A stretch of DNA of 63,897 bases, taken from Firmicutes bacterium HGW-Firmicutes-15. GTDB taxonomy: Bacteria > Bacillota > Syntrophomonadia > Syntrophomonadales > Syntrophomonadaceae. The notes under the pieces are model-generated. The model ran no database searches. It worked only from the letters and a program-made list of their open reading frames with translations, and was not told where the DNA came from. Both the position numbers and the translations under genes were made by a program. Of this stretch, positions 1-63,897 are shown one piece after another. How positions within the stretch are numbered: position 1 is the stretch's first letter; each line of letters starts with the position of its first letter. Location: assembly GCA_002840245.1 (NCBI GenBank), contig PHAA01000020.1:1-63897 (forward strand), given 5' to 3'.

Positions 1-89
1 TGTTATCTTGTAAAATGCTGATTAATCGACAATATTGCGTTAAGGAACAAATCGAGGCGGTTTAAAAAGGTTACTTTTTCAGTGGTCTC

Positions 90-144
90 GGACGGTTCTT
101 CTGTCTGCCATTCCGTTTTCCTGGGACAGACAGAAGAACCGTCC
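90..144. repeat. Inverted repeat of a REP-like GGGGACGGTTCTTCTGTC family
   Basis: An 18-base arm at 90-107 is the exact reverse complement of 127-144 and could fold into a long hairpin upstream of the SGNH hydrolase start. The right arm together with the following CCCTTGTCTG is repeated at 2368-2394. A related GGGGACG hairpin lies at 771-817. Dispersed intergenic palindromes of this kind are common in Firmicutes; function unknown. Confidence 0.7.
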
Positions 145-198
145 CCTTGTCTGGTCCTTGTCTGCGGGCTTAATTATAGGAAGAATGGAGATACTAAA

Positions 199-750
199 GT
201 GCAAGCTGAAACCATAAAAGTAGTATGCCTGGGGGATAGTATAACGTGGGGATTTCCGCACGGACCTGAATACTCCTGGGTGAGAATGTTGAATGATGCG
301 CTATCTGGTGAGGTGATCAACCAGGGCATTAATGGCAACACCACTTCCGATATGCTAGATCGGTTTAACCGGGCAGTAATCAAAAAAAATCCTACTCATG
401 TAATTATTATGGGGGGGATAAATGATGTAATTTGGCGGGAAAGCTTTGACCGGATAACCTTAAATTTGAAGACTATGGCTGAGAAGGCGCGGGAAAATGG
501 CATAAAGGTTATCTTTGGAACCCCTACAGCAGTTGATGATCCTGAACCAGAAAGGCGCATTAAAAGACTGCGAGACTGGATAAAGGAATATGCGGCAGAA
601 AATAATTTTGCGGTCATAGATTTTGCCGCTGCATTTTTCGATATCAACGGCAAAATTCGCCTTGAATACCTGCTGGCAGATGGTGGGCATCCAACCAGAG
701 AAGGATATATTGCATTATATGCACAGATTGATTTAAAGGTATTTGCTTAG
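199..750 (+). CDS. SGNH/GDSL-family hydrolase
   Basis: A 183-residue esterase or lipase-like protein of the SGNH family. The family blocks are visible: GDSITWG near the N-terminus with the nucleophile Ser, GGINDV in the middle (the Asn block), and DGGHPT near the C-terminus carrying the Asp and His of the triad. The frame is open from 82, but that stretch lies inside the palindromic repeat. GTG at 199 has GGAG eight bases upstream and begins just before the conserved core, so it is taken as the start. No signal peptide is visible, so it should act in the cytoplasm. The substrate cannot be told from sequence. It is monocistronic and converges on the minus-strand gene ending at 818. Confidence 0.85.
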   Translation: MQAETIKVVCLGDSITWGFPHGPEYSWVRMLNDALSGEVINQGINGNTTSDMLDRFNRAVIKKNPTHVIIMGGINDVIWRESFDRITLNLKTMAEKARENGIKVIFGTPTAVDDPEPERRIKRLRDWIKEYAAENNFAVIDFAAAFFDINGKIRLEYLLADGGHPTREGYIALYAQIDLKVFA

Positions 751-770
751 TGGAAACAAGTGGGAAACAT

Positions 771-817
771 GATTGTCAAGGGGACGGGGTTATTGACACT
801 TCGTCCCCTTGACAATC
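771..817. terminator. Bidirectional hairpin between convergent genes
   Basis: A 16-base perfect inverted repeat (771-786 with 802-817, arms GATTGTCAAGGGGACG and its complement) sits exactly between two convergent stop codons. It lacks a strong T run. It shares the GGGGACG core with the repeats at 90-144 and 2368-2394, so it may be a member of that family used as a terminator. Confidence 0.6.
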
Positions 818-1801
818 TTATACCGTGGGTGGTACTGCTGAGGCCGGTAGGGGAGTTACTTCCATCATAATCTTTTCCTTAACACCTGGCCGGGCAACTT
901 CTATTTGGGCCACAGGCAAATCCCGGGCATCACTGTAGCGAGCCACGATCGCAGCCGGCAGTTCCAAATCAACCGTGTTGGAATGGTTTATAGAACGTAT
1001 TAGACCTAACGGTCCAGGACGGTCAATTACCTTGAGCAGATAATCATCATCAGCGGCCAAATCATTAAGCCGCTCATTCTCGGCATGATTTCTTCCAACT
1101 ACCAGCAGCTGGTCATCAGCGATGTAAAAATGTCGGCCTACCTTTAATATCTCCATTTCATCCGCCCCGGCCTCTGGCTTCACCGCCAGGAGCATGCGCA
1201 GTCGTTTAGAGAAGTTCTCCTGGGTCAAGAGACATCCGCCCGCAGGCGTTGGATAGTCTTTTATTCCGTAGTGTTCTGCTAACTGCATCTGCGGGGTACG
1301 GTTCCTGCCGCTAATAGCTAGAAGCTTACTCCGATCAACCCAGCCTTCGGTTTCGGGAATAGTTGGTGGCAGCAGCTGAGCGGAGAGGGGTCTTAATATC
1401 AGTCCTTTATAACCCGAGAGTTTTTCTACCGCATTTAGAGATGATTTATTCTGGCTCATGGGTCTTTCTCCCACGACTTCACCGGTTACCAGAAAACTAG
1501 CCCCTATTTCCTGCATGAAAATGCCCGCATTTTTTAGCATGAAACCGTGGCAGTCAATACAAGGGTTGAAATTTTTGCCATAGCCGTAAACCGGGTTTTT
1601 CAATATATCCATATATATATTTCCAATATTTATTTCATGATATTCTATGCCTAGCTGCTGTGCAGATAAGCGAAAGCGTTCTTCCGCCCCAAAAAAAGGG
1701 GTTACGAAATTAACTCCCACCACTTCAATACCCTGATCCTTAAGAAGACAAACCGCCAGTTGTGAATCCAAACCGCCGGAGTATAGACTAACTGCTTTCA
1801 A
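818..1801 (-). CDS. PP-loop tRNA 2-thiouridylase-like protein (MnmA-related)
   Basis: The N-terminal domain has the PP-loop SGGLDSQLA followed by a Rossmann-like half, typical of adenylating sulfur-insertion enzymes such as MnmA. Possible catalytic or metal-binding cysteines occur in NPCIDCH and in PAGGCLLT. The C-terminal ~110 residues do not look like the MnmA beta-barrel, so this belongs to the shorter MnmA-related group (COG0482-like) of unproven substrate. The frame is open to 1861, but that would overlap the upstream gene by 74 bases. TTG at 1801, with AAAGGAG 12 bases upstream, starts just before the PP-loop and leaves a 14-base overlap with the DUF523 gene. The overlap implies translational coupling to a predicted desulfidase-family protein. 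Substrate could be tRNA, a free base or another sulfur acceptor. Confidence 0.75.
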   Translation of the reverse strand: MKAVSLYSGGLDSQLAVCLLKDQGIEVVGVNFVTPFFGAEERFRLSAQQLGIEYHEINIGNIYMDILKNPVYGYGKNFNPCIDCHGFMLKNAGIFMQEIGASFLVTGEVVGERPMSQNKSSLNAVEKLSGYKGLILRPLSAQLLPPTIPETEGWVDRSKLLAISGRNRTPQMQLAEHYGIKDYPTPAGGCLLTQENFSKRLRMLLAVKPEAGADEMEILKVGRHFYIADDQLLVVGRNHAENERLNDLAADDDYLLKVIDRPGPLGLIRSINHSNTVDLELPAAIVARYSDARDLPVAQIEVARPGVKEKIMMEVTPLPASAVPPTV

Positions 1802-2270
1802 TACTGATGCACACTCCTTTTTCACGCAAATAATCCTGGTCATTCCAAATCTTAATGTCATTCTTTTTTAATAGGGCTACCGTTACCCCGTTCCCATCTA
1901 TTAAATTACCAGTGAAAGAACCGTCATATATCTTACCATGACCACAGGAAGGACTGCGGCTTTGGAGGATAGCACCATCGATACCAGTTTGAATAGCAAT
2001 GCGCAGCGTTTCCTGAGCACCTTTGAGAAAAGAGTTGGTAAGATCTTGTCCATCTCTGGTAAAAACTTGCGCATTTCCATTGATAACGTCTTCACCAGTT
2101 CCACCCACCACTTCACTAGCAGTCCTGGGAGTAGGGAGACCACCCAGCTGTTCAGGACAGATAGGAATAAAACCACCCTGCCGCAATAGTGCCCAATAAT
2201 AGGGGTTCATATTGTTGCCGCCGTTATATTTACAGTTGATGCCGCATAGGCAGGCACTAATTAACTTCAC
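1788..2270 (-). CDS. DUF523 family protein (TudS-like, Fe-S desulfidase candidate)
   Basis: A 160-residue DUF523 protein. Family cysteines are present: ACLCGINCKYNGG at the N-terminus, ICPEQLGGLPTPR, and SRSPSCGHG. Characterised members (TudS) hold a [4Fe-4S] cluster and remove sulfur from 2-thiouracil; that activity here is an inference. The frame is open from TTG 2285, but GTG at 2270 has GGAGG eight bases upstream and is preferred. The stop overlaps the next gene (818-1801), a PP-loop thiolation-type protein, so a sulfur-adding and a sulfur-removing family are coupled in one transcript. Confidence 0.85.
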   Translation of the reverse strand: MKLISACLCGINCKYNGGNNMNPYYWALLRQGGFIPICPEQLGGLPTPRTASEVVGGTGEDVINGNAQVFTRDGQDLTNSFLKGAQETLRIAIQTGIDGAILQSRSPSCGHGKIYDGSFTGNLIDGNGVTVALLKKNDIKIWNDQDYLREKGVCISIESS

Positions 2271-2367
2271 TTTCTTTACCTCCAATTTCTATATTCTATA
2301 ATTTAATAGTCCTCAGTTCAACCGCTCCCTTTTTGTGCATAGAAATAGTTACAGGCTTTGATGGAGG

Positions 2368-2394
2368 CAGACAGAAGAACCGTCCCCTTGTCTG
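2368..2394. repeat. Second copy of a 27-bp dispersed repeat
   Basis: The 27 bases are identical to 127-153 (begins CAGACAGAAGAACCG, ends CCTTGTCTG). They are followed by further CTTGTCTG-like units (CCCTTGTCTG, GCTTGTCTG). The site is in the gap between the divergent DUF523 and CHAP genes. Confidence 0.8.
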
Positions 2395-2442
2395 CCCTTG
2401 TCTGTGCTTGTCTGTATCTGCTTGCAATAGGCATTTTAGGGA

Positions 2443-3036
2443 ATGGATGGGGATCACTTGCTTAAGAAAAAATTATCAGTTCGCATAATTATTATATGGA
2501 CGATAATGACTCTGTTAGAAACAGCGCTATTATGGCACTGTGCTATGCTAAGAATTGGGCAAGAAATAGACAGCTTCAAGGGTGTTCCAGTTTATTATAA
2601 CGGAACAAAATATGATCAGAGCCATGGCCAAAATTACAGCTCGGATGGCTATTATTACGGTAATAAGTGGCAATGTGTGGAATATGTGAAACGCTATTAT
2701 TTTCAAGTAAAAGACCATCGTATGCCAGATGTTATGGGCAATGCCAAGGATTTTTACGATCCTCGCACACCCCAGGGCAAACTAAATCAACGTCGTGGAC
2801 TGGTGCAGTATAGAAATGGAGGAGGGGTAAAACCTCAGGTTGATGACCTGGTGGTATTCACGGATTCGAAGTACGGACATGTTGCCATCATTACCGACGT
2901 CACTGAAAACTCAGTAGAGATTATCCAGCAGAATGTTCTCAACAGTCCGAGACAAAGCATTAAGCTTCAAGTCAAGGCCGGTCATTATTATCTGGGCACT
3001 GGCAAGCAACCTGCTGGATGGTTAAGAAAGGAATGA
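2443..3036 (+). CDS. CHAP-domain amidase/peptidase, membrane-anchored
   Basis: The first ~35 residues hold a hydrophobic segment (IIIIWTIMTLLETALLW) that acts as a signal anchor. The rest is a CHAP (NlpC/P60-like amidohydrolase) domain with catalytic Cys in KWQCVEYVKRYY and His in YGHVAIITDV. The spacing resembles the glutathionylspermidine amidase branch of CHAP proteins. The likely role is cleavage of an amide bond in peptidoglycan or a small peptide outside the membrane. The start is uncertain: ATG 2443 has AGGGA directly before it, and TTG 2458 has a better-spaced GGGG. It converges with the transporter gene ending at 3043, six bases away. Confidence 0.8.
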   Translation: MDGDHLLKKKLSVRIIIIWTIMTLLETALLWHCAMLRIGQEIDSFKGVPVYYNGTKYDQSHGQNYSSDGYYYGNKWQCVEYVKRYYFQVKDHRMPDVMGNAKDFYDPRTPQGKLNQRRGLVQYRNGGGVKPQVDDLVVFTDSKYGHVAIITDVTENSVEIIQQNVLNSPRQSIKLQVKAGHYYLGTGKQPAGWLRKE

Positions 3037-3042
3037 GGTGTT

Positions 3043-4158
3043 TTAAATTGTTATCCAACCCTTTTTTAATATAAAGAATAGGGGAACACCGGTTAAAAAA
3101 CCAACTGCCGGATTAACACCTACACTGAGAATGAGTACTACTGTAAAAACAAATAATTCATTGGCATCTTTTCCCTTGATGGGTTTTACTAGGTCTAATC
3201 CACTGTAGAAAAGCATTCCACCCAGAACCGCCTGGGGAATAACTTGCAGGAGTTGAAGGCCCGAAATACCTAGAAATATACCGGTAAATAGGAGCACTAC
3301 ACCTATCAAGGCCGTGGCATATTCGGTTCTTGCTCCGAACCGGTAATGGGCGGCTAATCCTCCACTACCATGACATATCGGAATCATTCCCAGCGGCGAC
3401 CCAATTAGATTACCAATTCCCAGAGTTAAACAGAGGTTTTTATTACTAACTCGGCTAGATTTATCTGGGAATAGCTCGTGAGCTAGAACGGTCATTACCA
3501 GAACCGAATTAGTTAGGGTTAAAGGGAATTGAGGCAGGCAACCCTGGAAAAATCCCCGATAATAGTCATGCCAGCTGGGTAATATCAGGTGGGGGAGGTT
3601 AATCCCCCAGTGCAATGAGGGAAAAGTTAATTCTGGATGTAAGCCGAAAGCTAACGCTGTCCCAACTACCAGGGCCACAATGGAAGCAGGGAAAAGGCGA
3701 TTATTCATTAAGACCAGCATGATGAGTAAAATGACAACCCCTAATATCCAATCGTTATTTATCATTTTAATTCCCAGAATGGCCAGGCTGATACCCAGAC
3801 CGCTTTGAATACCCATGGTTACGCTCATGGGGGTTATCTTGGCTAGTTTATCAATGATCCCAGTGAAAGCTATGATAAGCAGAATCAAACCCATTAAAAT
3901 ACCTGATGCAGCGATTTCACCGGCGGTGAGCCCTTGCACGATAATAGCTGCCCCGATTACTTTCATGGGCTGAACCGGCATTGGCATACGATAGAACCAG
4001 GCAGTGAATATATACATCAAGCCAAACATTACCAAGACGCTGGTCGTATCCAGTTTAGCAAAGGTAATGGCTCCTATTACATAGGGAAGAAAAGTTCCCA
4101 GGTCACCGATTGAACCTGCCAACTCGCCACCTATATTTTTTGTCTCCCAAAATTTCAC
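3043..4158 (-). CDS. MOT1-like molybdate/sulfate-family transporter
   Basis: A 371-residue polytopic membrane protein with about ten to twelve hydrophobic helices and no STAS domain. The ELAGSIGDLGTFLPYVIG motif at the N-terminus and a second LGIGNLIGSPLGMIPICHGSGGLAAHYRFGARTEYAT block are typical of the MOT1 molybdate transporter group related to SulP permeases. GTG 4158 follows GGGGG. It is divergent from a molybdenum-storage-protein-like gene (4624-5460), which supports molybdate as substrate over sulfate; this is inference from family and context. The 230-base intergenic region must hold both promoters. Confidence 0.8.
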   Translation of the reverse strand: MKFWETKNIGGELAGSIGDLGTFLPYVIGAITFAKLDTTSVLVMFGLMYIFTAWFYRMPMPVQPMKVIGAAIIVQGLTAGEIAASGILMGLILLIIAFTGIIDKLAKITPMSVTMGIQSGLGISLAILGIKMINNDWILGVVILLIMLVLMNNRLFPASIVALVVGTALAFGLHPELTFPSLHWGINLPHLILPSWHDYYRGFFQGCLPQFPLTLTNSVLVMTVLAHELFPDKSSRVSNKNLCLTLGIGNLIGSPLGMIPICHGSGGLAAHYRFGARTEYATALIGVVLLFTGIFLGISGLQLLQVIPQAVLGGMLFYSGLDLVKPIKGKDANELFVFTVVLILSVGVNPAVGFLTGVPLFFILKKGWITI

Positions 4159-4391
4159 CGGTCTGACCCCCTATTTTTGAAATCCTCGGTTTAGATCTCA
4201 TATCTATTAATCATAACAGAGATAAACCCAATCCGTAAAACCCACAAGCCATCTAATGAAAATATCCCCGGCATCCTTATAATACTAGGGAAGCTGAATA
4301 GCAATATTGCATCATGTCGTTATTTAGCATAAAATGATGAAATAGGGGCATCATAATTTGTGTCCAATAGAAAGAGAAAGGGGTTGGGATT

Positions 4392-4607
4392 ATGACAGGT
4401 GGGAAAATATTTATTCGTGAACGGCGCAAGGTGGTTGAGGGCGAAAAGAAGCCTCGTTTTACAATCGTAGCGGTAGCAAATACCGATCTCGAAATTATTG
4501 CCAAGCACGTGAGGAAGATGGAGATTGAACAAATAGCCCAACAGATTGGTGCTGAACTGATATACCTAGAATCTGGAAAAGACGAAGAAGATATTGAGGA
4601 AGAATAG
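4392..4607 (+). CDS. Small charged protein preceding the MoSto-like gene
   Basis: A 71-residue protein that I do not recognise. It starts at ATG 4392 behind AAAGGGG and ends 16 bases before the MoSto-like gene, so the two should be co-transcribed. Composition: basic N-terminus, a beta-alpha segment (RFTIVAVANTDLEIIAKHVRKMEIEQIAQQIGAELIYL), then a very acidic tail (SGKDEEDIEEE). The secondary structure pattern and position suggest a partner or regulator of the storage protein, but that is speculation. Confidence 0.6.
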   Translation: MTGGKIFIRERRKVVEGEKKPRFTIVAVANTDLEIIAKHVRKMEIEQIAQQIGAELIYLESGKDEEDIEEE

Positions 4608-4623
4608 AAAGGTAGGATAATCT

Positions 4624-5460
4624 ATGCCGCTTGTACGCGACCGGGATGGCAAACGACTGCATGTTAAAAGTAAACTAATGGGTGAGTCCCTGGTAGGTAA
4701 GACTTTTAATAAAAACCTCGAAAGCAGGGTGCAGTTCCGATCTTTTCCCGAAGTAAATGTCCTCAAAGTGGGTGGTCAGAGCATTACGGACATGGGAGCC
4801 AAGGGACTCCTGCCAGTTATTAAAGAAATTGTTGAAAACTCTAATCAGCACAAAATGATTATTTCTACTGGTGGAGGTACCCGTTCCCGCCACATTTATG
4901 CCATTGCTATGGAACTGGGTATGCCCACTGGAATTATCTCTACGCTGGGGCAGAGTGTATCTGAACAGAATGCCTTGATAATTTCTACTTTGTTGAGTCC
5001 TTATGGTGGAATAAAGATAGGCCATGATGATATGCCCAAGCTGGCAGGGTATTTTAATCAGGGCTGCATTCCGGTTATGCATGGCATGCCTCCGTATGGA
5101 TACTGGGAACATCCCCCCAAGGAGGGAAGCCTTCCTCCCAACCGTACTGATGTAGGGGCTTATTTGTTGGCAGAAGTAATAGGGGCCAAGCGTTGTATTT
5201 TCGTCAAAGATGAGGATGGTCTGTATACTGACAATCCCAAGAAAAATTCTGATGTGAAATTAATTCCGAAAATCGGAGCCCAGGAACTTATAGACATGGA
5301 TCTGGAAGACCTGATCGTTGAACGAGCGATATTAGATTTATTGCTATGTTCTCGCAGTGTTACCGAGATACAGATTATAAATGGTCTCAAGCAGGGTAAT
5401 ATAACTAAGGCTTTAAATGGGGAGCATGTTGGAACCATTATTTATAAGGATATTGATTGA
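4624..5460 (+). CDS. Molybdenum storage protein-like amino-acid-kinase-fold protein
   Basis: 278 residues with the amino-acid/UMP kinase fold (VNVLKVGGQSITDMGAKG near residue 45, ISTGGGTRSRH near 80). It matches the Azotobacter molybdenum storage protein subunits much better than UMP kinase: PPYGYWEHPP...LPPNRTDVGAYLLAE, KDEDGLYTDNP, VERAILDLLLCSR, QIINGLKQGNITKALNGEHVGTII. MoSto subunits bind ATP and pack polyoxomolybdate or tungstate clusters in a cage. Azotobacter uses two subunits (alpha, beta); here only one is seen, so a homomeric cage is possible. Whether it stores Mo, W or is a regulatory kinase is not provable here. It is preceded by the 71-residue protein and followed by a strong terminator at 5511-5558; the MOT1-like transporter is divergent. 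Confidence 0.8.
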   Translation: MPLVRDRDGKRLHVKSKLMGESLVGKTFNKNLESRVQFRSFPEVNVLKVGGQSITDMGAKGLLPVIKEIVENSNQHKMIISTGGGTRSRHIYAIAMELGMPTGIISTLGQSVSEQNALIISTLLSPYGGIKIGHDDMPKLAGYFNQGCIPVMHGMPPYGYWEHPPKEGSLPPNRTDVGAYLLAEVIGAKRCIFVKDEDGLYTDNPKKNSDVKLIPKIGAQELIDMDLEDLIVERAILDLLLCSRSVTEIQIINGLKQGNITKALNGEHVGTIIYKDID

Positions 5461-5510
5461 GTTTATAAAAAATGCATAAACTGGAACACTTTGTTTAATT
5501 GTAATACTTT

Positions 5511-5558
5511 AATGGGTAGCTTTTTACGTACACTACGTAAGATGTTATCCATTTTTTT
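5511..5558 (+). terminator. Rho-independent terminator after the MoSto-like gene
   Basis: Arms AATGGGTAGC (5511-5520) and GTTATCCATT (5544-5553) pair over 10 bases, with an inner TTACGT/ACGTAA stem, followed by a T run at 5552-5557. Confidence 0.8.
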
Positions 5559-5659
5559 ATGTTAATAATTGCGGATACCATTTTTCTATAACTCTGCACC
5601 ATTGCGCCATTCAAGCTTTTACCAGTTACTGATATAAAGCATCAATATGTCCAAGCATT

Positions 5660-5695
5660 ACCGTTGACCGGGTTGTTGAACTACCCGGATAATGG
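5660..5695 (+). other. Leader hairpin upstream of the SLH/BIG2 gene
   Basis: ACCGTTGACCGGGT (5660-5673) pairs with ACCCGGATAATGGT (5682-5695) over 14 positions with one mismatch and wobbles. No T run follows, so it is not a simple terminator. It lies ~35 bases upstream of the start at 5732, and may be an RNA structure or an operator. Confidence 0.5.
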
Positions 5696-5731
5696 TTGTG
5701 GATAAATAATTTATTTTAGAAAAGGAGTGAA

Positions 5732-7855
5732 ATGCCATTGTATAGGCAAAAAGGAAGTTCTTTTCTGTCCAGCCTATTAATAGTAATGCTTTTGTTTATG
5801 TCCGGATTGACGGCAATATCAGCCGGTGAAGGTGGTGGCACAGGGGGAGGCGGAGGATCCAATCCTCCATTGTTAGAGAGTGCCTGTTTGGCGACCATAA
5901 GCAATAACACATCAACGGCAGGGGCATCATTGGGTAGTAATATGAAATTGTCAACTAATCCTCCAACTATTAGAATCCAGTTTGCCACCAATGTTGTCGA
6001 TGACACAGTTTGGAGCAATAATAAAGGCTGCTTCTCAATGCGCCAGTCGGGAAGTACTATCCCAATCACTGTAAGCAGGATCGACAGTACTGTCAATTTT
6101 GCTGAGAGAAACTATATTTTTATTAAACCCACGGAAGCTTTGTCCTCCGGTTCATATTCTATTCTGGTTGATGCTGGTCTTAAGTCAAAGAACACCGTAT
6201 CTGCAGGAAAACAGCAATCGGTGAGTTTCAGTGTGGCAAGTTCGACTGTTGAAATAACTGCTATTACAGTAAGCGGTGTGAGTAATGCCAGCACCGTGGT
6301 AAACGGCAAAACTCTGCAGATGAATGCCACGGTACTGCCTGGGAATGCTAGTGACCGGAGTGTAACCTGGTCAGTAACATCAGGAACCGGAATGGCCACC
6401 ATTAGTTCAAGCGGTTTATTAAAAGGAACAAAAGTCGGAACTGTAACCGTAACCGCCAAAGCCAAGGATGGCTCGGGAATTAAAGGCAGCAAATTAATCA
6501 ACGTAACTGCAGAAGAGGTTGCAGTCACCGCTATTACTGTAAGTGGTTTAAATAATGCCAGCACCGTCGTGAATGGCAAAACACTACAGATGAATGCCAC
6601 AGTTTTGCCTGTGAATGCAAACGACCCAAGTGTAACCTGGTCAGTAGCGTCAGGAACTGGATCGGGTACCATTAGTTCAAGCGGGTTACTAAAAGGAACA
6701 AAAGGCGGAACTGTGACCGTAACGGCTATAGCCAAGGATGGCTCGGGAATTAAAGGCAGCAAATTAATCAACGTAACTGCAGAAGCAGTTGCAGTCACCA
6801 CTATTACTGTAAGTGGTTCAAACAATGCCAGCACCGTCCTGAATGGTAAAACACTACAGATGAATGCCACAGTATTGCCGAAGAATGCCAATGATTCGAG
6901 TGTAACCTGGTCAGTAGCGTCAGGAACGGGAACCGCCACCATTAGTTCGAGCGGTTTACTAAAAGGAACAAAAGCCGGAACTGTGACCGTAACGGCCAAA
7001 GCCGATGATGGCTCAGGAATTAATGGCAGCCAAGAAATCACTGTAACTAAAGAAGAAGTAGTAGTTTCAGATATTACTGTAAGCGGTAAAGACGATGTGA
7101 CCACTTTGATAAATGGTGAAACTCTCCAGATGATGGCCACGGTACTACCAGAGGATGCCACTGACCCAAATGTAAGCTGGTCAGTAACACCGGGAACGGG
7201 AAGCGGAACCATTGATCCTATAACTGGATTATTAACAGGAACAGGAGTAGGAACGGTAACTGTAACGGCAACCAATGAAGTATCAGGCGTTTCTGGCACA
7301 ATAATTGTTACTGTGAATGAGACTGTAGTCCCACCAGTGATCGAGCTAAGTGATATCAGCGACTGTTGGGCCGCAACAAATATAAAGGCCTTGGTTGATG
7401 CCGGTGCCATCACTGGCTATCCGGACGGCAGTTTTAAACCCGACAATAACATTAGCAGAGCTGAATTTGCAGTAGTTCTGGTGAAGGCCTTCAACCTGGA
7501 ATCCGAAGGCGGAAAAGTTTTTGCAGATACTGCCGATCACTGGGCACAGGATTATATAGCCACCGCTCAGGCGCTAGGTATTGTAAATGGTTACGACAAT
7601 GATTATTTCGGACCCAATGATTTAATTACCCGCGAACAAATGGCAATTATGATTGTCAAGGCAGCAAAATTGGAAGATCAAAGTTCAGAGACAGCTTTCT
7701 CCGACGATAATGAGATTTCAACATGGGCAAAATCAGGAATTAGTACTGCCCTAGCTCACCAAATAATTACCGGGTATCCTGACAACACATTTATACCTCA
7801 AGGCAGTGCAACCAGAGCCGAGGCGGTAACAGCTATAGTTATGGCGCTGAAGTAG
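5732..7855 (+). CDS. S-layer-anchored protein: Cys-Ig domain, four BIG2 repeats, three SLH domains
   Basis: 707 residues. The N-terminus is a signal peptide (SFLSSLLIVMLLFMSGLTAISA) followed by a Gly-rich linker. Residues ~45-165 form a SbsA/Big_5-type Ig-like domain with the GCFSM motif shared with other proteins of this window. Four ~90-residue BIG2 Ig-like repeats follow, then three SLH domains (e.g. ITGYPDGSFKPDNNISRAEF), which bind secondary cell-wall polymer. ATG 5732 lies behind AAAGGAG. It follows the MoSto-like gene but is separated by a terminator, so it has its own promoter. A surface-exposed structural or ligand-binding role is inferred. Confidence 0.88.
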   Translation: MPLYRQKGSSFLSSLLIVMLLFMSGLTAISAGEGGGTGGGGGSNPPLLESACLATISNNTSTAGASLGSNMKLSTNPPTIRIQFATNVVDDTVWSNNKGCFSMRQSGSTIPITVSRIDSTVNFAERNYIFIKPTEALSSGSYSILVDAGLKSKNTVSAGKQQSVSFSVASSTVEITAITVSGVSNASTVVNGKTLQMNATVLPGNASDRSVTWSVTSGTGMATISSSGLLKGTKVGTVTVTAKAKDGSGIKGSKLINVTAEEVAVTAITVSGLNNASTVVNGKTLQMNATVLPVNANDPSVTWSVASGTGSGTISSSGLLKGTKGGTVTVTAIAKDGSGIKGSKLINVTAEAVAVTTITVSGSNNASTVLNGKTLQMNATVLPKNANDSSVTWSVASGTGTATISSSGLLKGTKAGTVTVTAKADDGSGINGSQEITVTKEEVVVSDITVSGKDDVTTLINGETLQMMATVLPEDATDPNVSWSVTPGTGSGTIDPITGLLTGTGVGTVTVTATNEVSGVSGTIIVTVNETVVPPVIELSDISDCWAATNIKALVDAGAITGYPDGSFKPDNNISRAEFAVVLVKAFNLESEGGKVFADTADHWAQDYIATAQALGIVNGYDNDYFGPNDLITREQMAIMIVKAAKLEDQSSETAFSDDNEISTWAKSGISTALAHQIITGYPDNTFIPQGSATRAEAVTAIVMALK
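6263..7322 (+). repeat. Four tandem 270-bp repeats encoding BIG2 domains
   Basis: Unit starts at 6263, 6533, 6803 and 7073 (each ATTAC(A/T)GTAAG) give an exact 270-base period. Units 1-3 are close to identical over long stretches (ATGAATGCCAC, GTAACCTGGTCAGTA, TTAGTTCAAGCGG) while unit 4 is diverged. The pattern fits recent duplication or gene conversion within the gene. Confidence 0.9.
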
Positions 7856-7885
7856 AAATAATAGAAGAAACAGAATAATTCTCTT

Positions 7886-7925
7886 AGACTCCCTTGCATT
7901 TATTATGCGGGGGAGTCTTATTTAT
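7886..7925 (+). terminator. Terminator after the SLH/BIG2 gene
   Basis: AGACTCCC pairs with GGGAGTCT across a short GC loop stem, followed by TATTTATT. Confidence 0.75.
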
Positions 7926-8089
7926 TCGGGCTTCCATTACTTTATAAAAGCATATCATGAAATTTAGAGCTTATGCATTATCTCCAAAACAGAAATATAG
8001 TTTGGGCCAAGCTTCCTTTCTGTGTGCGTCGGCATAGCCTATAAAAGAACAAATATTGTATTTGTTACTAAATGAAAGGGAGTGGCTTT

Positions 8090-8725
8090 ATGTGTCATCA
8101 TCACCATCATAAAAAACGTGGACCAACAGGACCTACTGGCCCTCGTGGTCATAGAGGATACCCTGGACACAACGGTCATAATGGATTCCCTGGTCCCACA
8201 GGACCAACAGGACCTGCCGGTTCTGGTGGCGGCGCTACAGGACCCACCGGACCTATTGGACCAACTGGGCCTGCTGGTATTGGACCTACTGGACCTATCG
8301 GACCTACCGGGCCTTCAGGTGCTGGTACCAGAGGTTTGGTTGCCTGGGGTTATGTATATCAGATAGGCACTCAAAGTGTAGCAATAGGTTCACCTATTGA
8401 TTTCAGTAATAATGGTCCTTTAAATGCTATAACTCATACGCCGGGTACCTCCAGCATTAATATTTCCGTTACTGGTGTCTATAACATTGCCTTCGCAATA
8501 AACACAACCAATACTAATCCCCAGGATTGGGGTGTAGTGGTTAATGGTATAATTCAAGCCGAGTTTAATGCTGCCGGTCAGAGTATCACTGGTATTGCAT
8601 CGCTGGTTCTTAGTTCCGGTGATACTGTAACCATCCGCAATGTTGCAAGTCTGCCTGATCCTGCGGTCCTGAGAATAACAGATACTATCAGTGCTTCTGT
8701 ATTGATTTACAAAGTGGACGGCTAA
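8090..8725 (+). CDS. Collagen-like (GXY repeat) exosporium-type protein
   Basis: 211 residues from ATG 8090, chosen over the upstream in-frame ATG at 8072 because AAAGGGAG lies seven bases before it. The sequence begins [10 protein letters not shown], a His cluster that could bind metal, followed by ~22 collagen triplets ([10 protein letters not shown]... [13 protein letters not shown]) to about residue 80 and a ~130-residue C-terminal beta-rich domain resembling the BclA/TNF-like trimerising head. No signal peptide, as expected for spore-surface proteins made in the mother cell. A CATAGCCTA element at ~8033 resembles the -10 of mother-cell sigma factors, but no clear -35 is seen. The Thr-rich triplets are typical glycosylation sites, and two glycosyltransferases follow directly. 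Confidence 0.85.
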
Positions 8726-8926
8726 TCGGGAAATACTATTTGAATTCTAAATTTATAATCAACCCCATTAATATTAATGTTAATCATTTGCGCAACCCGG
8801 TTATAGCACATTGATGGAGATCTTACCGTCTCTGTCAATGTGCAAAGTATATACAATTTCATTTACGGGGACGTGACCTTACTGCAAGCAGAAGGTCCGT
8901 CGCCATACCTTAAAGGGAGAGAGCAT

Positions 8927-9979
8927 ATGTCACACAGTCCGAAAGAAGTAATATTGAGGATTGATAATTTAACTGAAGCGAAATTGCCTATTATCGCGGT
9001 ATACGGTATTTATAAAAACGAACAACAATTTATACAAAGATTTTTAGACTCCGTGCAAGACGCCGATGAAATCATTTTGTGCGATACCGGTTCTGAAGAT
9101 AATACCAATGAAATTATTAATCAATATAAAATGAACTATCCTCACATTAACTTGAAAGTTTACTCCATATGCGTTTCCCCCTGGCGTTTCGATGATGCCC
9201 GCAATACCTGCCTTTCTTTAGTCAATCCAAATATTGATATCTGCATTTCTCTGGATATGGATGAGTATCTGATAAAAGGATGGAAACAACATCTGATTGA
9301 CCATTGGGAACCAGAGTATACCAGGTATTACCATAAATTTAAAACCTTCTGGGCTGACGAAAGTGAATCCGAACACTGGCATGAACGAATCCATGCCCGA
9401 ACCGGATATACCTGGAAGCTCCCGGTTCATGAGATATTGGAATATAGCGGGGAAGAAAAAGTAAAATGGCTGCCCGATTTCTGGGTATACCATGAACCGG
9501 ATCAGAACAAAGTTCGCTCAACTTACCTTCCCCTATTAGAACTATCCGTACGAGAAAGGCAAGATATCTGGAAATCATGGTCTTTTCTGGCCAGTGAATA
9601 CTCGGCTATGGAAAGATTTGAAGAGGCCTTGAACGCTCTTGATAAAGCTTTAAGTCTCCATGACAGTGATAAATCCTACCTTAATAAAATGAAATACTAT
9701 GTCTACAAAGCCAGCAATCAAGTGAATTTAGCTCTGTTAAGTTTAGATAATGCGATTTTACTGATGCCGGATCGCAGGGAACCATATTTTGAAAAAGCTC
9801 GGTATTTATATGAATTGGGCAGAAATGTAGAAGCTTATTTCTATTTTAAACAAAGTGAAAAGGTTGTAGATAAAATCATCGATTACCATTATGAGCCGGC
9901 AGCCTGGAATACTGAATTTGAAGACTGGGGTTGGCAACTTTTGGAACTTGCTAAAAAAGAGGGGAGTAACGTTGAGTAA
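8927..9979 (+). CDS. Family 2 glycosyltransferase with C-terminal TPR region
   Basis: 350 residues from ATG 8927 (AAAGGGAGAGAG upstream); the open frame to 8840 has no better site. The N-terminal ~200 residues are a GT2 (GT-A) domain: VYGIYKNEQQFIQRFLDSV, ILCDTGSEDNT, and the metal-binding LDMDEYL (DxD). The C-terminal ~130 residues are alpha-helical TPR-like repeats. It overlaps the following paralogue by eight bases. Downstream of a collagen-like protein gene, it is a good candidate for adding sugars to the GPT triplets; sugar and acceptor are inferred. Confidence 0.85.
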   Translation: MSHSPKEVILRIDNLTEAKLPIIAVYGIYKNEQQFIQRFLDSVQDADEIILCDTGSEDNTNEIINQYKMNYPHINLKVYSICVSPWRFDDARNTCLSLVNPNIDICISLDMDEYLIKGWKQHLIDHWEPEYTRYYHKFKTFWADESESEHWHERIHARTGYTWKLPVHEILEYSGEEKVKWLPDFWVYHEPDQNKVRSTYLPLLELSVRERQDIWKSWSFLASEYSAMERFEEALNALDKALSLHDSDKSYLNKMKYYVYKASNQVNLALLSLDNAILLMPDRREPYFEKARYLYELGRNVEAYFYFKQSEKVVDKIIDYHYEPAAWNTEFEDWGWQLLELAKKEGSNVE

Positions 9980-11057
9980 TTTAAAAATTGCTGTTTACGC
10001 CATATGCAAAAACGAAGAGCAATTTGTGGATGGTTGGATGGATTCCATGCAGGAAGCTGATATGGTTATCGTTACTGATACCGGGTCCACTGATAACACA
10101 GTTGCAAAACTAACCGCCCGAGGCGCAACAGTTAATATTATACATGTAGATCCCTGGAGATTCGATGTGGCGAGAAATATATCCTTGAATTTTGTTCCAG
10201 GGGATGTAGATGTATGTGTTTGTACTGACTTGGATGAGATATTGGAACCTGGTTGGAGGGGTAAACTGGAAACAGTTTGGACACCGCATACCACCAGATT
10301 GAAATATATGCACACCTGGAGTTTTAATCCGGATGGGTCCAGAGGAGTTACCTTCTGGTATGAAAAAATACATCGTCGTCATGGATTTAGATGGACCCAT
10401 CCTGTCCACGAAGTATTAGCATATTATGGGTCAGAGCCAGATAACTATGCCTGGGAAGCAACAATCCAACTGAATCATTATCCTGATACTGCGAAATCCA
10501 GGGGTAATTATCTGCCGTTATTGGAAATGTCTGTTGAAGAAGATCCGAATGATGATCGAAATATGCATTATCTTGGCCGAGAGTATATGTATTACGGTAT
10601 GTGGGATAAATGCATTGATACTCTTAAAAAACATCTGGAAATGCCAGAAGCTGAGTGGAAAGATGAGCGCTCTGCTTCTATGAGATATATTGCCGCAGCA
10701 TATAAAGAAGAAGGTGATTACGAGGAAGCGACAAGCTGGTTATATAGAGCTATTGCTGAAACGCCGTATCTGCGGGAACCGTATGTGGAATTGGCTAAAC
10801 TGGCATATATGGAGCGGGATTGGCCGACAGTCTATCATATGGCAGAGGAAGCATTAAATATAACAGAAAGACCGGATAGTTATATCAACGAAGCTTTCGC
10901 CTGGGACGCAACTATCTATGATCTTGGAGCTTTGAGCTGCTACGAGTTGGGTATGCTGGAACGATCATACGAATGGGCTAAGATCGCGGTGGAAATGTCT
11001 CCCAATGACGAACGCTTAAAAAGCAATTTAGAAATTATTGAAAACGCATTAGTTTGA
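9972..11057 (+). CDS. Family 2 glycosyltransferase with TPR region (second copy)
   Basis: A paralogue of the preceding gene with the same order: GT2 domain (VYAICKNEEQFVDGWMDSM, VTDTGSTDNTV, CTDLDEILEPGW with the DxD) and a C-terminal TPR part. TTG 9972, six bases after GGGGAG, overlaps the previous stop by eight bases, so the two are translationally coupled; the frame is open further upstream (9891) but only inside the neighbour. 361 residues. A pair of related enzymes suggests sequential addition of sugars to the same acceptor, most simply the collagen-like protein at 8090. Confidence 0.85.
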   Translation: MSNLKIAVYAICKNEEQFVDGWMDSMQEADMVIVTDTGSTDNTVAKLTARGATVNIIHVDPWRFDVARNISLNFVPGDVDVCVCTDLDEILEPGWRGKLETVWTPHTTRLKYMHTWSFNPDGSRGVTFWYEKIHRRHGFRWTHPVHEVLAYYGSEPDNYAWEATIQLNHYPDTAKSRGNYLPLLEMSVEEDPNDDRNMHYLGREYMYYGMWDKCIDTLKKHLEMPEAEWKDERSASMRYIAAAYKEEGDYEEATSWLYRAIAETPYLREPYVELAKLAYMERDWPTVYHMAEEALNITERPDSYINEAFAWDATIYDLGALSCYELGMLERSYEWAKIAVEMSPNDERLKSNLEIIENALV

Positions 11058-11078
11058 TAGATCCTATAGAGTAGATGC

Positions 11079-11110
11079 AAAAAAAACAGGCTGAGGAAGC
11101 CTGTTTTTTT
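11079..11110 (+). terminator. Terminator after the glycosyltransferase pair
   Basis: AACAGGCT / AGCCTGTT stem with GAGGA loop, followed by seven T. An A run on the 5' side makes it usable from the other strand for the gene ending at 11206. Confidence 0.9.
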
Positions 11111-11205
11111 GATTATCTTTATGTTTAAAATATGGTCGGATCAATATCAGTTTTAAAGGTTCCTCTCAACAAGGGTATTATTTGCAGGTTCTGTCGCTTC
11201 TCCAT

Positions 11206-12324
11206 CTACGCAATAGATAAGCCAGCTTGTTCATCAGTACTGGTGACGTTTGCGGCGCCAGTGGTGAAGGTGATAACCTGGTCGGTTCCCAACAGCTTTT
11301 GATTGCCGCCTTGAAGGCTTTCGGAAATGGTCAAGACATAGGCCGTATTGCTTTGTAGGGCGTGCCTGGGATGGATGATGATATCCTTTTTCTTCTCAGA
11401 ACTTTCATTCGGTTCAGCCATAATAACATCTATCTCGACGGGCTGCTTTTTACTGCTTTCCAGAGAGAAGCACTGCAGATTATGGTCCCGCACCGCGTAG
11501 GTAATGACGTTGTTGGAAAATGTCAGCTTGATATCCGTGTTAACCGGAACATTTTCTTGGCCAGAAGCAATATTGCTGTCGATTATTGTCAATGAAAGAT
11601 AAGAACTGCACAATTCCTGATCAAAGGGCGTGATGTCCATGATTTCGTGGGTTGAAAACATGATCGTGTGGTTTTCCTTCAAATACCTATAATTATTAGC
11701 CTGTAGGAATTTGGATATGAAAATCTTATAGACCCGGCCGTCAGTAAGCCGGGACATAGGTCTGACAAAAAATGTTCTTCCGGCCATTTGTCCAGACATT
11801 CTTTTATTTCCGGGTATGATCTCGATAGGTACTTCCTTCATCCTGTCGTCATACAGATGGAAGCACTCCATATTGCTCTTCATGCCATCCGGGATTTTGT
11901 GATCCATAATGGCGGAAACATTGACCGAGAAGACTAGTTCAATTTCCAAACCAACCTGTTCAGAGTGGTTCAAGTTAATAGCCTGCAAGGCTAACGAATG
12001 TTTGCCAGACGAGTGTTCGTTGACCAGCGAGGCGGTGAACAAATCAAGGGCATCCACCTGTTCGGCCGGGAGTCTTCGTATATTGCCGATGATCCTATTA
12101 ATTTGCGCCGATTGGGGTTCACTCAACAACCCTTCACCAAGTAACTCGCCTAAACTCATCCCCAGCCCCTGTGATAATTTCCTCAAGGTCCCGAGGGTCG
12201 GCTGCTTTTCTCCCGATTCAATTCGCCAGATAAACGACTGGCTAAGACCAGATTGTTTAGATAATTTGGATGTTGAAAGCTTATGGCTTTCTCGAATCTG
12301 TTTCAAGCGGTTGCTAAAGTCCAT
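11206..12324 (-). CDS. XRE-family regulator with two cytoplasmic Cys-Ig (Big_5-like) domains
   Basis: Residues 1-65 are a classical XRE helix-turn-helix (LKQIRESHKLSTSKLSKQSGLSQSFIWRIESG). After a ~50-residue linker come two Ig-like domains (about 115-226 and 255-357) of the SbsA/Big_5 type normally found outside cells. Domain 2 is close in sequence to the secreted protein at 23537: compare DIKLTFSNNV, CFSL, VEIDVIMAE and TAYVLTIS with DIKLTFNKNV, CFSL, IEVIMAD and TAYVVKVS. Both domains keep Cys-Phe-x-Leu (Cys154, Cys285). There is no signal peptide or membrane helix, so the Ig part must sit in the cytoplasm. It starts at ATG 12324 behind GGGAGGTGG and is divergent from the first Moco-riboswitch operon. 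Inferred role: a sensor of the same ligand the surface proteins handle. Confidence 0.85.
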   Translation of the reverse strand: MDFSNRLKQIRESHKLSTSKLSKQSGLSQSFIWRIESGEKQPTLGTLRKLSQGLGMSLGELLGEGLLSEPQSAQINRIIGNIRRLPAEQVDALDLFTASLVNEHSSGKHSLALQAINLNHSEQVGLEIELVFSVNVSAIMDHKIPDGMKSNMECFHLYDDRMKEVPIEIIPGNKRMSGQMAGRTFFVRPMSRLTDGRVYKIFISKFLQANNYRYLKENHTIMFSTHEIMDITPFDQELCSSYLSLTIIDSNIASGQENVPVNTDIKLTFSNNVITYAVRDHNLQCFSLESSKKQPVEIDVIMAEPNESSEKKKDIIIHPRHALQSNTAYVLTISESLQGGNQKLLGTDQVITFTTGAANVTSTDEQAGLSIA

Positions 12325-12618
12325 GGATGTAGGCCACCTCCCTAGTAAGGATTATGCCATGACTTTAGACTATATTCAATACTTTCTATCCTAGGACTAC
12401 AAATCAAACGCTTCGACCAATAAAGACAAAAAGCAACATAAAGAGACATAGAAAATAATAGATATATATATGTAACTTTTTATCAATTTATGTTATGTTA
12501 TATAAATAAATGCCTAAAGACACAGAAAAAAATACCTATAGGAATACTATTTAAGGAGAGAAGAAGAGGACATTAATGTAAAGCGGACCGTTCTCTATCA
12601 TAATAATAAATTTAATAT
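12325..12618. other. Divergent control region with no gene
   Basis: An AT-rich gap between the minus-strand XRE-Ig gene and the first riboswitch. It must hold promoters for both. AAAGACA-type words recur at about 12423, 12440 (AAAGAGACA) and 12515 and could be operator half-sites, but this is weak. No open frame of note. Confidence 0.4.
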
Positions 12619-12769
12619 ATACTCCGAGTCTGTCAACCTAAAGTAAAAACCAGGGTTCTCAGGCCTATAGGGTGAATCTGGAAACGGATGCACCTCCCAT
12701 TGTGGAAAGGAGAAGCCAAATTCGACCAAATATTGGGGTGAGTCTGCTTTTCGTGGCTCGCCTTTTTTT
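12619..12769 (+). ncRNA. Moco-type riboswitch 1 with terminator
   Basis: The aptamer spans about 12621-12717 and shares the four-member pattern of this window: CTCCGAG at the 5' end, a stem capped by CTGGAAACGG (GGTGAATC / GGATGCACC), then CCTCCCAT and GTGGAAAGGAGA closing the outer stem. This matches the molybdenum/tungsten cofactor RNA motif as I remember it. A terminator follows (GGTGAGTC / GGCTCGCC then seven T, 12736-12769). This suggests transcription attenuation of the secreted-protein gene at 13162. Confidence 0.8.
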
Positions 12770-13161
12770 ATTGGCTGAGAATTTAAGAAATCTCCTTAAT
12801 CGAATGCCTTTGGCAAACAGCAATGTAATCAGAGATCAAGGTGTTACAGCTAATGGGTGTGTATCCCAATTGGAAAGGGGGATTAGTTATATAAACGGAA
12901 TTCTGTGCTTTCTGCGTTTCCGCTTCATTTGCAAGGAACATTCATCTAAATAATCGACAAAGAGGTGATGATAAGGATCACATTAGAAAAATATTGTAAT
13001 TTTGAATAATGGCGGAAAACTCTGTGGGGTGTGAAATGAATAATCCCCTCGGTGCGGAAAGGATAGAAACTTATTTTTACCCAAGGTTATTTTTCGATCT
13101 CCAGGTGGAATAAGCGGTATTGATGAGAAGAAGAATTCTAAATTATAAGGAGGATTGAGCC
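12770..13161 (+). other. Long leader after riboswitch 1, no gene seen
   Basis: About 390 bases between the riboswitch terminator and the first gene. No convincing start with a ribosome site precedes an open frame. A stretch at 13030-13075 ends TGCGGAAAGGATAG, faintly like an aptamer 3' half, but the 5' half is missing. Confidence 0.4.
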
Positions 13162-14328
13162 ATGTTAAAAGGTAAAAAGTCAAAACTAGCCGCGTTGTTG
13201 GTGGCGCTATTCCTGATGATGGCAGTGGTTACCCCCGGGGCCTATGCCCTGAACAGTTCGACCAATAAGGCATTTAATTATTGTGGGTATAATATTAATT
13301 CGGTTAATACCATACAGATATATCTGGACAAGAAAGTCTTAACGACCGGTGAATGCCCGGTTAAAGAACAGTTCAAAATTGACCAGGTTGGAGGAGATAC
13401 GCAGGTAATCGACAGCATTAGTATTTTAACTGATGGTAACTATAGCGGGATAACGAGTGATAATGAGCTGAAAAAAGGGACGACCATAACTATACAGTTA
13501 GAAGATGATTTGGTGGAAGGGGAGCAATATGAAGTAACTGCTAACAATACGCTATATGCGAACAATGGCTCAAACATTGGGAGTTACTTTAAAAAGAAGA
13601 ATTCGGAGTTTATCTGTGAGTATGAGCCCGATAGCACAAACATTGTTGTGACCCCTCGTATCGATGCCAGTGATACCGGAATTCCTTGGGAGAGCAACAT
13701 TGGCTTTACCATCGACCGCCCAGTGAGTACTACGACTGCCAATAACATCATATCGAATATGGGTCTGCAGAAAAAGGATGGAAACAATGTATACCAGAAC
13801 GTAACCCTGGATCCAACATTAGATACAACGGCGGTCAGTGGCGCGGAGGCTTATTCCGCCCGGAAAAATGATGTATGCACCTATTTCTTCTTCCCAATGA
13901 CTGGAAACGGCCAAACGATCATCTCTTATAACCTTGGCTCAGGAGAATACAGGCTGGTGATACCGTCGTTTACGGATAATGGGGCGAGCTATGCCGGCAG
14001 CAATGTTGACTTTGTTACCACCTCTGGCGATGTGCCCGGCAAACTGGTGGACGCCCCTACTGTCGAACAGGGTACCGCCAGTGATGGCCAGTTGAACATC
14101 TCCTGGAGTACTGGTACTACCTCGCCGGTTGCGAGTGAGTACAATGTCTATGTTTCTGAAGACAGATATTGGGATTTCATAAAGAAAAACAGCACTCCAA
14201 TCAATACTACTAGTACTACTGTGACCGATCTTGATAACAACAAAACCTACTTTGTCAGAATCACGCCGGTTAATAACTACGGCGAAGGAGGATTCTCTCT
14301 GGCTAATGCTAGTGCAGTTGCTCCTTAA
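13162..14328 (+). CDS. Secreted Ig/FN3 protein behind riboswitch 1
   Basis: 388 residues. The signal peptide is LAALLVALFLMMAVVTPGAYA. Two Ig-like segments follow (to about residue 285; NNGSNIGSYF and IPWESNIGFTI are shared in spirit with the protein at 17490) and a C-terminal FN3 domain (SEYNVYVSEDRYWDF... TYFVRITPVNNYGEGGFS). It starts at ATG 13162 behind AAGGAGG. There is no SLH domain or sortase signal, so it is either released or held by partners. It is homologous over most of its length to the N-terminal half of the 17490 protein. It is followed by a strong terminator, so it is the only certain target of riboswitch 1. Ligand or partner unknown. Confidence 0.85.
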   Translation: MLKGKKSKLAALLVALFLMMAVVTPGAYALNSSTNKAFNYCGYNINSVNTIQIYLDKKVLTTGECPVKEQFKIDQVGGDTQVIDSISILTDGNYSGITSDNELKKGTTITIQLEDDLVEGEQYEVTANNTLYANNGSNIGSYFKKKNSEFICEYEPDSTNIVVTPRIDASDTGIPWESNIGFTIDRPVSTTTANNIISNMGLQKKDGNNVYQNVTLDPTLDTTAVSGAEAYSARKNDVCTYFFFPMTGNGQTIISYNLGSGEYRLVIPSFTDNGASYAGSNVDFVTTSGDVPGKLVDAPTVEQGTASDGQLNISWSTGTTSPVASEYNVYVSEDRYWDFIKKNSTPINTTSTTVTDLDNNKTYFVRITPVNNYGEGGFSLANASAVAP

Positions 14329-14408
14329 GTAGCAAAATAATTTTAAAAGTTTGGCATGGAACAGCCAATAATCCGAATGTAGCCAGTATTTTCTTATCTG
14401 CTTTAGAT

Positions 14409-14447
14409 AACGTCCAGATGTTTCTTTAGCATCTGGACGTTATTTTA
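14409..14447 (+). terminator. Terminator after the secreted Ig/FN3 gene
   Basis: AACGTCCAGATG (14409-14420) pairs perfectly with CATCTGGACGTT (14430-14441), followed by ATTTTATA. Confidence 0.85.
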
Positions 14448-14625
14448 TAGTAGATATATGTGAAAAGATGGGAAAGTCCCTATTTTTAATATTGCTTAAC
14501 CAAAAGGAACGTGGATTTGCTTTGCATAATGGGTGGTTTAAGATGATTCGATTCATAGAAACACTAGTAACAATGAGATGCTATCTAGGATATTAATTTA
14601 CTTGTGAAAAATCAATACATAGGAA

Positions 14626-17436
14626 GTGGGTGAAAGAATATTGCGTTTTAAGAAAATGACCATTAATCTTTTGGTTGCATTTATATTTTTAACGTTTACA
14701 GTTTTTAGTGTGCCCGGAGAGGTCAAAGCTAGCGAGGAATTAGCTTCCGGTAGCACGGCTGCCAATAGTGAAGTGAAAGCAACCCTGACTTCCCTGCAGG
14801 TTCCTTTTGTACAAAACGAGGGGCAGATTAGGGATGAGCAGGTTAAATTCTATGCCCAGACCTTTGCTGGGAATATCTTTGTTACCGACAAGGGCATTAC
14901 CTATGCTTTAAACGGCAAAGAAGGCCAAATATGGGCTTTGCGCGAGGAGTTCGCGGGAGCCGCACCTATTACTCCAACAGGCTCTAAGGTCTGCTCCGCT
15001 AAGGTTAACAGTTATATGGGCAGCGACCCCAGCCTCTGGAAGAGCGGCTTGTCTACCTATGAGGAAGTGGCTCTGGGCGAAATCTATGAGCAAATCAAGG
15101 TAAATCTGTATGCTTATGGGAATAATTTGGAAAAGAGATTTATCGTCAGTCCCGGCGGCGACCCAGCTGCTATATCGCTTAAAGTTATGGGGACGGATGG
15201 ATTCAGCATCAACGCGCAGGGTGAACTGGAACTGGCTACCGCAATGGGGACGGTCAAAATGACGCGTCCCGTCGCCTACCAGGAGATTGACGGTCAGCGG
15301 GTTAACGTCGATATCGCATACCTTATTAAGGATGATACCTACGGCTTCAGGGTCGGTGATTACGACCGCTCCTGCCCCCTGGTTATAGATCCTCTGCTGG
15401 CTTCCTCCTTTTTAGGAGTTAATGGATTTAATGAGAAGATTAATAATATTGTTTATTACAAAGGATATATTTATGTTGTGGGGAGCACCTATGCGGCAGC
15501 TTTCCCGAAGACTACCGGCGCTGTAATGACGGGGACATCTGATATATTTGTATCCACGCTTAAAGACGACCTTTCTGCTCTGCAATACTCCACTCTGTTT
15601 GGTAGCGATGGAAGCGATACCCCCACGAATATAGCGGTTAATGATGCAGGGGTTTACATTGCCGGTACTACCACCAGCAGTAATTTCCCCGTGCTTCCCA
15701 GCCCGGGTGCGGTGCAAACCATCGCAGGTAACGGAGGTGACCCGTTTATAACCAAGCTAAGCCCCGACAGTTTAGCGCTTAGCGCCTCCACTTACTTTGG
15801 GGGGGCCAACAATTCAGATTGCATAAACGGCATGGTATTGGACCCAGCCGGTAAGGTATATGTTACCGGTTATACAAAGGCTAGCAACTTTCCTGTTAAA
15901 GATGGGGGAGATGACACCTTATTTGGTATGCAAAATTCTCAAGACGCCTTCGTGTCCAAGCTTAACGGGGAATTGACTGCGCTGCTTGCTTCGACCTTGC
16001 TGGGAGGCAAAGATGGGGGAACTGATAACTCAAACATTGACGAAGGCATGGCTCTGGCTCTCGACCCGACCGACGGGGGAGTCTATGTTACAGGCTGGAC
16101 TAGCTCCACAGTTTTCCCGACCACAGGGAGTGCCTACCAGCAGACATCCCCCGTCTACGGGGGAGTCTTCGTATCCAAATTTAATAACGACCTGTCTGAT
16201 CTGCAATACTCCACCCTGATCGGGCAGGAAGGCAGCTCATCCGCCTATATTGCTAATCAAATTAGCCGGGACGCTGCTGGTAATATTTTCGTTGCTGGTA
16301 TAGTATCAGCAACTGCGACAGGTCATCCACCCACGGAAGGCAGCTATAGTTCGCCACAAACAGGACTTAAGGATGTTTTTGTTAGTAAGATGGAAGGGAA
16401 TCTTTCCGATTTGCTCAAGAGCAGCCGTTTTGGTAGTAGTTCCAATGATACTTTGGTTTCCATGGAGCTGGATGAGGAGGGAAATGTTTACCTCCTTGGA
16501 ACAACGACTGGGAACAATTATCCCACCATGCCATGGGCTTACCAGCCCGCTATATCAGGCACGGCGACTGATTATTTCATCAGCAGGCTTAATACCGACC
16601 TTTCTAGTCTGAATGCTTCAACCTACTTGGGAAGCCCGATAGCCGACAGTCTGGGCGGGATGGCTTTAGGCCCGGACGGGAGTGTATATGTTGCGGGGTA
16701 TACAAAATCCCCATCTTTTCCTCATATCAATGGCGGCTACCAACCCGAAAATTCCGAAGGCAGCAAGACTGATGGCATTATTGTTAAACTCAGCCCCGAC
16801 CTTTCCCGGGAGACCCCTTACTGGCCCGGCACCCCGGCGCTAACAGCTACCAATGTCAACGATGCCGGTTTGACTTTGACCTGGACACCGGCAGCCTATT
16901 ATACTGGCGTAGACTCTTACCGAATTTACCAGGATAATACCCTCGTCAAAACCGTTAGTGGCACGGTATACAGCTGCAATATTGCTGAGCTGGTAGCCGA
17001 AAAGTCCTATACCTTTAAAGTTGAAGCGGGTAGCGCCACTGATCTGTGGAGCACCGACGGCCCTACTCTCGCGCAGACCACGCCGGCCAGTGAATCTGAA
17101 CCACCCACCTGGCCTGGAGCTAGTTCTCTTACCACCGAGAATATCACCGAGACCGGACTTACCTTGAAATGGATCGCTGCCACCGACAATACTGCGGTTA
17201 ATGGATATAAGGTTTACCAGGGAGAGGCCCTGCTGGGCAGTGTGGGTGGCAGCACCCTGACCTACAATATCAGCGGGCTGAGCCCCGGTACGCAATATAC
17301 CTTCCTGGTCAAGGCGGGTGATGCCTTTGACAACTGGAGTACCGTCAGTAACCCGGCCGTTACGATAACAACAGGAGTTAACGATGACATCGCTCCTGTT
17401 TGGCCGGATAATAGCAGTCTCCGGGTTGAACAGTAG
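14626..17436 (+). CDS. Secreted SBBP beta-propeller protein with FN3 domains, C-terminus cut short
   Basis: 936 residues. After a signal peptide (INLLVAFIFLTFTVFSVPGEVKA) comes a ~230-residue domain seen in front of SBBP proteins (VPFVQNEGQIRDEQVKFYAQ), then about seven SBBP beta-propeller repeats (STYFGGANNSDCINGMVLDPAGKVYVTGYT), then two FN3 domains (TWPGASSLTTENITETGLTLKW). The protein ends after IAPVWPDNSSLRVEQ, which is the beginning of a third FN3 domain, so the reading frame seems to have lost its tail. Start is uncertain: GTG 14626, TTG 14641 or ATG 14656. It lies in a likely operon with 17490 and 19875. A surface or matrix protein; binding partner unknown. Confidence 0.8.
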   Translation: MGERILRFKKMTINLLVAFIFLTFTVFSVPGEVKASEELASGSTAANSEVKATLTSLQVPFVQNEGQIRDEQVKFYAQTFAGNIFVTDKGITYALNGKEGQIWALREEFAGAAPITPTGSKVCSAKVNSYMGSDPSLWKSGLSTYEEVALGEIYEQIKVNLYAYGNNLEKRFIVSPGGDPAAISLKVMGTDGFSINAQGELELATAMGTVKMTRPVAYQEIDGQRVNVDIAYLIKDDTYGFRVGDYDRSCPLVIDPLLASSFLGVNGFNEKINNIVYYKGYIYVVGSTYAAAFPKTTGAVMTGTSDIFVSTLKDDLSALQYSTLFGSDGSDTPTNIAVNDAGVYIAGTTTSSNFPVLPSPGAVQTIAGNGGDPFITKLSPDSLALSASTYFGGANNSDCINGMVLDPAGKVYVTGYTKASNFPVKDGGDDTLFGMQNSQDAFVSKLNGELTALLASTLLGGKDGGTDNSNIDEGMALALDPTDGGVYVTGWTSSTVFPTTGSAYQQTSPVYGGVFVSKFNNDLSDLQYSTLIGQEGSSSAYIANQISRDAAGNIFVAGIVSATATGHPPTEGSYSSPQTGLKDVFVSKMEGNLSDLLKSSRFGSSSNDTLVSMELDEEGNVYLLGTTTGNNYPTMPWAYQPAISGTATDYFISRLNTDLSSLNASTYLGSPIADSLGGMALGPDGSVYVAGYTKSPSFPHINGGYQPENSEGSKTDGIIVKLSPDLSRETPYWPGTPALTATNVNDAGLTLTWTPAAYYTGVDSYRIYQDNTLVKTVSGTVYSCNIAELVAEKSYTFKVEAGSATDLWSTDGPTLAQTTPASESEPPTWPGASSLTTENITETGLTLKWIAATDNTAVNGYKVYQGEALLGSVGGSTLTYNISGLSPGTQYTFLVKAGDAFDNWSTVSNPAVTITTGVNDDIAPVWPDNSSLRVEQ

Positions 17437-17489
17437 AATGAAGGATTTTGAAAACTTCTGCAAGAGCAAAGCGAAAGGAGGAGCGGTGC

Positions 17490-19760
17490 ATGACGAGGCT
17501 TAAAGACCTTTTAAAATACCTCACCATTTTAGCCATAACCATGGTTCTCGTAATGTCCGGGATCATTTTCCAGGACAATGCACAAGCCCTTAACGGACCG
17601 GGCAACAAAGCTGGGAATTTTTTGGGTTATGCCTATGTAGACAGCCATAATATAAAAGTCTTTACCGACAAGGGAAACGCCAATCCGTTGCCAGGACAGG
17701 TTAAAATATTTGAGGGTGTTGGTCCTGATGGCAATCAAGTAGCCATTGAAAGTACTATAGATGATGGTAAATTAAATTTCATCACGGGTATTTCTGATTT
17801 AGGTTCGTCTGGTTCCATCGAAGCAACTTCCACGATAATAAGAACTAAAGATGCTTTTCAACCCGGAAATATATACACAGTGTGGGTAAGCAGTACGGTG
17901 AAAGGAAACAACGGGATTACCATCGGCAATTACTTTTTTAATCAGAATTCCCAATTTTCCTTTGAGGTCCCCGACAGCGACGGAAACTACCATGCTCCGG
18001 TAACCATTGCAAGCAGGCCTGAAAACGGTACGAACATGGTTCCCTGGGAGGGCAACATTGCTTTTACGGTAAACCAGGCCGTATATAATCACGAGGAAGT
18101 GAGATCAGGGCTGGTTATTAGAAAGAATGGGGATGTCTTGGCCCCCGGTACGGAGATGTACTCCCCGGTGGTAAATTATGGGCATAACAGTTTTTTCTTT
18201 CCCATGAACGGTTCCGGGGCAGCGACATCATATAACCTGAGTCCGGATGCCGATTATTCGCTGACCATACCGCCGATAAAAGATACTAGTGGTTCGGAAC
18301 TTTTAGCGGAGCAAACCATTGCATTTCATACCACTGGCATTGACCTGCCGCCAGGACCGAAAAGCGCACCTCGACTGACGCTGAACAGTGAATCTTTATC
18401 CTTCGAGTGGGACTCGTTAACTGATGCCAGCAATTTTAATATTAGCGGATATAATTTATACGCCAGCCGGGACCCGTATTGGAGTTTAGTGAAGATCAAT
18501 GCCGAGCCGATTACCGGAAATGCCTATACTACGACTTTAGCTGCTGCAGGATTGGATGCCGCCAATTCCTATTACTTCCGCTATACGGCAGTTAACGCCG
18601 GCGGTGAAACCGGTTTTTCGCCTTATGTGTCCTCCGATGCCAACTTACCGATTTGGGGTGAGCAGAGTGCTGTTACGGTAAGCAATATTAGCAAAGACAG
18701 CTTGACTCTTAGCTGGCCTGCGGCCACCGACAATTCGGGGGCAATATCTTCATATCAAATCTACCTCAACGGCACCTTGCTGGATAATGTGACGGGGAAC
18801 ATATTGACTTATAAAGTCACCGGCTTAAATAAAAACACCCAGTATAACTTCAAAATAGAGGCTGGCGATGCAGCAGAGAACTGGACTTCCAATGGACCTT
18901 CAATTACAGCTTTGACCGCCCTGCCATTGGTTTGGGATGCCGCCACGGACAATATAGCGGTAACGAAATATAAACTTTACCAAGATAATCAGGTTTTGGT
19001 CGAACTAGATGGGAATACGACTTCCTATACTGTTGGCGGCCTAACCTCCGGGATTTCGTATAACTTCAAGGTTGAGGCGGGAGACGCGGCTGGCAACTGG
19101 AGCAGCAATGGCCCCACACTGACGGTATCGACTGCAGCACCGGACCCAGGAAGTGCAGTTCCACCGTCTGCCTCACCAGATGGTGGAGCTGTAGTGAACG
19201 GTACTTTGGTAATCCTGACCACCAGTACCCAGGATGCAATTATTTACTATACCCTGGATGGCAGTAACCCTTCTGTAGATACAAGTACAGCGTATACCGG
19301 ACCCATTACGATAAATGAACCGCTCACCGTCAAGGCCATCGCGGTCAAGCCCGGTATGAGCAATAGTGGTGTAATGACTGCCGCGTACACGATCAAGACC
19401 GACCCTGGCAACAGTGTTATCGGTGTATATACAGTAACCCCTGCTGACCACCCCAGTTATACCAATGCAAAGACCGCCGATGGCATAGACATATTGACTG
19501 TAAACAGCGGTTTTACGGGCAACCAGGATTTCACTGTTACCGTAAGTTCTGTTATCGCGCACCAGGGCAGTGAGAAAGCCGTGTTCGTGCAAATAAGGAA
19601 CGATGTACAGTTGAATCTGAACACGGCAGCAGCAGACTTTGATACCGTCAATACTGCTTCAGCAAGCTTTGATGTGCAGCCTGGTGACATAGTCAAAGTA
19701 TACATCGTCGATGATCTATACACCACTACCGGCAACATAGCAACGGTGTTGGAGCAGTAA
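17490..19760 (+). CDS. Secreted Ig/FN3 protein with chitobiase-like C-terminal domain
   Basis: 756 residues from ATG 17490 (AAAGGAGG upstream); an in-frame ATG at 17448 lacks a site. Order: signal peptide (LTILAITMVLVMSGIIFQDNAQA), an Ig-like half homologous to the 13162 protein (GITIGNYFFNQNSQFSF, MVPWEGNIAFTV, FFFPMNGSG), FN3 domains at roughly 280-370, 385-480 and 480-560 (the last shortened at its start), a CHB_HEX_C-type domain (DAIIYYTLDGSNPSVDTSTAYTG), and a ~110-residue C-terminal module of unknown type. No anchor is visible. It is 54 bases after the 14626 gene and 115 bases before the SLH protein. Confidence 0.83.
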   Translation: MTRLKDLLKYLTILAITMVLVMSGIIFQDNAQALNGPGNKAGNFLGYAYVDSHNIKVFTDKGNANPLPGQVKIFEGVGPDGNQVAIESTIDDGKLNFITGISDLGSSGSIEATSTIIRTKDAFQPGNIYTVWVSSTVKGNNGITIGNYFFNQNSQFSFEVPDSDGNYHAPVTIASRPENGTNMVPWEGNIAFTVNQAVYNHEEVRSGLVIRKNGDVLAPGTEMYSPVVNYGHNSFFFPMNGSGAATSYNLSPDADYSLTIPPIKDTSGSELLAEQTIAFHTTGIDLPPGPKSAPRLTLNSESLSFEWDSLTDASNFNISGYNLYASRDPYWSLVKINAEPITGNAYTTTLAAAGLDAANSYYFRYTAVNAGGETGFSPYVSSDANLPIWGEQSAVTVSNISKDSLTLSWPAATDNSGAISSYQIYLNGTLLDNVTGNILTYKVTGLNKNTQYNFKIEAGDAAENWTSNGPSITALTALPLVWDAATDNIAVTKYKLYQDNQVLVELDGNTTSYTVGGLTSGISYNFKVEAGDAAGNWSSNGPTLTVSTAAPDPGSAVPPSASPDGGAVVNGTLVILTTSTQDAIIYYTLDGSNPSVDTSTAYTGPITINEPLTVKAIAVKPGMSNSGVMTAAYTIKTDPGNSVIGVYTVTPADHPSYTNAKTADGIDILTVNSGFTGNQDFTVTVSSVIAHQGSEKAVFVQIRNDVQLNLNTAAADFDTVNTASASFDVQPGDIVKVYIVDDLYTTTGNIATVLEQ

Positions 19761-19874
19761 GTCAGTTGCACGCCGGGAGGAAGTAAAGAATTTGCCCTTC
19801 AGCCCGGCATGTGAAAGGATTTTCGAGAGGCCGGCTTACTGACAGGCCTGCCAGGTATAAAGGAGAGGTGAAAA

Positions 19875-22800
19875 GTGAAGTTTAAGTCGCGACTTGTTAT
19901 CATATTAACGTTTCTAATGATGCTGCAGAGTGTTCTGTTCGGTGGGGCGGCATTTGCTGCCAGTGGTTCAAATGTGCCCAATGTCACCGAATACGGACTG
20001 TATAATTATGTGGACAATAACACCACCGCACCCACGGCAGTTCAGGTAAAATCTACAGGCAACGACGGGGAAACATACAACGCCTGGCCGTGGGAGGCAC
20101 TTACGCAGATACCCTGTGCTTTTGACAGCAATGTGGGCATCGGGATAAAATTTGCCGTTAATGTTGCCACCCCCACCTACTGGGATCAAAATGCTACCAG
20201 ATTAAAAATGTATGATTCGGCCAACAATCTGGTAGCCGTAAACGTAATCAGGTTGGGCAATGGGGAAAGTTCGGATGTAAATAAAAACTACATCTTTGTG
20301 CTGCCTCAGGGAGCCTTGCAGCCTTCCAGCTCATATAAAATTGTTATCGATTCAGAAGTAACCGCCAACAATGGCCAGCAAGCAGGTAAAGTACAGCAGG
20401 TCAACTTTACCACGGCAGGCGAGTCTACTACTCCTAGCAGCGTCAGCCTGGGCTTGAACAAACCTAATGCGATAGCCGGGGCGAGTGTGATTGTTTCCGG
20501 CACTGCCGAACCCAATAAGTGGGTATCGATACAGGCGCTGGACAGCGCTTCAAACATCGTCGTTTACAATGCTGTTAAGTCCAATGCCAGCGGCAGCTAC
20601 AGCGATACATTTAAAGTGCCCGCAGTTTCCCCGGGGATATTTAACATTGTTGCTGGCTACGGCAGCAATGTTGCTACTGCTAGCCTGAACGTAATACCGG
20701 AAGCTACAGCTGACACAATAATCCCCAGCAATAGTACTATGGCTATAACCTCTAATACCCCGAGCGGTGTTACCCTTACCGTTGCTCAGGACTCCAGCCT
20801 TAATTTTGCAGAACAGCTAAGCAGCAACTCTGAAGGCGGTGTATCAACAGACAGCCTGAAGGGCTTCAATATCAAAAGTGATGATTCCAGCCCAGTGCAG
20901 GTAGAAATGACTTACCCAGAAGGTACGATCATCAGCGCAGCAGCAGGCTGGGACGGGAACAGCAAAAACCCTACGGTTCAGGCCGCCAACACGGTTACTG
21001 TAACTCCGGATTCCGGGATGAAAGCCACAGTCAGCACGGTAATTGAAATTGGTTTCGGCAATGTGCCTCTGACTTTCAACAAAGCCGTACGTATCCTTAT
21101 TCCCGGTGAAGCCGGGAAGGATGTGGGGTATTACCGCAACGGGACATTTACCAAGATCAGCACGGTTTTATCTGCTGATTCTCAGGCCGCTGGTGATGCA
21201 CTGGCCGCGGGAGGAGATGGCCGTATTGACGTCGGTTCCGACCTGGTAATCTGGACCAAGCATTTTACCCAGTTTGTCACTTACACCCAGACTGCGGGCG
21301 GCAGTGGCGGCGACAGCGGATCTTCCTCAGCGCCTTCCTGGCCTTCGGGCAGCACGCTGACCGGGACTAAAGCCGAGCAAGTGGTAACTCTGACCTGGAC
21401 TGCCGCTACGGATAATGTTGGGGTTACTGGATACAAGATCTATATGGAAGACACTGAGGTTGCCACCGTAGACGGAAGTACTCTGACTTGTCAGATTCCT
21501 AATGTCGATGGCCAACATATTTTCAAAGTCCAAGCAGTTAACGCGGCCGGCAAATGGACAACTAACGGGCCTAAGAGTGACAAGATTGGCGGCGGCGGCA
21601 ATAACCCCCTGAATTATATCAGCTCCAACCTTACCAGCATCACCGGCAACGTATCAAGCGGCGGGGAGTCGGTAGACGGCAGTTCAAACGTGTCGGTCAA
21701 TCCGGTAATCAGAATTGTTTTTGATCGTAATGTCACCGGGGACGCGATCTGGCCTGCCAACCAGCAGTGTTTCAGTATGCAGGACAGTTCAGGTACCAGC
21801 GTATCGATAAAGGTTGAAAAAATATCGAATGCGGTGAACTTTGCGGAAAGACAGCATGTGTTTATCACCCCTAATAGCAAATTGACTGCGGGTAAAATAT
21901 ACACCATAACAATCAGCGGTAATCTCCGAGCCAATAATGGCAATACCCTGGGAAATAACGCTGTAATAACCTTTACTGTAGCAGGAGGGGCTGCCATTAC
22001 CACCGCTGGCCCCACTATTACTAACGGTGAGGGTTCGGTTGATCCGGCAATTGGGGCCACGGTTGGTCTTGGCGATTATGCCAAGGTAGTGATACCTGCT
22101 AATGCCTTAAAAGGAAGCAGCCTGCTTACGGTTGATGTTCAGAAGGTGGCATCGCCTCCGGCGGCTCCCGTGAATGCCAAAGCAGCCAGCGATGTGTACG
22201 ATTTTACGATTGGGAATAACAGCACCTACACCTTTGCCGGCAATGTTGCCATAACCTTGAGCTTTAACGCGAGCACGATTGGTACTGATGAGATGCCAGT
22301 CCTGTTCTACTACAACGAAACCCAGAATCAGTGGGTTTCTATCGGTGGAACAGTCTCTGGTTCAACCATTACAACGCAGGTTAATCACTTTACCAAGTTT
22401 GGCGTATTTGCGGTAAAGAAAACCGAAGTAGTACCGGTGGTTCCAGTGATTGCTGTACCTGCCGTCACCTTGACGGATATTGCGGGCCACTGGGCAGAAG
22501 CCAACATCAATAAATTGGTGGCTATGGGAGGCGTTAGCGGCTATTCGGACGGCAGCTTTAAACCCGATGAGAATATCAGCAGGGCTGAGTTTGTTACCGT
22601 GCTGGTAAAAGCATTTAAGCTGGAGACCAAAAGCGGCAAAGTCTTTGAGGACACAATGAATAGCTGGGCCAAGGATTACATTGCTACTGCAACGGCTTAT
22701 GGAATTACTAATGGCTACAATGATCAGATTTTTGGGGCTAATGACCTGATTACCCGTGAACAGATGGTGGTGATGGTCGTAAAAGCTGCCAAGCTTGTTC

Positions 22801-22979
22801 CGGAAGCCGGAGCTATTACCTTTGCGGATAGCGCTAGTATATCTCCATGGGCTCAAGAAGCAATCGCTACCTCCATTAAAAAAGGGATTATAAAAGGGTT
22901 CTCGGATAATACTGTAAGACCTGGAAAAAATGCCACCAGAGGTGAAGCGATTACCGTTATCGCTAATGCTTTAAACTAA
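19875..22979 (+). CDS. Large S-layer-anchored Cys-Ig protein with SLH domains
   Basis: 1034 residues, GTG 19875 behind AAAGGAGAGG. A signal peptide (LVIILTFLMMLQSVLFGGAAFA) is followed by an N-terminal Ig-like domain, a carboxypeptidase-regulatory-like segment (~190-280), a ~190-residue beta-rich region, an FN3 domain (~490-570), a Big_5 Ig-like domain with QQCFSMQDSSG (~580-700), a ZU5-like segment, and three SLH domains at the C-terminus (GVSGYSDGSFKPDENISRAEF). The Cys-Ig domain and SLH block closely resemble the protein at 5732 next to the MoSto-like gene. Likely cell-surface scaffold or capture protein, ending the second transcription unit after riboswitch 1. Confidence 0.87.
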   Translation: MKFKSRLVIILTFLMMLQSVLFGGAAFAASGSNVPNVTEYGLYNYVDNNTTAPTAVQVKSTGNDGETYNAWPWEALTQIPCAFDSNVGIGIKFAVNVATPTYWDQNATRLKMYDSANNLVAVNVIRLGNGESSDVNKNYIFVLPQGALQPSSSYKIVIDSEVTANNGQQAGKVQQVNFTTAGESTTPSSVSLGLNKPNAIAGASVIVSGTAEPNKWVSIQALDSASNIVVYNAVKSNASGSYSDTFKVPAVSPGIFNIVAGYGSNVATASLNVIPEATADTIIPSNSTMAITSNTPSGVTLTVAQDSSLNFAEQLSSNSEGGVSTDSLKGFNIKSDDSSPVQVEMTYPEGTIISAAAGWDGNSKNPTVQAANTVTVTPDSGMKATVSTVIEIGFGNVPLTFNKAVRILIPGEAGKDVGYYRNGTFTKISTVLSADSQAAGDALAAGGDGRIDVGSDLVIWTKHFTQFVTYTQTAGGSGGDSGSSSAPSWPSGSTLTGTKAEQVVTLTWTAATDNVGVTGYKIYMEDTEVATVDGSTLTCQIPNVDGQHIFKVQAVNAAGKWTTNGPKSDKIGGGGNNPLNYISSNLTSITGNVSSGGESVDGSSNVSVNPVIRIVFDRNVTGDAIWPANQQCFSMQDSSGTSVSIKVEKISNAVNFAERQHVFITPNSKLTAGKIYTITISGNLRANNGNTLGNNAVITFTVAGGAAITTAGPTITNGEGSVDPAIGATVGLGDYAKVVIPANALKGSSLLTVDVQKVASPPAAPVNAKAASDVYDFTIGNNSTYTFAGNVAITLSFNASTIGTDEMPVLFYYNETQNQWVSIGGTVSGSTITTQVNHFTKFGVFAVKKTEVVPVVPVIAVPAVTLTDIAGHWAEANINKLVAMGGVSGYSDGSFKPDENISRAEFVTVLVKAFKLETKSGKVFEDTMNSWAKDYIATATAYGITNGYNDQIFGANDLITREQMVVMVVKAAKLVPEAGAITFADSASISPWAQEAIATSIKKGIIKGFSDNTVRPGKNATRGEAITVIANALN

Positions 22980-22993
22980 GTGCAGTATTCCAA

Positions 22994-23042
22994 CCAGCGG
23001 CCTCACCTGGGAATTTGAACTGGGTGAGGTGCTGGGTTTTAT
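22994..23042 (+). terminator. Terminator after the large SLH gene
   Basis: CCAGC..CCTCACC pairs with GGTGAGG.GCTGG (22994-23007 with 23023-23035), followed by GTTTTATT. Confidence 0.85.
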
Positions 23043-23158
23043 TAAGCAGTTAACCCATCATTTATCATTGCCTGCTTAATTGTGGGTTATATGAAAAATA
23101 TATGATTATGCAGGATTTATGGTTCTTGTGTCGAAGCATATATAAAACAATTAAATAT

Positions 23159-23308
23159 GCGCTCCGAGCCTGAAGACCTAAAGTTGTAACCAAGGTTATC
23201 AGGCCGTTAAGGTGTATCTGGAAACAGGTGCGCCTCCCATTGTGGAAAGGAGAAGCCGAATTCGACCCAATATTAGGTGAGTCTGCTTTTCGTGACTCGC
23301 CTTTTTTA
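23159..23308 (+). ncRNA. Moco-type riboswitch 2 with terminator
   Basis: Same pattern as the first: GCTCCGAGCC at 23160, GGTGTATCTGGAAACAGGTG stem, CGCCTCCCATTGTGGAAAGG, AGAAGCC, then a terminator GGTGAGTC / GACTCGCC with T run ending ~23308. Base changes in the GGAAAC-capped stem relative to copies 1 and 4 keep pairing. It lies upstream of the Cys-Ig membrane protein and the first FecBCD-type importer. Confidence 0.8.
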
Positions 23309-23320
23309 TTTTGGTTTGAT

Positions 23321-23338
23321 TACCAATAACTATTGGTA
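23321..23338. promoter_or_regulatory. Perfect palindrome between riboswitch 2 and the importer operon
   Basis: TACCAATA-AC-TATTGGTA is a perfect 8-base inverted repeat 13 bases past the riboswitch terminator. It may be a protein operator for a second promoter or a small RNA hairpin; nothing in the sequence decides. Confidence 0.45.
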
Positions 23339-23536
23339 TAGTTGCGTATGTTCGGCGTCACTTTTTAGCAGTGGGTTTGTATTTTTTGAGATGATGAACG
23401 GAAAAAAGAGGGGAGAGTAGCTTCCCATGCATAATGCCTGCAATAAAGTAAGTATTATGCATTGAACTTATATGTAGCCAAGGTATTATAGAAATTGGGA
23501 ACAAAAAACGGAATAAACTCTGAGGAGGCAGTGATT

Positions 23537-24337
23537 GTGAACCATAAGATCATTAAAAAGTCGAGGCTATTATCAATTGTAGTTCTGGCTGTGCTTGGAT
23601 GCCTATTAATGGCTTTACCAGTATTGGCGGCAGGTGATGGAAGCGGCGGGGGTCAGGGTGTACCTCTAGGTCTGGATTCATCCATTCCATCTGACGGCCA
23701 GAAGGACGTCCCTCTGACGGGAGATATTAAGCTTACGTTCAACAAGAATGTAATTTTCCTGGGAATAAGGGATGCTAATAAAACCTGCTTTTCACTTATA
23801 GCATCAGATGGCAGCAAGGTACCTATTGAAGTTATTATGGCTGATGACCAGACTACTGAAGGATTTGAAAAAAGAAGAGATATTTCTATTAGGCCGGTGC
23901 AGAAACTACAACCGGGAACTGCTTACGTTGTGAAAGTATCACCTCAGTTGCAGGCGAAAAACGGTATGAGTTTGGGCCACGAGGTAACGGTTAACTTTAT
24001 CACTGCAGGTGTTGCTCCCAAACCAGTGGAACCTGCGCCTGCGCCTGTACCTGTCGCTGATCCCGGAAAGACCCAGGTCGATGATAAGCAGCCGACTCCA
24101 ATAACTACTGATACCACCCCTAATATAACCAGTGAGTCCAGTCATCCCGTAGTGGAAAAAGCGCCAACGCCAACGCCAACGGTAGAAGAAAAGAAAACCG
24201 AGGTCGACGACAAATTACTTGCGACTGAACCAGTAAAAACCACTCAGAGTGCTAACCGAACTTATGCACTGGTTGCTGGGTTAGTATTGATAGCAGGTAT
24301 GGGGTATATTTATTCTAGAAAGAGAACTGGAAAATAG
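23537..24337 (+). CDS. Membrane-anchored Cys-Ig surface protein of the importer operon
   Basis: 266 residues from GTG 23537, nine bases after GAGGAGG; the open frame begins at 23495 without a site. Signal peptide (LLSIVVLAVLGCLLMALPVLAAG), one Big_5 Ig-like domain (about 48-158) with KTCFSL (Cys84), a Pro/Thr-rich stalk (160-240) that contains VDDK twice, and a C-terminal membrane helix with basic tail (ALVAGLVLIAGMGYIYSRKR). No LPXTG. Its Ig domain is the closest relative in this window of domain 2 of the XRE regulator. It sits 30 bases before the permease gene, which argues for a role in presenting ligand to the importer. Confidence 0.83.
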   Translation: MNHKIIKKSRLLSIVVLAVLGCLLMALPVLAAGDGSGGGQGVPLGLDSSIPSDGQKDVPLTGDIKLTFNKNVIFLGIRDANKTCFSLIASDGSKVPIEVIMADDQTTEGFEKRRDISIRPVQKLQPGTAYVVKVSPQLQAKNGMSLGHEVTVNFITAGVAPKPVEPAPAPVPVADPGKTQVDDKQPTPITTDTTPNITSESSHPVVEKAPTPTPTVEEKKTEVDDKLLATEPVKTTQSANRTYALVAGLVLIAGMGYIYSRKRTGK

Positions 24338-24367
24338 AAAACATAGCATAATCAGTGTCTATTAGGA

Positions 24368-25384
24368 GTGAACGAAACGAAGAAAAAATTGTTATATGCC
24401 TCGTTGGTCATTGGGCCACTGGCATTTATATTTATAACCCTTTTCATAGGGAGGTATCCGGTATCAATACCGGTGGTAGCCCAAATATTATGGTGTAAGT
24501 TCACCTTCAGTACTTGTAATCTACCTGATATTTACCAGACGCTCGTGTGGGATATTCGTATGCCCAGAGCTATTTTGGGCGCACTGGTAGGAGGCTCTCT
24601 GGCGGTCAGCGGGGCAGCCTTTCAGGGATTGTTTCGGAATCCTTTGGTAAGTTCTGGTATTCTGGGTGTTACTTCAGGAGCAGGTTTTGGAGCTGCTTTA
24701 GCTATCATACTTTTTCATGCCGCCACAGTTCCCATATACATTTCTGCCTTCCTTTTTGGAGGACTAGCGGTACTGCTCAGTTTCTTAATTGGGAGGGTAT
24801 ATAACACCACTCCGGTCATCATGCTGGTACTAGGCGGAACCATTGTTTCATCAGTGTTTTCAGCCTTAATATCCTTTACCAAATATGTGGCTGACCCTAC
24901 CAATGAACTGCCAAGTATAGTTTTTTGGTTGATGGGCAGTCTGGCCTCGGCCCGTTACCAGGATATTGTAATCGCTGGCCTTCCCATGGTGGTGGGAATT
25001 GTTGGTCTGGTAGCCGTTAGATGGCGGATAAATGTTCTATCAATGGGAGATAAAGAAGCCCATACGCTTGGCATTAATACTAAAATGAACAAGGGTATCG
25101 TAATCGTATGTGCCACCCTGGCTACAGCAGGGGCGGTATGTGTAAGCGGTATTATTGGCTGGGTGGGTCTGGTAATACCCCATATAGGCCGAATGCTGGT
25201 AGGCAACGATAACCGGGTATTGATTCCGACCAGCCTTTCTTTGGGAGCCTGTTTTCTCATCCTGGTTGATAACTTAGGCAGAATTATAACTGGTTCTGAA
25301 ATACCGCTGGGCATTTTAACCGCTCTGGTAGGTGGACCCTTCTTTGTTTATCTATTAAAGAGTACGAAGGGGGGCGGGTGGTAA
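24368..25384 (+). CDS. FecCD-family ABC importer permease (MolB/BtuC-like), system 1
   Basis: 338 residues, about ten membrane helices, FecCD family: LVWDIRMPRAILGALVGGSLAVSGAAFQGLFRNPL, the SGAGFGAALAI block, and GWVGLVIPHIGRMLVGNDNR, the segment that contacts the ATPase. The family carries siderophores, cobalamin, haem, and in Haemophilus influenzae MolBCA molybdate and tungstate. The Moco-type riboswitch upstream makes Mo/W or a chelate the best guess. GTG 24368 overlaps its own AGGAG-like site, so the start is slightly uncertain. It is followed three bases later by the ATPase gene. Confidence 0.88.
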   Translation: MNETKKKLLYASLVIGPLAFIFITLFIGRYPVSIPVVAQILWCKFTFSTCNLPDIYQTLVWDIRMPRAILGALVGGSLAVSGAAFQGLFRNPLVSSGILGVTSGAGFGAALAIILFHAATVPIYISAFLFGGLAVLLSFLIGRVYNTTPVIMLVLGGTIVSSVFSALISFTKYVADPTNELPSIVFWLMGSLASARYQDIVIAGLPMVVGIVGLVAVRWRINVLSMGDKEAHTLGINTKMNKGIVIVCATLATAGAVCVSGIIGWVGLVIPHIGRMLVGNDNRVLIPTSLSLGACFLILVDNLGRIITGSEIPLGILTALVGGPFFVYLLKSTKGGGW

Positions 25385-25387
25385 GCT

Positions 25388-26197
25388 ATGCCTTTACTTG
25401 AAGTACAGAATATCAATTTCGGCTATGACCAGCGGGATGTATTAAAGGATATATCTTTTCAGGTTAATAAAGGGGAAATATTTTTCCTTTTGGGTCCTAA
25501 CGGCTGTGGCAAAACCACTCTGCTGGACTGCGTCCTGGGGCTGTTAAGGCCTCGGAACGGTAATATACACCTTAATGGGACTAATATCAACGGGATTAAA
25601 CCCGAAAGCATTGCCCGGCAGGTAGCGTATGTACCTCAGAGCCATGAAAAGACGTTTCCCTATACCGTAAGGGATATTGTACTGATGGGACGGGCTTCTT
25701 ATATAGGATTATTTGCCTCTCCTTCCGAAGAGGATATGGCTATTGTCGAGGAGGCCTTAGCCTTGGTAGGCATTCTCCATCTTCGCGATCGTCGCTATAC
25801 TCAGCTAAGCGGAGGGGAAGGGCAACTGGTTATGATAGCCAGAGCACTGGCCCAGAAGACTCCACTGATTGTAATGGATGAACCAACTGCCCATTTGGAT
25901 TTCAAGCATGAACTGGTGATTATGGAAACCATTGTAGATCTGGTCAGAGAAACAGGTCTGTCCATTTTAATGGCTACCCATTTCCCTAATCATGCTTTTT
26001 ATTTTGAAAACAATGATATTGCCACCCGAGTAACGTTAATGAATGATAATAGATTCCTGAGAGCAGGGAGTCCGACTGAGGTTCTGTCGGAAGATAACCT
26101 GAAATTAATATATAATATCAATGCCCGGGTGGTATCATACCCTATCGATCTTGACCATGAACTAAGACAGGTTATACCTATTAGTACTAATAACTAG
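25388..26197 (+). CDS. ABC importer ATPase (FecE/MolC-like), system 1
   Basis: 269 residues with all motifs of an importer ATPase: Walker A GPNGCGKTT, Q-loop VPQS, signature LSGGEGQ (the usual LSGGQ with E), Walker B LIVMDEPTAHLD, and switch His in MATHFPNH. It powers the permease encoded immediately upstream. Cytoplasmic. Confidence 0.9.
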   Translation: MPLLEVQNINFGYDQRDVLKDISFQVNKGEIFFLLGPNGCGKTTLLDCVLGLLRPRNGNIHLNGTNINGIKPESIARQVAYVPQSHEKTFPYTVRDIVLMGRASYIGLFASPSEEDMAIVEEALALVGILHLRDRRYTQLSGGEGQLVMIARALAQKTPLIVMDEPTAHLDFKHELVIMETIVDLVRETGLSILMATHFPNHAFYFENNDIATRVTLMNDNRFLRAGSPTEVLSEDNLKLIYNINARVVSYPIDLDHELRQVIPISTNN

Positions 26198-26217
26198 GGG
26201 AGAAGGGAAGATACATA

Positions 26218-27315
26218 ATGAAATTACAGCGGAATGCAATAGTGCGCAGCTTTATTATCATAAGCCTTATACTTAGCCTCTTATTATCGGGAGGCTGCAA
26301 CAAGCAGCAAGCCAATGAGCCCCAGGCCGGTGCTGATACCATAACAATTACCGATTGCATAGGACGGCAGGTAAACATTCCCTCCCAAATAAACCGGATC
26401 GCTTGTCTATGCCCGGAATCGGGTTATGCACTAGCGATGTTTGGTAAAGGTGATAAAATCGTGGCCGTGGTGGGTGGATTACAAAGAGACCTTATTCTTA
26501 CCGACATGTATCCCGCGATAAAAGGACTCCCAGTGCCTAAGGGAAGCGCGGTAATTAATATTGAGGAATTAGTTAAAACCAAGCCGGATGTAGTTTTTGT
26601 TAAGAGCGATACCTCCAGCAGTGAAGCGGAAACAGAAAAACTGAACAAGAGCAAGATACCCTTTCTGGTAGTAGAGTTTAATAACATGAAGGGGCAGCAG
26701 GATGCTATTGAGATGATTGGCAAAGTAGTAGGAGCGACTGATAAAGCTGGTAAATATAATGCTTATTATCAAAAATGCATAGACCGCGTTCAGGAGCGGG
26801 TAGCGGGTATTCCTCAAGAGAAAAGGGTAAAGGTATATCATTCACTTAATGAAGCTATTCGGACTGATATCAAAGGCAGTCTTTCAGGCGATTGGATGCA
26901 GGCTGCTGGGGCTTTCAATGTTTCGGCCAATGAAAACTTGAGGGCATTGGAAGGCAAGTACTTTGCAAGTCTGGAGCAGATACTATTATGGAATCCGGAT
27001 GTGATCCTGGTTAATGAAGGAGCAGTAGTGAATTATATCTATACCAATAAACAATGGTCACCCCTGAAAGCGGTCAAAAATAAACAGGTCTTACAATTGC
27101 CCAATGGTATATCCAGGTGGGGTCACCCCTCGTCACCTGAGACCCCGCTAGCTGTTTTGTGGACCGCTAAGACTATATATCCGGATAAGTTTGCTGACCT
27201 GGATATGGTGGCAGAAACCAAATATTTCTATAAGGAATTTTTCAGCCTAGAATTATCAGATGAGGTAGTTAATAAAATTATATTTGGTGAAGGTATGCGA
27301 ATAGCCAGACAATAA
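26218..27315 (+). CDS. ABC importer substrate-binding lipoprotein (FecB/MolA-like), system 1
   Basis: 365 residues. Signal with lipobox LLLSGGC (Cys near residue 25), so a lipid-anchored binding protein. The two-lobed FecB/BtuF fold is indicated by TITDCIGRQVNIPSQINRIACL and by LLWNPDVILVNEGAVVNY near residue 260. It is 20 bases after the ATPase gene. Substrate not readable from sequence; molybdate, tungstate or a metal chelate is inferred from the riboswitch and operon. Confidence 0.87.
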   Translation: MKLQRNAIVRSFIIISLILSLLLSGGCNKQQANEPQAGADTITITDCIGRQVNIPSQINRIACLCPESGYALAMFGKGDKIVAVVGGLQRDLILTDMYPAIKGLPVPKGSAVINIEELVKTKPDVVFVKSDTSSSEAETEKLNKSKIPFLVVEFNNMKGQQDAIEMIGKVVGATDKAGKYNAYYQKCIDRVQERVAGIPQEKRVKVYHSLNEAIRTDIKGSLSGDWMQAAGAFNVSANENLRALEGKYFASLEQILLWNPDVILVNEGAVVNYIYTNKQWSPLKAVKNKQVLQLPNGISRWGHPSSPETPLAVLWTAKTIYPDKFADLDMVAETKYFYKEFFSLELSDEVVNKIIFGEGMRIARQ

Positions 27316-27357
27316 TATGATAAGACAGATTCTATTATTAATTTAGGAGGGTGTTTG

Positions 27358-28086
27358 GTGAAAATATATGTCGCTATAGATGACACTGACAGCCTGGAGG
27401 TTGGTGCAACTGGTCAATCGGCTAATGAGCTGCGACGAATTATAAAAGAAATGGGTTGGGGGGAACCCGAACCTGTAACCCGGCACCAGTTATTGTTGCA
27501 TCCGGATATACCGTATACTTCTCATAACAGTTCTATGTGTTTTATTGTAGAAATGAAGGAAGATAAGCTTAATGAATTCATTGATTGCGCTGCTGAGTTT
27601 TTAAAAGAAACCAGTGCTCCAGGTTCAGACCCCGGATTATGTGTTGCAGTAAATGACCGGATAAAGGATATGAACAATTTAATGAGCTTTGGATTCAAGG
27701 CCAAAGTGGAGATACTGAATAAGGAAGAAGCATATAAGATAGCCGAAGATTGTGGCATTCATCTTTCTGAACACGGCGGTACCGGACAAGGAATTATAGG
27801 AGCGCTGGCCGGGATTGCACTCCGGATGACCGGTAATGATGGGAGATTTCAGGGAAGAACCAAGCTGAAAGATGCCGGAGAAACAATGGGGATAGGTGAA
27901 ATTATTGCGAACACTGAAATAGAAGAAGTACAATCGATTGATGGGCATGTACTTACTGACGATGAAATACTTATAATAGGTGATAAAATAAAAACAGTCC
28001 TGCTGGATGGTAAAAGGAAGCTTCTGGTTTACCGCGAAAACGACGGGTGGCATACCTGTAATAATCAACACCTTAAAAATTATTGA
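27358..28086 (+). CDS. TiaS-like (DDTDS) domain protein, copy 1
   Basis: 242 residues. GTG 27358, seven bases after AGGAGG, or the adjacent TTG 27355. AIDDTDSLEVG at the N-terminus, PYTSHNSSMCF, and HLSEHGGTGQGIIGALAGIALRMTGNDGRF are reminiscent of the catalytic part of TiaS, the archaeal agmatidine-tRNA synthetase, but the protein is much shorter than TiaS (~420) and lacks its RNA-binding C-terminus. It belongs to a stand-alone COG1571-like group of unknown function. First of three tandem copies following the importer genes, 40 bases after the binding protein. Possibly an ATP-using step on the imported ligand or on a cofactor; inferred. Confidence 0.75.
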   Translation: MKIYVAIDDTDSLEVGATGQSANELRRIIKEMGWGEPEPVTRHQLLLHPDIPYTSHNSSMCFIVEMKEDKLNEFIDCAAEFLKETSAPGSDPGLCVAVNDRIKDMNNLMSFGFKAKVEILNKEEAYKIAEDCGIHLSEHGGTGQGIIGALAGIALRMTGNDGRFQGRTKLKDAGETMGIGEIIANTEIEEVQSIDGHVLTDDEILIIGDKIKTVLLDGKRKLLVYRENDGWHTCNNQHLKNY

Positions 28087-28107
28087 GTACATTGGAGGTT
28101 TCGAAAA

Positions 28108-28848
28108 ATGAAAATATTTGTTGCTATTGATGACTCCCTCCAGCTAGACGGTGGTAAAGCAGGTGTAACCGCATCATTAATGACCCAAGCCATAGAAGAT
28201 AACCGCTGGGGTAAATGTACAATTCCCAGCCGTCATAGGTTATATCCCCATCCTGATACCGGATGCAAAAAACACAATACTGCCCGCAGTTTTTCGGCAG
28301 ACATTGAGGAACAATACCTGCAAGTATTTATTGACTATGCCTGTAACCTGATAAAATCCAGTGGGACTCCTGAATCCAATGCTGGACTGGCTATTGCAAT
28401 CCCGGAACTAATGGGAAATACCGATGAGCTGCTGGACTATGCGTATCGCGCTAAAGAGGGTATGGTGAGCAAGAATGAAGCTCTTGCATTTTCTGAAAAA
28501 ACGGGCATTTATTTATTTGAATTGAGCGGCAGCGGACGAGGCATAATCGGCGCACTTGCAGCAGCCGGGCTCCGCATCACTGGAAATGATGGACAGTTTA
28601 GAGGAAAACTGCAGCTTAGCAAAGTCGAAAATTATGTAGCAACGGTAAGCGAAATAATATATAACACATATGTTGAACAGGTAAAGAATATGGATATGGA
28701 GCTTATTGGACTTGATGAATATGTACGCATGGGTGAAAAAGTAAAGGTTGTACTGCTTGATAATAAATACACTTTGATGGTTTTTCCCACCGATATTCAA
28801 CACCCGAAATGGCAGACCAGCACCACCCATATGCTGCGAGTATTCTAA
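28108..28848 (+). CDS. TiaS-like domain protein, copy 2 (diverged Asp motif)
   Basis: 246 residues. Same architecture as its neighbours, but the N-terminal DDTD motif is DDSL, the HNSSM motif is HNTAR, and SEHGGTGQG has become FELSGSGRG. GRGIIGALAAAGLRITGNDGQFRG is kept. The pattern suggests a partner subunit that lost catalysis or changed substrate while keeping the fold. ATG 28108 behind GGAGG. 21 bases after copy 1. Confidence 0.75.
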   Translation: MKIFVAIDDSLQLDGGKAGVTASLMTQAIEDNRWGKCTIPSRHRLYPHPDTGCKKHNTARSFSADIEEQYLQVFIDYACNLIKSSGTPESNAGLAIAIPELMGNTDELLDYAYRAKEGMVSKNEALAFSEKTGIYLFELSGSGRGIIGALAAAGLRITGNDGQFRGKLQLSKVENYVATVSEIIYNTYVEQVKNMDMELIGLDEYVRMGEKVKVVLLDNKYTLMVFPTDIQHPKWQTSTTHMLRVF

Positions 28849-28905
28849 TCGGAAAGCGTTACCAAAGAACCATCAGCTTGTCACAAAATTACGGGAGGCT
28901 TATTG

Positions 28906-29670
28906 ATGAAAATTCTTGTTTCAATAGATGATACGGATACTATGAAAATGGATGGTATTGAGGTCAGGGGAACCGGGGAACTAGCTGGTCTGATTAAGCA
29001 GGCTATTGAGGAATATGGCTGGGGCAGCTGTGAACCGATTACTCGTCACCAACTACTCATACATCCAGGCATACCATATACCTCCCATAACAGTTCGATG
29101 TGTTTCGAAGCTGAGATTGAACAAGCTTTTTTAGAACCTCTGATTGACTTTGCATCCGATTTTTTAGCTAACGAAAGCACACCCGACTCAGATCCGGGAT
29201 TGTGTGTCGCAGTTACCGATCGTATAAGCCGACCGGGGTGGCTTATAGCTTTTGGTTATATGGCCAAGAATTATGTGTTAAACAAGCAGGAGGCCTATGA
29301 TCTAGCTGAAAAGTTGGGCATTCATCTTTCCGAACATGGAGGAACCGGCCAGGGAGTGATTGGTGCGTTGGCCGGAGCCGGATTACGCCTCAGCGGGAAT
29401 GACGGTCGGTTCAAAGGGAAATTGAAGATCAAAGCGGAAAATAGCATTATTAAGGCAGGAGATATTTGTTCCCAGGTAAAGGTTGATATGGTTAAGTGTC
29501 TGGAGGAAGGCATTGTGCTGCAGTACGATGATATGGTTGTCCTGGGAGATCATATTAAGCCAGTATGGTTATATGGAAAATCGGTCTTGCTTGTGCACGC
29601 AATTAATGAAGATACTGTAACCCAGGCACACTGGCAAACCTATTCCAAAAGGCAACTAAAAGATTTCTAG
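28906..29670 (+). CDS. TiaS-like (DDTDT) domain protein, copy 3
   Basis: 254 residues from ATG 28906 (GGGAGG seven bases upstream; a TTG at 28903 is less likely). Closer to copy 1: SIDDTDTMKMDG, TRHQLLIHPGIPYTSHNSSMCF, GLCVAVTDRI, HLSEHGGTGQGVIGALAGAGLRLSGNDGRF. The retained acidic motif implies it is active. 57 bases after copy 2. Confidence 0.77.
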   Translation: MKILVSIDDTDTMKMDGIEVRGTGELAGLIKQAIEEYGWGSCEPITRHQLLIHPGIPYTSHNSSMCFEAEIEQAFLEPLIDFASDFLANESTPDSDPGLCVAVTDRISRPGWLIAFGYMAKNYVLNKQEAYDLAEKLGIHLSEHGGTGQGVIGALAGAGLRLSGNDGRFKGKLKIKAENSIIKAGDICSQVKVDMVKCLEEGIVLQYDDMVVLGDHIKPVWLYGKSVLLVHAINEDTVTQAHWQTYSKRQLKDF

Positions 29671-29723
29671 CAATTTATAATAATTTGGGGTCTAACCCTA
29701 AATTATTAGGGAGATGAAAATAA

Positions 29724-29930
29724 ATGTGGAGTATCAGTGATAAAGGAGAACGTGAGTTCACGGGAGGCAAGGAGGATTGGGCTGTTGTTGCCCATATAGC
29801 TGAGAATTGCTCTGGTTTTAAACCCGATGATGAAGACGAAATGGTGGCCGACGAAGCCGTCTCCTGCTATAACTGCCGTTACCGACGTTGGACTAGAAAG
29901 TCCTTTGCGTGCTGCATAAAGAAAATGTGA
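29724..29930 (+). CDS. Small cysteine-rich protein at the end of the importer/TiaS operon
   Basis: 68 residues, not recognised. ATG 29724 lies behind TAGGGAG. The C-terminal third carries CYNCRYRRW...CC (CxxC plus CC) with many basic residues, suggesting a metal or Fe-S site or a nucleic-acid contact; the N-terminal part is acidic. A small CCCTAA/TTAGGG hairpin (29696-29711) just precedes its ribosome site. Co-transcription with the TiaS-like genes is likely. Confidence 0.55.
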   Translation: MWSISDKGEREFTGGKEDWAVVAHIAENCSGFKPDDEDEMVADEAVSCYNCRYRRWTRKSFACCIKKM

Positions 29931-30007
29931 ATGAATGTGATAGATCATAAAAGATTTGTCGATATCCTGAGTTCATCAGACAAAATAGTATTATATAGAG
30001 CAGGATT

Positions 30008-30036
30008 TCAACAATAGGACGGAGAAATGTTATAAT
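30008..30036 (+). promoter_or_regulatory. Candidate sigma-A promoter for riboswitch 3
   Basis: TCAACA at 30008-30013 and TATAAT at 30031-30036 are separated by 17 bases. A start near 30043 would put the transcript's 5' end just before the aptamer. Confidence 0.5.
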
Positions 30037-30051
30037 AATTAAATATTATCA

Positions 30052-30196
30052 TCTTCGAGCCTAGCTTCCTGTGGTTTTGACTATGGACACTTGGCCGATA
30101 GGGTTGAACTGGAAACGGTTAGGCCTCCCATGCGGAAAGAAGATTGATTGCGGTGTTAAACCATGGCGATTTGCTTTACGCATTTCGCCTTTTTTT
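30052..30196 (+). ncRNA. Moco-type riboswitch 3 with terminator
   Basis: Most diverged copy. The outer stem is ATCTTC...GAAGAT here instead of CTCC...GGAG, a compensatory change on both sides that supports the structure. CTGGAAACGG, GGCCTCCCATGCGGAAAG are kept. A terminator follows (GGCGA...TCGCC then seven T, ~30165-30196). It precedes the molybdopterin oxidoreductase, the most classical target of the four. Confidence 0.8.
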
Positions 30197-30409
30197 GTAT
30201 CAAAGGGCGATAGTATAAGAGCAACCACGATTTACCGACGTCCAAAGATGGACTAGTGTCGAGATGCCAGGGATAGCAAGGAGCGACCGCTGTCGATATT
30301 GGCCCGGGATTAATAATAAAATGATAAAGATGTTATCTGGAGTATGCAAAATGATATTTATTTTATAATAAATGAATTTTGAAAACATTATTTAAGGGGT
30401 TTTGCTAAT

Positions 30410-32488
30410 ATGTCGGAAGAGACTAAATGGGTAAAAACTCACTGCGCACGGATGGATCATGGTGGTTGTGGACTGCTGGTCGAGGTCAAGGATAACGAGA
30501 TTATTAAAATCAAGGGTAATCCAGAAGGATATTTAAATAGGGGATACACCTGCTACAAAGGTAGGGTATCAGCCGAACGTCTTAGCCATCCCGATCGTCT
30601 TCAATATCCGCTAAAGCGTATGGGGGAACGTGGGGAGGGGAAATGGCAGCGCATTTCCTGGGATGAAGCACTCGATTATACAGCTAATAATCTGCTCAGG
30701 ATAAAAGAGAAGTACGGGGCGCGGGCTGTCGGATTCGGGGTCGGGATGCCTAAGGGCTTGGAGCATTTCATCATGATTCGGCTGGCCAATGTCTTCGGCT
30801 CGCCCAACGTCGTCGCCTCTCAGGATGTATGTCATGCTCCACGAGAGGTTACTGGCATGCACACATGTGGGTTTTACCCGGTTGCCGACCTCCACAACCC
30901 GACCCAGTTGATTCTTTCATGGGCCAGCAATGTTCTTTCTACCAACGAGGAGGGGCAAATAGGCGGCACCGCCTTGCAACAGCTAAAGAATGGGGCCAAG
31001 CTGATCGTGGTTGATCCTCGCCGGACAGAACTTGCCGAAAAGGCCCTACTATGGCTGCAGCTTAAACCCGGAACAGCCCAGGCACTGGCACTGGGTTTCT
31101 TACACGTTATAATTGAGGAATCGCTCTATGATAAAGAATTTGTTGAAAAGTACACCTTCGGGTTCGAGGAATTAGCGCAGCACACAAAACAGTATTCACC
31201 GGAAGTGGTTTCTGAAATAACTTGGGTTGAACCTGATCTGATACGTAAAGCTGCCAGGATGTATGTTGAAGCCAAACCCGCTGCTCTACAGTGGGGCAAT
31301 GCCATCGAACATGACATCAATGTCTTTGATGCTACCCGCTCACTGGTTTGTATGATGGCCATCACAGGAAACCTGGAAGTGCCAGGGGGTAATATCAATG
31401 CCTATGAACCCAAAATCGCAGGTCTGGGCGAAATGGTACGAGCTGATCTGATGCCCAATAAAGTTAAAGAAATGATCGGTGCTTACCACGGCACGATCCC
31501 AAAAATGATGACCGTGCCCCCGACCTATTTCCGCAAGGCAGTGCTGGAAGGGAAGCCTTACCCAGTCAGGGGATACTACGGTATGTGCACGAATCCCCTG
31601 GTGGCTTGGGCAGATAGCAAGCTTAGCTATGAAGCTTTTAAGAGCCTTGATTTTATCGCCATGGCAGAAATATTCATGACGCCCACCGCCTCTATGGCGG
31701 ATATCGTCTTTCCGGTTGCGCACCAGTTTGAGATGAATGATATTGGCCACTACGGAATTGGACACGGTATAATACTAGCTCGTCCGAAAGTCGTCGATCC
31801 ACCAGAAGAGTGCTGGCCTGATATTAAGATCATGAATGAGTTAGGCAAGCGGGTCTCGCCATCTGAATACTGGCATGATAATTTCGAGGATTTTCTCGAA
31901 GATTTGCTTAAGCCCTCGGGTTTAAGCTATAGCGAATTTGTTGCGAAAGGTTATCTAAAGGGGCCTGATCGTTTCAAACTATATCAGGAGAAAGGTTTCA
32001 AAACTCCCACCGGAAAGGTGGAATTAAAATTAAGCACCGCGGAGAAGTTTAAACTGAAACCGCTGCCTGATTTCACCGCTCTGCCGGAAGAGGATGATGC
32101 TGCGTATCCTCTGATTTTAATAAGCGCGAAGAGCCGCTATTATCTCCTCTCATCATACAGGTGGGTTGATAAACTTCGCCGAAAACGACCAGACCCACTG
32201 GTTGAAATCCATCCTGAAACGGCAGCCAGCTATGGCATTAATGATGGCGACAAGGTTGTCATCGAAACGAAGTACGGCGAAATTGTTCAGGTGGCAAAGG
32301 TTACCGATATTGTTCATCCTCGTGTGATCAGTGCTGCCCTGGGATGGTGGTTCCCAGAAGGAGATGCGGCCAAGCAATTTGAATGGCAAAAATCAAATTT
32401 TAATATGCTCACCTCTGCAGGTAAGCTGGGCAAAGAGTTTGGAACACCGAACTTGAAGAATCTACCGTGCAGGATACGGAAAGGTTGA
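30410..32488 (+). CDS. Molybdopterin oxidoreductase, DMSO-reductase family (Mo/W-bisMGD), cytoplasmic
   Basis: 692 residues of the DMSO-reductase/acetylene-hydratase/polysulfide-reductase type. RISWDEALDYTANNLL, KLIVVDPRRTELAEKA and the C-terminal DGDKVVIETKYG domain are typical. No Tat signal. The usual four-Cys cluster motif is altered: only Cys12, Cys20 and Cys48 are seen, with CARMDHGGC where a CxxCxxxC would be expected, so Met15, His17 or nothing must fill the fourth site. The metal ligand should be Cys141 (ASQDVCHAP), as in acetylene hydratase and arsenate reductases. Natural substrate unknown. It follows a Moco riboswitch by 214 bases and precedes an XdhC-like gene by four bases. Confidence 0.87.
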   Translation: MSEETKWVKTHCARMDHGGCGLLVEVKDNEIIKIKGNPEGYLNRGYTCYKGRVSAERLSHPDRLQYPLKRMGERGEGKWQRISWDEALDYTANNLLRIKEKYGARAVGFGVGMPKGLEHFIMIRLANVFGSPNVVASQDVCHAPREVTGMHTCGFYPVADLHNPTQLILSWASNVLSTNEEGQIGGTALQQLKNGAKLIVVDPRRTELAEKALLWLQLKPGTAQALALGFLHVIIEESLYDKEFVEKYTFGFEELAQHTKQYSPEVVSEITWVEPDLIRKAARMYVEAKPAALQWGNAIEHDINVFDATRSLVCMMAITGNLEVPGGNINAYEPKIAGLGEMVRADLMPNKVKEMIGAYHGTIPKMMTVPPTYFRKAVLEGKPYPVRGYYGMCTNPLVAWADSKLSYEAFKSLDFIAMAEIFMTPTASMADIVFPVAHQFEMNDIGHYGIGHGIILARPKVVDPPEECWPDIKIMNELGKRVSPSEYWHDNFEDFLEDLLKPSGLSYSEFVAKGYLKGPDRFKLYQEKGFKTPTGKVELKLSTAEKFKLKPLPDFTALPEEDDAAYPLILISAKSRYYLLSSYRWVDKLRRKRPDPLVEIHPETAASYGINDGDKVVIETKYGEIVQVAKVTDIVHPRVISAALGWWFPEGDAAKQFEWQKSNFNMLTSAGKLGKEFGTPNLKNLPCRIRKG

Positions 32489-32491
32489 AGC

Positions 32492-33139
32492 ATGGTTTCG
32501 AATTATTACCCTGGTGACAAGAATTACGACTTGGAGTTAAACATTATGAGTTTTTTAGAGGAAAAGCAGGAAGAAGATAGTACCAGCGAGGTTTTAATTA
32601 AACCAGTTTGCACTGGTGACCGGTTGATAATAGCTGGTTCGGGTAATGTGGCTCTAAACATTTATAAAATTGCCGCAATCTTGGGCTACAGTATAACCGT
32701 TATTGACCATAGAGCTGAAACGCTTACCAGGGAAAGATTTCCGGAAGCCAGTGAACTGTTGCTGGGGGATATTGTTGAACTGATGAGGGCTTGTGATATC
32801 AGTGAAACCACCAGCATAGTTTTAGTAACCTACAATCATGAATTTGATGAACCAGCCTTGCAGACAATTATAAAATCTCCGGCCAGGTACATAGGGGTGC
32901 TGGGCAATAAACGGAAGGTAACCGCTTATTTCAGCAGGCTGAAAACACTAGGGATTTCAGAGGAACTTATTAATAGGGTTCATATACCGATTGGTCTTGA
33001 TTTAGGAGGAGAGTTAGCCGCAGATATAGCCCTGGCAGCAGTGGCAGAAATACAGGCGGTAAAATACGGACGTCCTGGAGGGTTTGTTACCATAAAACAT
33101 ATTAATAAGGAGTTTGTAGAACATGATGATTTATTTTGA
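32492..33139 (+). CDS. XdhC-like Rossmann protein (Mo cofactor chaperone type)
   Basis: 215 residues. The XdhC/CoxI C-terminal Rossmann domain is clear: LIIAGSGNVALNIYKIAAILGYSITVIDHR, YIGVLGNKRKVTAYF, and PIGLDLGGELAADIALAAVAEIQAVKYGRPGG. The N-terminal XdhC domain with its CGG-type motif is absent; instead there is a ~45-residue acidic start. XdhC proteins bind and help sulfurate Mo cofactor for xanthine-dehydrogenase-family enzymes. Here it is four bases after a DMSO-reductase-family gene, where FdhD would be the usual helper, so its client is probably that enzyme. Confidence 0.85.
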   Translation: MVSNYYPGDKNYDLELNIMSFLEEKQEEDSTSEVLIKPVCTGDRLIIAGSGNVALNIYKIAAILGYSITVIDHRAETLTRERFPEASELLLGDIVELMRACDISETTSIVLVTYNHEFDEPALQTIIKSPARYIGVLGNKRKVTAYFSRLKTLGISEELINRVHIPIGLDLGGELAADIALAAVAEIQAVKYGRPGGFVTIKHINKEFVEHDDLF

Positions 33140-33221
33140 GGATGACGGCTCGTCACCAGGTACAAAGAATGACTATTGAATAATACCAACGGTATTTGGG
33201 CTGGAAAGGATTGGATGCATT

Positions 33222-34034
33222 ATGACAGATGATTTTTTAGACATAGTTCTTAAACCTATTGGAGTAGTAAGATCCGCAATGATTAATCCTGATGACGTCC
33301 CTATGGCCGGGCAACCGGGCCGGGTGGAGATTTTTCCTCAATACAGTGAGGCATTGCATAGAATTGACGAAAACTCTCATCTATGGCTCTTACTCTGGTT
33401 TCATAAATCAGACCGGAATTGCCTGCGCTCAGTACCCGCCAGGGTAAATCCAAATCTTCCCGAGTATGGTGTCTTCGGACTTAGATCGCCCAATCGGCCC
33501 AATCCCATTGCCTTGACTTTGGTAAATCTGGATTCAGTTAACGGCAATATCCTCCAGGTACACGGATTGGACGCTATTGATGGGACTCCCGTGCTGGATA
33601 TCAAATCGTATTATGAGCAAGATATAGTATTCTCGCCTAAAACTCCTTATATATGGGCTCATAATCCTGTCATGCGTCGCAATATATTTTTAAAACAAGC
33701 CCTATCCCACCATCAGGAAGAATGTGCGGATCTATTTATGGCAGTACGTATGGCCTTGGTAGCCGATGAATATATGGGGCATCTTAATCGGCCTGATTTA
33801 ATGCTCACTGTAACTGGTTCGGCTTGCCTGGCAGATACCTTGCAAGGATTAAGTAGGGCTCGGTTAGCCAATCCTCCGAGGTTTAATTTCCAGGAAACAA
33901 TGAGCCTTAATCGCAGCTTATGGGAGAAACCTAATCGCACCTTAACTCTAACGGCCAGGCAAGAACTGAATGCAGAGACTTTCACCAAGCTTACTGATGA
34001 GGAACTCTTTATTATTGAACTAAAGGAGTTATAA
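33222..34034 (+). CDS. TsaA/TrmO-like protein with extra C-terminal domain
   Basis: 270 residues. The N-terminal ~145 are the TsaA/TrmO (UPF0066) beta-barrel, a SAM-dependent tRNA m6t6A methyltransferase in E. coli: KPIGVVRSAM, GRVEIFPQYSEAL, GLRSPNRPNPIALT and DGTPVLDIKSYY. The C-terminal ~110 residues include TVTGSACLADTLQGLSRARLANPPRFNF, which resembles the core of FmdE-type domains linked to molybdenum or tungsten formylmethanofuran dehydrogenases; this match is by eye. The operon position behind a Moco riboswitch suggests a role with a metal cofactor rather than tRNA. Confidence 0.75.
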   Translation: MTDDFLDIVLKPIGVVRSAMINPDDVPMAGQPGRVEIFPQYSEALHRIDENSHLWLLLWFHKSDRNCLRSVPARVNPNLPEYGVFGLRSPNRPNPIALTLVNLDSVNGNILQVHGLDAIDGTPVLDIKSYYEQDIVFSPKTPYIWAHNPVMRRNIFLKQALSHHQEECADLFMAVRMALVADEYMGHLNRPDLMLTVTGSACLADTLQGLSRARLANPPRFNFQETMSLNRSLWEKPNRTLTLTARQELNAETFTKLTDEELFIIELKEL

Positions 34035-34185
34035 ACAAAAAGTAGGGCATTCTTTATGGAACCATGGGCTCAAACCGGAAACAACGAGATTATCTGTTCA
34101 GGATGTGCAAAAATGAACATATAGTCAGATTATAAACGTCATATTTACAGGCTTTTTTATAAACGGCCAGAAAGGTGAGCAATAT

Positions 34186-34932
34186 ATGCCCGTTATTACT
34201 GCCCAAGAGGCATTAAGCCAATTAATAAGTAAAGCTGATAATTCAGTCACAAACCTGGAAGTAAGTGTTAACAGTCGGGCTCTGTCTGCTGAAGAAGCAA
34301 TAGGGCATCCAGAGAGGCAGGATTACCCCTTAATCAGGGGTAAAGAGGTACTGCTGCAAGCGGAGATTCAGGGCTCTATTGGACAGGCTTTTACCGGGGA
34401 CCCCATACCCTTTGACGGAACCATCGATACATTGTTAAAGACACTTAGCGATCGACCTGGTCATCAGGCACTGGCTGTAGCCGTTTTAAATGCGCTAGCT
34501 AAGAAAATGGGTATAACCAGCAACACTATCCATTGTGTAAATAACGAGCCTGAGGAGTGTGGTCAGTACATCAGTGAATATTTATTTAGTCAACATGGTG
34601 CCTGCAATGTGGGAATCATAGGATATCAACCTGCTCTGCTGGAGCATTGTAAAGATCGGTTCGGAGTAGAGCACGTACATATCACTGACCTTAACCCCGA
34701 TATAATAGGAGAGCTGAGGTATGGAGTTGAGGTATGGGATGGCTTAAAAGATACTCCCAAACTGGTTGAAACTTCAGATGTTCTTCTAATAACAGGTACT
34801 ATCTTGGCTAACGGTACATTTACTGATGTTATCCCCGAGATTGGAAATAAACCTTATTACTTTTTTGGAACCACCTGTGCTGCATTAGCTGCAATCAATG
34901 GAGCAAATCGTCTGTGTCCCATGTCTAAATAA
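34186..34932 (+). CDS. DUF364 (PF04016) family protein, putative heavy-metal chelation
   Basis: 248 residues. The N-terminal half is the DUF4213 enolase-N-like part, the C-terminal half the DUF364 Rossmann-like part (CNVGIIGYQPALLEHCKDRFGVEHVHITDLNPD, SDVLLITGTILANGTFTDVIP, YYFFGTTCAALAAING). A solved Desulfitobacterium member was proposed to bind heavy metals; that function is not proven. It is 151 bases after the TrmO-like gene, probably the last gene of the riboswitch-3 transcript. ATG 34186 behind GAAAGGTGAG. Confidence 0.85.
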   Translation: MPVITAQEALSQLISKADNSVTNLEVSVNSRALSAEEAIGHPERQDYPLIRGKEVLLQAEIQGSIGQAFTGDPIPFDGTIDTLLKTLSDRPGHQALAVAVLNALAKKMGITSNTIHCVNNEPEECGQYISEYLFSQHGACNVGIIGYQPALLEHCKDRFGVEHVHITDLNPDIIGELRYGVEVWDGLKDTPKLVETSDVLLITGTILANGTFTDVIPEIGNKPYYFFGTTCAALAAINGANRLCPMSK

Positions 34933-35055
34933 CGTGTGTGCCCAACACCTCATTAGATTTTATTGCAGGACGTCGTTTTAATTTGTAAATAACAATACTA
35001 ATATGCAGGTTTATGAAATTTAATGTCGAAATGAATTATCACAAACAATTAAATA

Positions 35056-35200
35056 TACTCCGAGCTTGTCAACCTAAAATGAAAATCACGGTTTTCAGGC
35101 CGTTCGGGTATGTCGGGAAACTGACATGCCTCCCAATGTGGAAAGGAGAAGCTGAAATCAGCCAGATAACGGGCGGACTGCTTTTGCGGTTCGCCTTTCT
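35056..35200 (+). ncRNA. Moco-type riboswitch 4 with terminator
   Basis: CTCCGAGC at 35058, GGTATGTCGGGAAACTGACATGCC stem (all eight pairs covary with copies 1 and 2), CTCCCAATGTGGAAAGGAG, then GGGCGGAC / GGTTCGCC with T-rich tail ending near 35200. The ACAATTAAATAT just upstream is shared with copy 2. It precedes the second FecBCD-type importer operon. Confidence 0.8.
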
Positions 35201-35423
35201 TGTTTATTTGGTTGCGGGTAACTATTTTACAGTTATCTTTGCTCGGTACTTCTTTCTGCCGGGCTTTTGGTTTTTCTGGAATTATGGTCTAGAAAATGGA
35301 AGGAGGTTAGTAAGAAATAAGGTGTGACTGATTCATTAAGAAGGGTGACAAGCATGAAAAAGAAAAATCAACGGAAAAACGGATCCAATGTTCAAAATAT
35401 TTGTTTTAAGGAGGAAAAATTAG

Positions 35424-36461
35424 ATGTGTAAGAAACTTGTAGCGTTGCTATTAACGGTGGTTATGGTATTCGCAATAGCCGGATGTTCTCAGTCGCAGAA
35501 ACCGGAGACTACTAAAAATGCTGTGTCCGCCAAAATAACCGTAACCGACCAGACTGGCCGCACTGTAGAGGTTACACCAGTTATTAAAAAGGTATCCACA
35601 ATTTACGGTGTTGCCGTAACCTATGTTGCTGCTCTCGGCAAGGCAGATTTGTTAGTATCTAAATCAGATGGCATTAAAAGCCCTTGTCTGTACGATTACA
35701 TCGCACCTTCTGTTCTTAAGCTTGATAACGTGGGCTCTAAAACACCTGACCTTGAGAAGTTAGCTACGCTGAAACCCGATGTATATATTGGTCGTGGTCG
35801 CGACACTGCAGCTCTCGAGGGGGTTCAAGGAATCAACATACCCGCTATTGGAATAGCTCCCGAAACAACTGAACAGATATTTGAAACCTACGATTTGCTC
35901 GGAAAGCTTCTGGGTGCAGAGAGCAAGGCTGCAGAACTGAAAACACTGTACAAAGGCGTTACTGATAAAGCTAAATCGCTCACCGCAAATGTAAAAAAGA
36001 AGCCCACCGCTATTATGATGGGTAGCTCAATCGGTATGGTAGCTAATCAATCCATGCTGCAGTCTTATCTTATTGAAACAGCGGGTGGTGAAAACCTTGC
36101 GAAAAATATCAAAACAACCGAGCTTTGGCCCAAAGTGGGTGTTGAGCAGATATTTGCTTGGGATCCCGAATATATTTTCATCACATCCTATGGCTCCACC
36201 GACTATACAGTAGAAAAAATCATGAATGACCCTACATGGAAAAATGTTACTGCGGTTAAGAAGGGCCAGGTGTTCAAGACCCCCTGCTCTCTTGAAAGCT
36301 GGGAACTGCCAGGACCAAGTTCAGCTCTCGGAACGCTCTGGATGGTGAAGCAAATGTTCCCCGACCTCTACAGCGATGCTGATCTTGAGAAAGACGCAAC
36401 TGCTTATTACAACTCACTATACCCCGGCAACACGCTTTCACGCAAAATACTAGGATACTAA
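35424..36461 (+). CDS. ABC importer substrate-binding lipoprotein (FecB/MolA-like), system 2
   Basis: 345 residues. Lipobox AIAGC places the lipidated Cys near residue 21. FecB-type fold: ITVTDQTGRTVEVTPVIKKVSTIYG at the start and FAWDPEYIFITSYGSTDYT near residue 250. ATG 35424 behind AAGGAGG. First gene after riboswitch 4; a GC-rich intercistronic hairpin follows. Only distantly similar to the system 1 binding protein, so the ligand may differ. Confidence 0.87.
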   Translation: MCKKLVALLLTVVMVFAIAGCSQSQKPETTKNAVSAKITVTDQTGRTVEVTPVIKKVSTIYGVAVTYVAALGKADLLVSKSDGIKSPCLYDYIAPSVLKLDNVGSKTPDLEKLATLKPDVYIGRGRDTAALEGVQGINIPAIGIAPETTEQIFETYDLLGKLLGAESKAAELKTLYKGVTDKAKSLTANVKKKPTAIMMGSSIGMVANQSMLQSYLIETAGGENLAKNIKTTELWPKVGVEQIFAWDPEYIFITSYGSTDYTVEKIMNDPTWKNVTAVKKGQVFKTPCSLESWELPGPSSALGTLWMVKQMFPDLYSDADLEKDATAYYNSLYPGNTLSRKILGY

Positions 36462-36472
36462 AAATACTGTTT

Positions 36473-36500
36473 GGCCGCTGACGCTTTTGCGGGAGCGGCC
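36473..36500 (+). other. Intercistronic hairpin after the binding-protein gene
   Basis: GGCCGCT (36473-36479) pairs with AGCGGCC (36494-36500), enclosing CGC-TTTT-GCG. There is no T run. Such structures after binding-protein genes often protect the 5' message and set higher expression of the first gene; that is an inference. Confidence 0.55.
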
Positions 36501-36552
36501 ATATATGGATTGTCGATCACTTGGAGTCCTTATTTAAATTGAGGTGTGTAAA

Positions 36553-37515
36553 ATGAATTGTAATTATTGTGAATGGCGCTGCGATCTATCGAAAGGCAAT
36601 GGGATTTGCGGGCGTTATATAGTGTCAAACGGCATAATAGCCGAAAAAGAGCCTATGAGCTGGATTTCATACTATTTTTATCGAATAGAGGAAATGCCTT
36701 TTTTTCATGCTCTTCCAGGCGCAATTGTTATGCAGATAGGTACAAAAGGGTGTAATGCCAGTTGCGACTACTGCGTAAACGCACATATTGCAATTAAGGA
36801 GGAGCCGGGCCAGACGCTAAAGCCAATAACAGGAAAACATCTAGTACAGCTTGCAATTGATGGGGGCGCAGGCGCTGTGGTTTTTGCTATAAACGAGGTG
36901 ACAGTATTCCTGCCATCTGCGATTGAGGCAGCGCGTGCGGCTCACGAAGCAGGCTTGAAGGTAGGTTGTCTAACCAATGGCTATTTAACTGAGGAATCTG
37001 CAAACATGCTGGGGAATGAGATGGATTTCATAAATATCAGTCTAAAATCCATCTCGGATGAGTTTTACCAAAAAAATCTGGGGCTTCCATCTGTAAAACC
37101 TATCCTGCGCAACATAAAAGCATTGTCAAAGCTGGCGCATATTGAAGTTCTTACTCCCATTGTGCATGAGATTACGCACGACGAAGTGTTGAAAATAGCG
37201 TATTTTATTGCCGATGTCGATGAAAACATACCGTGGCATTTATTCAGGCTTCAGCCTACTTACAAACGCGTAGACGAAAACCCGCTTGATATCGGTGCAA
37301 TGATTAAAATAGTAGAACAAGCGAAGAAGATCCTTCCTTTCATATATTTTGGGAACTTTGCCGGCTCACAATGGGTTAATACACGCTGTCCAGGTTGCGG
37401 ACATGTGCTTGTCAAGCGAGTGTGCATAGGCTCCTGTGGATCAAAGTTCGGCTCGATTGACATGGACGGGAATCGTTGCCCCAAATGCGGGAAAAACATA
37501 CCCGTAATACGATGA
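36553..37515 (+). CDS. Radical SAM enzyme with extra N- and C-terminal cysteine motifs
   Basis: 320 residues from ATG 36553 (GAGGTG upstream; a GTG at 36544 is possible). The radical SAM cluster is GCNASCDYC (Cys67, 71, 74), CxxxCxxC, within a domain of the pyruvate-formate-lyase-activase/AmmeMemoRadiSam group. The N-terminus has CNYCEWRCDLSKGNGICG like that group. The C-terminus has a Zn-ribbon-like pair, CPGCG...CIGSCG and CPKCG. The product or target is unknown. Located between the binding-protein and permease genes of a Moco-riboswitch operon, it may make or alter the imported ligand or an enzyme needed for it. Confidence 0.82.
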   Translation: MNCNYCEWRCDLSKGNGICGRYIVSNGIIAEKEPMSWISYYFYRIEEMPFFHALPGAIVMQIGTKGCNASCDYCVNAHIAIKEEPGQTLKPITGKHLVQLAIDGGAGAVVFAINEVTVFLPSAIEAARAAHEAGLKVGCLTNGYLTEESANMLGNEMDFINISLKSISDEFYQKNLGLPSVKPILRNIKALSKLAHIEVLTPIVHEITHDEVLKIAYFIADVDENIPWHLFRLQPTYKRVDENPLDIGAMIKIVEQAKKILPFIYFGNFAGSQWVNTRCPGCGHVLVKRVCIGSCGSKFGSIDMDGNRCPKCGKNIPVIR

Positions 37516-37533
37516 ATGAGTGGAGAGAAATTG

Positions 37534-38685
37534 ATGGCAAATATAATGCTGGATGTTAATGGATGGCAGACCGTTCTTAATTTTGAAACAGGAGAGCCTG
37601 TTGAGGATCTAAATGATCTGATAATGGAAGATATGATGAAAATTACCCCCGCACTGCCCTATCCAGGCGATACGAATCCCGAATCGGTGGATTGGACGGT
37701 GGACGTTGCTCTTGCTGTTTCAGATTATTATAACCCGGATTTCATTATGCTGGCGTTTTCTACGCAGCAGATCATTAAGATAAACGAACAACTGACACCC
37801 GAGGAGAGTGTGGCAATTAACGAACGGATTTTTAAACAAGTAACACGCTTCCTTGAAAAAACTGATTACGAGGCCATGGTAATTGGCATGGGAGGCATGC
37901 AGGATATAAAAGGCGTTATTGACCAGTCAAAACTTTCTACAGGGTTGACCTCAACCATGTGCGCATATCATTATGCGGGACTGTTCATGAGCCGCGAGAA
38001 CGATGCTGACGTAATAAAGAATATGGAGCATATTAAATACGCCATCACAAAAGATGATTTTAAGGCAGCTCACCCCGAGATGAAAGACGCATACTATGGC
38101 ATGTTGCCCGACTATCTGCTGATGAGTAGTGATGGGTATGTTTTTAACGAGATGGGTAAACGTGGCATAGTCCATAAAAAAACGCCGCGGATGATGCATG
38201 AACTGCCTGTCTATACCACTCTTGAAAGGCCAAATCATATACTGGAGGTGCGCGGGATTCTCGAACGCGCTATGGATGAGGGGAAGAAGGTTGCTCTGAT
38301 AATGCTCGAGGGAACTGGAACCGAAGATTTTAAATTCCCTTATAACATGATGGGCAACCAAACCGAGTGGTTTGTACATGACCAGGGTTTGAGCCAATAT
38401 CTGGCGGTGGCAACGGGTAAACCGTTTTATAATTATGATTATCCACCCATTGTCAATTCGGTAAACTACCTTAATACATCTGAGAAATATCCTTATTCGC
38501 AGCATTTCTCGGTTTTACCTGAGGATACCATAGGGCGCAGGCCAGACAAACGCACTGCGGCTGTGGGAACGCGCAGCGGGTTCATACACGAAACAACCAT
38601 GGCGGATATATGTGTCGAATGTCATTCAAGGCAGCTTTCCATGTCGGGAGTGTTTGTTCTGGTAAACGACCCGAAAGATGTGTAG
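37534..38685 (+). CDS. Unknown 383-residue protein of the second importer operon
   Basis: I do not recognise this family. ATG 37534 with GGAG eight bases upstream is preferred over ATG 37516. No signal peptide or membrane helix. Visible features: YYNPDFIMLAFS and YEAMVIGMGGM near residues 75 and 120, a His-rich middle, GTGTEDFKFPYNMMGNQTEW, and a C-terminal TMADICVECHSRQLSMSGVFVLV with CVECH as a possible metal site. The alternating beta/alpha pattern is faintly like alkaline-phosphatase-superfamily enzymes but no catalytic motif is certain. It is 18 bases after the radical SAM gene and three bases before the permease gene, so it works with them. Confidence 0.75.
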   Translation: MANIMLDVNGWQTVLNFETGEPVEDLNDLIMEDMMKITPALPYPGDTNPESVDWTVDVALAVSDYYNPDFIMLAFSTQQIIKINEQLTPEESVAINERIFKQVTRFLEKTDYEAMVIGMGGMQDIKGVIDQSKLSTGLTSTMCAYHYAGLFMSRENDADVIKNMEHIKYAITKDDFKAAHPEMKDAYYGMLPDYLLMSSDGYVFNEMGKRGIVHKKTPRMMHELPVYTTLERPNHILEVRGILERAMDEGKKVALIMLEGTGTEDFKFPYNMMGNQTEWFVHDQGLSQYLAVATGKPFYNYDYPPIVNSVNYLNTSEKYPYSQHFSVLPEDTIGRRPDKRTAAVGTRSGFIHETTMADICVECHSRQLSMSGVFVLVNDPKDV

Positions 38686-38688
38686 CTT

Positions 38689-39738
38689 ATGGGGCTAAGA
38701 TTAAGAGGAGGACCAATAGAGTCTAAGGAGAAACGGCGTATCCGGTCCATTAATCTTATGTTTGTTCTGGTGCTTACAGCCGCAGTGTTGTTCAGCCTAT
38801 GCGTAGGTAAATATCCAGTTACGCCAATTGAGAGTGTAGAAATAATTGTTTCAAATATATTTGGGATAACAGGCAACTGGGAACCTATGACCGAGAGCGT
38901 GGTTATGAAGCTTCGACTTACCCGCACAATAGCTGCTGTTCTGGTGGGTTCATCGCTTGCTGTCTCTGGTGCAACGTATCAGGGAATATTCAGAAACCCG
39001 CTGGTATCACCCGATTTACTTGGCGTATCATCGGGAGCGTGCATAGGAGCGGCGATAGCTATATTGATGGCTCTGCCCTCAGGTTATATACAGCTTTTCG
39101 CTTTTTGTGGTGGACTTTTGGCGGTTACTATTACGCTTTTAATACCGCGCATGATCAGAAGCGATTCGAATCTCATGCTGGTTCTTTCAGGAATAATTGT
39201 AGGCGGTTTGATGTCTTCAATCATGGGATTTATAAAGTATACAGCGGATCCCGATACGCAACTGGCTGCAATAACCTACTGGCAGATGGGCAGCCTTTCA
39301 TATATCAAAATGACGTCAGTGCTAAGCATACTACCCACCATAGTTGTATCAATGATTATATTATTTGCAATGTCTTGGTGGATTGACATCGTTTCGTTGG
39401 GTGAAAAAGAAGCCAAAACGCTGGGTGCAAATGTAAGGGCTATACTATATGTAGCAATAGCGTGTTCAACACTTTTAACTGCGAGTTCAGTGTGTATTGC
39501 GGGTACTATAGGATGGGTAGGATTGGTCATACCTCACTTTGCTAGACTGATTGTAGGACCGGATAATACAAAGTTACTGCCGGCGGCATGTCTTATTGGA
39601 GCCATATTCCTTTTACTGGTGGATACCGCGGCGCGAACGATAGGTTCGGCGGAATTGCCTTTAAGCATACTGACAGGAATAATCGGCGCACCCTTCTATG
39701 CGTGGCTGCTGTATAAGCAAAGGATGAGACTGCAATGA
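38689..39738 (+). CDS. FecCD-family ABC importer permease, system 2
   Basis: 349 residues, about ten membrane helices. The motifs LRLTRTIAAVLVGSSLAVSGATYQGIFRNPLVSPDLLGVSSGA and GTIGWVGLVIPHFARLIVGPDN are those of FecCD/BtuC/MolB permeases. It starts three bases after the unknown protein and overlaps the ATPase gene by four bases (ATGA), typical of tight coupling. Substrate as for the operon: inferred Mo/W species. Confidence 0.9.
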   Translation: MGLRLRGGPIESKEKRRIRSINLMFVLVLTAAVLFSLCVGKYPVTPIESVEIIVSNIFGITGNWEPMTESVVMKLRLTRTIAAVLVGSSLAVSGATYQGIFRNPLVSPDLLGVSSGACIGAAIAILMALPSGYIQLFAFCGGLLAVTITLLIPRMIRSDSNLMLVLSGIIVGGLMSSIMGFIKYTADPDTQLAAITYWQMGSLSYIKMTSVLSILPTIVVSMIILFAMSWWIDIVSLGEKEAKTLGANVRAILYVAIACSTLLTASSVCIAGTIGWVGLVIPHFARLIVGPDNTKLLPAACLIGAIFLLLVDTAARTIGSAELPLSILTGIIGAPFYAWLLYKQRMRLQ

Positions 39739-40538
39739 TATATGATGTAAAAAATCTTTGTTTTAAATACACTGCGGGAGGCAGAACTATATTAAAGGAT
39801 GCCTCAGTTACTCTTCAAGAAGGAGAGATAATGTCCATACTCGGGCCAAACGGAGCGGGAAAAAGCACACTTTTAAATTGTATGGCAAACCTTTTGAAAC
39901 CGGACAGCGGCGAAATTTATCTCTGCGGGCGGAAAATGAGGGAAATGGGCATAAAAGAAGTGGCAGGGTGTGTCAGTTATGTACAGCAGACGCACACGCC
40001 CACATTTGCGTACACCGTGCTGAATTTTGTGATAATGGGGCGTGCGCCCAAAATAGGGATGTTCAGAAAGCCGAAAACACCGGATGTACAGGCAGCTCGT
40101 GATGCGCTCGAGATACTCGGAATAGCACACCTGGCTGAGAAACCGTATACAGAGATAAGCGGAGGTGAGCGCCAACAGGTTATAATAGCAAGGGCGATCG
40201 TTCAGGAGCCCAAGGTTATACTGTTTGACGAACCTACGGCGCATTTAGATTATGGAAATCAGTTTAGAATACTGGGTATGATAAAGATAATGCAGGACAG
40301 AGGATACTCAATAATAATAACCACACACAACCCCGACCACGCACTACTGCTGGGTGGAACCGCTGCAATTATTGACAGAAACGGGCAGTTGGATGTAGGT
40401 AAAAGCTCGGAGATAATAACCGAAGAACGGCTCAAAAAATTATATAATACAGAGCTGAGACTATTGCCTATACCAGAGCTTTCGCGTATGGCGTGCCTGC
40501 AGCCCCTTCTTAAAAACCCAATTCAAGATAGCTTTTAG
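39735..40538 (+). CDS. ABC importer ATPase (FecE-like), system 2
   Basis: 267 residues: Walker A GPNGAGKST, Q-loop YVQQTH, signature ISGGERQ, Walker B VILFDEPTAHLDYG, switch TTHNPDH. Partner of the permease it overlaps. Last gene of the riboswitch-4 operon; a bidirectional hairpin lies at 40770-40814. Confidence 0.9.
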   Translation: MIYDVKNLCFKYTAGGRTILKDASVTLQEGEIMSILGPNGAGKSTLLNCMANLLKPDSGEIYLCGRKMREMGIKEVAGCVSYVQQTHTPTFAYTVLNFVIMGRAPKIGMFRKPKTPDVQAARDALEILGIAHLAEKPYTEISGGERQQVIIARAIVQEPKVILFDEPTAHLDYGNQFRILGMIKIMQDRGYSIIITTHNPDHALLLGGTAAIIDRNGQLDVGKSSEIITEERLKKLYNTELRLLPIPELSRMACLQPLLKNPIQDSF

Positions 40539-40841
40539 AAGTTTTATAGTTTCACATAGTGCCGTCAAGCGTTCTTATAGACTATATAAATAGGAATTCC
40601 TTAAATTAATGGTTCTTACTGCCGCATCAATCACAAACTGTACAGTATCTATGAGGATATAGATTGTTGACGATCGATTTGTAAATTTGAGGACTCCTTA
40701 TCAAGTTATAACAACCAAGAACATTCAAAATATGTATGGGAATGAGGTTTTTGTGTACGTTATAAATAAGAGTAGGGCAATGTTTCAAGGAGTTGCTACA
40801 GCATTACCCTACTCGTTTGTACCTATAAACGGTAAATATAT
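40539..40841. other. Convergent intergenic region
   Basis: No gene seen. It holds only the terminator hairpin near its right end. Confidence 0.5.
40770..40814. terminator. Bidirectional terminator between importer and cupin genes
   Basis: GAGTAGGGCAATG (40770-40782) pairs with CATTACCCTACTC (40802-40814), one mismatch. Confidence 0.7.
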
Positions 40842-41576
40842 TTAGCTGTTAATCTTGTCCAGAGAATACTGGCACTCATTCTGAATATAGTCTGGTCCAG
40901 GTGCATGGAGGGCCTTGGTTAATACTTCTTCAGCCCAGGGCTGGGGAATTGATCCTAGAGTTTTAATGGCGAGCATTTTTTTGTATATTGAGGGAGGGTA
41001 TACTCGCTGGGCAGTATTGCTATGGGGATCAAAATAGTGTATGAATCCCTTGCGTATTGGAGTCCCATATACATGAATAGTTACTGCCACCTGATTGTTT
41101 ACAGCCTGCATTTGGTGAATACCTTCATTCATAGGTAACACGAAGGTGGTTCCGCCAGGTGAGAGAGTAGCATCGGCAGTGAGTTTTACTTCAGCATGGT
41201 TTATATCCTGGCCATCATCTACTCGTTCAAACTTTCTTTCCCGGATTTGATTTATATGGGCTCCAACTATCCCCCACGCCCCGTGGTCATGAATAGGATA
41301 CATAACTCCAGGCTCCCAGATGAAAGCCCTCACCGAGAATGCTTTATCAGGACTAAAATATATTTGGATATCGTTCGGATCTATGGATTGCCACTGAGCC
41401 TGCAAGAAAGCTTGGTCCAATACCAATCCAGTCAGGGTTGATTTAAACCAATCAGGGTTGCTGACCAGTTCACTCAACATCCCGCGACCTTCTTCCAAAA
41501 GCCGGGGCCACTCAGGTTTTTGGTCAAGCAAAGCCTTGAATTGCTCCCCAAACTGTTCCAGGTTAATAATACTCAT
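40842..41576 (-). CDS. Cysteine-dioxygenase-like cupin protein
   Basis: 244 residues. A double-stranded beta-helix with MYPIHDHGAWGIVGAHINQIRERKF gives the metal-binding HxH and following residues, and IHQMQAV the third His. It resembles the CDO type I/COG5553 metal-dependent group. The likely reaction is thiol or small-acid dioxygenation, but an O2-using enzyme is odd in an anaerobe, so a different reaction is possible. It lies 17 bases after the ferredoxin-like gene on the same strand, so the two are co-transcribed. Confidence 0.8.
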   Translation of the reverse strand: MSIINLEQFGEQFKALLDQKPEWPRLLEEGRGMLSELVSNPDWFKSTLTGLVLDQAFLQAQWQSIDPNDIQIYFSPDKAFSVRAFIWEPGVMYPIHDHGAWGIVGAHINQIRERKFERVDDGQDINHAEVKLTADATLSPGGTTFVLPMNEGIHQMQAVNNQVAVTIHVYGTPIRKGFIHYFDPHSNTAQRVYPPSIYKKMLAIKTLGSIPQPWAEEVLTKALHAPGPDYIQNECQYSLDKINS

Positions 41577-41593
41577 TTCACATTTCCCCCTAT

Positions 41594-42475
41594 CTATTGA
41601 TTATTTTCTGGCGGTTTACCGTCGCGAGGGTAGTCCTTATTCCAACTGCCATATTTACGAACATGAGTCCATGTTTTGTAGGCAGGGTCATTGGGATTGG
41701 CAGCCAGGGCTTCCTCTTCTTGCAGGTATTTTTTCACAATGCCTTTCTGCTTATACAGAAGGCGATCCTTCCCTATGGGACATACCTTGGTGCAGATTCC
41801 ACAGGGATAGGCTTTTTCTCCAGTTAACTCAATATGCCGGTCAAGGCATGCCACCACATTATAATCACCCTTAAACTGGTCTTCGCGGAGAGTCAAGGCA
41901 TCCACTGGACAGCATTTCGCACAGGTTTCGCACTTAATACATAAATCCTTCTCAATTACCGGGTCAGGCGGCAGGACCGCTGAGGTGAAAATTGATACCA
42001 AACGTACTCGGGAACCAAACTCAGGAGTAAGCAGACAATTACTGAGACCAACGGAGCCTAGACCAGCATACTTGGCAGCTATTATATGGCCAAAAGCAGC
42101 CTGGGGTCTATCCTTCAAGAGCCTTAGGCTTCCGAACCCGTCACGGGTAAAAAAGTACCCGGCATGCCCCAAGCGGTTCAGGTACCGAACCAGATTAAAA
42201 GCCATGCCATCCAGAGTACGGTTGGCGGTGTCATAAGTTTCTTTGTGCAATATTGAAGGGGTTGTTTCAACAATTGGCAGTGGCATACCAACACCGAGAA
42301 CAATAACAGTTCGTGCTGGTTCCCAGAGCGCCTGGGGCCGAAAATCAGCAGGGACTTCGTCATATTCATTCCATCGCTCTACTGGAGCAAAACCTATAAT
42401 ATCCACACCAGCATCCTGACAAAATTTCTTAATCCGAGCCTTCAATTCGTCTTTCACTTCCATATTCACATTCAT
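41594..42475 (-). CDS. QueG-like double [4Fe-4S] ferredoxin-domain protein
   Basis: 293 residues. The N-terminal ~180 residues resemble the cobalamin-binding part of epoxyqueuosine reductase and reductive-dehalogenase relatives (GVDIIGFAPVERW, AAKYAGLGSVGLSNCLLTPEFGSRVRLVSIFT). Two cluster motifs follow: CIKCETCAKCCP and C...PCGICTKVCP. The HEAT tail of true QueG is missing, so it is a QueG relative of unknown substrate. On the minus strand an ATTATA at 42570-42575 (TATAAT read on that strand) may be its -10. Confidence 0.82.
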   Translation of the reverse strand: MNVNMEVKDELKARIKKFCQDAGVDIIGFAPVERWNEYDEVPADFRPQALWEPARTVIVLGVGMPLPIVETTPSILHKETYDTANRTLDGMAFNLVRYLNRLGHAGYFFTRDGFGSLRLLKDRPQAAFGHIIAAKYAGLGSVGLSNCLLTPEFGSRVRLVSIFTSAVLPPDPVIEKDLCIKCETCAKCCPVDALTLREDQFKGDYNVVACLDRHIELTGEKAYPCGICTKVCPIGKDRLLYKQKGIVKKYLQEEEALAANPNDPAYKTWTHVRKYGSWNKDYPRDGKPPENNQ

Positions 42476-42718
42476 TGTATAACTCCTTTCAATAACTGAC
42501 CATAAAAACAGAAGTAGCCAATGAAATTATTCAGTAAACACCAAGAAGTTACAGTGTTTGACTGATAATATTATAGCAAATAAAAAGCACGGTTAATACG
42601 TTTGGGAGCGTTCTATTTAAGAAAAATGGGCTGTTGCGAGAAGTATCGATACAATATGCACATGCCTAATAGGATTTTCATATCTTAAGACTAAGAAGTT
42701 TAAGGTGGAGGTAAAGTA

Positions 42719-44080
42719 ATGCAAAAATTTTGCACGGTTATAGCCCATAGAAATCCCCGGTTAAGCAGAGGCACCTTACACATGAGTACTGAAATGGGTG
42801 AGGTGTTGGGTTTAGCGGATGGGGACAAAATATCTCTTTTCGCAGGCCGGCTATCCACTCCGCTGAAACTCAGTATAGGCTCCCAAATATTAGGAAGGAA
42901 CATAGATATTAGTCCGGATGTTTTGAAACAATTGAATTTGTCAGCTTCCAGTAAATACGGAATCTGTATAAATGATGAAGGGATACACTTAGGCCCGGTG
43001 GTTGGGATCATGGCAGATATTAGCAGCGATAGCAACCGCCCCTACGGAGGTCAGAGCTTTTTCTTCAGCCAGTTAATTAAAATTGGAATGGCGATGGGTC
43101 AAATTTGTTTTGTGTTTAGCACTAATAGCGTTAACTTTAGCAGGAAAATTATTAATGGTTATACTTTTGGAAAAGACGGCTGGAAAAAGGGGGTATTTCC
43201 TATCCCCGATGTTGTTTACCCACGTGAGGCAGGATATTCTATGCCCAAATTGCGCATACGCAGAAAAATGCAATCTCTGGGCTGCATATTTATTAACCCA
43301 CCCCTGATGGGAAAGTGGGAAACCCATAAAATATTATCTCAACATCCCACATTAAGCTCATATATACCAGATACAAACCTGGCAACAAGTTTCCACCAGG
43401 TCGATCGGATGCTGAAAAGATATGGTGCAGTCTATCTAAAGCCGATTAACAGCTCGAGGGGAAGAAATATAATCCGGGTACTAAAGAGAAAAAAAGCCAA
43501 TTTGTATGACTACCAATACCAAGCGAACTCCCAACCCCGCATAGGTACGTCTAATGGAATCTATGGTTTGCATCATAGATTAGAAAGGTTTATGGAAAAG
43601 CGGGGCTATATTGTCCAGCAGCGGATTAATCTATTAAGAGTAGATGGTAATATAGTCGATGTACGCATCTTAGTGCAAAAAGACCATGCCGGACAATGGT
43701 TGATTACCGGCAAAGCATGTCGTATAGGAAGAAGGGGCTCAATAACCAGTAATATTTGTTCGGGTGGAAGCGCAAGCAAAGTAGAAAAAGTGCTCGGTAG
43801 AAGCTTTAGTGACCCCATACAAATAGAGCGAATACTGACCGAGATGGACAATCTTGCCATAGAATCTGCCCAAGCCTTAGAAGCCGACACGTCCAGTATG
43901 GGAGAACTGGGAATTGATATCGGTATTGATAACACAGGAAAACTATGGTTTATAGAGGCCAACCTGAGACCAGCTCGGCAAATTTTCACGTTAATTGGTG
44001 AATCCGCCACTCGCATTAGATCAGTTCAAAGACCGCTTTTATATGCACGCTACCTGGCTGGATTCAGCCAGGAAAGGTAG
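42719..44080 (+). CDS. YheC/D-type ATP-grasp protein, copy 1 (spore-coat associated family)
   Basis: 453 residues. An N-terminal ~100-residue beta domain (MSTEMGEVLGLADGDKISLF) precedes the YheC/D region (KDGWKKGVFPIPDVVYPREA), then an ATP-grasp ligase domain with LKPINSSRGRNIIRV, YIVQQRINLLRVDGNIVDVRILVQKD and ELGIDIGIDNTGKLWFIEAN. YheC/D proteins are reported with spore coats and predicted to form amide bonds between carboxylates and amines. ATG 42719 behind GGTGGAGG. It is 7 bases before the next paralogue. Confidence 0.85.
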   Translation: MQKFCTVIAHRNPRLSRGTLHMSTEMGEVLGLADGDKISLFAGRLSTPLKLSIGSQILGRNIDISPDVLKQLNLSASSKYGICINDEGIHLGPVVGIMADISSDSNRPYGGQSFFFSQLIKIGMAMGQICFVFSTNSVNFSRKIINGYTFGKDGWKKGVFPIPDVVYPREAGYSMPKLRIRRKMQSLGCIFINPPLMGKWETHKILSQHPTLSSYIPDTNLATSFHQVDRMLKRYGAVYLKPINSSRGRNIIRVLKRKKANLYDYQYQANSQPRIGTSNGIYGLHHRLERFMEKRGYIVQQRINLLRVDGNIVDVRILVQKDHAGQWLITGKACRIGRRGSITSNICSGGSASKVEKVLGRSFSDPIQIERILTEMDNLAIESAQALEADTSSMGELGIDIGIDNTGKLWFIEANLRPARQIFTLIGESATRIRSVQRPLLYARYLAGFSQER

Positions 44081-44087
44081 GAGTAGA

Positions 44088-45440
44088 ATGAGTACAGTGG
44101 GAAAAATTTTCATGTCAGATGTGCTAATCAGCAAATTGGATATACCACTGGCAAGCACGGTTAAAGTTAGAGTAGGCGTTAAAGTAGTAAGCAGCAAATT
44201 GGTTGTTAGAAATGGGAAACTAAGCAGTTACATGCTTTCCCCGCAATTAGCAAAAGCACTGTGTCTGAACAGAAGAAAACCCCTTCAAATCCGTTATGAC
44301 CAGGAAAAAGAAATGATTCATATTGGACCAACCATTGGAATTTTGGCTAGCTATTTACCTAACGAGCTTGAATTTAACCCTAAAAGCGTGCAAGCCGAGT
44401 TAATATTCTTAAGCAAAATTGGTCAACAATTACCGGCTCAAGTCTATTTCTTTACTTCCAGTTCAATTAACTGGACCAGCAAAACTGTTCGGGGATTTAT
44501 ATATCATCAGTTGAGTTCGGATCGAGGTATTTGGACATCCTCAGTTTATCCACTCCCAGATGTAGTATATGACCGTATATCCAGCCGTGCTGGCGAGGCT
44601 AGGCCGGGGATAAAGAATACCAAAAAGAAGCTGATGAATTTACAACATTTAAAATATTTTAATCCTTCTTTCCTTAATAAATGGAAAGTGCACAAATTAC
44701 TAGTTGCCAATGCTGACCTGATTCCCTATTTACCAGAGACACAATTATTAAACGCTTCTAGCATGAAAGATATGATGATGAGGCACAAAACTCTCTATTT
44801 GAAACCTTGTAATGGCAGTCAAGGTAATGGCATCATCAAGGTAATCTGCAATGATCAGGGCAAGCTTAAGTATACGGTCTATAGGAATGGAAGACATGCC
44901 GGGCATGCTGATAACACGACAGATTTTATGAAAAGAAGCCGGTTGGCCAGGAAAGGCAAGCCCTATATAGTCCAACAAGGCCTGAACCTGTCTACTTTTC
45001 ACGAATCACCATTTGATATTCGTATCATATATCAGAAAAACCACGAGGGCGAATGGAAGATAAGCAAACAGTTTGTACGGGTGGCACCCCGGGGAAGCAG
45101 CGTCGCTAATCTTAGCCGGGGAGGGACAGCTGAAACCAGCAAAAGAGTTTTTGCAAGCATCCTGAACAGAAATAAGAAACTGATTGAAGAGAAACATGAG
45201 GAGTTAAGAAATCTGTGTAGTATGGTGGCAGTTACCCTGGAATCGTCTAGTAAGAAGCTATATGGTGAGTTAGGGCTAGATATTGGCATAGATAAAGGGG
45301 GAAACTTCTGGTTGATCGAAGTAAATTCCAAACCCCGCAAAACTACTGAAACCGAGTTGTCTCAGGGTATCGTCCGCAATACCTTTAGAAGACCCTTGCA
45401 ATATGCTATTCACCTGGCCGGTTTCCAAAATCGCCAATAA
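44088..45440 (+). CDS. YheC/D-type ATP-grasp protein, copy 2
   Basis: 450 residues from ATG 44088 (GTAGGAGTAGA upstream). Same plan as copy 1: N-terminal beta domain, DRGIWTSSVYPLPDVVYDRI, ATP-grasp with LYLKPCNGSQGNGIIKV, YIVQQGLNLSTFHESPFDIRIIYQKN and YGELGLDIGIDKGGNFWLIEVNSKP. Tandem, overlapping-in-function copies suggest a heteromeric or stepwise ligase producing a peptide polymer for the spore surface; inferred. Confidence 0.85.
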   Translation: MSTVGKIFMSDVLISKLDIPLASTVKVRVGVKVVSSKLVVRNGKLSSYMLSPQLAKALCLNRRKPLQIRYDQEKEMIHIGPTIGILASYLPNELEFNPKSVQAELIFLSKIGQQLPAQVYFFTSSSINWTSKTVRGFIYHQLSSDRGIWTSSVYPLPDVVYDRISSRAGEARPGIKNTKKKLMNLQHLKYFNPSFLNKWKVHKLLVANADLIPYLPETQLLNASSMKDMMMRHKTLYLKPCNGSQGNGIIKVICNDQGKLKYTVYRNGRHAGHADNTTDFMKRSRLARKGKPYIVQQGLNLSTFHESPFDIRIIYQKNHEGEWKISKQFVRVAPRGSSVANLSRGGTAETSKRVFASILNRNKKLIEEKHEELRNLCSMVAVTLESSSKKLYGELGLDIGIDKGGNFWLIEVNSKPRKTTETELSQGIVRNTFRRPLQYAIHLAGFQNRQ

Positions 45441-45669
45441 ATATTCCTGTCCCAAAATACAAGATTGCAATATGCTATAATATGGAAAACCATTGGCGCT
45501 TAGATGAACTTATGGTATGCCTGTGTAAAAACAGGTTTATTTCCATGAGGAGTTGTGCTCGTCTCCTTAAAGTGCACATAATCAAATAATGTGATTTTCT
45601 GTTTTATAAATAAATGGCTCAGTGGTAATATATATTTGAGAAAAAAGATAACTGGAAAGGAGAATAGTT

Positions 45670-46818
45670 ATGAATGAAGGACGGAGAAAATCAAAAGCAC
45701 TTAAAACATCGTTGATATTAACTTTGGTGGTTTTACTGGCGGGCACCCTGTTTGTTTTTAAGAATAATTTTTTTATGGCTAATGCCGAACAGGATAAATA
45801 CTTGCCATCTAGTATTGCCAGCCCAGTCATTATAGGGCCAACCAATATAGCCGATATGGTGGAAAAGGTAAGCCCTGCCGTGGTAAATATAGAAACGAGT
45901 GCAGTTGTAGGTAGTGCTAATGATGCTTTTATAAATGATCCATTTTTCCGGCAGTTTTTCGGTAACAACGCTCCTAAACCACGGCAAAACGTACAGAAGG
46001 GCATTGGGACTGGCTTTATTATAAGTGCTGATGGATATGTCCTTACCAACCAGCACGTCATAGATAACGCTACGACGATTACTGTCAAAATTGCTGGCAG
46101 CGAGAGCAACTATCCAGCCAAAGTGGTAGGGCAGGACTATGAGTTGGATTTGGCTGTTTTGAAAATTGACGCAAATAGAGAGTTCACACCTATGGTATTA
46201 GGTGACTCCAACCAAATTAGGGTAGGGGAGTGGGTAGTTGCCATTGGTAACCCCTACGGTCTGGATCATACGGTTACGGTGGGAGTGGTGAGCGCCAAAG
46301 GTAGGCCAATGAACATTGAAAACCGGCCTTACAAGAATTTAATCCAGACAGATGCAGCTATTAATCCCGGAAATAGTGGTGGCCCGCTATTGAATACTCA
46401 GGGACAGGTAATTGGTATAAATACTGCTGTGAACGCACAGGCACAGGGAATTGGTTTCGCTATTTCAGTAAATACTGCTAAGGATATAATTAACGAGCTA
46501 ATTCAGAAAGGCAAAGTTACACGTCCCTATATAGGAGTTTTACTCCCGGTTATGGATGCCAATTTGGAAGCTGGCAATCTCATTCCCAGTTCCGGGGTTA
46601 TTGTATCTGATGTTGTACCTGGGGGGCCAGCAGAGAAAGCCGGCATTAGGAAAAACGACGTGATTATCGGCCTAAACGATACTCAGGTTGGCAATTATGA
46701 TCAGTTGCAGGAATTTTTAAAGACCCAGCAAGTCAGCGCCGTGATTACGGTTCATTTAATGAGGGGAGGTATTCCCCTCGCTTTACCGTTGACTCTAGCA
46801 GAAAAGCCATCATTATAA
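45670..46818 (+). CDS. HtrA/DegP-like serine protease with PDZ domain
   Basis: 382 residues. A signal anchor (SLILTLVVLLAGTLFVF) puts the body outside the membrane. Trypsin-like domain with triad in LTNQHVI (His), LDLAVLKI (Asp) and NPGNSGGPL (Ser), then one PDZ domain (VVPGGPAEKAGIRKNDVIIGLND). Envelope quality-control protease of the S1C family. ATG 45670 behind GGAAAGGAG. A TATGCTATAAT extended -10 at ~45471-45481 may be its promoter. Confidence 0.9.
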   Translation: MNEGRRKSKALKTSLILTLVVLLAGTLFVFKNNFFMANAEQDKYLPSSIASPVIIGPTNIADMVEKVSPAVVNIETSAVVGSANDAFINDPFFRQFFGNNAPKPRQNVQKGIGTGFIISADGYVLTNQHVIDNATTITVKIAGSESNYPAKVVGQDYELDLAVLKIDANREFTPMVLGDSNQIRVGEWVVAIGNPYGLDHTVTVGVVSAKGRPMNIENRPYKNLIQTDAAINPGNSGGPLLNTQGQVIGINTAVNAQAQGIGFAISVNTAKDIINELIQKGKVTRPYIGVLLPVMDANLEAGNLIPSSGVIVSDVVPGGPAEKAGIRKNDVIIGLNDTQVGNYDQLQEFLKTQQVSAVITVHLMRGGIPLALPLTLAEKPSL

Positions 46819-46863
46819 AAGGGAAACAGAAATACTTGGCGAAGTTATCGTAATAGAGACAAA

Positions 46864-46902
46864 AAGTAAGGTGGGGTAAGGTTGGACAACCCTGCCTTAC
46901 TT
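46864..46902. terminator. Hairpin after the HtrA gene
   Basis: AAGTAAGGTGGGG (46864-46876) pairs imperfectly with CCCTGCCTTACTT (46890-46902); no T run follows, so termination is uncertain. Confidence 0.5.
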
Positions 46903-46966
46903 ATCAGTAAGTTATATTTGTAATTCAATTATTTGCTTCTATATAGAAAGAAAAGGAGGTTGAACT

Positions 46967-48058
46967 TTGGACAAATTGAGCAGAATCGGAGTGCTAACCG
47001 GGGGAGGAGACTGCCCTGGTCTTAATGCTGTAATACGAGCTGTTACCAAATCCGCAATAAGTAAATATGGGATGGAAGTAGTCGGTTTCCTGGATGGTTT
47101 TAAGGGATTGGTTGAGAACAGCTATATTCATCTCGATTTAAAAACGATTTCGGGAATAGGATACCGGGGTGGAACGATATTAGGAAGCAGCAATCGCGAT
47201 GATCCTTTTAATTTCCTAAGTTTCAAGGATGGTCAGGAGATATTCTCGGATCAATCTGATCGGGCAATATCTCACCTTAATGACCTAGGTTTGGATGGCC
47301 TTATTGTTATAGGGGGAGACGGGAGTTTATCCATTGCTGACCGTTTCCATGAAAAAGGAATTAATATAGTTGGCGTTCCTAAGACCATTGACAACGATCT
47401 GTCGGCCACTGATGTAACTTTTGGGTTTAATACTGCAGTTGATACTGCTTCTGAAGCTTTGGACCGTCTACACACTACGGCTGAATCCCATCATCGGGTT
47501 ATGATACTGGAAGTTATGGGACGCTATGCCGGTTGGATTGGCCTTCATGCTGGTATATCCGGGGGAGCGCATGTAATTTTGATACCAGAAATACCCTATC
47601 GGATTGAGAGTATAATCAACAAAATACGCCAGCGGCAGTGGCATGATAAAAAGTTCAGTATTATTGTTGTAGCTGAGGGGGCAAAACCATTAGGCGGGGA
47701 ACTGGTGATACAAAAACTGGTTCCTGAAAGCCATGATCCTATCAGACTAGGTGGGGTTGGTAATCAACTAGCCCAGCAAATAGAGAAACTAAGTAATATA
47801 GAAACCCGTGTGACGGTTTTGGGTCATTTACAGAGAGGGGGTTCCCCCATCCCATACGATAGAATACTATCTGTTAGGTATGGAGTTGCTGCGGTTGAGG
47901 CCCTGGTAAATGGAGATTATGGTACAATGGTAAGTCTACAGGGTCAGAATATTGTTACCGTTCCCATTCATGAGGCTATAAAAGAACAAAAAAAGGTTAA
48001 CCCTAAAAGTGATATGGTGGAAGCAGCCAGAGCCATTGGCATCAGTTTTGGTGATTAA
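46967..48058 (+). CDS. pfkA: 6-phosphofructokinase with mixed ATP/PPi signature
   Basis: 363 residues. LTGGGDCPGLNAVIRA is the phosphate-binding start. The diagnostic sites are mixed: GGDGS (116-120) has Gly, as in ATP enzymes, but PKTIDND (138-144) has Lys where E. coli has Gly, as in PPi enzymes. This combination is typical of group III PFKs, so donor choice needs an assay. MGRYAGWIGLHAG and the C-terminal LGHLQRGGSPIPYDR are normal. It converts fructose 6-phosphate to the bisphosphate in glycolysis. TTG 46967 behind AAAGGAGG. Confidence 0.88.
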   Translation: MDKLSRIGVLTGGGDCPGLNAVIRAVTKSAISKYGMEVVGFLDGFKGLVENSYIHLDLKTISGIGYRGGTILGSSNRDDPFNFLSFKDGQEIFSDQSDRAISHLNDLGLDGLIVIGGDGSLSIADRFHEKGINIVGVPKTIDNDLSATDVTFGFNTAVDTASEALDRLHTTAESHHRVMILEVMGRYAGWIGLHAGISGGAHVILIPEIPYRIESIINKIRQRQWHDKKFSIIVVAEGAKPLGGELVIQKLVPESHDPIRLGGVGNQLAQQIEKLSNIETRVTVLGHLQRGGSPIPYDRILSVRYGVAAVEALVNGDYGTMVSLQGQNIVTVPIHEAIKEQKKVNPKSDMVEAARAIGISFGD

Positions 48059-48103
48059 TAACACCTAGCAAATAGGCTACAAATAACGGGGGGGATTGGT
48101 GAA

Positions 48104-48982
48104 GTGAAAATGATTGCTGTACTGGGTGCCGGAATCATGGGAGCAGGTATTGCCCAGGTTGCTGCAGAGGCCGGTTATTCAGTAATACTGCGTGATTTAC
48201 AGAACTCACTGGTCAGAGATGGCCTCACTACAATAGAAAACAACCTGGATAAAAGGATAATAAAGGGTGAACTGAATAAAGATATGCGGTCAGCAATACT
48301 GAATCGAATTCATGGCACCATTGATTTAGCCGAATTAAAAGACGTTGATCTGGTGATTGAGGCAGTAGTTGAAAATATCGCGGTTAAGAAGCAGATTTTC
48401 ACAGAGTTAGACAATATCTGCTCGGAAGATACTATCCTGGCTACTAATACCTCATCTTTGTCAATTACGGAGATCGCTTCTTCCACTAGAAGCGCCGACA
48501 GAATACTGGGCCTACATTTCTTGAATCCGGTATCACAAATGAAACTGGTAGAGATAGTAAAAGGAATGGAAACCTCAGATGCGACAGTTAATATAGCCTG
48601 TGAGTTCGTATCCAGGATAGGCAAAGAATATCTGGTCGTGAACCGTGAAAGTCCAGGGTTCATTGTCAATCGAATATTGGTTCCTTACATAAATGAGGCA
48701 ATTTTTGTTTATGGAGAAGGCCTGGCTGATCAGGCAAGCATTGATAAAGCTATGAAACTGGGTGCCGGTATGACTATGGGGCCCCTTGAAATGGCTGACA
48801 TGATTGGTCTAGATACTCTTTATGCTGTCCTATTAGTATTCTACAATGAATTTAGAGATCCTAAGTATAGGCCGCACACAGTACTTTCAACTATGATTAG
48901 GGCCGGATATTTAGGTAAGAAGTCCGGCAGAGGGTTTTACAATTATGAATCCCAAATGCCGTACAAAGAAGGAGGATTTTAA
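48104..48982 (+). CDS. 3-hydroxybutyryl-CoA (3-hydroxyacyl-CoA) dehydrogenase
   Basis: 292 residues. NAD-binding GAGIMGAGIAQVAAEAGY, catalytic His in LGLHFLNPVSQMKLVEIV, and SPGFIVNRILVPYINEAIFVYGEG are family hallmarks. It interconverts 3-hydroxyacyl-CoA and acetoacetyl-CoA in butyrate formation or oxidation. Start GTG 48104 or ATG 48110. It stands 45 bases after pfkA and directly before a membrane protein; no other beta-oxidation genes are near. Confidence 0.92.
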   Translation: MKMIAVLGAGIMGAGIAQVAAEAGYSVILRDLQNSLVRDGLTTIENNLDKRIIKGELNKDMRSAILNRIHGTIDLAELKDVDLVIEAVVENIAVKKQIFTELDNICSEDTILATNTSSLSITEIASSTRSADRILGLHFLNPVSQMKLVEIVKGMETSDATVNIACEFVSRIGKEYLVVNRESPGFIVNRILVPYINEAIFVYGEGLADQASIDKAMKLGAGMTMGPLEMADMIGLDTLYAVLLVFYNEFRDPKYRPHTVLSTMIRAGYLGKKSGRGFYNYESQMPYKEGGF

Positions 48983-48984
48983 TC

Positions 48985-49815
48985 ATGACTTATAAACCTT
49001 TAAAGTCATATGGTGGCTGGGTTGGATTGATATTAGGACTGTTGATCTTTGGTTTTACGATATGGGGTATAAATTTTGCACTGGATGATAGTGATCGTAC
49101 CTTAAGAATTATCTTATATGTGCCAACCTATCTTTTCTTAATTATTTATATCTATTTAATAATAGGTGCTTTTAATATGAGGTACAAAATCGAAGAGGAT
49201 GCTTTAGTAATAATCTGGGGGTTTTACAAAAAAAGGATTGAGTGGGAGCAATTTAATGAAATCTTTGAAGTCAAAGGGGAGCCAAATCTCTTTCCATTTC
49301 TAACTGCAGCCTGGCCGGGTTATATGGTCGGTTTGTATTCTGGTAAAGCATTCGGATCTATTCGCATGTTTGCTACTCATATCCAGAACGGCTTCATTTA
49401 TATAAAGGCTAAAAATGCTTTGTTAGGAATTACCCCGGCAGACCAGAAAATGGTTGAAATACTGCTAAACAAAACGGGAAAAAGTTTGCAAACTATTGAC
49501 ATGGACAAAATGTCTCACGAACAAAAAGGTGAATCTATAAAGGAAGATCACTTTTTTAACCTCTACCATAAATTAAACGTTATTTTCCTGGTAGTATTTG
49601 CTGCATATCTGGGGATCTTTTTCCCGGGTTCCGGTGCTCCAAAATTCGTCATTCTATTATTGGTTCTGGCCTTGGCTCTGTTTATATTTAATGTAAGCAA
49701 CGCAAAACGGCTTTACCAATTCAGTTCCCAGGGTGCCAACACTACATTGCTGGTTGGACTAGCTGTAACCGGGATATTTATGATACTATCATTATTTGGA
49801 GTTAGTTTAAGGTAG
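48985..49815 (+). CDS. Membrane protein with bacterial PH-like domain
   Basis: 276 residues. Two hydrophobic helices at the N-terminus (WVGLILGLLIFGFTIWGI; LFLIIYIYLIIGAF), a PH-like domain in the middle (YKIEEDALVIIWGFYKKRIEWEQFNEIFEVKGE), and three helices at the C-terminus. PH-like membrane proteins of this type are common in Firmicutes; role unknown. Two bases after the dehydrogenase stop, with GGAGG inside the end of that gene. Confidence 0.75.
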   Translation: MTYKPLKSYGGWVGLILGLLIFGFTIWGINFALDDSDRTLRIILYVPTYLFLIIYIYLIIGAFNMRYKIEEDALVIIWGFYKKRIEWEQFNEIFEVKGEPNLFPFLTAAWPGYMVGLYSGKAFGSIRMFATHIQNGFIYIKAKNALLGITPADQKMVEILLNKTGKSLQTIDMDKMSHEQKGESIKEDHFFNLYHKLNVIFLVVFAAYLGIFFPGSGAPKFVILLLVLALALFIFNVSNAKRLYQFSSQGANTTLLVGLAVTGIFMILSLFGVSLR

Positions 49816-49903
49816 GCATGAACCCATGCCCAATAAAATATGTTGACCATAATAATTATTATGTAAACCAATATTTATTATGTATTAAGGAAGGACAGAT
49901 AAT

Positions 49904-50968
49904 ATGCAATTAGGACTAATCGGAATGCCCCAGGTAGGTAAAACTACATTATTTGAACTTCTAACTGGAACCACGGACAAAGGTAACAGTCAGGGGAAAA
50001 CCAATACTGCCATTGCCCGGGTACCAGATGAGAGAATTGATTATTTATCAGGGGTTTTTAAACCTAAGAAGACAACCTACGCACAGCTAGAGCTAATAGA
50101 TATACCTGGTCTAATGCCTGGTGCGGAAAAGAGTGCCACTGTTTTTCTGGATACAGTTCGTAAAGCAGATGCCTTATTACATGTAGTCAGACTCTTCAAT
50201 GATGAATCTATACCTTTTATCTATGACTCAATTGATCCCATCCGGGATATTGAAACCATTAGCTATGAACTTTTACTTTCAGATCTAGACCTTATAGAAA
50301 AAAGAATCGATAGGATTAATAAAAACAAGAAGAGGAGTCTAATGCTCAAGGAGTTAGGATTATTGATAAGGCTAAAAGATGCTTTAGGAGATGAAAAGCC
50401 AATTTCATCAGTTGATATTGATAATGAAGAACAGGAAATAATGAGCACCTACCAATTTCTTACTAACAAACCACTGCTGCTTTGTTTAAATCTAAATGAA
50501 AACGATATAAAAAGTGGCCAGTATCCCAAGAAAGAGGATGTCGTCAGGTATGGACAAGAACAGCAAATCCCAGTAGTAGAAGTAGCCGCGAGTATTGAAA
50601 AGGAAATATCTGAACTAGAACCAGATGAGAAAGATATATTTCTGGAAGAGCTTGGAATAACCGAAACCGGGTTGGTGAAGATTAGTCGTACTATGTATAA
50701 ACGCTTAGGTCTGATTTCCTTTTTCACGGTTGGGGAGGACGAAGTAAAGGCATGGACTATTGAGGCCGGCACCAGTGCTCGAAAAGCAGCCAGCAAAATC
50801 CATTCGGACATTGAAAGAGGATTCATCAGGGCTGAAGTAGTTGATTACCAGGTGTTCGTGGAATTAGGCAGTATGTCAGCCGTAAAAGAAAAAGGCCTAT
50901 TTCGATTAGAAGGCAAAGAATATGTGGTTAAGGACGGCGAAATTGTTCATTTTAGATTCAATGTCTAA
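49904..50968 (+). CDS. YchF/OLA1-like GTPase with TGS domain
   Basis: 354 residues. P-loop GMPQVGKTTLFELLTG, DIPGLMPGAEKS (G3-like), and CLNLNEND, the NxxE that gives YchF its ATP preference. A coiled helical region (residues ~125-165) and a C-terminal TGS domain (LISFFTVGEDEVKAWTIEAGTSARKAA) complete the family order. Slightly diverged in the P-loop compared with canonical YchF. Likely ribosome or stress-linked ATPase. Confidence 0.85.
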   Translation: MQLGLIGMPQVGKTTLFELLTGTTDKGNSQGKTNTAIARVPDERIDYLSGVFKPKKTTYAQLELIDIPGLMPGAEKSATVFLDTVRKADALLHVVRLFNDESIPFIYDSIDPIRDIETISYELLLSDLDLIEKRIDRINKNKKRSLMLKELGLLIRLKDALGDEKPISSVDIDNEEQEIMSTYQFLTNKPLLLCLNLNENDIKSGQYPKKEDVVRYGQEQQIPVVEVAASIEKEISELEPDEKDIFLEELGITETGLVKISRTMYKRLGLISFFTVGEDEVKAWTIEAGTSARKAASKIHSDIERGFIRAEVVDYQVFVELGSMSAVKEKGLFRLEGKEYVVKDGEIVHFRFNV

Positions 50969-50993
50969 ATAAGAGCACAATACATAATAAAGA

Positions 50994-51030
50994 TTAGGGG
51001 GTCCACTTGCGCAGCAGGTGGACCCCCTAT
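50994..51030 (+). terminator. Hairpin after the YchF-like gene
   Basis: TAGGGGGTCCACTTGC (50995-51010) pairs with GCAGGTGGACCCCCTA (51014-51029) apart from one wobble; very stable, T run weak. Confidence 0.75.
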
Positions 51031-51153
51031 CGCTTATTCAAGGGCCTTAAAATTATGTCAATAATTACACGTAATCATGATAGAGCATTTTGCACCTAGT
51101 ATTTTAATATTTCATATCATGAACTATCAATAAAATACAAATGGAGTTTACAG

Positions 51154-52323
51154 ATGAGCAAAACATTAACAAAACATAAGGATGAATCTACTAATAAACC
51201 TAAAGCGGTAGTCGGTGTTCTTACTACACCGAAAAATAATCAAAAATATCCACTGCCTTCTGGAAAAAGTGCCAAATTTAATCAAGAGATGATTATCGCA
51301 GCTCGTAATATAGGGATATTAATGTATTGCTTTTATCCCGAGGACATTAAATGGCCTGAAAGGAGAATTGTAGGCCACACCTATGTAAACCAAGGCAATA
51401 AGGGTAAATGGATCAGAGACCTGTTTCCATTGCCTGACATAGTATACAACCGTCTTAGCTTTAGAAAGCATGAGGGTGAAAAGAAGGTGCAGGCTTTACT
51501 CGCCAAACTGGAGAAAGAACCGCAAATATACCTGTTTAATTCGCGTTTTTTGAATAAATGGGAGGTTCATCATAGTCTGAGCCAGAATCCCTTATCAGTA
51601 GATTTAGTGCCTGATTCAAAGATGTTTAACATGGAAAACCTGAATAAGATGTTGAGCGAGTATCAATCGGTATTCGTTAAACCAACAAGCAGCAGCATTG
51701 GCAAAGGGATTATTAAAGTAGAGCGCAGATCGAATTCGCGATATTTTTACTATAAATCTGCGGCATCGAACCTTGGATGGAAGAGCTGTAGTTCAGCTAA
51801 CCAGTTGTACCTAAATCTCAAAAAAGTAATAGGCCCTGAAGATAAATATATGATTCAAAAAGCTATAGACCTTGCAACTCTCGAAAGTAGAGTTTTTGAC
51901 TTGCGAACTGAGGTGCAGAAAAATGGGCAGGGCCAATGGGTTTTAATCGGGGTGGGGGTACGAGTTGCTGCCCGAGGGAAATATGTTACCCATGTACCAA
52001 ATGGAGGTTCCAAAGCGGTATATAAAGATGTGATAGATAAGGTTTTTGGTCATTCGCAAAAAATAAAACAGAATCTAGGCAGTCAATTAGAGTATATCTG
52101 CCAAGTCGCACCCCGAGTTCTGGAAGAAAGCCTGGACATTTCTCTGGGAATTCTTTCGATTGATATCGGCATTGATAAAAGCGGAATAATGCAGATAATA
52201 GAAGTGAATTCTAAGCCCGCCGGTTTTGACGAGGATGACATTCGCAGACAACACGTGGAAAATCTGAATAAGTATTTTCTCTATATTGTTAACTCATTAA
52301 ATATGATCCAGAGAAAGGGTTAG
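51154..52323 (+). CDS. YheC/D-type ATP-grasp protein, copy 3
   Basis: 389 residues. Lacks the N-terminal beta domain of copies 1 and 2 and starts with the VVGVLTTPKNNQKYP segment. KGKWIRDLFPLPDIVYNRL, FVKPTSSSIGKGIIKVERR and LSIDIGIDKSGIMQIIEVNSKPAG mark the YheC/D and ATP-grasp parts. It is two bases before an amidoligase gene, an arrangement predicted to build peptide-like polymers or tags. Confidence 0.85.
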   Translation: MSKTLTKHKDESTNKPKAVVGVLTTPKNNQKYPLPSGKSAKFNQEMIIAARNIGILMYCFYPEDIKWPERRIVGHTYVNQGNKGKWIRDLFPLPDIVYNRLSFRKHEGEKKVQALLAKLEKEPQIYLFNSRFLNKWEVHHSLSQNPLSVDLVPDSKMFNMENLNKMLSEYQSVFVKPTSSSIGKGIIKVERRSNSRYFYYKSAASNLGWKSCSSANQLYLNLKKVIGPEDKYMIQKAIDLATLESRVFDLRTEVQKNGQGQWVLIGVGVRVAARGKYVTHVPNGGSKAVYKDVIDKVFGHSQKIKQNLGSQLEYICQVAPRVLEESLDISLGILSIDIGIDKSGIMQIIEVNSKPAGFDEDDIRRQHVENLNKYFLYIVNSLNMIQRKG

Positions 52324-52325
52324 CT

Positions 52326-53942
52326 ATGATTTTAGGTATTATCCATAAATCGAATCAAATGTCAGCGACCATTCTGAGTCACCTAGAAAGCAGTGGCAGT
52401 ATTATTAGCTGTAAGGAAGAAATTATTGACGAAACTGTTTATCTAAACATTTTAGCCCGGTGTGGAAGTTCTGATCGTGAGTATATAGTAAATAGCCCGC
52501 AAGCCATTGCAAACAGTTTAGACCTCAACTTCATCCAGCAAATACTAAGCATTAATGGTATTAAGCATGAAAATGCCGCTGGAGATATTATTAACCGAGA
52601 GTATGATGTTTTGGTGTTTGAAATGTCAACAATATCAGTCAAACAAAAGATATATGGAAAGGCAGCCGCTCAGATAAAATATATCGAAGAAGATCAGTGT
52701 AAAAAGGTTGCCGATCTTGCTAAACGAGTAATTTATTTAATGGGTCTTGACTATGGCATGGTCAAAATTGCTATTACAGGAGCAAGAAAAACAAGGGTTT
52801 TATCAGTGAATACATCTCCCCTGATTAGAGAAAAGGATATAAAGACCCTACTGCGAAAATTAGACAGAATAATTAGTAATATTGAAGGGATGGAGAGCCA
52901 AGAAGTCAAGATGGGAGCCGATCCAGAGTTTATGTTGGCCAATGCCACAAATGGCAGGATGATTCCAGCATCTCAGTTCTTTCCCCGCGAGGGAACTGTG
53001 GGCTGCGACAATATACGGATACCGAGCCGTCAGCAACGACCGGTAGCCGAGCTAAGGCCCAAACCAGACTATTCTCCCTTACAGTTATTATCAAACCTTA
53101 AACAGGCATTATACTCTGCTAGCACACTCTCTCCCTATAGAAATATTAAATGGTTGGCAGGGAGCCAACCTTTCGGCGGTTACTCCATCGGTGGCCATAT
53201 CCATTTTAGTAATGTTAACTTGAACAATCATATATTAAGAGCTTTGGATAATTATGTAGGTTTGCCCCTGTTTCTTATTGAAAATCAAATAACAGCAGTT
53301 AAGAGGCGAAAGAAATATGGGTTTCTGGCAGATTACCGGACCAAGGATTATGGTGGCTTCGAGTACCGCACCCCTGGAAGCTGGCTGGTTTCACCTGAGA
53401 TTACCACAGCAGCGTTCTGCTTGGGTAAAATTGTAGCCAGTAATTATTTGCACTTAACCCGTAATTGTTTTATTGCCGTTGACGCCCAAAGAGCCTTTTA
53501 CGAGGGGGATCAGGACTACTTAAGGCCCTTATTCAAGGACATTTGGGCAGATATTCAGAATTTAAGCATGTATAACAGTTTTTCTGAAGAGCTGCAATTT
53601 ATCGCCAATATGATACAGAATGATATAAATTGGGATGAAAGAGTCGATATTCGCAAAACCTGGGGAATAACTAATGTTAGTCGTAGGGAGTATAAAAATG
53701 CCAAAGTGCCAATTAATGCTACAACTAGTTCAAGTATTAATTCAAATCCTGATCGTGCCAGTACCAGCGCCACCAGACGTCCCCCTATAAATTCCATTCG
53801 TAATAGTAATCCTCAACCTTCACTACGGACTGTGAACTCCGAGAATAATAATGGTAATAACCGGGACAGGAGAAGTGGCAGTTCCATTCGTACATCTAAT
53901 TCAGGTCCAGTTTTTACATCAACACATAACTTCCATAATTAG
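52326..53942 (+). CDS. ATP-grasp-like half fused to phiEco32-type COOH-NH2 ligase
   Basis: 538 residues. Residues 1-190 look like a degenerate ATP-grasp/RimK-like part (VNTSPLIREKDIKTLL). From GADPEF (197-202) to ~440 is a glutamine-synthetase-fold COOH-NH2 ligase of the phage phiEco32 type, with VAELRPKP, GGYSIGGHIHFSN and GGFEYRTPGSWL. The last ~90 residues are a low-complexity Ser/Asn/Arg tail. The enzyme is predicted to join amines to carboxylates. Coupling with the YheC/D gene two bases upstream indicates one pathway, plausibly at the spore surface. Confidence 0.82.
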   Translation: MILGIIHKSNQMSATILSHLESSGSIISCKEEIIDETVYLNILARCGSSDREYIVNSPQAIANSLDLNFIQQILSINGIKHENAAGDIINREYDVLVFEMSTISVKQKIYGKAAAQIKYIEEDQCKKVADLAKRVIYLMGLDYGMVKIAITGARKTRVLSVNTSPLIREKDIKTLLRKLDRIISNIEGMESQEVKMGADPEFMLANATNGRMIPASQFFPREGTVGCDNIRIPSRQQRPVAELRPKPDYSPLQLLSNLKQALYSASTLSPYRNIKWLAGSQPFGGYSIGGHIHFSNVNLNNHILRALDNYVGLPLFLIENQITAVKRRKKYGFLADYRTKDYGGFEYRTPGSWLVSPEITTAAFCLGKIVASNYLHLTRNCFIAVDAQRAFYEGDQDYLRPLFKDIWADIQNLSMYNSFSEELQFIANMIQNDINWDERVDIRKTWGITNVSRREYKNAKVPINATTSSSINSNPDRASTSATRRPPINSIRNSNPQPSLRTVNSENNNGNNRDRRSGSSIRTSNSGPVFTSTHNFHN

Positions 53943-53945
53943 CGC

Positions 53946-54734
53946 CTATTTCATTTGTAGATAATTGAGCAACATATCAGCAGCTTTTAATTGATAACGA
54001 ATACGGGTAGATAAGGGATCCTTAGAACAGGTTTCAAAGATAAAACTGTTTACACCTAATACTTTAGCCGAAGCAGAAGCTAAACTGCCTGAGGTGGGAT
54101 ATCTGAGCAGGGAATAATCCTTGTAAGAAGTACTTATTCCTTTATTCAAAGTATTGACAATACTAGTTGCGATTGTCTTGGTCTGGACAGCGGGATAGTA
54201 GATGAGAGATTGTCCTACTGAACTCGAAGACTTAATTTTGGAATAGTTTGCTCCTTCATGCATATCCATCAACCAATCAACATTATATTCCTTTACAACA
54301 TTGAAGATTGCAGTTGACAAGGTGTTATCAGGTTTATCTGATTTACTGGTTGGAAAATCACGGTTAAGGTCAGCTCCACCTATGTCACGAGTATGCGCGG
54401 CATCGGCCCTCTTATTTGCCTGGGGAAGTACTATAAGTGTACCCTTCTGAATGGAATAATCTTTAACCTGGTCGGCTGCTTTGTAGCCGGCTGTTTCGTT
54501 GCCGTGGACACCTCCAACTATCATAACAACTGGACCAGGAACACCACTTTCAATCACATATAATTCAGTAGCATATTTGGTTCCTTGGGCGATGATCTCT
54601 GTCTTAACAGAAGAAGTTACCGAGGATGTTGCTGCCTGAACTGGCTTAGGCATGGCTAATACGGTAGAAAAAACAAAGACCCCCACAATAAATATGAATA
54701 TGTAATTAGAAACCTGACTTCTTACTTTTTGCAT
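53946..54734 (-). CDS. Secreted M14-type zinc carboxypeptidase/deacylase
   Basis: 262 residues. Signal peptide (IFIFIVGVFVFSTVLAMPKPVQA). Zinc ligands GGVHGNE (His77, Glu80) and DMHEG (His159), with NRDFP (Arg) for substrate, place it in the M14/AstE-AspA-like group. It converges head-on with the amidoligase gene, three bases apart. An exported hydrolase that could trim amide-linked peptides. Confidence 0.82.
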   Translation of the reverse strand: MQKVRSQVSNYIFIFIVGVFVFSTVLAMPKPVQAATSSVTSSVKTEIIAQGTKYATELYVIESGVPGPVVMIVGGVHGNETAGYKAADQVKDYSIQKGTLIVLPQANKRADAAHTRDIGGADLNRDFPTSKSDKPDNTLSTAIFNVVKEYNVDWLMDMHEGANYSKIKSSSSVGQSLIYYPAVQTKTIATSIVNTLNKGISTSYKDYSLLRYPTSGSLASASAKVLGVNSFIFETCSKDPLSTRIRYQLKAADMLLNYLQMK

Positions 54735-54888
54735 TAACTTTCATTCCTTCCCTAAATAATTTGTAATTTGAAATAAAGTAAGTAATACCAAGTTTCAACA
54801 AAAAAATACATATACCTGCCCGAAACGACATGTAAATACTACCATCAACTAACAAACCCGCAGCTACAGGCTGTTAGTGGCTTACCTG

Positions 54889-54912
54889 CTCATGTAACAA
54901 TTGTTACATGAG
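54889..54912. promoter_or_regulatory. 24-bp perfect palindromic operator candidate
   Basis: CTCATGTAACAA (54889-54900) and TTGTTACATGAG (54901-54912) form an uninterrupted 24-base palindrome ~105 bases upstream of the FAD/Fe-S gene. This size and symmetry suit a dimeric repressor such as a TetR, FadR or MarR type. No matching regulator gene is nearby. A CTAACA/TGTTAG pair sits just upstream (54849-54877). Confidence 0.65.
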
Positions 54913-55016
54913 TGTTCTAATGCCTTGATTGTCGTCCAGAATAAATATTGCCATTGCTACGTTGCCAATAATCGAATATACTAATAACGAAAAATACCAC
55001 AGGGGGGTATGGGTAT

Positions 55017-58000
55017 ATGCTGAATTTAACACTGAAGCAATCTCATGAACTGCAAGAGATCTTCGATAAGAGGGTTAATGTAGATCTACAAGAACGACAA
55101 CTCTATGCCTATGATGTGGGCACCATGCCGAAAATGATGCAGCGTTTCGCTGGATCAAAGGTTCCTGCTGGAATTGTACAGCCGATCGATGAAGCAGAAT
55201 TTGTTAAATTGGCCGTTTGGGCACAGAAAAACCGAGTACCTCTGGTGCCACGGGGTAAGGCCACCTCAGGCTATGGTGGGGTGGTTCCAACCAGAGGTGG
55301 ATTGGTGGTTGAAAGCAATCGAATGAAGGAGATAATAGAAATTGATCAGCAAAAGCGTGTGGTCACAGTTCAGGCTGGGGTAGTATGGAACAAACTTGAG
55401 TCAGCCTTAAATGAAAAAGGCTTGACATTGAATGCTTATCCGACTAGTGCTCCTGCTTCTACAGTTGCCGGATGGATTGCCACTGGTGGAGCAGGAATAG
55501 GCAGCTATAGCGCTGGCTATTTTCGTGATAGTGTTGTTGAGATTCGAATGGTGCTTCCTGACGGGCAGGTGAAGGTGCTGTCAGGCAAGGAATTGGACCT
55601 GGTGGAAAATGCCTCAGGAGTGACTGGTTTCATTACCCAAATGACCTTCAAAGTATCAAAGCTCATGCCCATGGAGAAAATGGCGGTATCATTTAAAAGC
55701 AATAAAGATATTGCAACATTTATCAAAGAAAGCTATAAGCAAAAGCTGAAACTTTGGTCAATCAGCTTCATAAATCCTGAGATTGCCAACTATAGCAACC
55801 AACTTCCGGCAAAAGCAGGGCATGGCGGACACGCTCCACATGCCCGACAAGTACTACCAGAGACTTACATTGTTATGGTAGTGTTCGAGAAATCAGCAGA
55901 GTTGCGTAAGAAACTGGAGAAATTATTATCCAGGGATGGTGGGCAGGTCCTATCAGCAGGGATTGCTGAACATGAGTGGGAGGAACGATTTCATCCCATG
56001 AAGGCCAAACGTATCGCCCCTTCCTTAATCCCTGCTGAAGTAGTGGTTCCTGTTGACGCTCTCGAACAGGTATTGGACCAGCTTAAGAAAAAAATAACAC
56101 TGCCCTTTCTCCTGGAAGGTTTTGGTGTGAAGAATAATGAAATCGTTCTGCTGGGATTTATCCCGCATGATGAAAGAAAATTTGGCTTTAATATCGCCTT
56201 CGGTCTTTCCCTAACAGTGCTCAAGATTGCCTTGGAAAATCGAGGGCGTGCGTATGGGTGCGGCATGTATTTTTCCACTTATGCGAAGGATTTACTTGGC
56301 GGTGATGCCCTCAAATCCATCCAAGAACTAATTAAGAATGCAGACCCTCATCGTATTATGAATCCAGGTAAAACAGTTGAGGCCATGAACATTGCCAAAA
56401 TGATTCGTCTGGCTTTACCAATGGAAAGCATGATTAGCATCTTAGCAAACCGCTTTCCGGGTAATCCACCAAAAGAGATATTCAAAGAGGTCAAGGGATT
56501 ACCGAGCGACGTAAACCTGTTTTCCTATTCCTGTGCCCAGTGTGGTTACTGTGTGGATGATTGTACTCAGTATTATGCAAGGGGATGGGAATCACAATCT
56601 CCTCGTGGAAAATGGCGTTTGCTGAAAATGATCCAGGATGGAGACGCGCAAATGACCCAGGAGAACATCAACACATTTATTGCATGCACCACCTGTGATG
56701 TCTGTAATCAAAAGTGTCAGTTGGAATTGCCCATCGAATCATCCTGGTTTAAGTTGCGGGGCGAATTAATTCAGGAACAGGACCATCATACTCTGCCGGC
56801 GTTTCATATCATGGAGGCTAGCGCCCGCAAAGAATGGAACATCTGGGCCCATTATGCAAAAGACAGAGATCAATGGGTGCCAGAAGATCTGCGGCCAAAG
56901 ATAAAAGAAAAGGCTGAAATCGCCTTTTTCCCTGGGTGTACAGCATCATTTGTAGAAAAGGATATTGCGGAAGCTACCGCCAGACTACTAGACAAAGCAG
57001 GCGTGGAGTACACTTATTTGGGTGAGGAAGAAGCCTGTTGTGGTATTCCGATGCTGATGGCAGGAAGATGGGATACCTTTGAAAAGATCATGGATCATAA
57101 TATTGCTGGCATGAAAAAGCGTGGAGTGAAAACCATCATCACTTCCTGTCCGGCATGCCGCTTAGTGTGGAATGATTTCTATCGCCGCTTTACTGAAGAT
57201 CGCGGAGAATCCTATTCCTTTGTTGCCAAGCATTACTCAGAGGTCGTTGCTGAGAAAATTCTAGATGGCAGTTTTAAGATTGATAATCCCATGAACGGTA
57301 AAATAACCTATCACGATCCTTGTCACATGGGCAGAGTCGGAGGTGTATACGAAGAACCGCGGGCATTGCTTCAGGCGATCCCGGGGATTGATTTTGTAGA
57401 TATGAAATATAATCGTGATACTGCTCACTGTTGCGGCTCTGTAATGTCTTTAGTTGCTGATCCGGATGCCGCTGCGGTAGCAGGCAAGGTGCGCATCGAT
57501 GACGCAGTTGATGTGGGTGCGGAAACCATCATCACCGCTTGCCCCTGTTGCCGAGTGCAGTTACAAGCCACCGCTGATTTTCATCAGATGGATCAGATTA
57601 AAGTAAGGGATCTAGCCACCTTCGTTGCGGAGGCCTGTGGCTATGATATTCCCGATAGTCAGGTTGAGATATCTTCGAGTTGGGCGATTTTCGATGCCAT
57701 GATTCGAATGCTGACACCAAGCGGAATGGCTGCTATGATGGCAGAAATGCTAGATGAGCTCATTGATGCCATGCCAGGACCGATGGCGGGTATGATGAAA
57801 TGGATGAAGAAACGCAGTCCGGCGGTTAAAGCACCTATGATTGCGATGATGAAGCCGATTATGCCAAAACTGTTCCCGATACTTCTTCCAGGGATACTGC
57901 CGAAAGTCATGCCAAAGATGTTAGAGATGGTGGGGGAGAAGATTCCCATGCCCGACTTCATGCAAGAGCAAATGCCAGATCTGATGCCAACGGCAATGAT

Positions 58001-58079
58001 TTATTTAATGCCTAAAATGTTACCAGATATCATCCCGCATTTCATGCCGTATATGGTTGAGTATTTGAACCAACAATAA
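55017..58079 (+). CDS. FAD-linked oxidase fused to ferredoxin and two CCG domains, with Met/Pro-rich tail
   Basis: 1020 residues. FAD_binding_4 domain (~45-185; ARQ-type FAD loop VAGWIATGGAGIGSYSAG), FAD-oxidase C-terminal domain (~230-450), a two-cluster ferredoxin part (CAQCGYCVDDC and CTTCDVCNQKC, ~505-565), then two CCG (HdrB-like) domains (EEACCGIP...CPAC; HCCGSV...CPCC). This is the D-lactate/glycolate-dehydrogenase type with its electron-transfer partner in one chain. The last ~110 residues are extremely Met/Pro-rich (PKLFPILLPGILPKVMPKML), perhaps a membrane or partner contact. Substrate unknown; in syntrophs such proteins accompany acyl-CoA or 2-hydroxy-acid oxidation. Confidence 0.87.
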   Translation: MLNLTLKQSHELQEIFDKRVNVDLQERQLYAYDVGTMPKMMQRFAGSKVPAGIVQPIDEAEFVKLAVWAQKNRVPLVPRGKATSGYGGVVPTRGGLVVESNRMKEIIEIDQQKRVVTVQAGVVWNKLESALNEKGLTLNAYPTSAPASTVAGWIATGGAGIGSYSAGYFRDSVVEIRMVLPDGQVKVLSGKELDLVENASGVTGFITQMTFKVSKLMPMEKMAVSFKSNKDIATFIKESYKQKLKLWSISFINPEIANYSNQLPAKAGHGGHAPHARQVLPETYIVMVVFEKSAELRKKLEKLLSRDGGQVLSAGIAEHEWEERFHPMKAKRIAPSLIPAEVVVPVDALEQVLDQLKKKITLPFLLEGFGVKNNEIVLLGFIPHDERKFGFNIAFGLSLTVLKIALENRGRAYGCGMYFSTYAKDLLGGDALKSIQELIKNADPHRIMNPGKTVEAMNIAKMIRLALPMESMISILANRFPGNPPKEIFKEVKGLPSDVNLFSYSCAQCGYCVDDCTQYYARGWESQSPRGKWRLLKMIQDGDAQMTQENINTFIACTTCDVCNQKCQLELPIESSWFKLRGELIQEQDHHTLPAFHIMEASARKEWNIWAHYAKDRDQWVPEDLRPKIKEKAEIAFFPGCTASFVEKDIAEATARLLDKAGVEYTYLGEEEACCGIPMLMAGRWDTFEKIMDHNIAGMKKRGVKTIITSCPACRLVWNDFYRRFTEDRGESYSFVAKHYSEVVAEKILDGSFKIDNPMNGKITYHDPCHMGRVGGVYEEPRALLQAIPGIDFVDMKYNRDTAHCCGSVMSLVADPDAAAVAGKVRIDDAVDVGAETIITACPCCRVQLQATADFHQMDQIKVRDLATFVAEACGYDIPDSQVEISSSWAIFDAMIRMLTPSGMAAMMAEMLDELIDAMPGPMAGMMKWMKKRSPAVKAPMIAMMKPIMPKLFPILLPGILPKVMPKMLEMVGEKIPMPDFMQEQMPDLMPTAMIYLMPKMLPDIIPHFMPYMVEYLNQQ

Positions 58080-58100
58080 ATAGTTGTTAGTTGTAAAGAA

Positions 58101-58136
58101 AAAGGGAGGTGGCCAATCGCCAACCCTCCCTTTTTT
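58101..58136 (+). terminator. Terminator after the FAD/Fe-S gene
   Basis: AAAGGGAGG pairs with CCCTCCCTTT around GGC/GCC, followed by six T. Confidence 0.85.
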
Positions 58137-58208
58137 GGGCTTTTATTAAATATGTATTTATTGAATATGTAATTGAGGAGGTTTGGCTGTGAAACTAGAA
58201 TTTATGAG

Positions 58209-58511
58209 CTATTCAGGTTTAACAGTCTCACTTCTAAAATCAGTAATTTCACAGACATCCTGGTATTGGTCCAGAGTATCCTGAATTGCGCTAATTATTA
58301 AGTGTACATCTGCATACGAAGAACATGCAGCGGCAAATCCCAAGGTAGATCTTTGCCAGAGGTCATGATAATCAACCTCACAAATAGAAATACTGAAACG
58401 TTTTCGTATTCGCGCAATAATACTTTGAATAGTTTGCCTTTTGTCTTTCAATGAAGATGATTGAGGAAGGTACAATATGGCATGTCCATATACAACATAC
58501 ATAAATATCAT
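58209..58511 (-). CDS. DUF503 family protein (YlxP-like)
   Basis: 100 residues. SSSLKDKRQTIQSIIARIRKRFSISICEVDYHDLWQRSTLGFAA is diagnostic of DUF503. Translation may start at the second ATG (58502), which is better spaced from GGAGG than 58511. Function is not established; YlxP in Bacillus is a small ribosome-assembly-operon protein. Monocistronic. Confidence 0.85.
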   Translation of the reverse strand: MIFMYVVYGHAILYLPQSSSLKDKRQTIQSIIARIRKRFSISICEVDYHDLWQRSTLGFAAACSSYADVHLIISAIQDTLDQYQDVCEITDFRSETVKPE

Positions 58512-59027
58512 TACCTCCGTATAGATATTAAAAAACAGCTACTTATTATTATTACCAGCAATATCGGAAATAAAATTGATTTCCGATAATTTCTGCAACT
58601 TCCCATAATGAACATTATGTAAACTAGCAGAAATTTTAAAGGTGGGAAGTGCCGGTTTTTCGAGCTTTCCCTTTTCAGTGGTCTTTTATGTTCTTTTTAT
58701 CCAAAAGTTACTACACCGTGTTCAACTTTAACCGTTGTTTAAGATAATCGAGAGATTTCCACTTTAGAGTGTGTTTAGATTAGAGTCATTAATTTTTTAT
58801 TATATGAAATATTGACCAATAAATTTATATATTGCAGATGAAGCTTCTATATGACTCGTCAGGACTATTTAGTTCATTTTTGATAGTTTACTATTCGCTT
58901 ATCGCTTTTAGAGGTTAAAAATGGGTATATATTAGAGGGCAATTATAAGTTACCATAAATAGGTTGAAATAATAAAGAGTATATAATATTGGGAATCGAT
59001 GAGATTGTGAATTATATAACAATATCA
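58512..59027. other. Gap without a gene
   Basis: No supported gene. A short minus-strand frame near 58730-58785 (WKSLDYLKQRL) looks like the end of a transposase but is too short to name. It opens the mobile-DNA graveyard. Confidence 0.35.
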
Positions 59028-59489
59028 TTATCTGCTGGTACCAGGATTGCGTGTGTTTCTTCTGATCTGTTCCTGCACCAGATTGAATAGCTCTAGGTCG
59101 ATAATGGCTTCATGCTGGCCCTCAGTTTCCAGCGTACCCCAGCTTACTTTGCCTATGTAAAAGTCGTTGGTTAGGATGTTTCGAATACCCATATCATTGA
59201 AGGGTTTGTCGCGCTTGGTCAAATAATTTTGTGCATTAAGGTGCCTTTTTACATTGCCGATACTGCCGAGTTCAAGATACTTTGCAAAGATGAGCTTGAC
59301 GGTGTCAGCCTGGGCTTTCTCGATAACAACGATTGGCTTGTCTACTCCATCGTGTTTCCATATGTACCCCAGTGGCGTTTCACCAGATCCTTTGACTCCT
59401 GATATAGCTTTAGATTTTCTCCCACGGGCCAGCCTCAGTATAGTGTTCTTCCCTGAAAGGGAACCCTTCCCCCATGAACCCCCAGGGGC
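59028..59489 (-). pseudogene. Serine recombinase remnant (recombinase domain only)
   Basis: An open frame with GETPLGYIWKHDG, KLIFAKYLELGSIGNVKRHLN, MGIRNILTNDFYIGKVSWG and EAIIDLELFNLVQEQIRRN is the middle (PF07508) domain of a large serine recombinase. The catalytic resolvase domain is absent (the frame opens after a stop at 59490) and the zinc-ribbon part after NPGTSR is lost. Decayed. Confidence 0.75.
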
Positions 59490-59547
59490 TCAGCGAATTA
59501 TGCAGGATGAGCTATGGGAGCGGTTTAATCGCAATATTTGCTATGCT

Positions 59548-59705
59548 TTAGGAACGATAATCGCGGATCTGCTTTGGGGTCCTAAACTGGCCATTTTGGC
59601 CTGCTGTAGCCAACTTGCCCAGCATATATTCGTAAACGTCACCCTGCAAAGACTGTGATGCGGCCACTTCGGGTTGGAGGTCTATGGGGGTAAAGTAATA
59701 AACCA
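59548..59705 (-). pseudogene. Type I restriction methylase (HsdM) fragment
   Basis: Read on the minus strand from ~59705: [20 protein letters not shown] then [14 protein letters not shown], which is the N-terminal-to-SAM-domain junction of HsdM (N6-adenine DNA methyltransferase). It stops at 59548, so only ~50 codons remain. Confidence 0.65.
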
Positions 59706-59830
59706 GCTACCTGTACCTGTAGATCAGAAGTTAGACCTCCAATATCCACACTGGAATATAGTCCGTTCTTTTTAAGAAGTGGGCGCCAGCTTTGCATAGG
59801 GTGTTCGCCAGTATATAATCCTATACCTCA

Positions 59831-59980
59831 GTGCTACATACGTGGGGACAAAACCTTATGAATCATCCGCATGTTCATTGCATTGTTCCCGGTGGTGGCC
59901 TCAACTCTTTAGGAAAATGGATAAACAGCAGAAAGAAGTTTTTTATTCCTGTTAAGGTGTTATCACGAAAATGCCACTAA
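59831..59980 (+). pseudogene. IS91-type transposase fragment
   Basis: Read on the plus strand: VLHTWGQNLMNHPHVHCIVPGGG then KWINSRKKFFIPVKVLSRKCH and a stop. The HPHVHCIVPGGG and PVKVLSR blocks are characteristic of the Y2 (IS91/IS801) transposase. Only ~50 codons survive. Confidence 0.75.
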
Positions 59981-59987
59981 TGACCAA

Positions 59988-60239
59988 TTATTCGGGATCA
60001 ATATAAGGGCAATAATATTCAGATTTACGGCGAGGTTGTGGCTTGGCACAGACTGCATAATTGTCATTGTTGGCGCACCTCTCAATCTCATCGGAGCTTG
60101 GACCGTAGCCATTATAAAAATGTGGACAACGTATACGTTGTTTTCTCCCGGGGTGTGCAGAAACTGTACCCCCACCCCCCACAACATCGTCTAATTGTTT
60201 GTCAGTTTCTTCCCTGAATTTCTTTTCGTTTTCCGTCAT
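59988..60239 (-). CDS. Small protein with double-glycine-type leader (RiPP/bacteriocin-like precursor candidate)
   Basis: 83 residues. ATG 60239 behind GGGAGG. The N-terminus, ETDKQLDDVVGGGG ending at residues 21-24, is the pattern of a leader cut after GG by ABC-peptidase exporters. The remaining ~60 residues hold four Cys (38, 55, 64, 77) and many aromatic, Pro and Arg residues. No modification enzyme or exporter is seen in the window, so it may be an orphan or use distant machinery. It is not a recognised family to me. Confidence 0.6.
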   Translation of the reverse strand: MTENEKKFREETDKQLDDVVGGGGTVSAHPGRKQRIRCPHFYNGYGPSSDEIERCANNDNYAVCAKPQPRRKSEYYCPYIDPE

Positions 60240-60603
60240 TTTGAGTGCCTCCCTTAAATTATCTATTTTTGGTTCTACTCAGCCATTCGTATTTCATTTA
60301 TTTATCATGTAATAATTCCCAATGACTTTCTATATGTCTATTTCAAGCAATCACAATGTAACCACTTATACTTATCCTGACACGGAGCACGGTAACACAA
60401 TAAAGCACCAAATTTCCGCACAATTCTCCTTTTAAAAGCATAGGCTTTATTTATGTCTCAGACAACCATAATTTACCTCCCTATTTCTCCTCTAATAGAC
60501 AGGTTGTGACAATATATAATAATCACGTTAAAAGCTAAAACGGGCCAAAATCAAAACTATATTGATTATAGCCCGTTACTCCATTAAATTGTGCGATTAT
60601 TAC
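60240..60603. other. Gap with hairpin only
   Basis: No gene seen. AACGGGC (60539-60545) and GCCCGTT (60571-60577) can pair over a 25-base loop. Confidence 0.4.
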
Positions 60604-60639
60604 GTAGAAGAATTCCCTGATATGGGGGTCACCCCTAAA
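60604..60639 (+). pseudogene. Fragment of a RelE/ParE toxin gene
   Basis: 35 bases (60605-60639) match 61263-61297 inside the intact toxin gene with a single mismatch (EEFPDMGVTPK versus EEFSDMGVTPK). A relic of a second toxin copy or partial duplication. Confidence 0.75.
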
Positions 60640-60659
60640 GTGGCCCTACATTTTGTTAT

Positions 60660-60786
60660 TTTCTAGCTGGATTATTAGCTCGTAAGGGATTTGCCATCAA
60701 CTAAATTGCGAAGATCCTAGGACATAAAAATATTCTACATACCAAAAGATATATAAGCCTTTCTAACAATCAGATCGACATTTAAT
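60660..60786 (+). pseudogene. Tyrosine recombinase (integrase) C-terminal remnant
   Basis: Read on the plus strand: LARKGFAIN, a stop, then IAKILGHKNILHTKRYISLSNN. This is the active-site region of a phage-type integrase (LGHKxxxxTxRY), with an internal stop and no N-terminal part. Confidence 0.7.
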
Positions 60787-60825
60787 AATCTTAAGCTGTC
60801 AGCAAAACAATGAATTGATTTATCA

Positions 60826-60853
60826 TTATTATGATATAATATTATCATAATAA
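60826..60853. promoter_or_regulatory. Promoter-overlapping palindrome of the toxin-antitoxin operon
   Basis: TTATTATGATA (60826-60836) and TATCATAATAA (60843-60853) form an 11-base inverted repeat that covers a TATAAT (60835-60840). This is the usual layout of a self-repressing antitoxin operator. Confidence 0.65.
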
Positions 60854-60861
60854 AATGCGAG

Positions 60862-61137
60862 GTGAGTATAATGCCTGTTATTCGTCCAGTTTCTGATTTG
60901 CGAAATAAGACCCCTGAAATTGAAGAAATATGTATCAAGGAACAAAAGCCAGTTTTCATCACCAAGAACGGTAATGGTCACCTGGTAGTTATGAGTCAAA
61001 GACTATATGAGGAACAGCAAGCACTTATGGAGTTATATGACAATCTGGATGAAGCTGAAGTCCAAAGTGCCCAGGGTGCAAAACGAATACCTCACCGTGA
61101 AGTCATGGCAAGGCTAAGGGCGCGGCTTAATGGGTAA
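60862..61137 (+). CDS. Type II antitoxin, Phd/YefM-like
   Basis: 91 residues. MPVIRPVSDLRNKTPEIEEICIKEQKPVFITKNGNGHLVVMSQRLYEE is the Phd/YefM DNA-binding fold. The C-terminal helix should bind and block the toxin. ATG 60862 behind GCGAGGTGAG. It overlaps the toxin gene by eight bases. Confidence 0.9.
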   Translation: MSIMPVIRPVSDLRNKTPEIEEICIKEQKPVFITKNGNGHLVVMSQRLYEEQQALMELYDNLDEAEVQSAQGAKRIPHREVMARLRARLNG

Positions 61138-61432
61138 ATATAGCGTTGAATATTTGCCGCTGGCTTATGATGATTTAGAAGATATTTTTACTTATATTGT
61201 TGCAGATGACCCAGAAGCTGCGGCAACTCTTTTGGATGAGATCGATGCAGCTATTCTCCATTTAGAAGAATTCTCTGATATGGGGGTCACCCCTAAAAAC
61301 AGGCGCTTGGCCAATAAAGGTTATAAAATGATTATTGTAAATGCCTACCTGGTTTTTTATGTTGTGATTGGTGATATCGTAGAAATCAGGCGTATAGTTT
61401 CCAGTAAGCGAAACTATACGAAATTGCTTTAA
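61130..61432 (+). CDS. Type II toxin, RelE/ParE family
   Basis: 100 residues. YLPLAYDDLEDIFTYIVADDPEAAATLLDEI and NKGYKMIIVNAYLVFYVVIGDIVEIRRIVSSKRNY are typical of the RelE/ParE fold. It either cleaves mRNA at the ribosome or poisons gyrase; sequence alone does not decide. Translationally coupled to the antitoxin. Confidence 0.9.
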   Translation: MGKYSVEYLPLAYDDLEDIFTYIVADDPEAAATLLDEIDAAILHLEEFSDMGVTPKNRRLANKGYKMIIVNAYLVFYVVIGDIVEIRRIVSSKRNYTKLL

Positions 61433-61580
61433 ACCAAATAGGATTATTATCCTCAGTGAAATATGTTCAATCTTTTTTAAATGGCTACACATACAACCCC
61501 TGTACCGCAAACGATTTTTAAACAAATACCTTAATATTCCAAGGGTGGTAATTTAGTAAATAACATTTTACGTACTTTAA

Positions 61581-62441
61581 TCATACCCCAGTTAACTTGA
61601 AAAATAAATTAGGTAACTGATCAAACCAACCTGAAAGGGGCACCTCTTGGTGATCATACTTGAGGAATGGTTTCGATAAGACTTGTATAGGAAAGGCCAG
61701 GGCACGAGGCTCTGATTTGCCATTAACATCTACTGTGGTGCTGGCAAAGACTATACCAATGACTTGGGCCTTATCGTTTATTACTGGACTGCCGCTGTTA
61801 CCTGGGTTAACTGGGAGTTTAACATCAAACACCAGGGACTGGCTATCCGCAATTTTATGGTACTCCCCTACTTTACCTCTCTGCGATATTTTATCAAAAC
61901 CCAGAGGATTGCCGATTATAGTTACAGTATCACCTGTTTGTACCTGGTCTTTAAAATCCAGAGATATAGTCGGTAGGTTATTAGCAGCAAGTCTAATGAT
62001 AGCAACATCTACCCCGGGAATATCATCATATTCCCTCGAGTAATATCTTCTACCATCGCCAAAGGTAATGGTGATCGTACCAGCATGGTAAACAACATGC
62101 TGATTCGTAACTATTATACCTGTCGGAGATATATTAAAACCGGTACCGTGGCGTACCACAGTATTAAGTGGCTCATTTATGTCAGTAACCTCAATGTTTA
62201 CTACTGCTGGTTTGCATTTTTGAACTATTGCATCTTCCATTAGACTCTTATTTTGATCTAAAAAGTTTAGTTTGTTGGAAAAGAGGTAGGAAAAGTTGGG
62301 TACAGAAAAAGCTATAAAGGCCATTAGAATCAAAAGGGCTACTATTTTCATTAAGCAGCCCGAATGTCTTTTACCCTCTATATCTTCTTCATGTAAATCT
62401 TCTTCTCCAGGGATCTCATTCAATATTATTTCTTCGTTCAT
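61581..62441 (-). CDS. Membrane-anchored trypsin-like serine protease without PDZ
   Basis: 286 residues. A cytoplasmic acidic N-terminus, a membrane helix (MKIVALLILMAFIAFSVPNF), then a trypsin-like domain with VTNQHVVYH (His), GVDVAIIRLA (Asp) and NPGNSGSPV (Ser). Unlike HtrA at 45670 it ends without a PDZ domain. Likely envelope protease. Confidence 0.85.
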   Translation of the reverse strand: MNEEIILNEIPGEEDLHEEDIEGKRHSGCLMKIVALLILMAFIAFSVPNFSYLFSNKLNFLDQNKSLMEDAIVQKCKPAVVNIEVTDINEPLNTVVRHGTGFNISPTGIIVTNQHVVYHAGTITITFGDGRRYYSREYDDIPGVDVAIIRLAANNLPTISLDFKDQVQTGDTVTIIGNPLGFDKISQRGKVGEYHKIADSQSLVFDVKLPVNPGNSGSPVINDKAQVIGIVFASTTVDVNGKSEPRALAFPIQVLSKPFLKYDHQEVPLSGWFDQLPNLFFKLTGV

Positions 62442-62487
62442 AATAAATCGGTTTAGCCTTTCAGTATTTTACGTGTCCCTCGTTAGT

Positions 62488-63159
62488 CTACTTTAAATTG
62501 CAAATACTGTTTATGTCCTTATTCTCAAGCAATGGTTTAGGATAGCCTTGCTGGGCAACTGCGATCATTGCACGTCCTATCTTTTCAGTTGTCGTCACAT
62601 AGTTCGGGAGTAATCTGTTCAACACTGGATAAAGAGGCCCTCCCACCGCATAAAGCATACGATATATCTTAGTCTTAGAAACAATCCCGTGCATCGGCTG
62701 AATGAACCCGGGTCGGAACATGTATGCAGCTTTGAACGGCAAACGCAGGAGTGCATTTTCAGTCTTTCCTTTTACCCGCGCCCACATGCTGCGGCCATTC
62801 TCGGTACTGTCTGTACCAGTTCCCGAAACGTAGACGAATGTCATTTCGGGATTAAGTCTTACCAAGGTCTCGGCTACGGCCAGGGTAATGTCATATGTCA
62901 CCCTATTATAATCTTGCTCAGTCATTCCTGCCGAAGAGACCCCCAGACAGAAAAAGCAGGCGTCATAGCCCACGAGATTGCCTTCAATCGTAGTTAAATC
63001 CATGATGTTGGTAGGTGCCAGCTCAACTAGTTTTTCATGCTGTAACCCAGTGGCACTCCGCCCGACCGAGAGAATCGACTGCACCTCAGGCTCTAGCAGG
63101 CATTCACGCAATACTCCCTGCCCTACCATTCCGGTAGCTCCAAATAGAATTACTTTCAT
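62488..63159 (-). CDS. NAD(P)-binding oxidoreductase (atypical SDR, HTATIP2-like)
   Basis: 223 residues. MKVILFGATGMVGQGVLRECL is the dinucleotide-binding loop; FVYVSGTGTDSTENGRSMWARVKGKTENALLRL carries the SDR-type Ser and Lys. It belongs to the short epimerase-like group often annotated as an epimerase; substrate unknown. ATG 63159. Confidence 0.85.
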   Translation of the reverse strand: MKVILFGATGMVGQGVLRECLLEPEVQSILSVGRSATGLQHEKLVELAPTNIMDLTTIEGNLVGYDACFFCLGVSSAGMTEQDYNRVTYDITLAVAETLVRLNPEMTFVYVSGTGTDSTENGRSMWARVKGKTENALLRLPFKAAYMFRPGFIQPMHGIVSKTKIYRMLYAVGGPLYPVLNRLLPNYVTTTEKIGRAMIAVAQQGYPKPLLENKDINSICNLK

Positions 63160-63178
63160 GCCGTTAACCCCTAACTTC

Positions 63179-63739
63179 TTATAGTGTATGATATAAACCT
63201 TTTTTCAAGGCATTCAATGGTAGCGGTCCTCCCGTAAGCTGGTCAACTTTTTCGATAAAGTCATCCAGTTTATCAACAGCAATCCATATCTTTAAACTAA
63301 CCACATCACTATATTGAATATCAATTACTTGGTTCATTATATTAAAGAATAAGTTTTCGAAACTACTATAATGGCTATAATTAAACCTAACCATAAGATT
63401 CTGTGAATATTCCATGTTAATGGTTGTGGCTTCATCTAGTGCTAATTGAACAGCTTGAGTATAGGCTTTTACTAATCCCCCGGTTCCCAGTAAAGCTCCG
63501 CCAAAATAACGGACAACGATAACCATGATATTTTCTAATTCTCTCTTGTTAAGCACGTTAAGTAGTGGCCACCCTGCAGTCCCGCTAGGTTCCCCATCAT
63601 CGCTGCATCGCTCTAAGGTGTTTCCATCCTCCTGCCTTATAATATAAGCAAAACAATAATGATTGGCTTTAGGATATTTTTGCTTGGCATCATAAAGTTC
63701 CTTCTCAACATCTTGTAACTGCTTGCCGTTTAGTGGAAA
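63179..63739 (-). pseudogene. YigZ/IMPACT family gene, N-terminus lost
   Basis: The frame runs without a stop from 63739: CFAYIIRQEDGNTLERCSDDGEPSGTAGWPLLNVL then VIVVRYFGGALLGTGGLVKAYTQAV, which is the YigZ/IMPACT core. A TAG at 63740-63742 sits just before, and the expected first ~25 residues (KKSRF region) are not found. Possible starts inside (GTG 63556) would remove half the domain. Either a pseudogene or a frame error in the data. Confidence 0.6.
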
Positions 63740-63801
63740 CTACGAAATAGCACAATATAGCGACCATAAAGTATTGTGAATATGAGAATAGACTCCTAGT
63801 T

Positions 63802-63897
63802 CTAGTTTTCGTATAAGGTAGCTATATCATGTATTCTACGCTTCATTTCTGTGCGGATATGTAACGGCTCTAAACACTCGCATTTATCCCCAAAACT
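63802..63897 (-). CDS. C-terminal end of a WYL-domain transcriptional regulator (partial)
   Basis: The last 31 codons before a TAG (63802-63804) read SFGDKCECLEPLHIRTEMK followed by RRIHDIATLYEN. The ECLEP-LHIR-E pattern ending in ALY/TLYE is the end of WYL domains (usually VLEPxxLRxE). The gene continues beyond the right edge. Confidence 0.6.
   Translation of the reverse strand, partial: SFGDKCECLEPLHIRTEMKRRIHDIATLYEN

Follow-up and report, generated by a model that had tools for sequence, protein, structure and literature searches.

An XRE-type regulator with two Ig domains next to a Moco/Tuco riboswitch-led surface-protein gene in Syntrophomonadaceae

Introduction

The window, a 63,897-nucleotide stretch of contig PHAA01000020.1 from Firmicutes bacterium HGW-Firmicutes-15, contains a gene on the minus strand (11206–12324) that joins a DNA-binding domain with two Ig domains of a type found in surface proteins. 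This raises the question of what such domains do in a regulator, and of what the regulator controls. The earlier note, made from the sequence alone, proposed that one ligand is recognised outside the cell by surface proteins and inside by the regulator. Here, we describe the architecture of the regulator, its relationship to the surface proteins and the elements that separate it from the divergently transcribed gene.

The regulator and its N-terminal XRE unit

The gene is one uninterrupted frame of 372 codons encoding a 372-residue protein. Full-length orthologues are present in about ten genomes of Syntrophomonadaceae and Desulfotomaculia; eight of them share 71–77% identity, and one more is found in L118. 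The loci of Syntrophomonadaceae comprise the window, L037 (genome G040), L008 (G031) and L043 (G042, with assembly gaps), and those of Desulfotomaculia comprise L038, L039, L040, L042 and the additional L118 (G546). A further orthologue, L041, lies on a 4-kb contig binned as Paceibacterota, which is probably mis-binned. The dN/dS ratio of 0.12–0.19 indicates purifying selection on all domains and, together with the orthologues, rules out a misread frame or a chance ORF.

The N-terminal part (residues 1–64, 12133–12324, minus strand) is a Cro/C1-type HTH domain, which matches Pfam HTH_3 at residues 7–61 (5.6e-11, 42.7 bits against a cut-off of 23) and has SinR, DdrO, C.AhdI and ComR as relatives in the PDB. 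AlphaFold2 (AF2) places the five helices of this domain within residues 3–68. Two additional predicted helices, residues 73–83 and 87–103 (12010–12132, minus strand), complete an RstR-like stand-alone repressor unit and probably serve for dimerisation. Residues 1–105 align with positions 1–104 of the 108-position NCBIfam model phage_RstR (8.7e-14); the score of 51.7 bits is below the curated cut-off of 80, so that the regulator is similar to this family and is not classed as a member. Moreover, stand-alone XRE frames of about 110–120 residues in related genomes align exclusively with residues 1–105. The regulator therefore looks like a complete small XRE repressor to which about 265 C-terminal residues were added. 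The protein has neither a signal peptide nor a transmembrane segment, and its highest 19-residue hydropathy mean is 1.09. Since it lacks a hydrophobic segment, it should be cytoplasmic, in agreement with the earlier view of an XRE regulator carrying extracellular-type Ig domains in the cytoplasm.

The two Ig domains and their relatives

Domain 2 (residues 245–356, 11257–11592, minus strand) is recognised by Pfam Big_5 at residues 245–355 (5.6e-15, 56.4 bits against a gathering cut-off of 23.6), whereas domain 1 (residues 110–235, 11620–11997, minus strand) has no match in Pfam. A profile of domain 2 matches domain 1 in all full-length orthologues (domain E-values 2e-6 to 8e-11), and the domain-1 region used alone as query finds other Big_5 domains, including domain 2 of the same protein. 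With an alignment of eight sequences the AF2 model is weak (pLDDT 65.6); with rows of the surface family added to the orthologues the overall pLDDT rises to 79, with about 70–93 for domain 1, modelled as a beta sandwich, and mostly 84–96 for domain 2. In a Foldseek search, the tandem Ig domains of LdtMt2 (PDB 4hu2, E 2.7e-10) rank first among the matches that span both domains, followed by the S-layer Ig proteins SbsC and Sap. Judged by profile and predicted fold, domain 1 is a diverged copy of Big_5. The fusion of an HTH to two Ig domains, claimed by the earlier note, thus holds for the intact frame, and an Ig fold is predicted for both domains.

The closest relative of domain 2 in the genome is the anchored protein encoded at 23495–24337 (plus strand; the start may be a GTG at 23537), which is 47% identical over regulator residues 248–357. 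This agrees with the assignment of the closest relative in the window to a secreted protein encoded beside an importer. In a tree of 66 Ig domains, built from few columns and uncertain in its inner order, both regulator domains group with the importer-linked surface Ig family (98/91), and the long SLH/Fn3 Ig proteins stand apart from this clade. The suspected kinship is thereby borne out for both domains.

Members of the surface family are composed of a signal peptide, the GDGSGGG motif, an Ig domain, a proline-rich linker and a membrane anchor. The GDGSGGG motif, located just after the predicted signal peptide, is invariant in the family alignment, as is an Asp-Asp-Gln motif within the Ig domain. 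In the window, the surface Ig gene is preceded by a Moco/Tuco riboswitch (23150–23268, plus strand; RF01055, 70.3 bits) and followed by genes for a FecCD permease, an ATPase, a binding protein and three proteins resembling TiaS and methanogenesis marker 11 (24368–29670, plus strand). All 12 loci sampled have this context largely in common; individual genes are absent or diverged in some of them. A Moco RNA is located directly upstream of the surface Ig gene in 16 of the 25 loci scanned. The permease most closely resembles BtuC and permeases of the F420-0 type.

Several features of these neighbourhoods are recorded on their own account. The three tandem paralogues at 27355–29670 are related to methanogenesis marker protein 11 and to the N-terminal region of TiaS, and stand behind a FecCD importer in a bacterium; with few exceptions, relatives of these genes adjoin the surface Ig gene in the 12 loci sampled. 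In the Desulfotomaculia locus L038 (2640–9511), the place of FecCD next to the genes for the surface Ig protein and a TiaS-like protein is taken by an ECF transporter of the CbiQ type. The window also encodes a 389-residue protein with no match in Pfam or NCBIfam (37516–38685), whose gene is flanked by a radical SAM gene and a second FecCD importer and lies downstream of another Moco RNA.

Signature residues of the Ig domains

The regulator lacks the signal peptide, the GDGSGGG motif and the C-terminal anchor that define the surface family, having no hydrophobic segment. It retains three residues of that family, N272, N282 and C285. The invariant K71, D104, D105 and Q106 of the surface proteins are replaced in all regulators, in which K71 corresponds to Asn and Asp-Asp-Gln mostly to Glu-Pro-Asn/Asp.

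The earlier note held that all Ig domains of the group share a Cys-Phe-x-Leu/Met motif. The motif is found in both regulator domains, in the proteins encoded at 23495 and 5732 and in one domain of 19875, but it is missing from 13162, 17448 and the first domain of 19875, so this generalisation fails. In addition, the motif occurs in generic SLH/S-layer Ig domains. The domain-2 cysteine is invariant among the orthologues, with the adjacent Phe changed to Ile in L042, whereas the domain-1 cysteine is Ala, Thr or Gly in all Desulfotomaculia orthologues. A conserved cysteine pair as metal site was considered and ruled out, as Cys154 is not conserved.

A tandem palindromic pair upstream of a riboswitch

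The region between the regulator and the divergent gene (12325–12609) carries two 14-bp sites with starts 22 bp apart. Site A, the palindromic ATTCCTATAGGTAT on the minus strand, occupies 12532–12545, and site B, GTGTCTTTAGGCAT on the minus strand, occupies 12510–12523. L037, L043 and L038 carry equivalent pairs, spaced by 22–23 bp, ahead of the regulator gene, and in the four loci the pair lies 197–221 bp from the regulator start codon. None of 300 dinucleotide shuffles reaches the pair score in any of these four loci, from which the motif itself was derived. In the held-out locus L118, found afterwards, the pair is recovered at a spacing of 23 bp (0 of 500 shuffles). The best pair in L041 is marginal (18 of 500 shuffles), and the pair was not found in the intergenic regions of L040 and L042; the recognition helix of L040 is identical. 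The strict tandem pattern has a single occurrence in each of G000, G040, G042 and G101, and the reversed control pattern has no match. A regulon beyond the locus was rejected, as the strict pattern appears in four of ten genomes, once in each and nowhere else.

The tandem pair at 12510–12545 is, on these comparisons, a new candidate operator, and the region put forward earlier for footprinting (12325–12620) contains a conserved operator-like element. The sites could also belong to another protein. The regulator promoter, detected by promoter scan at 12351–12379 (minus strand), consists of TTGAAT, a 17-nt spacer and the extended −10 element TGgCATAAT, and is conserved in nearly all orthologues.

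On the plus strand, the pair is followed by a Moco/Tuco riboswitch aptamer (12610–12726; RF01055, 70.1 bits) in which the P3 positions are deleted. The P3-less class of Moco RNA is associated with the tungsten cofactor (Regulski et al. 2008, PMC2408646). The aptamer is succeeded by an intrinsic terminator, the probable expression platform (12735–12769), with a hairpin of −14.6 kcal/mol (12727–12775, z −3.1) and a U tract, which suggests control by termination. The site pair is located about 65–100 bp upstream of the aptamer start. This position suggests activation rather than promoter occlusion, although an upstream position is no proof of activation.

The two sites are about two helical turns apart and the regulator has two Ig domains, an arrangement that would suit a structural role in which these domains merely dimerise or multimerise the protein on the tandem sites and bind no effector; the loss of the surface-family signature residues would likewise fit a loss of binding. 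We consider such a role unlikely, because the conservation of domain 1 (LQANNYxYLKExHTIxF) is stronger than the fold requires and the unit of residues 1–105 already has helices that could dimerise.

The divergent surface-protein gene

The riboswitch precedes the presumed main target, a gene at 13162–14328 (plus strand) whose product has a signal peptide, Big_5-like repeats recognised by inspection, and an Fn3 domain (Pfam fn3, 2.6e-7). In six loci (the window, L037, L043, L038, L040 and L118), the gene transcribed divergently from the regulator encodes a surface protein, and these Ig/Fn3/SLH proteins vary in size and domain make-up between loci. In L038, from Desulfotruncus, genes for an SLH-Big_5 protein, two ECF ATPases, CbiQ, a surface Ig protein, two small proteins and a TiaS-like protein appear to form one divergent unit. 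As a separate observation, L037 contains three tandem Moco RNAs (8974–9710) ahead of a 2863-residue Fn3/RCC1 surface protein whose gene is divergent from that of the regulator.

Surface proteins are both the nearest relatives of the regulator Ig domains and the products of the divergent gene, so the regulator might pair through its Ig domains with those of surface proteins not yet exported, so that a secretion back-up would feed back on the neighbouring gene. The divergent proteins take very different forms across the loci, which argues against one conserved contact and makes this kind of protein sensing quite improbable.

Association with Moco RNAs and the shared-ligand question

This genome contains 13 Moco RNAs, and at least one such RNA is found in 60 of 63 genomes of the class and in all six extra genomes checked. 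Genome-wide co-occurrence was therefore dropped as evidence, being uninformative for an element that is nearly universal in the class. Locally, each of the three Syntrophomonadaceae loci that could be assessed (the window, L037 with its three copies, and L043) has a Moco RNA divergent from the regulator and placed between it and the surface-protein gene, but none is present in the three Desulfotomaculia loci whose flanks exceed 5 kb (L038, L040 and L042) or in the additional locus L118/L119. The expected link between regulator homologues and Moco-riboswitch loci thus stands at the local level for Syntrophomonadaceae and does not extend to Desulfotomaculia. A surface Ig gene is no more than 12 kb away from the regulator in the window, L038, L040 and L042; the distance is about 19 kb in L118/L119, and no such gene was found within 10 kb in L037 or L043.

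These data bear on the proposal that the Ig domains in the cytoplasm share one small ligand with the importer-linked surface Ig proteins, namely molybdate, tungstate, a cofactor or its chelate, and act as a ModE-like sensor. The placement of both domains in the surface-family clade, the common N272, N282 and C285, the frequent position of the surface family under Moco RNAs and its proximity to the regulator in four loci are all consistent with such a sensor. The same holds for ModE, for which no match exceeds the cut-off in 11 genomes and G000 lacks even a weaker one; partial ModE-like matches in two regulator genomes weigh in the other direction. Further evidence against the proposal comes from the domain-1 cysteine, which is not conserved, and from the Desulfotomaculia loci without a Moco RNA. 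As D104, D105, Q106 and K71 are lost in the regulator and the Cys-Phe-x-Leu/Met motif is common to generic SLH Ig domains, the claim that one ligand is read inside and outside finds little backing, and we regard a common ligand as improbable. There is a similarly low chance that the Big_5-type pair is a cytoplasmic effector-binding domain that reads the W/Mo-related ligand of the surface paralogue and works in series with the Tuco riboswitch on one transcript.

Spread and loss of the regulator

The regulator is present in 4 of 63 genomes of the class, in 5 of 113 genomes of Desulfotomaculia and in 2 of 398 genomes sampled across the phylum. The dS of 0.69 between the window and the Desulfotruncus orthologue does not exceed the 0.81 found for the window and L037, which belong to one family. 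A value across classes that is not above the value within a family is too low for vertical descent and points to spread by horizontal transfer. Carriage by phages or plasmids was rejected, as neither collection contains a match to the regulator, and so was a mobile element with inverted termini, since the intact loci show no consistent inverted repeat; the deletion remnant in L044 is alone in having a 12-bp inverted repeat near the gene.

In the Syntrophomonas wolfei group, two genomes retain only a remnant of the regulator (L044, 10001–10187; L045, 10001–10223), with a common internal deletion joining codons ~37 and ~287, and a third retains only a 43-bp upstream match. These genomes keep 10–15 Moco RNAs, and the regulator is therefore dispensable for the Moco network.

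A working model and comparison with known systems

We give about an even chance to a model in which the protein acts locally, as a one-component regulator of the divergent surface-protein unit. In this model, a complete XRE unit of the RstR type (residues 1–105) would carry two C-terminal Ig domains derived from the importer-linked surface family of the lineage, and the regulator, cytoplasmic, horizontally spread and strictly local in action, would bind the tandem palindromes at 12510–12545. The bound regulator would set transcription of the divergent gene, and the transcript would next be gated by the P3-less riboswitch and its terminator. The Ig pair may serve as the input or the assembly module. 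If it is the input, a fold of adhesion and S-layer proteins would join the sensor domains of bacterial one-component regulators. Moreover, the single-copy operator-like site makes the regulator easy to test, and the locus opens a way into the Moco/Tuco-riboswitch network of syntrophic bacteria, which has received little study and includes the conserved unit of surface Ig protein, FecCD importer and methanogenesis-marker-11-like proteins.

XRE regulators are known to carry a variety of sensor domains at the C-terminus. The literature, covered in part and not exhaustively searchable for fusions, yielded nothing relevant on HTH fusions with Big_5 or SbsA, and an Ig (Big_5) pair as the C-terminal part of an XRE regulator is, as far as we searched, undescribed. 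The regulator resembles the RstR phage repressors (NF041951) through the end-to-end alignment of its first 105 residues, and differs from them by its sub-threshold score and its two Ig domains. With the Big_5 (PF13205)/SbsA-like Ig domains it shares the predicted fold of both domains and the Pfam match of domain 2; in contrast to them, it is predicted to be cytoplasmic and fused to a DNA-binding domain, with domain 1 too diverged for Pfam. The resemblance to the tandem Ig domains of LdtMt2, a cell-wall transpeptidase, is one of fold only. The Moco-RNA-linked anchored Ig protein and its relatives, nearest to domain 2, share with the regulator an IMA stretch besides N272, N282 and C285, whereas their signal peptide, GDGSGGG motif, proline-rich linker, membrane anchor and Asp-Asp-Gln are absent from it. 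ModE has different HTH and molybdate-binding domains. Only HTH and Big_5 domains are found in the regulator, which thus differs from ModE in both functional parts. The layout of the two systems may nevertheless be alike, with a transcription factor acting upstream of a gene led by a Moco RNA, as for ModE and the Moco riboswitch of Escherichia coli moa (Regulski et al. 2008, PMC2408646).
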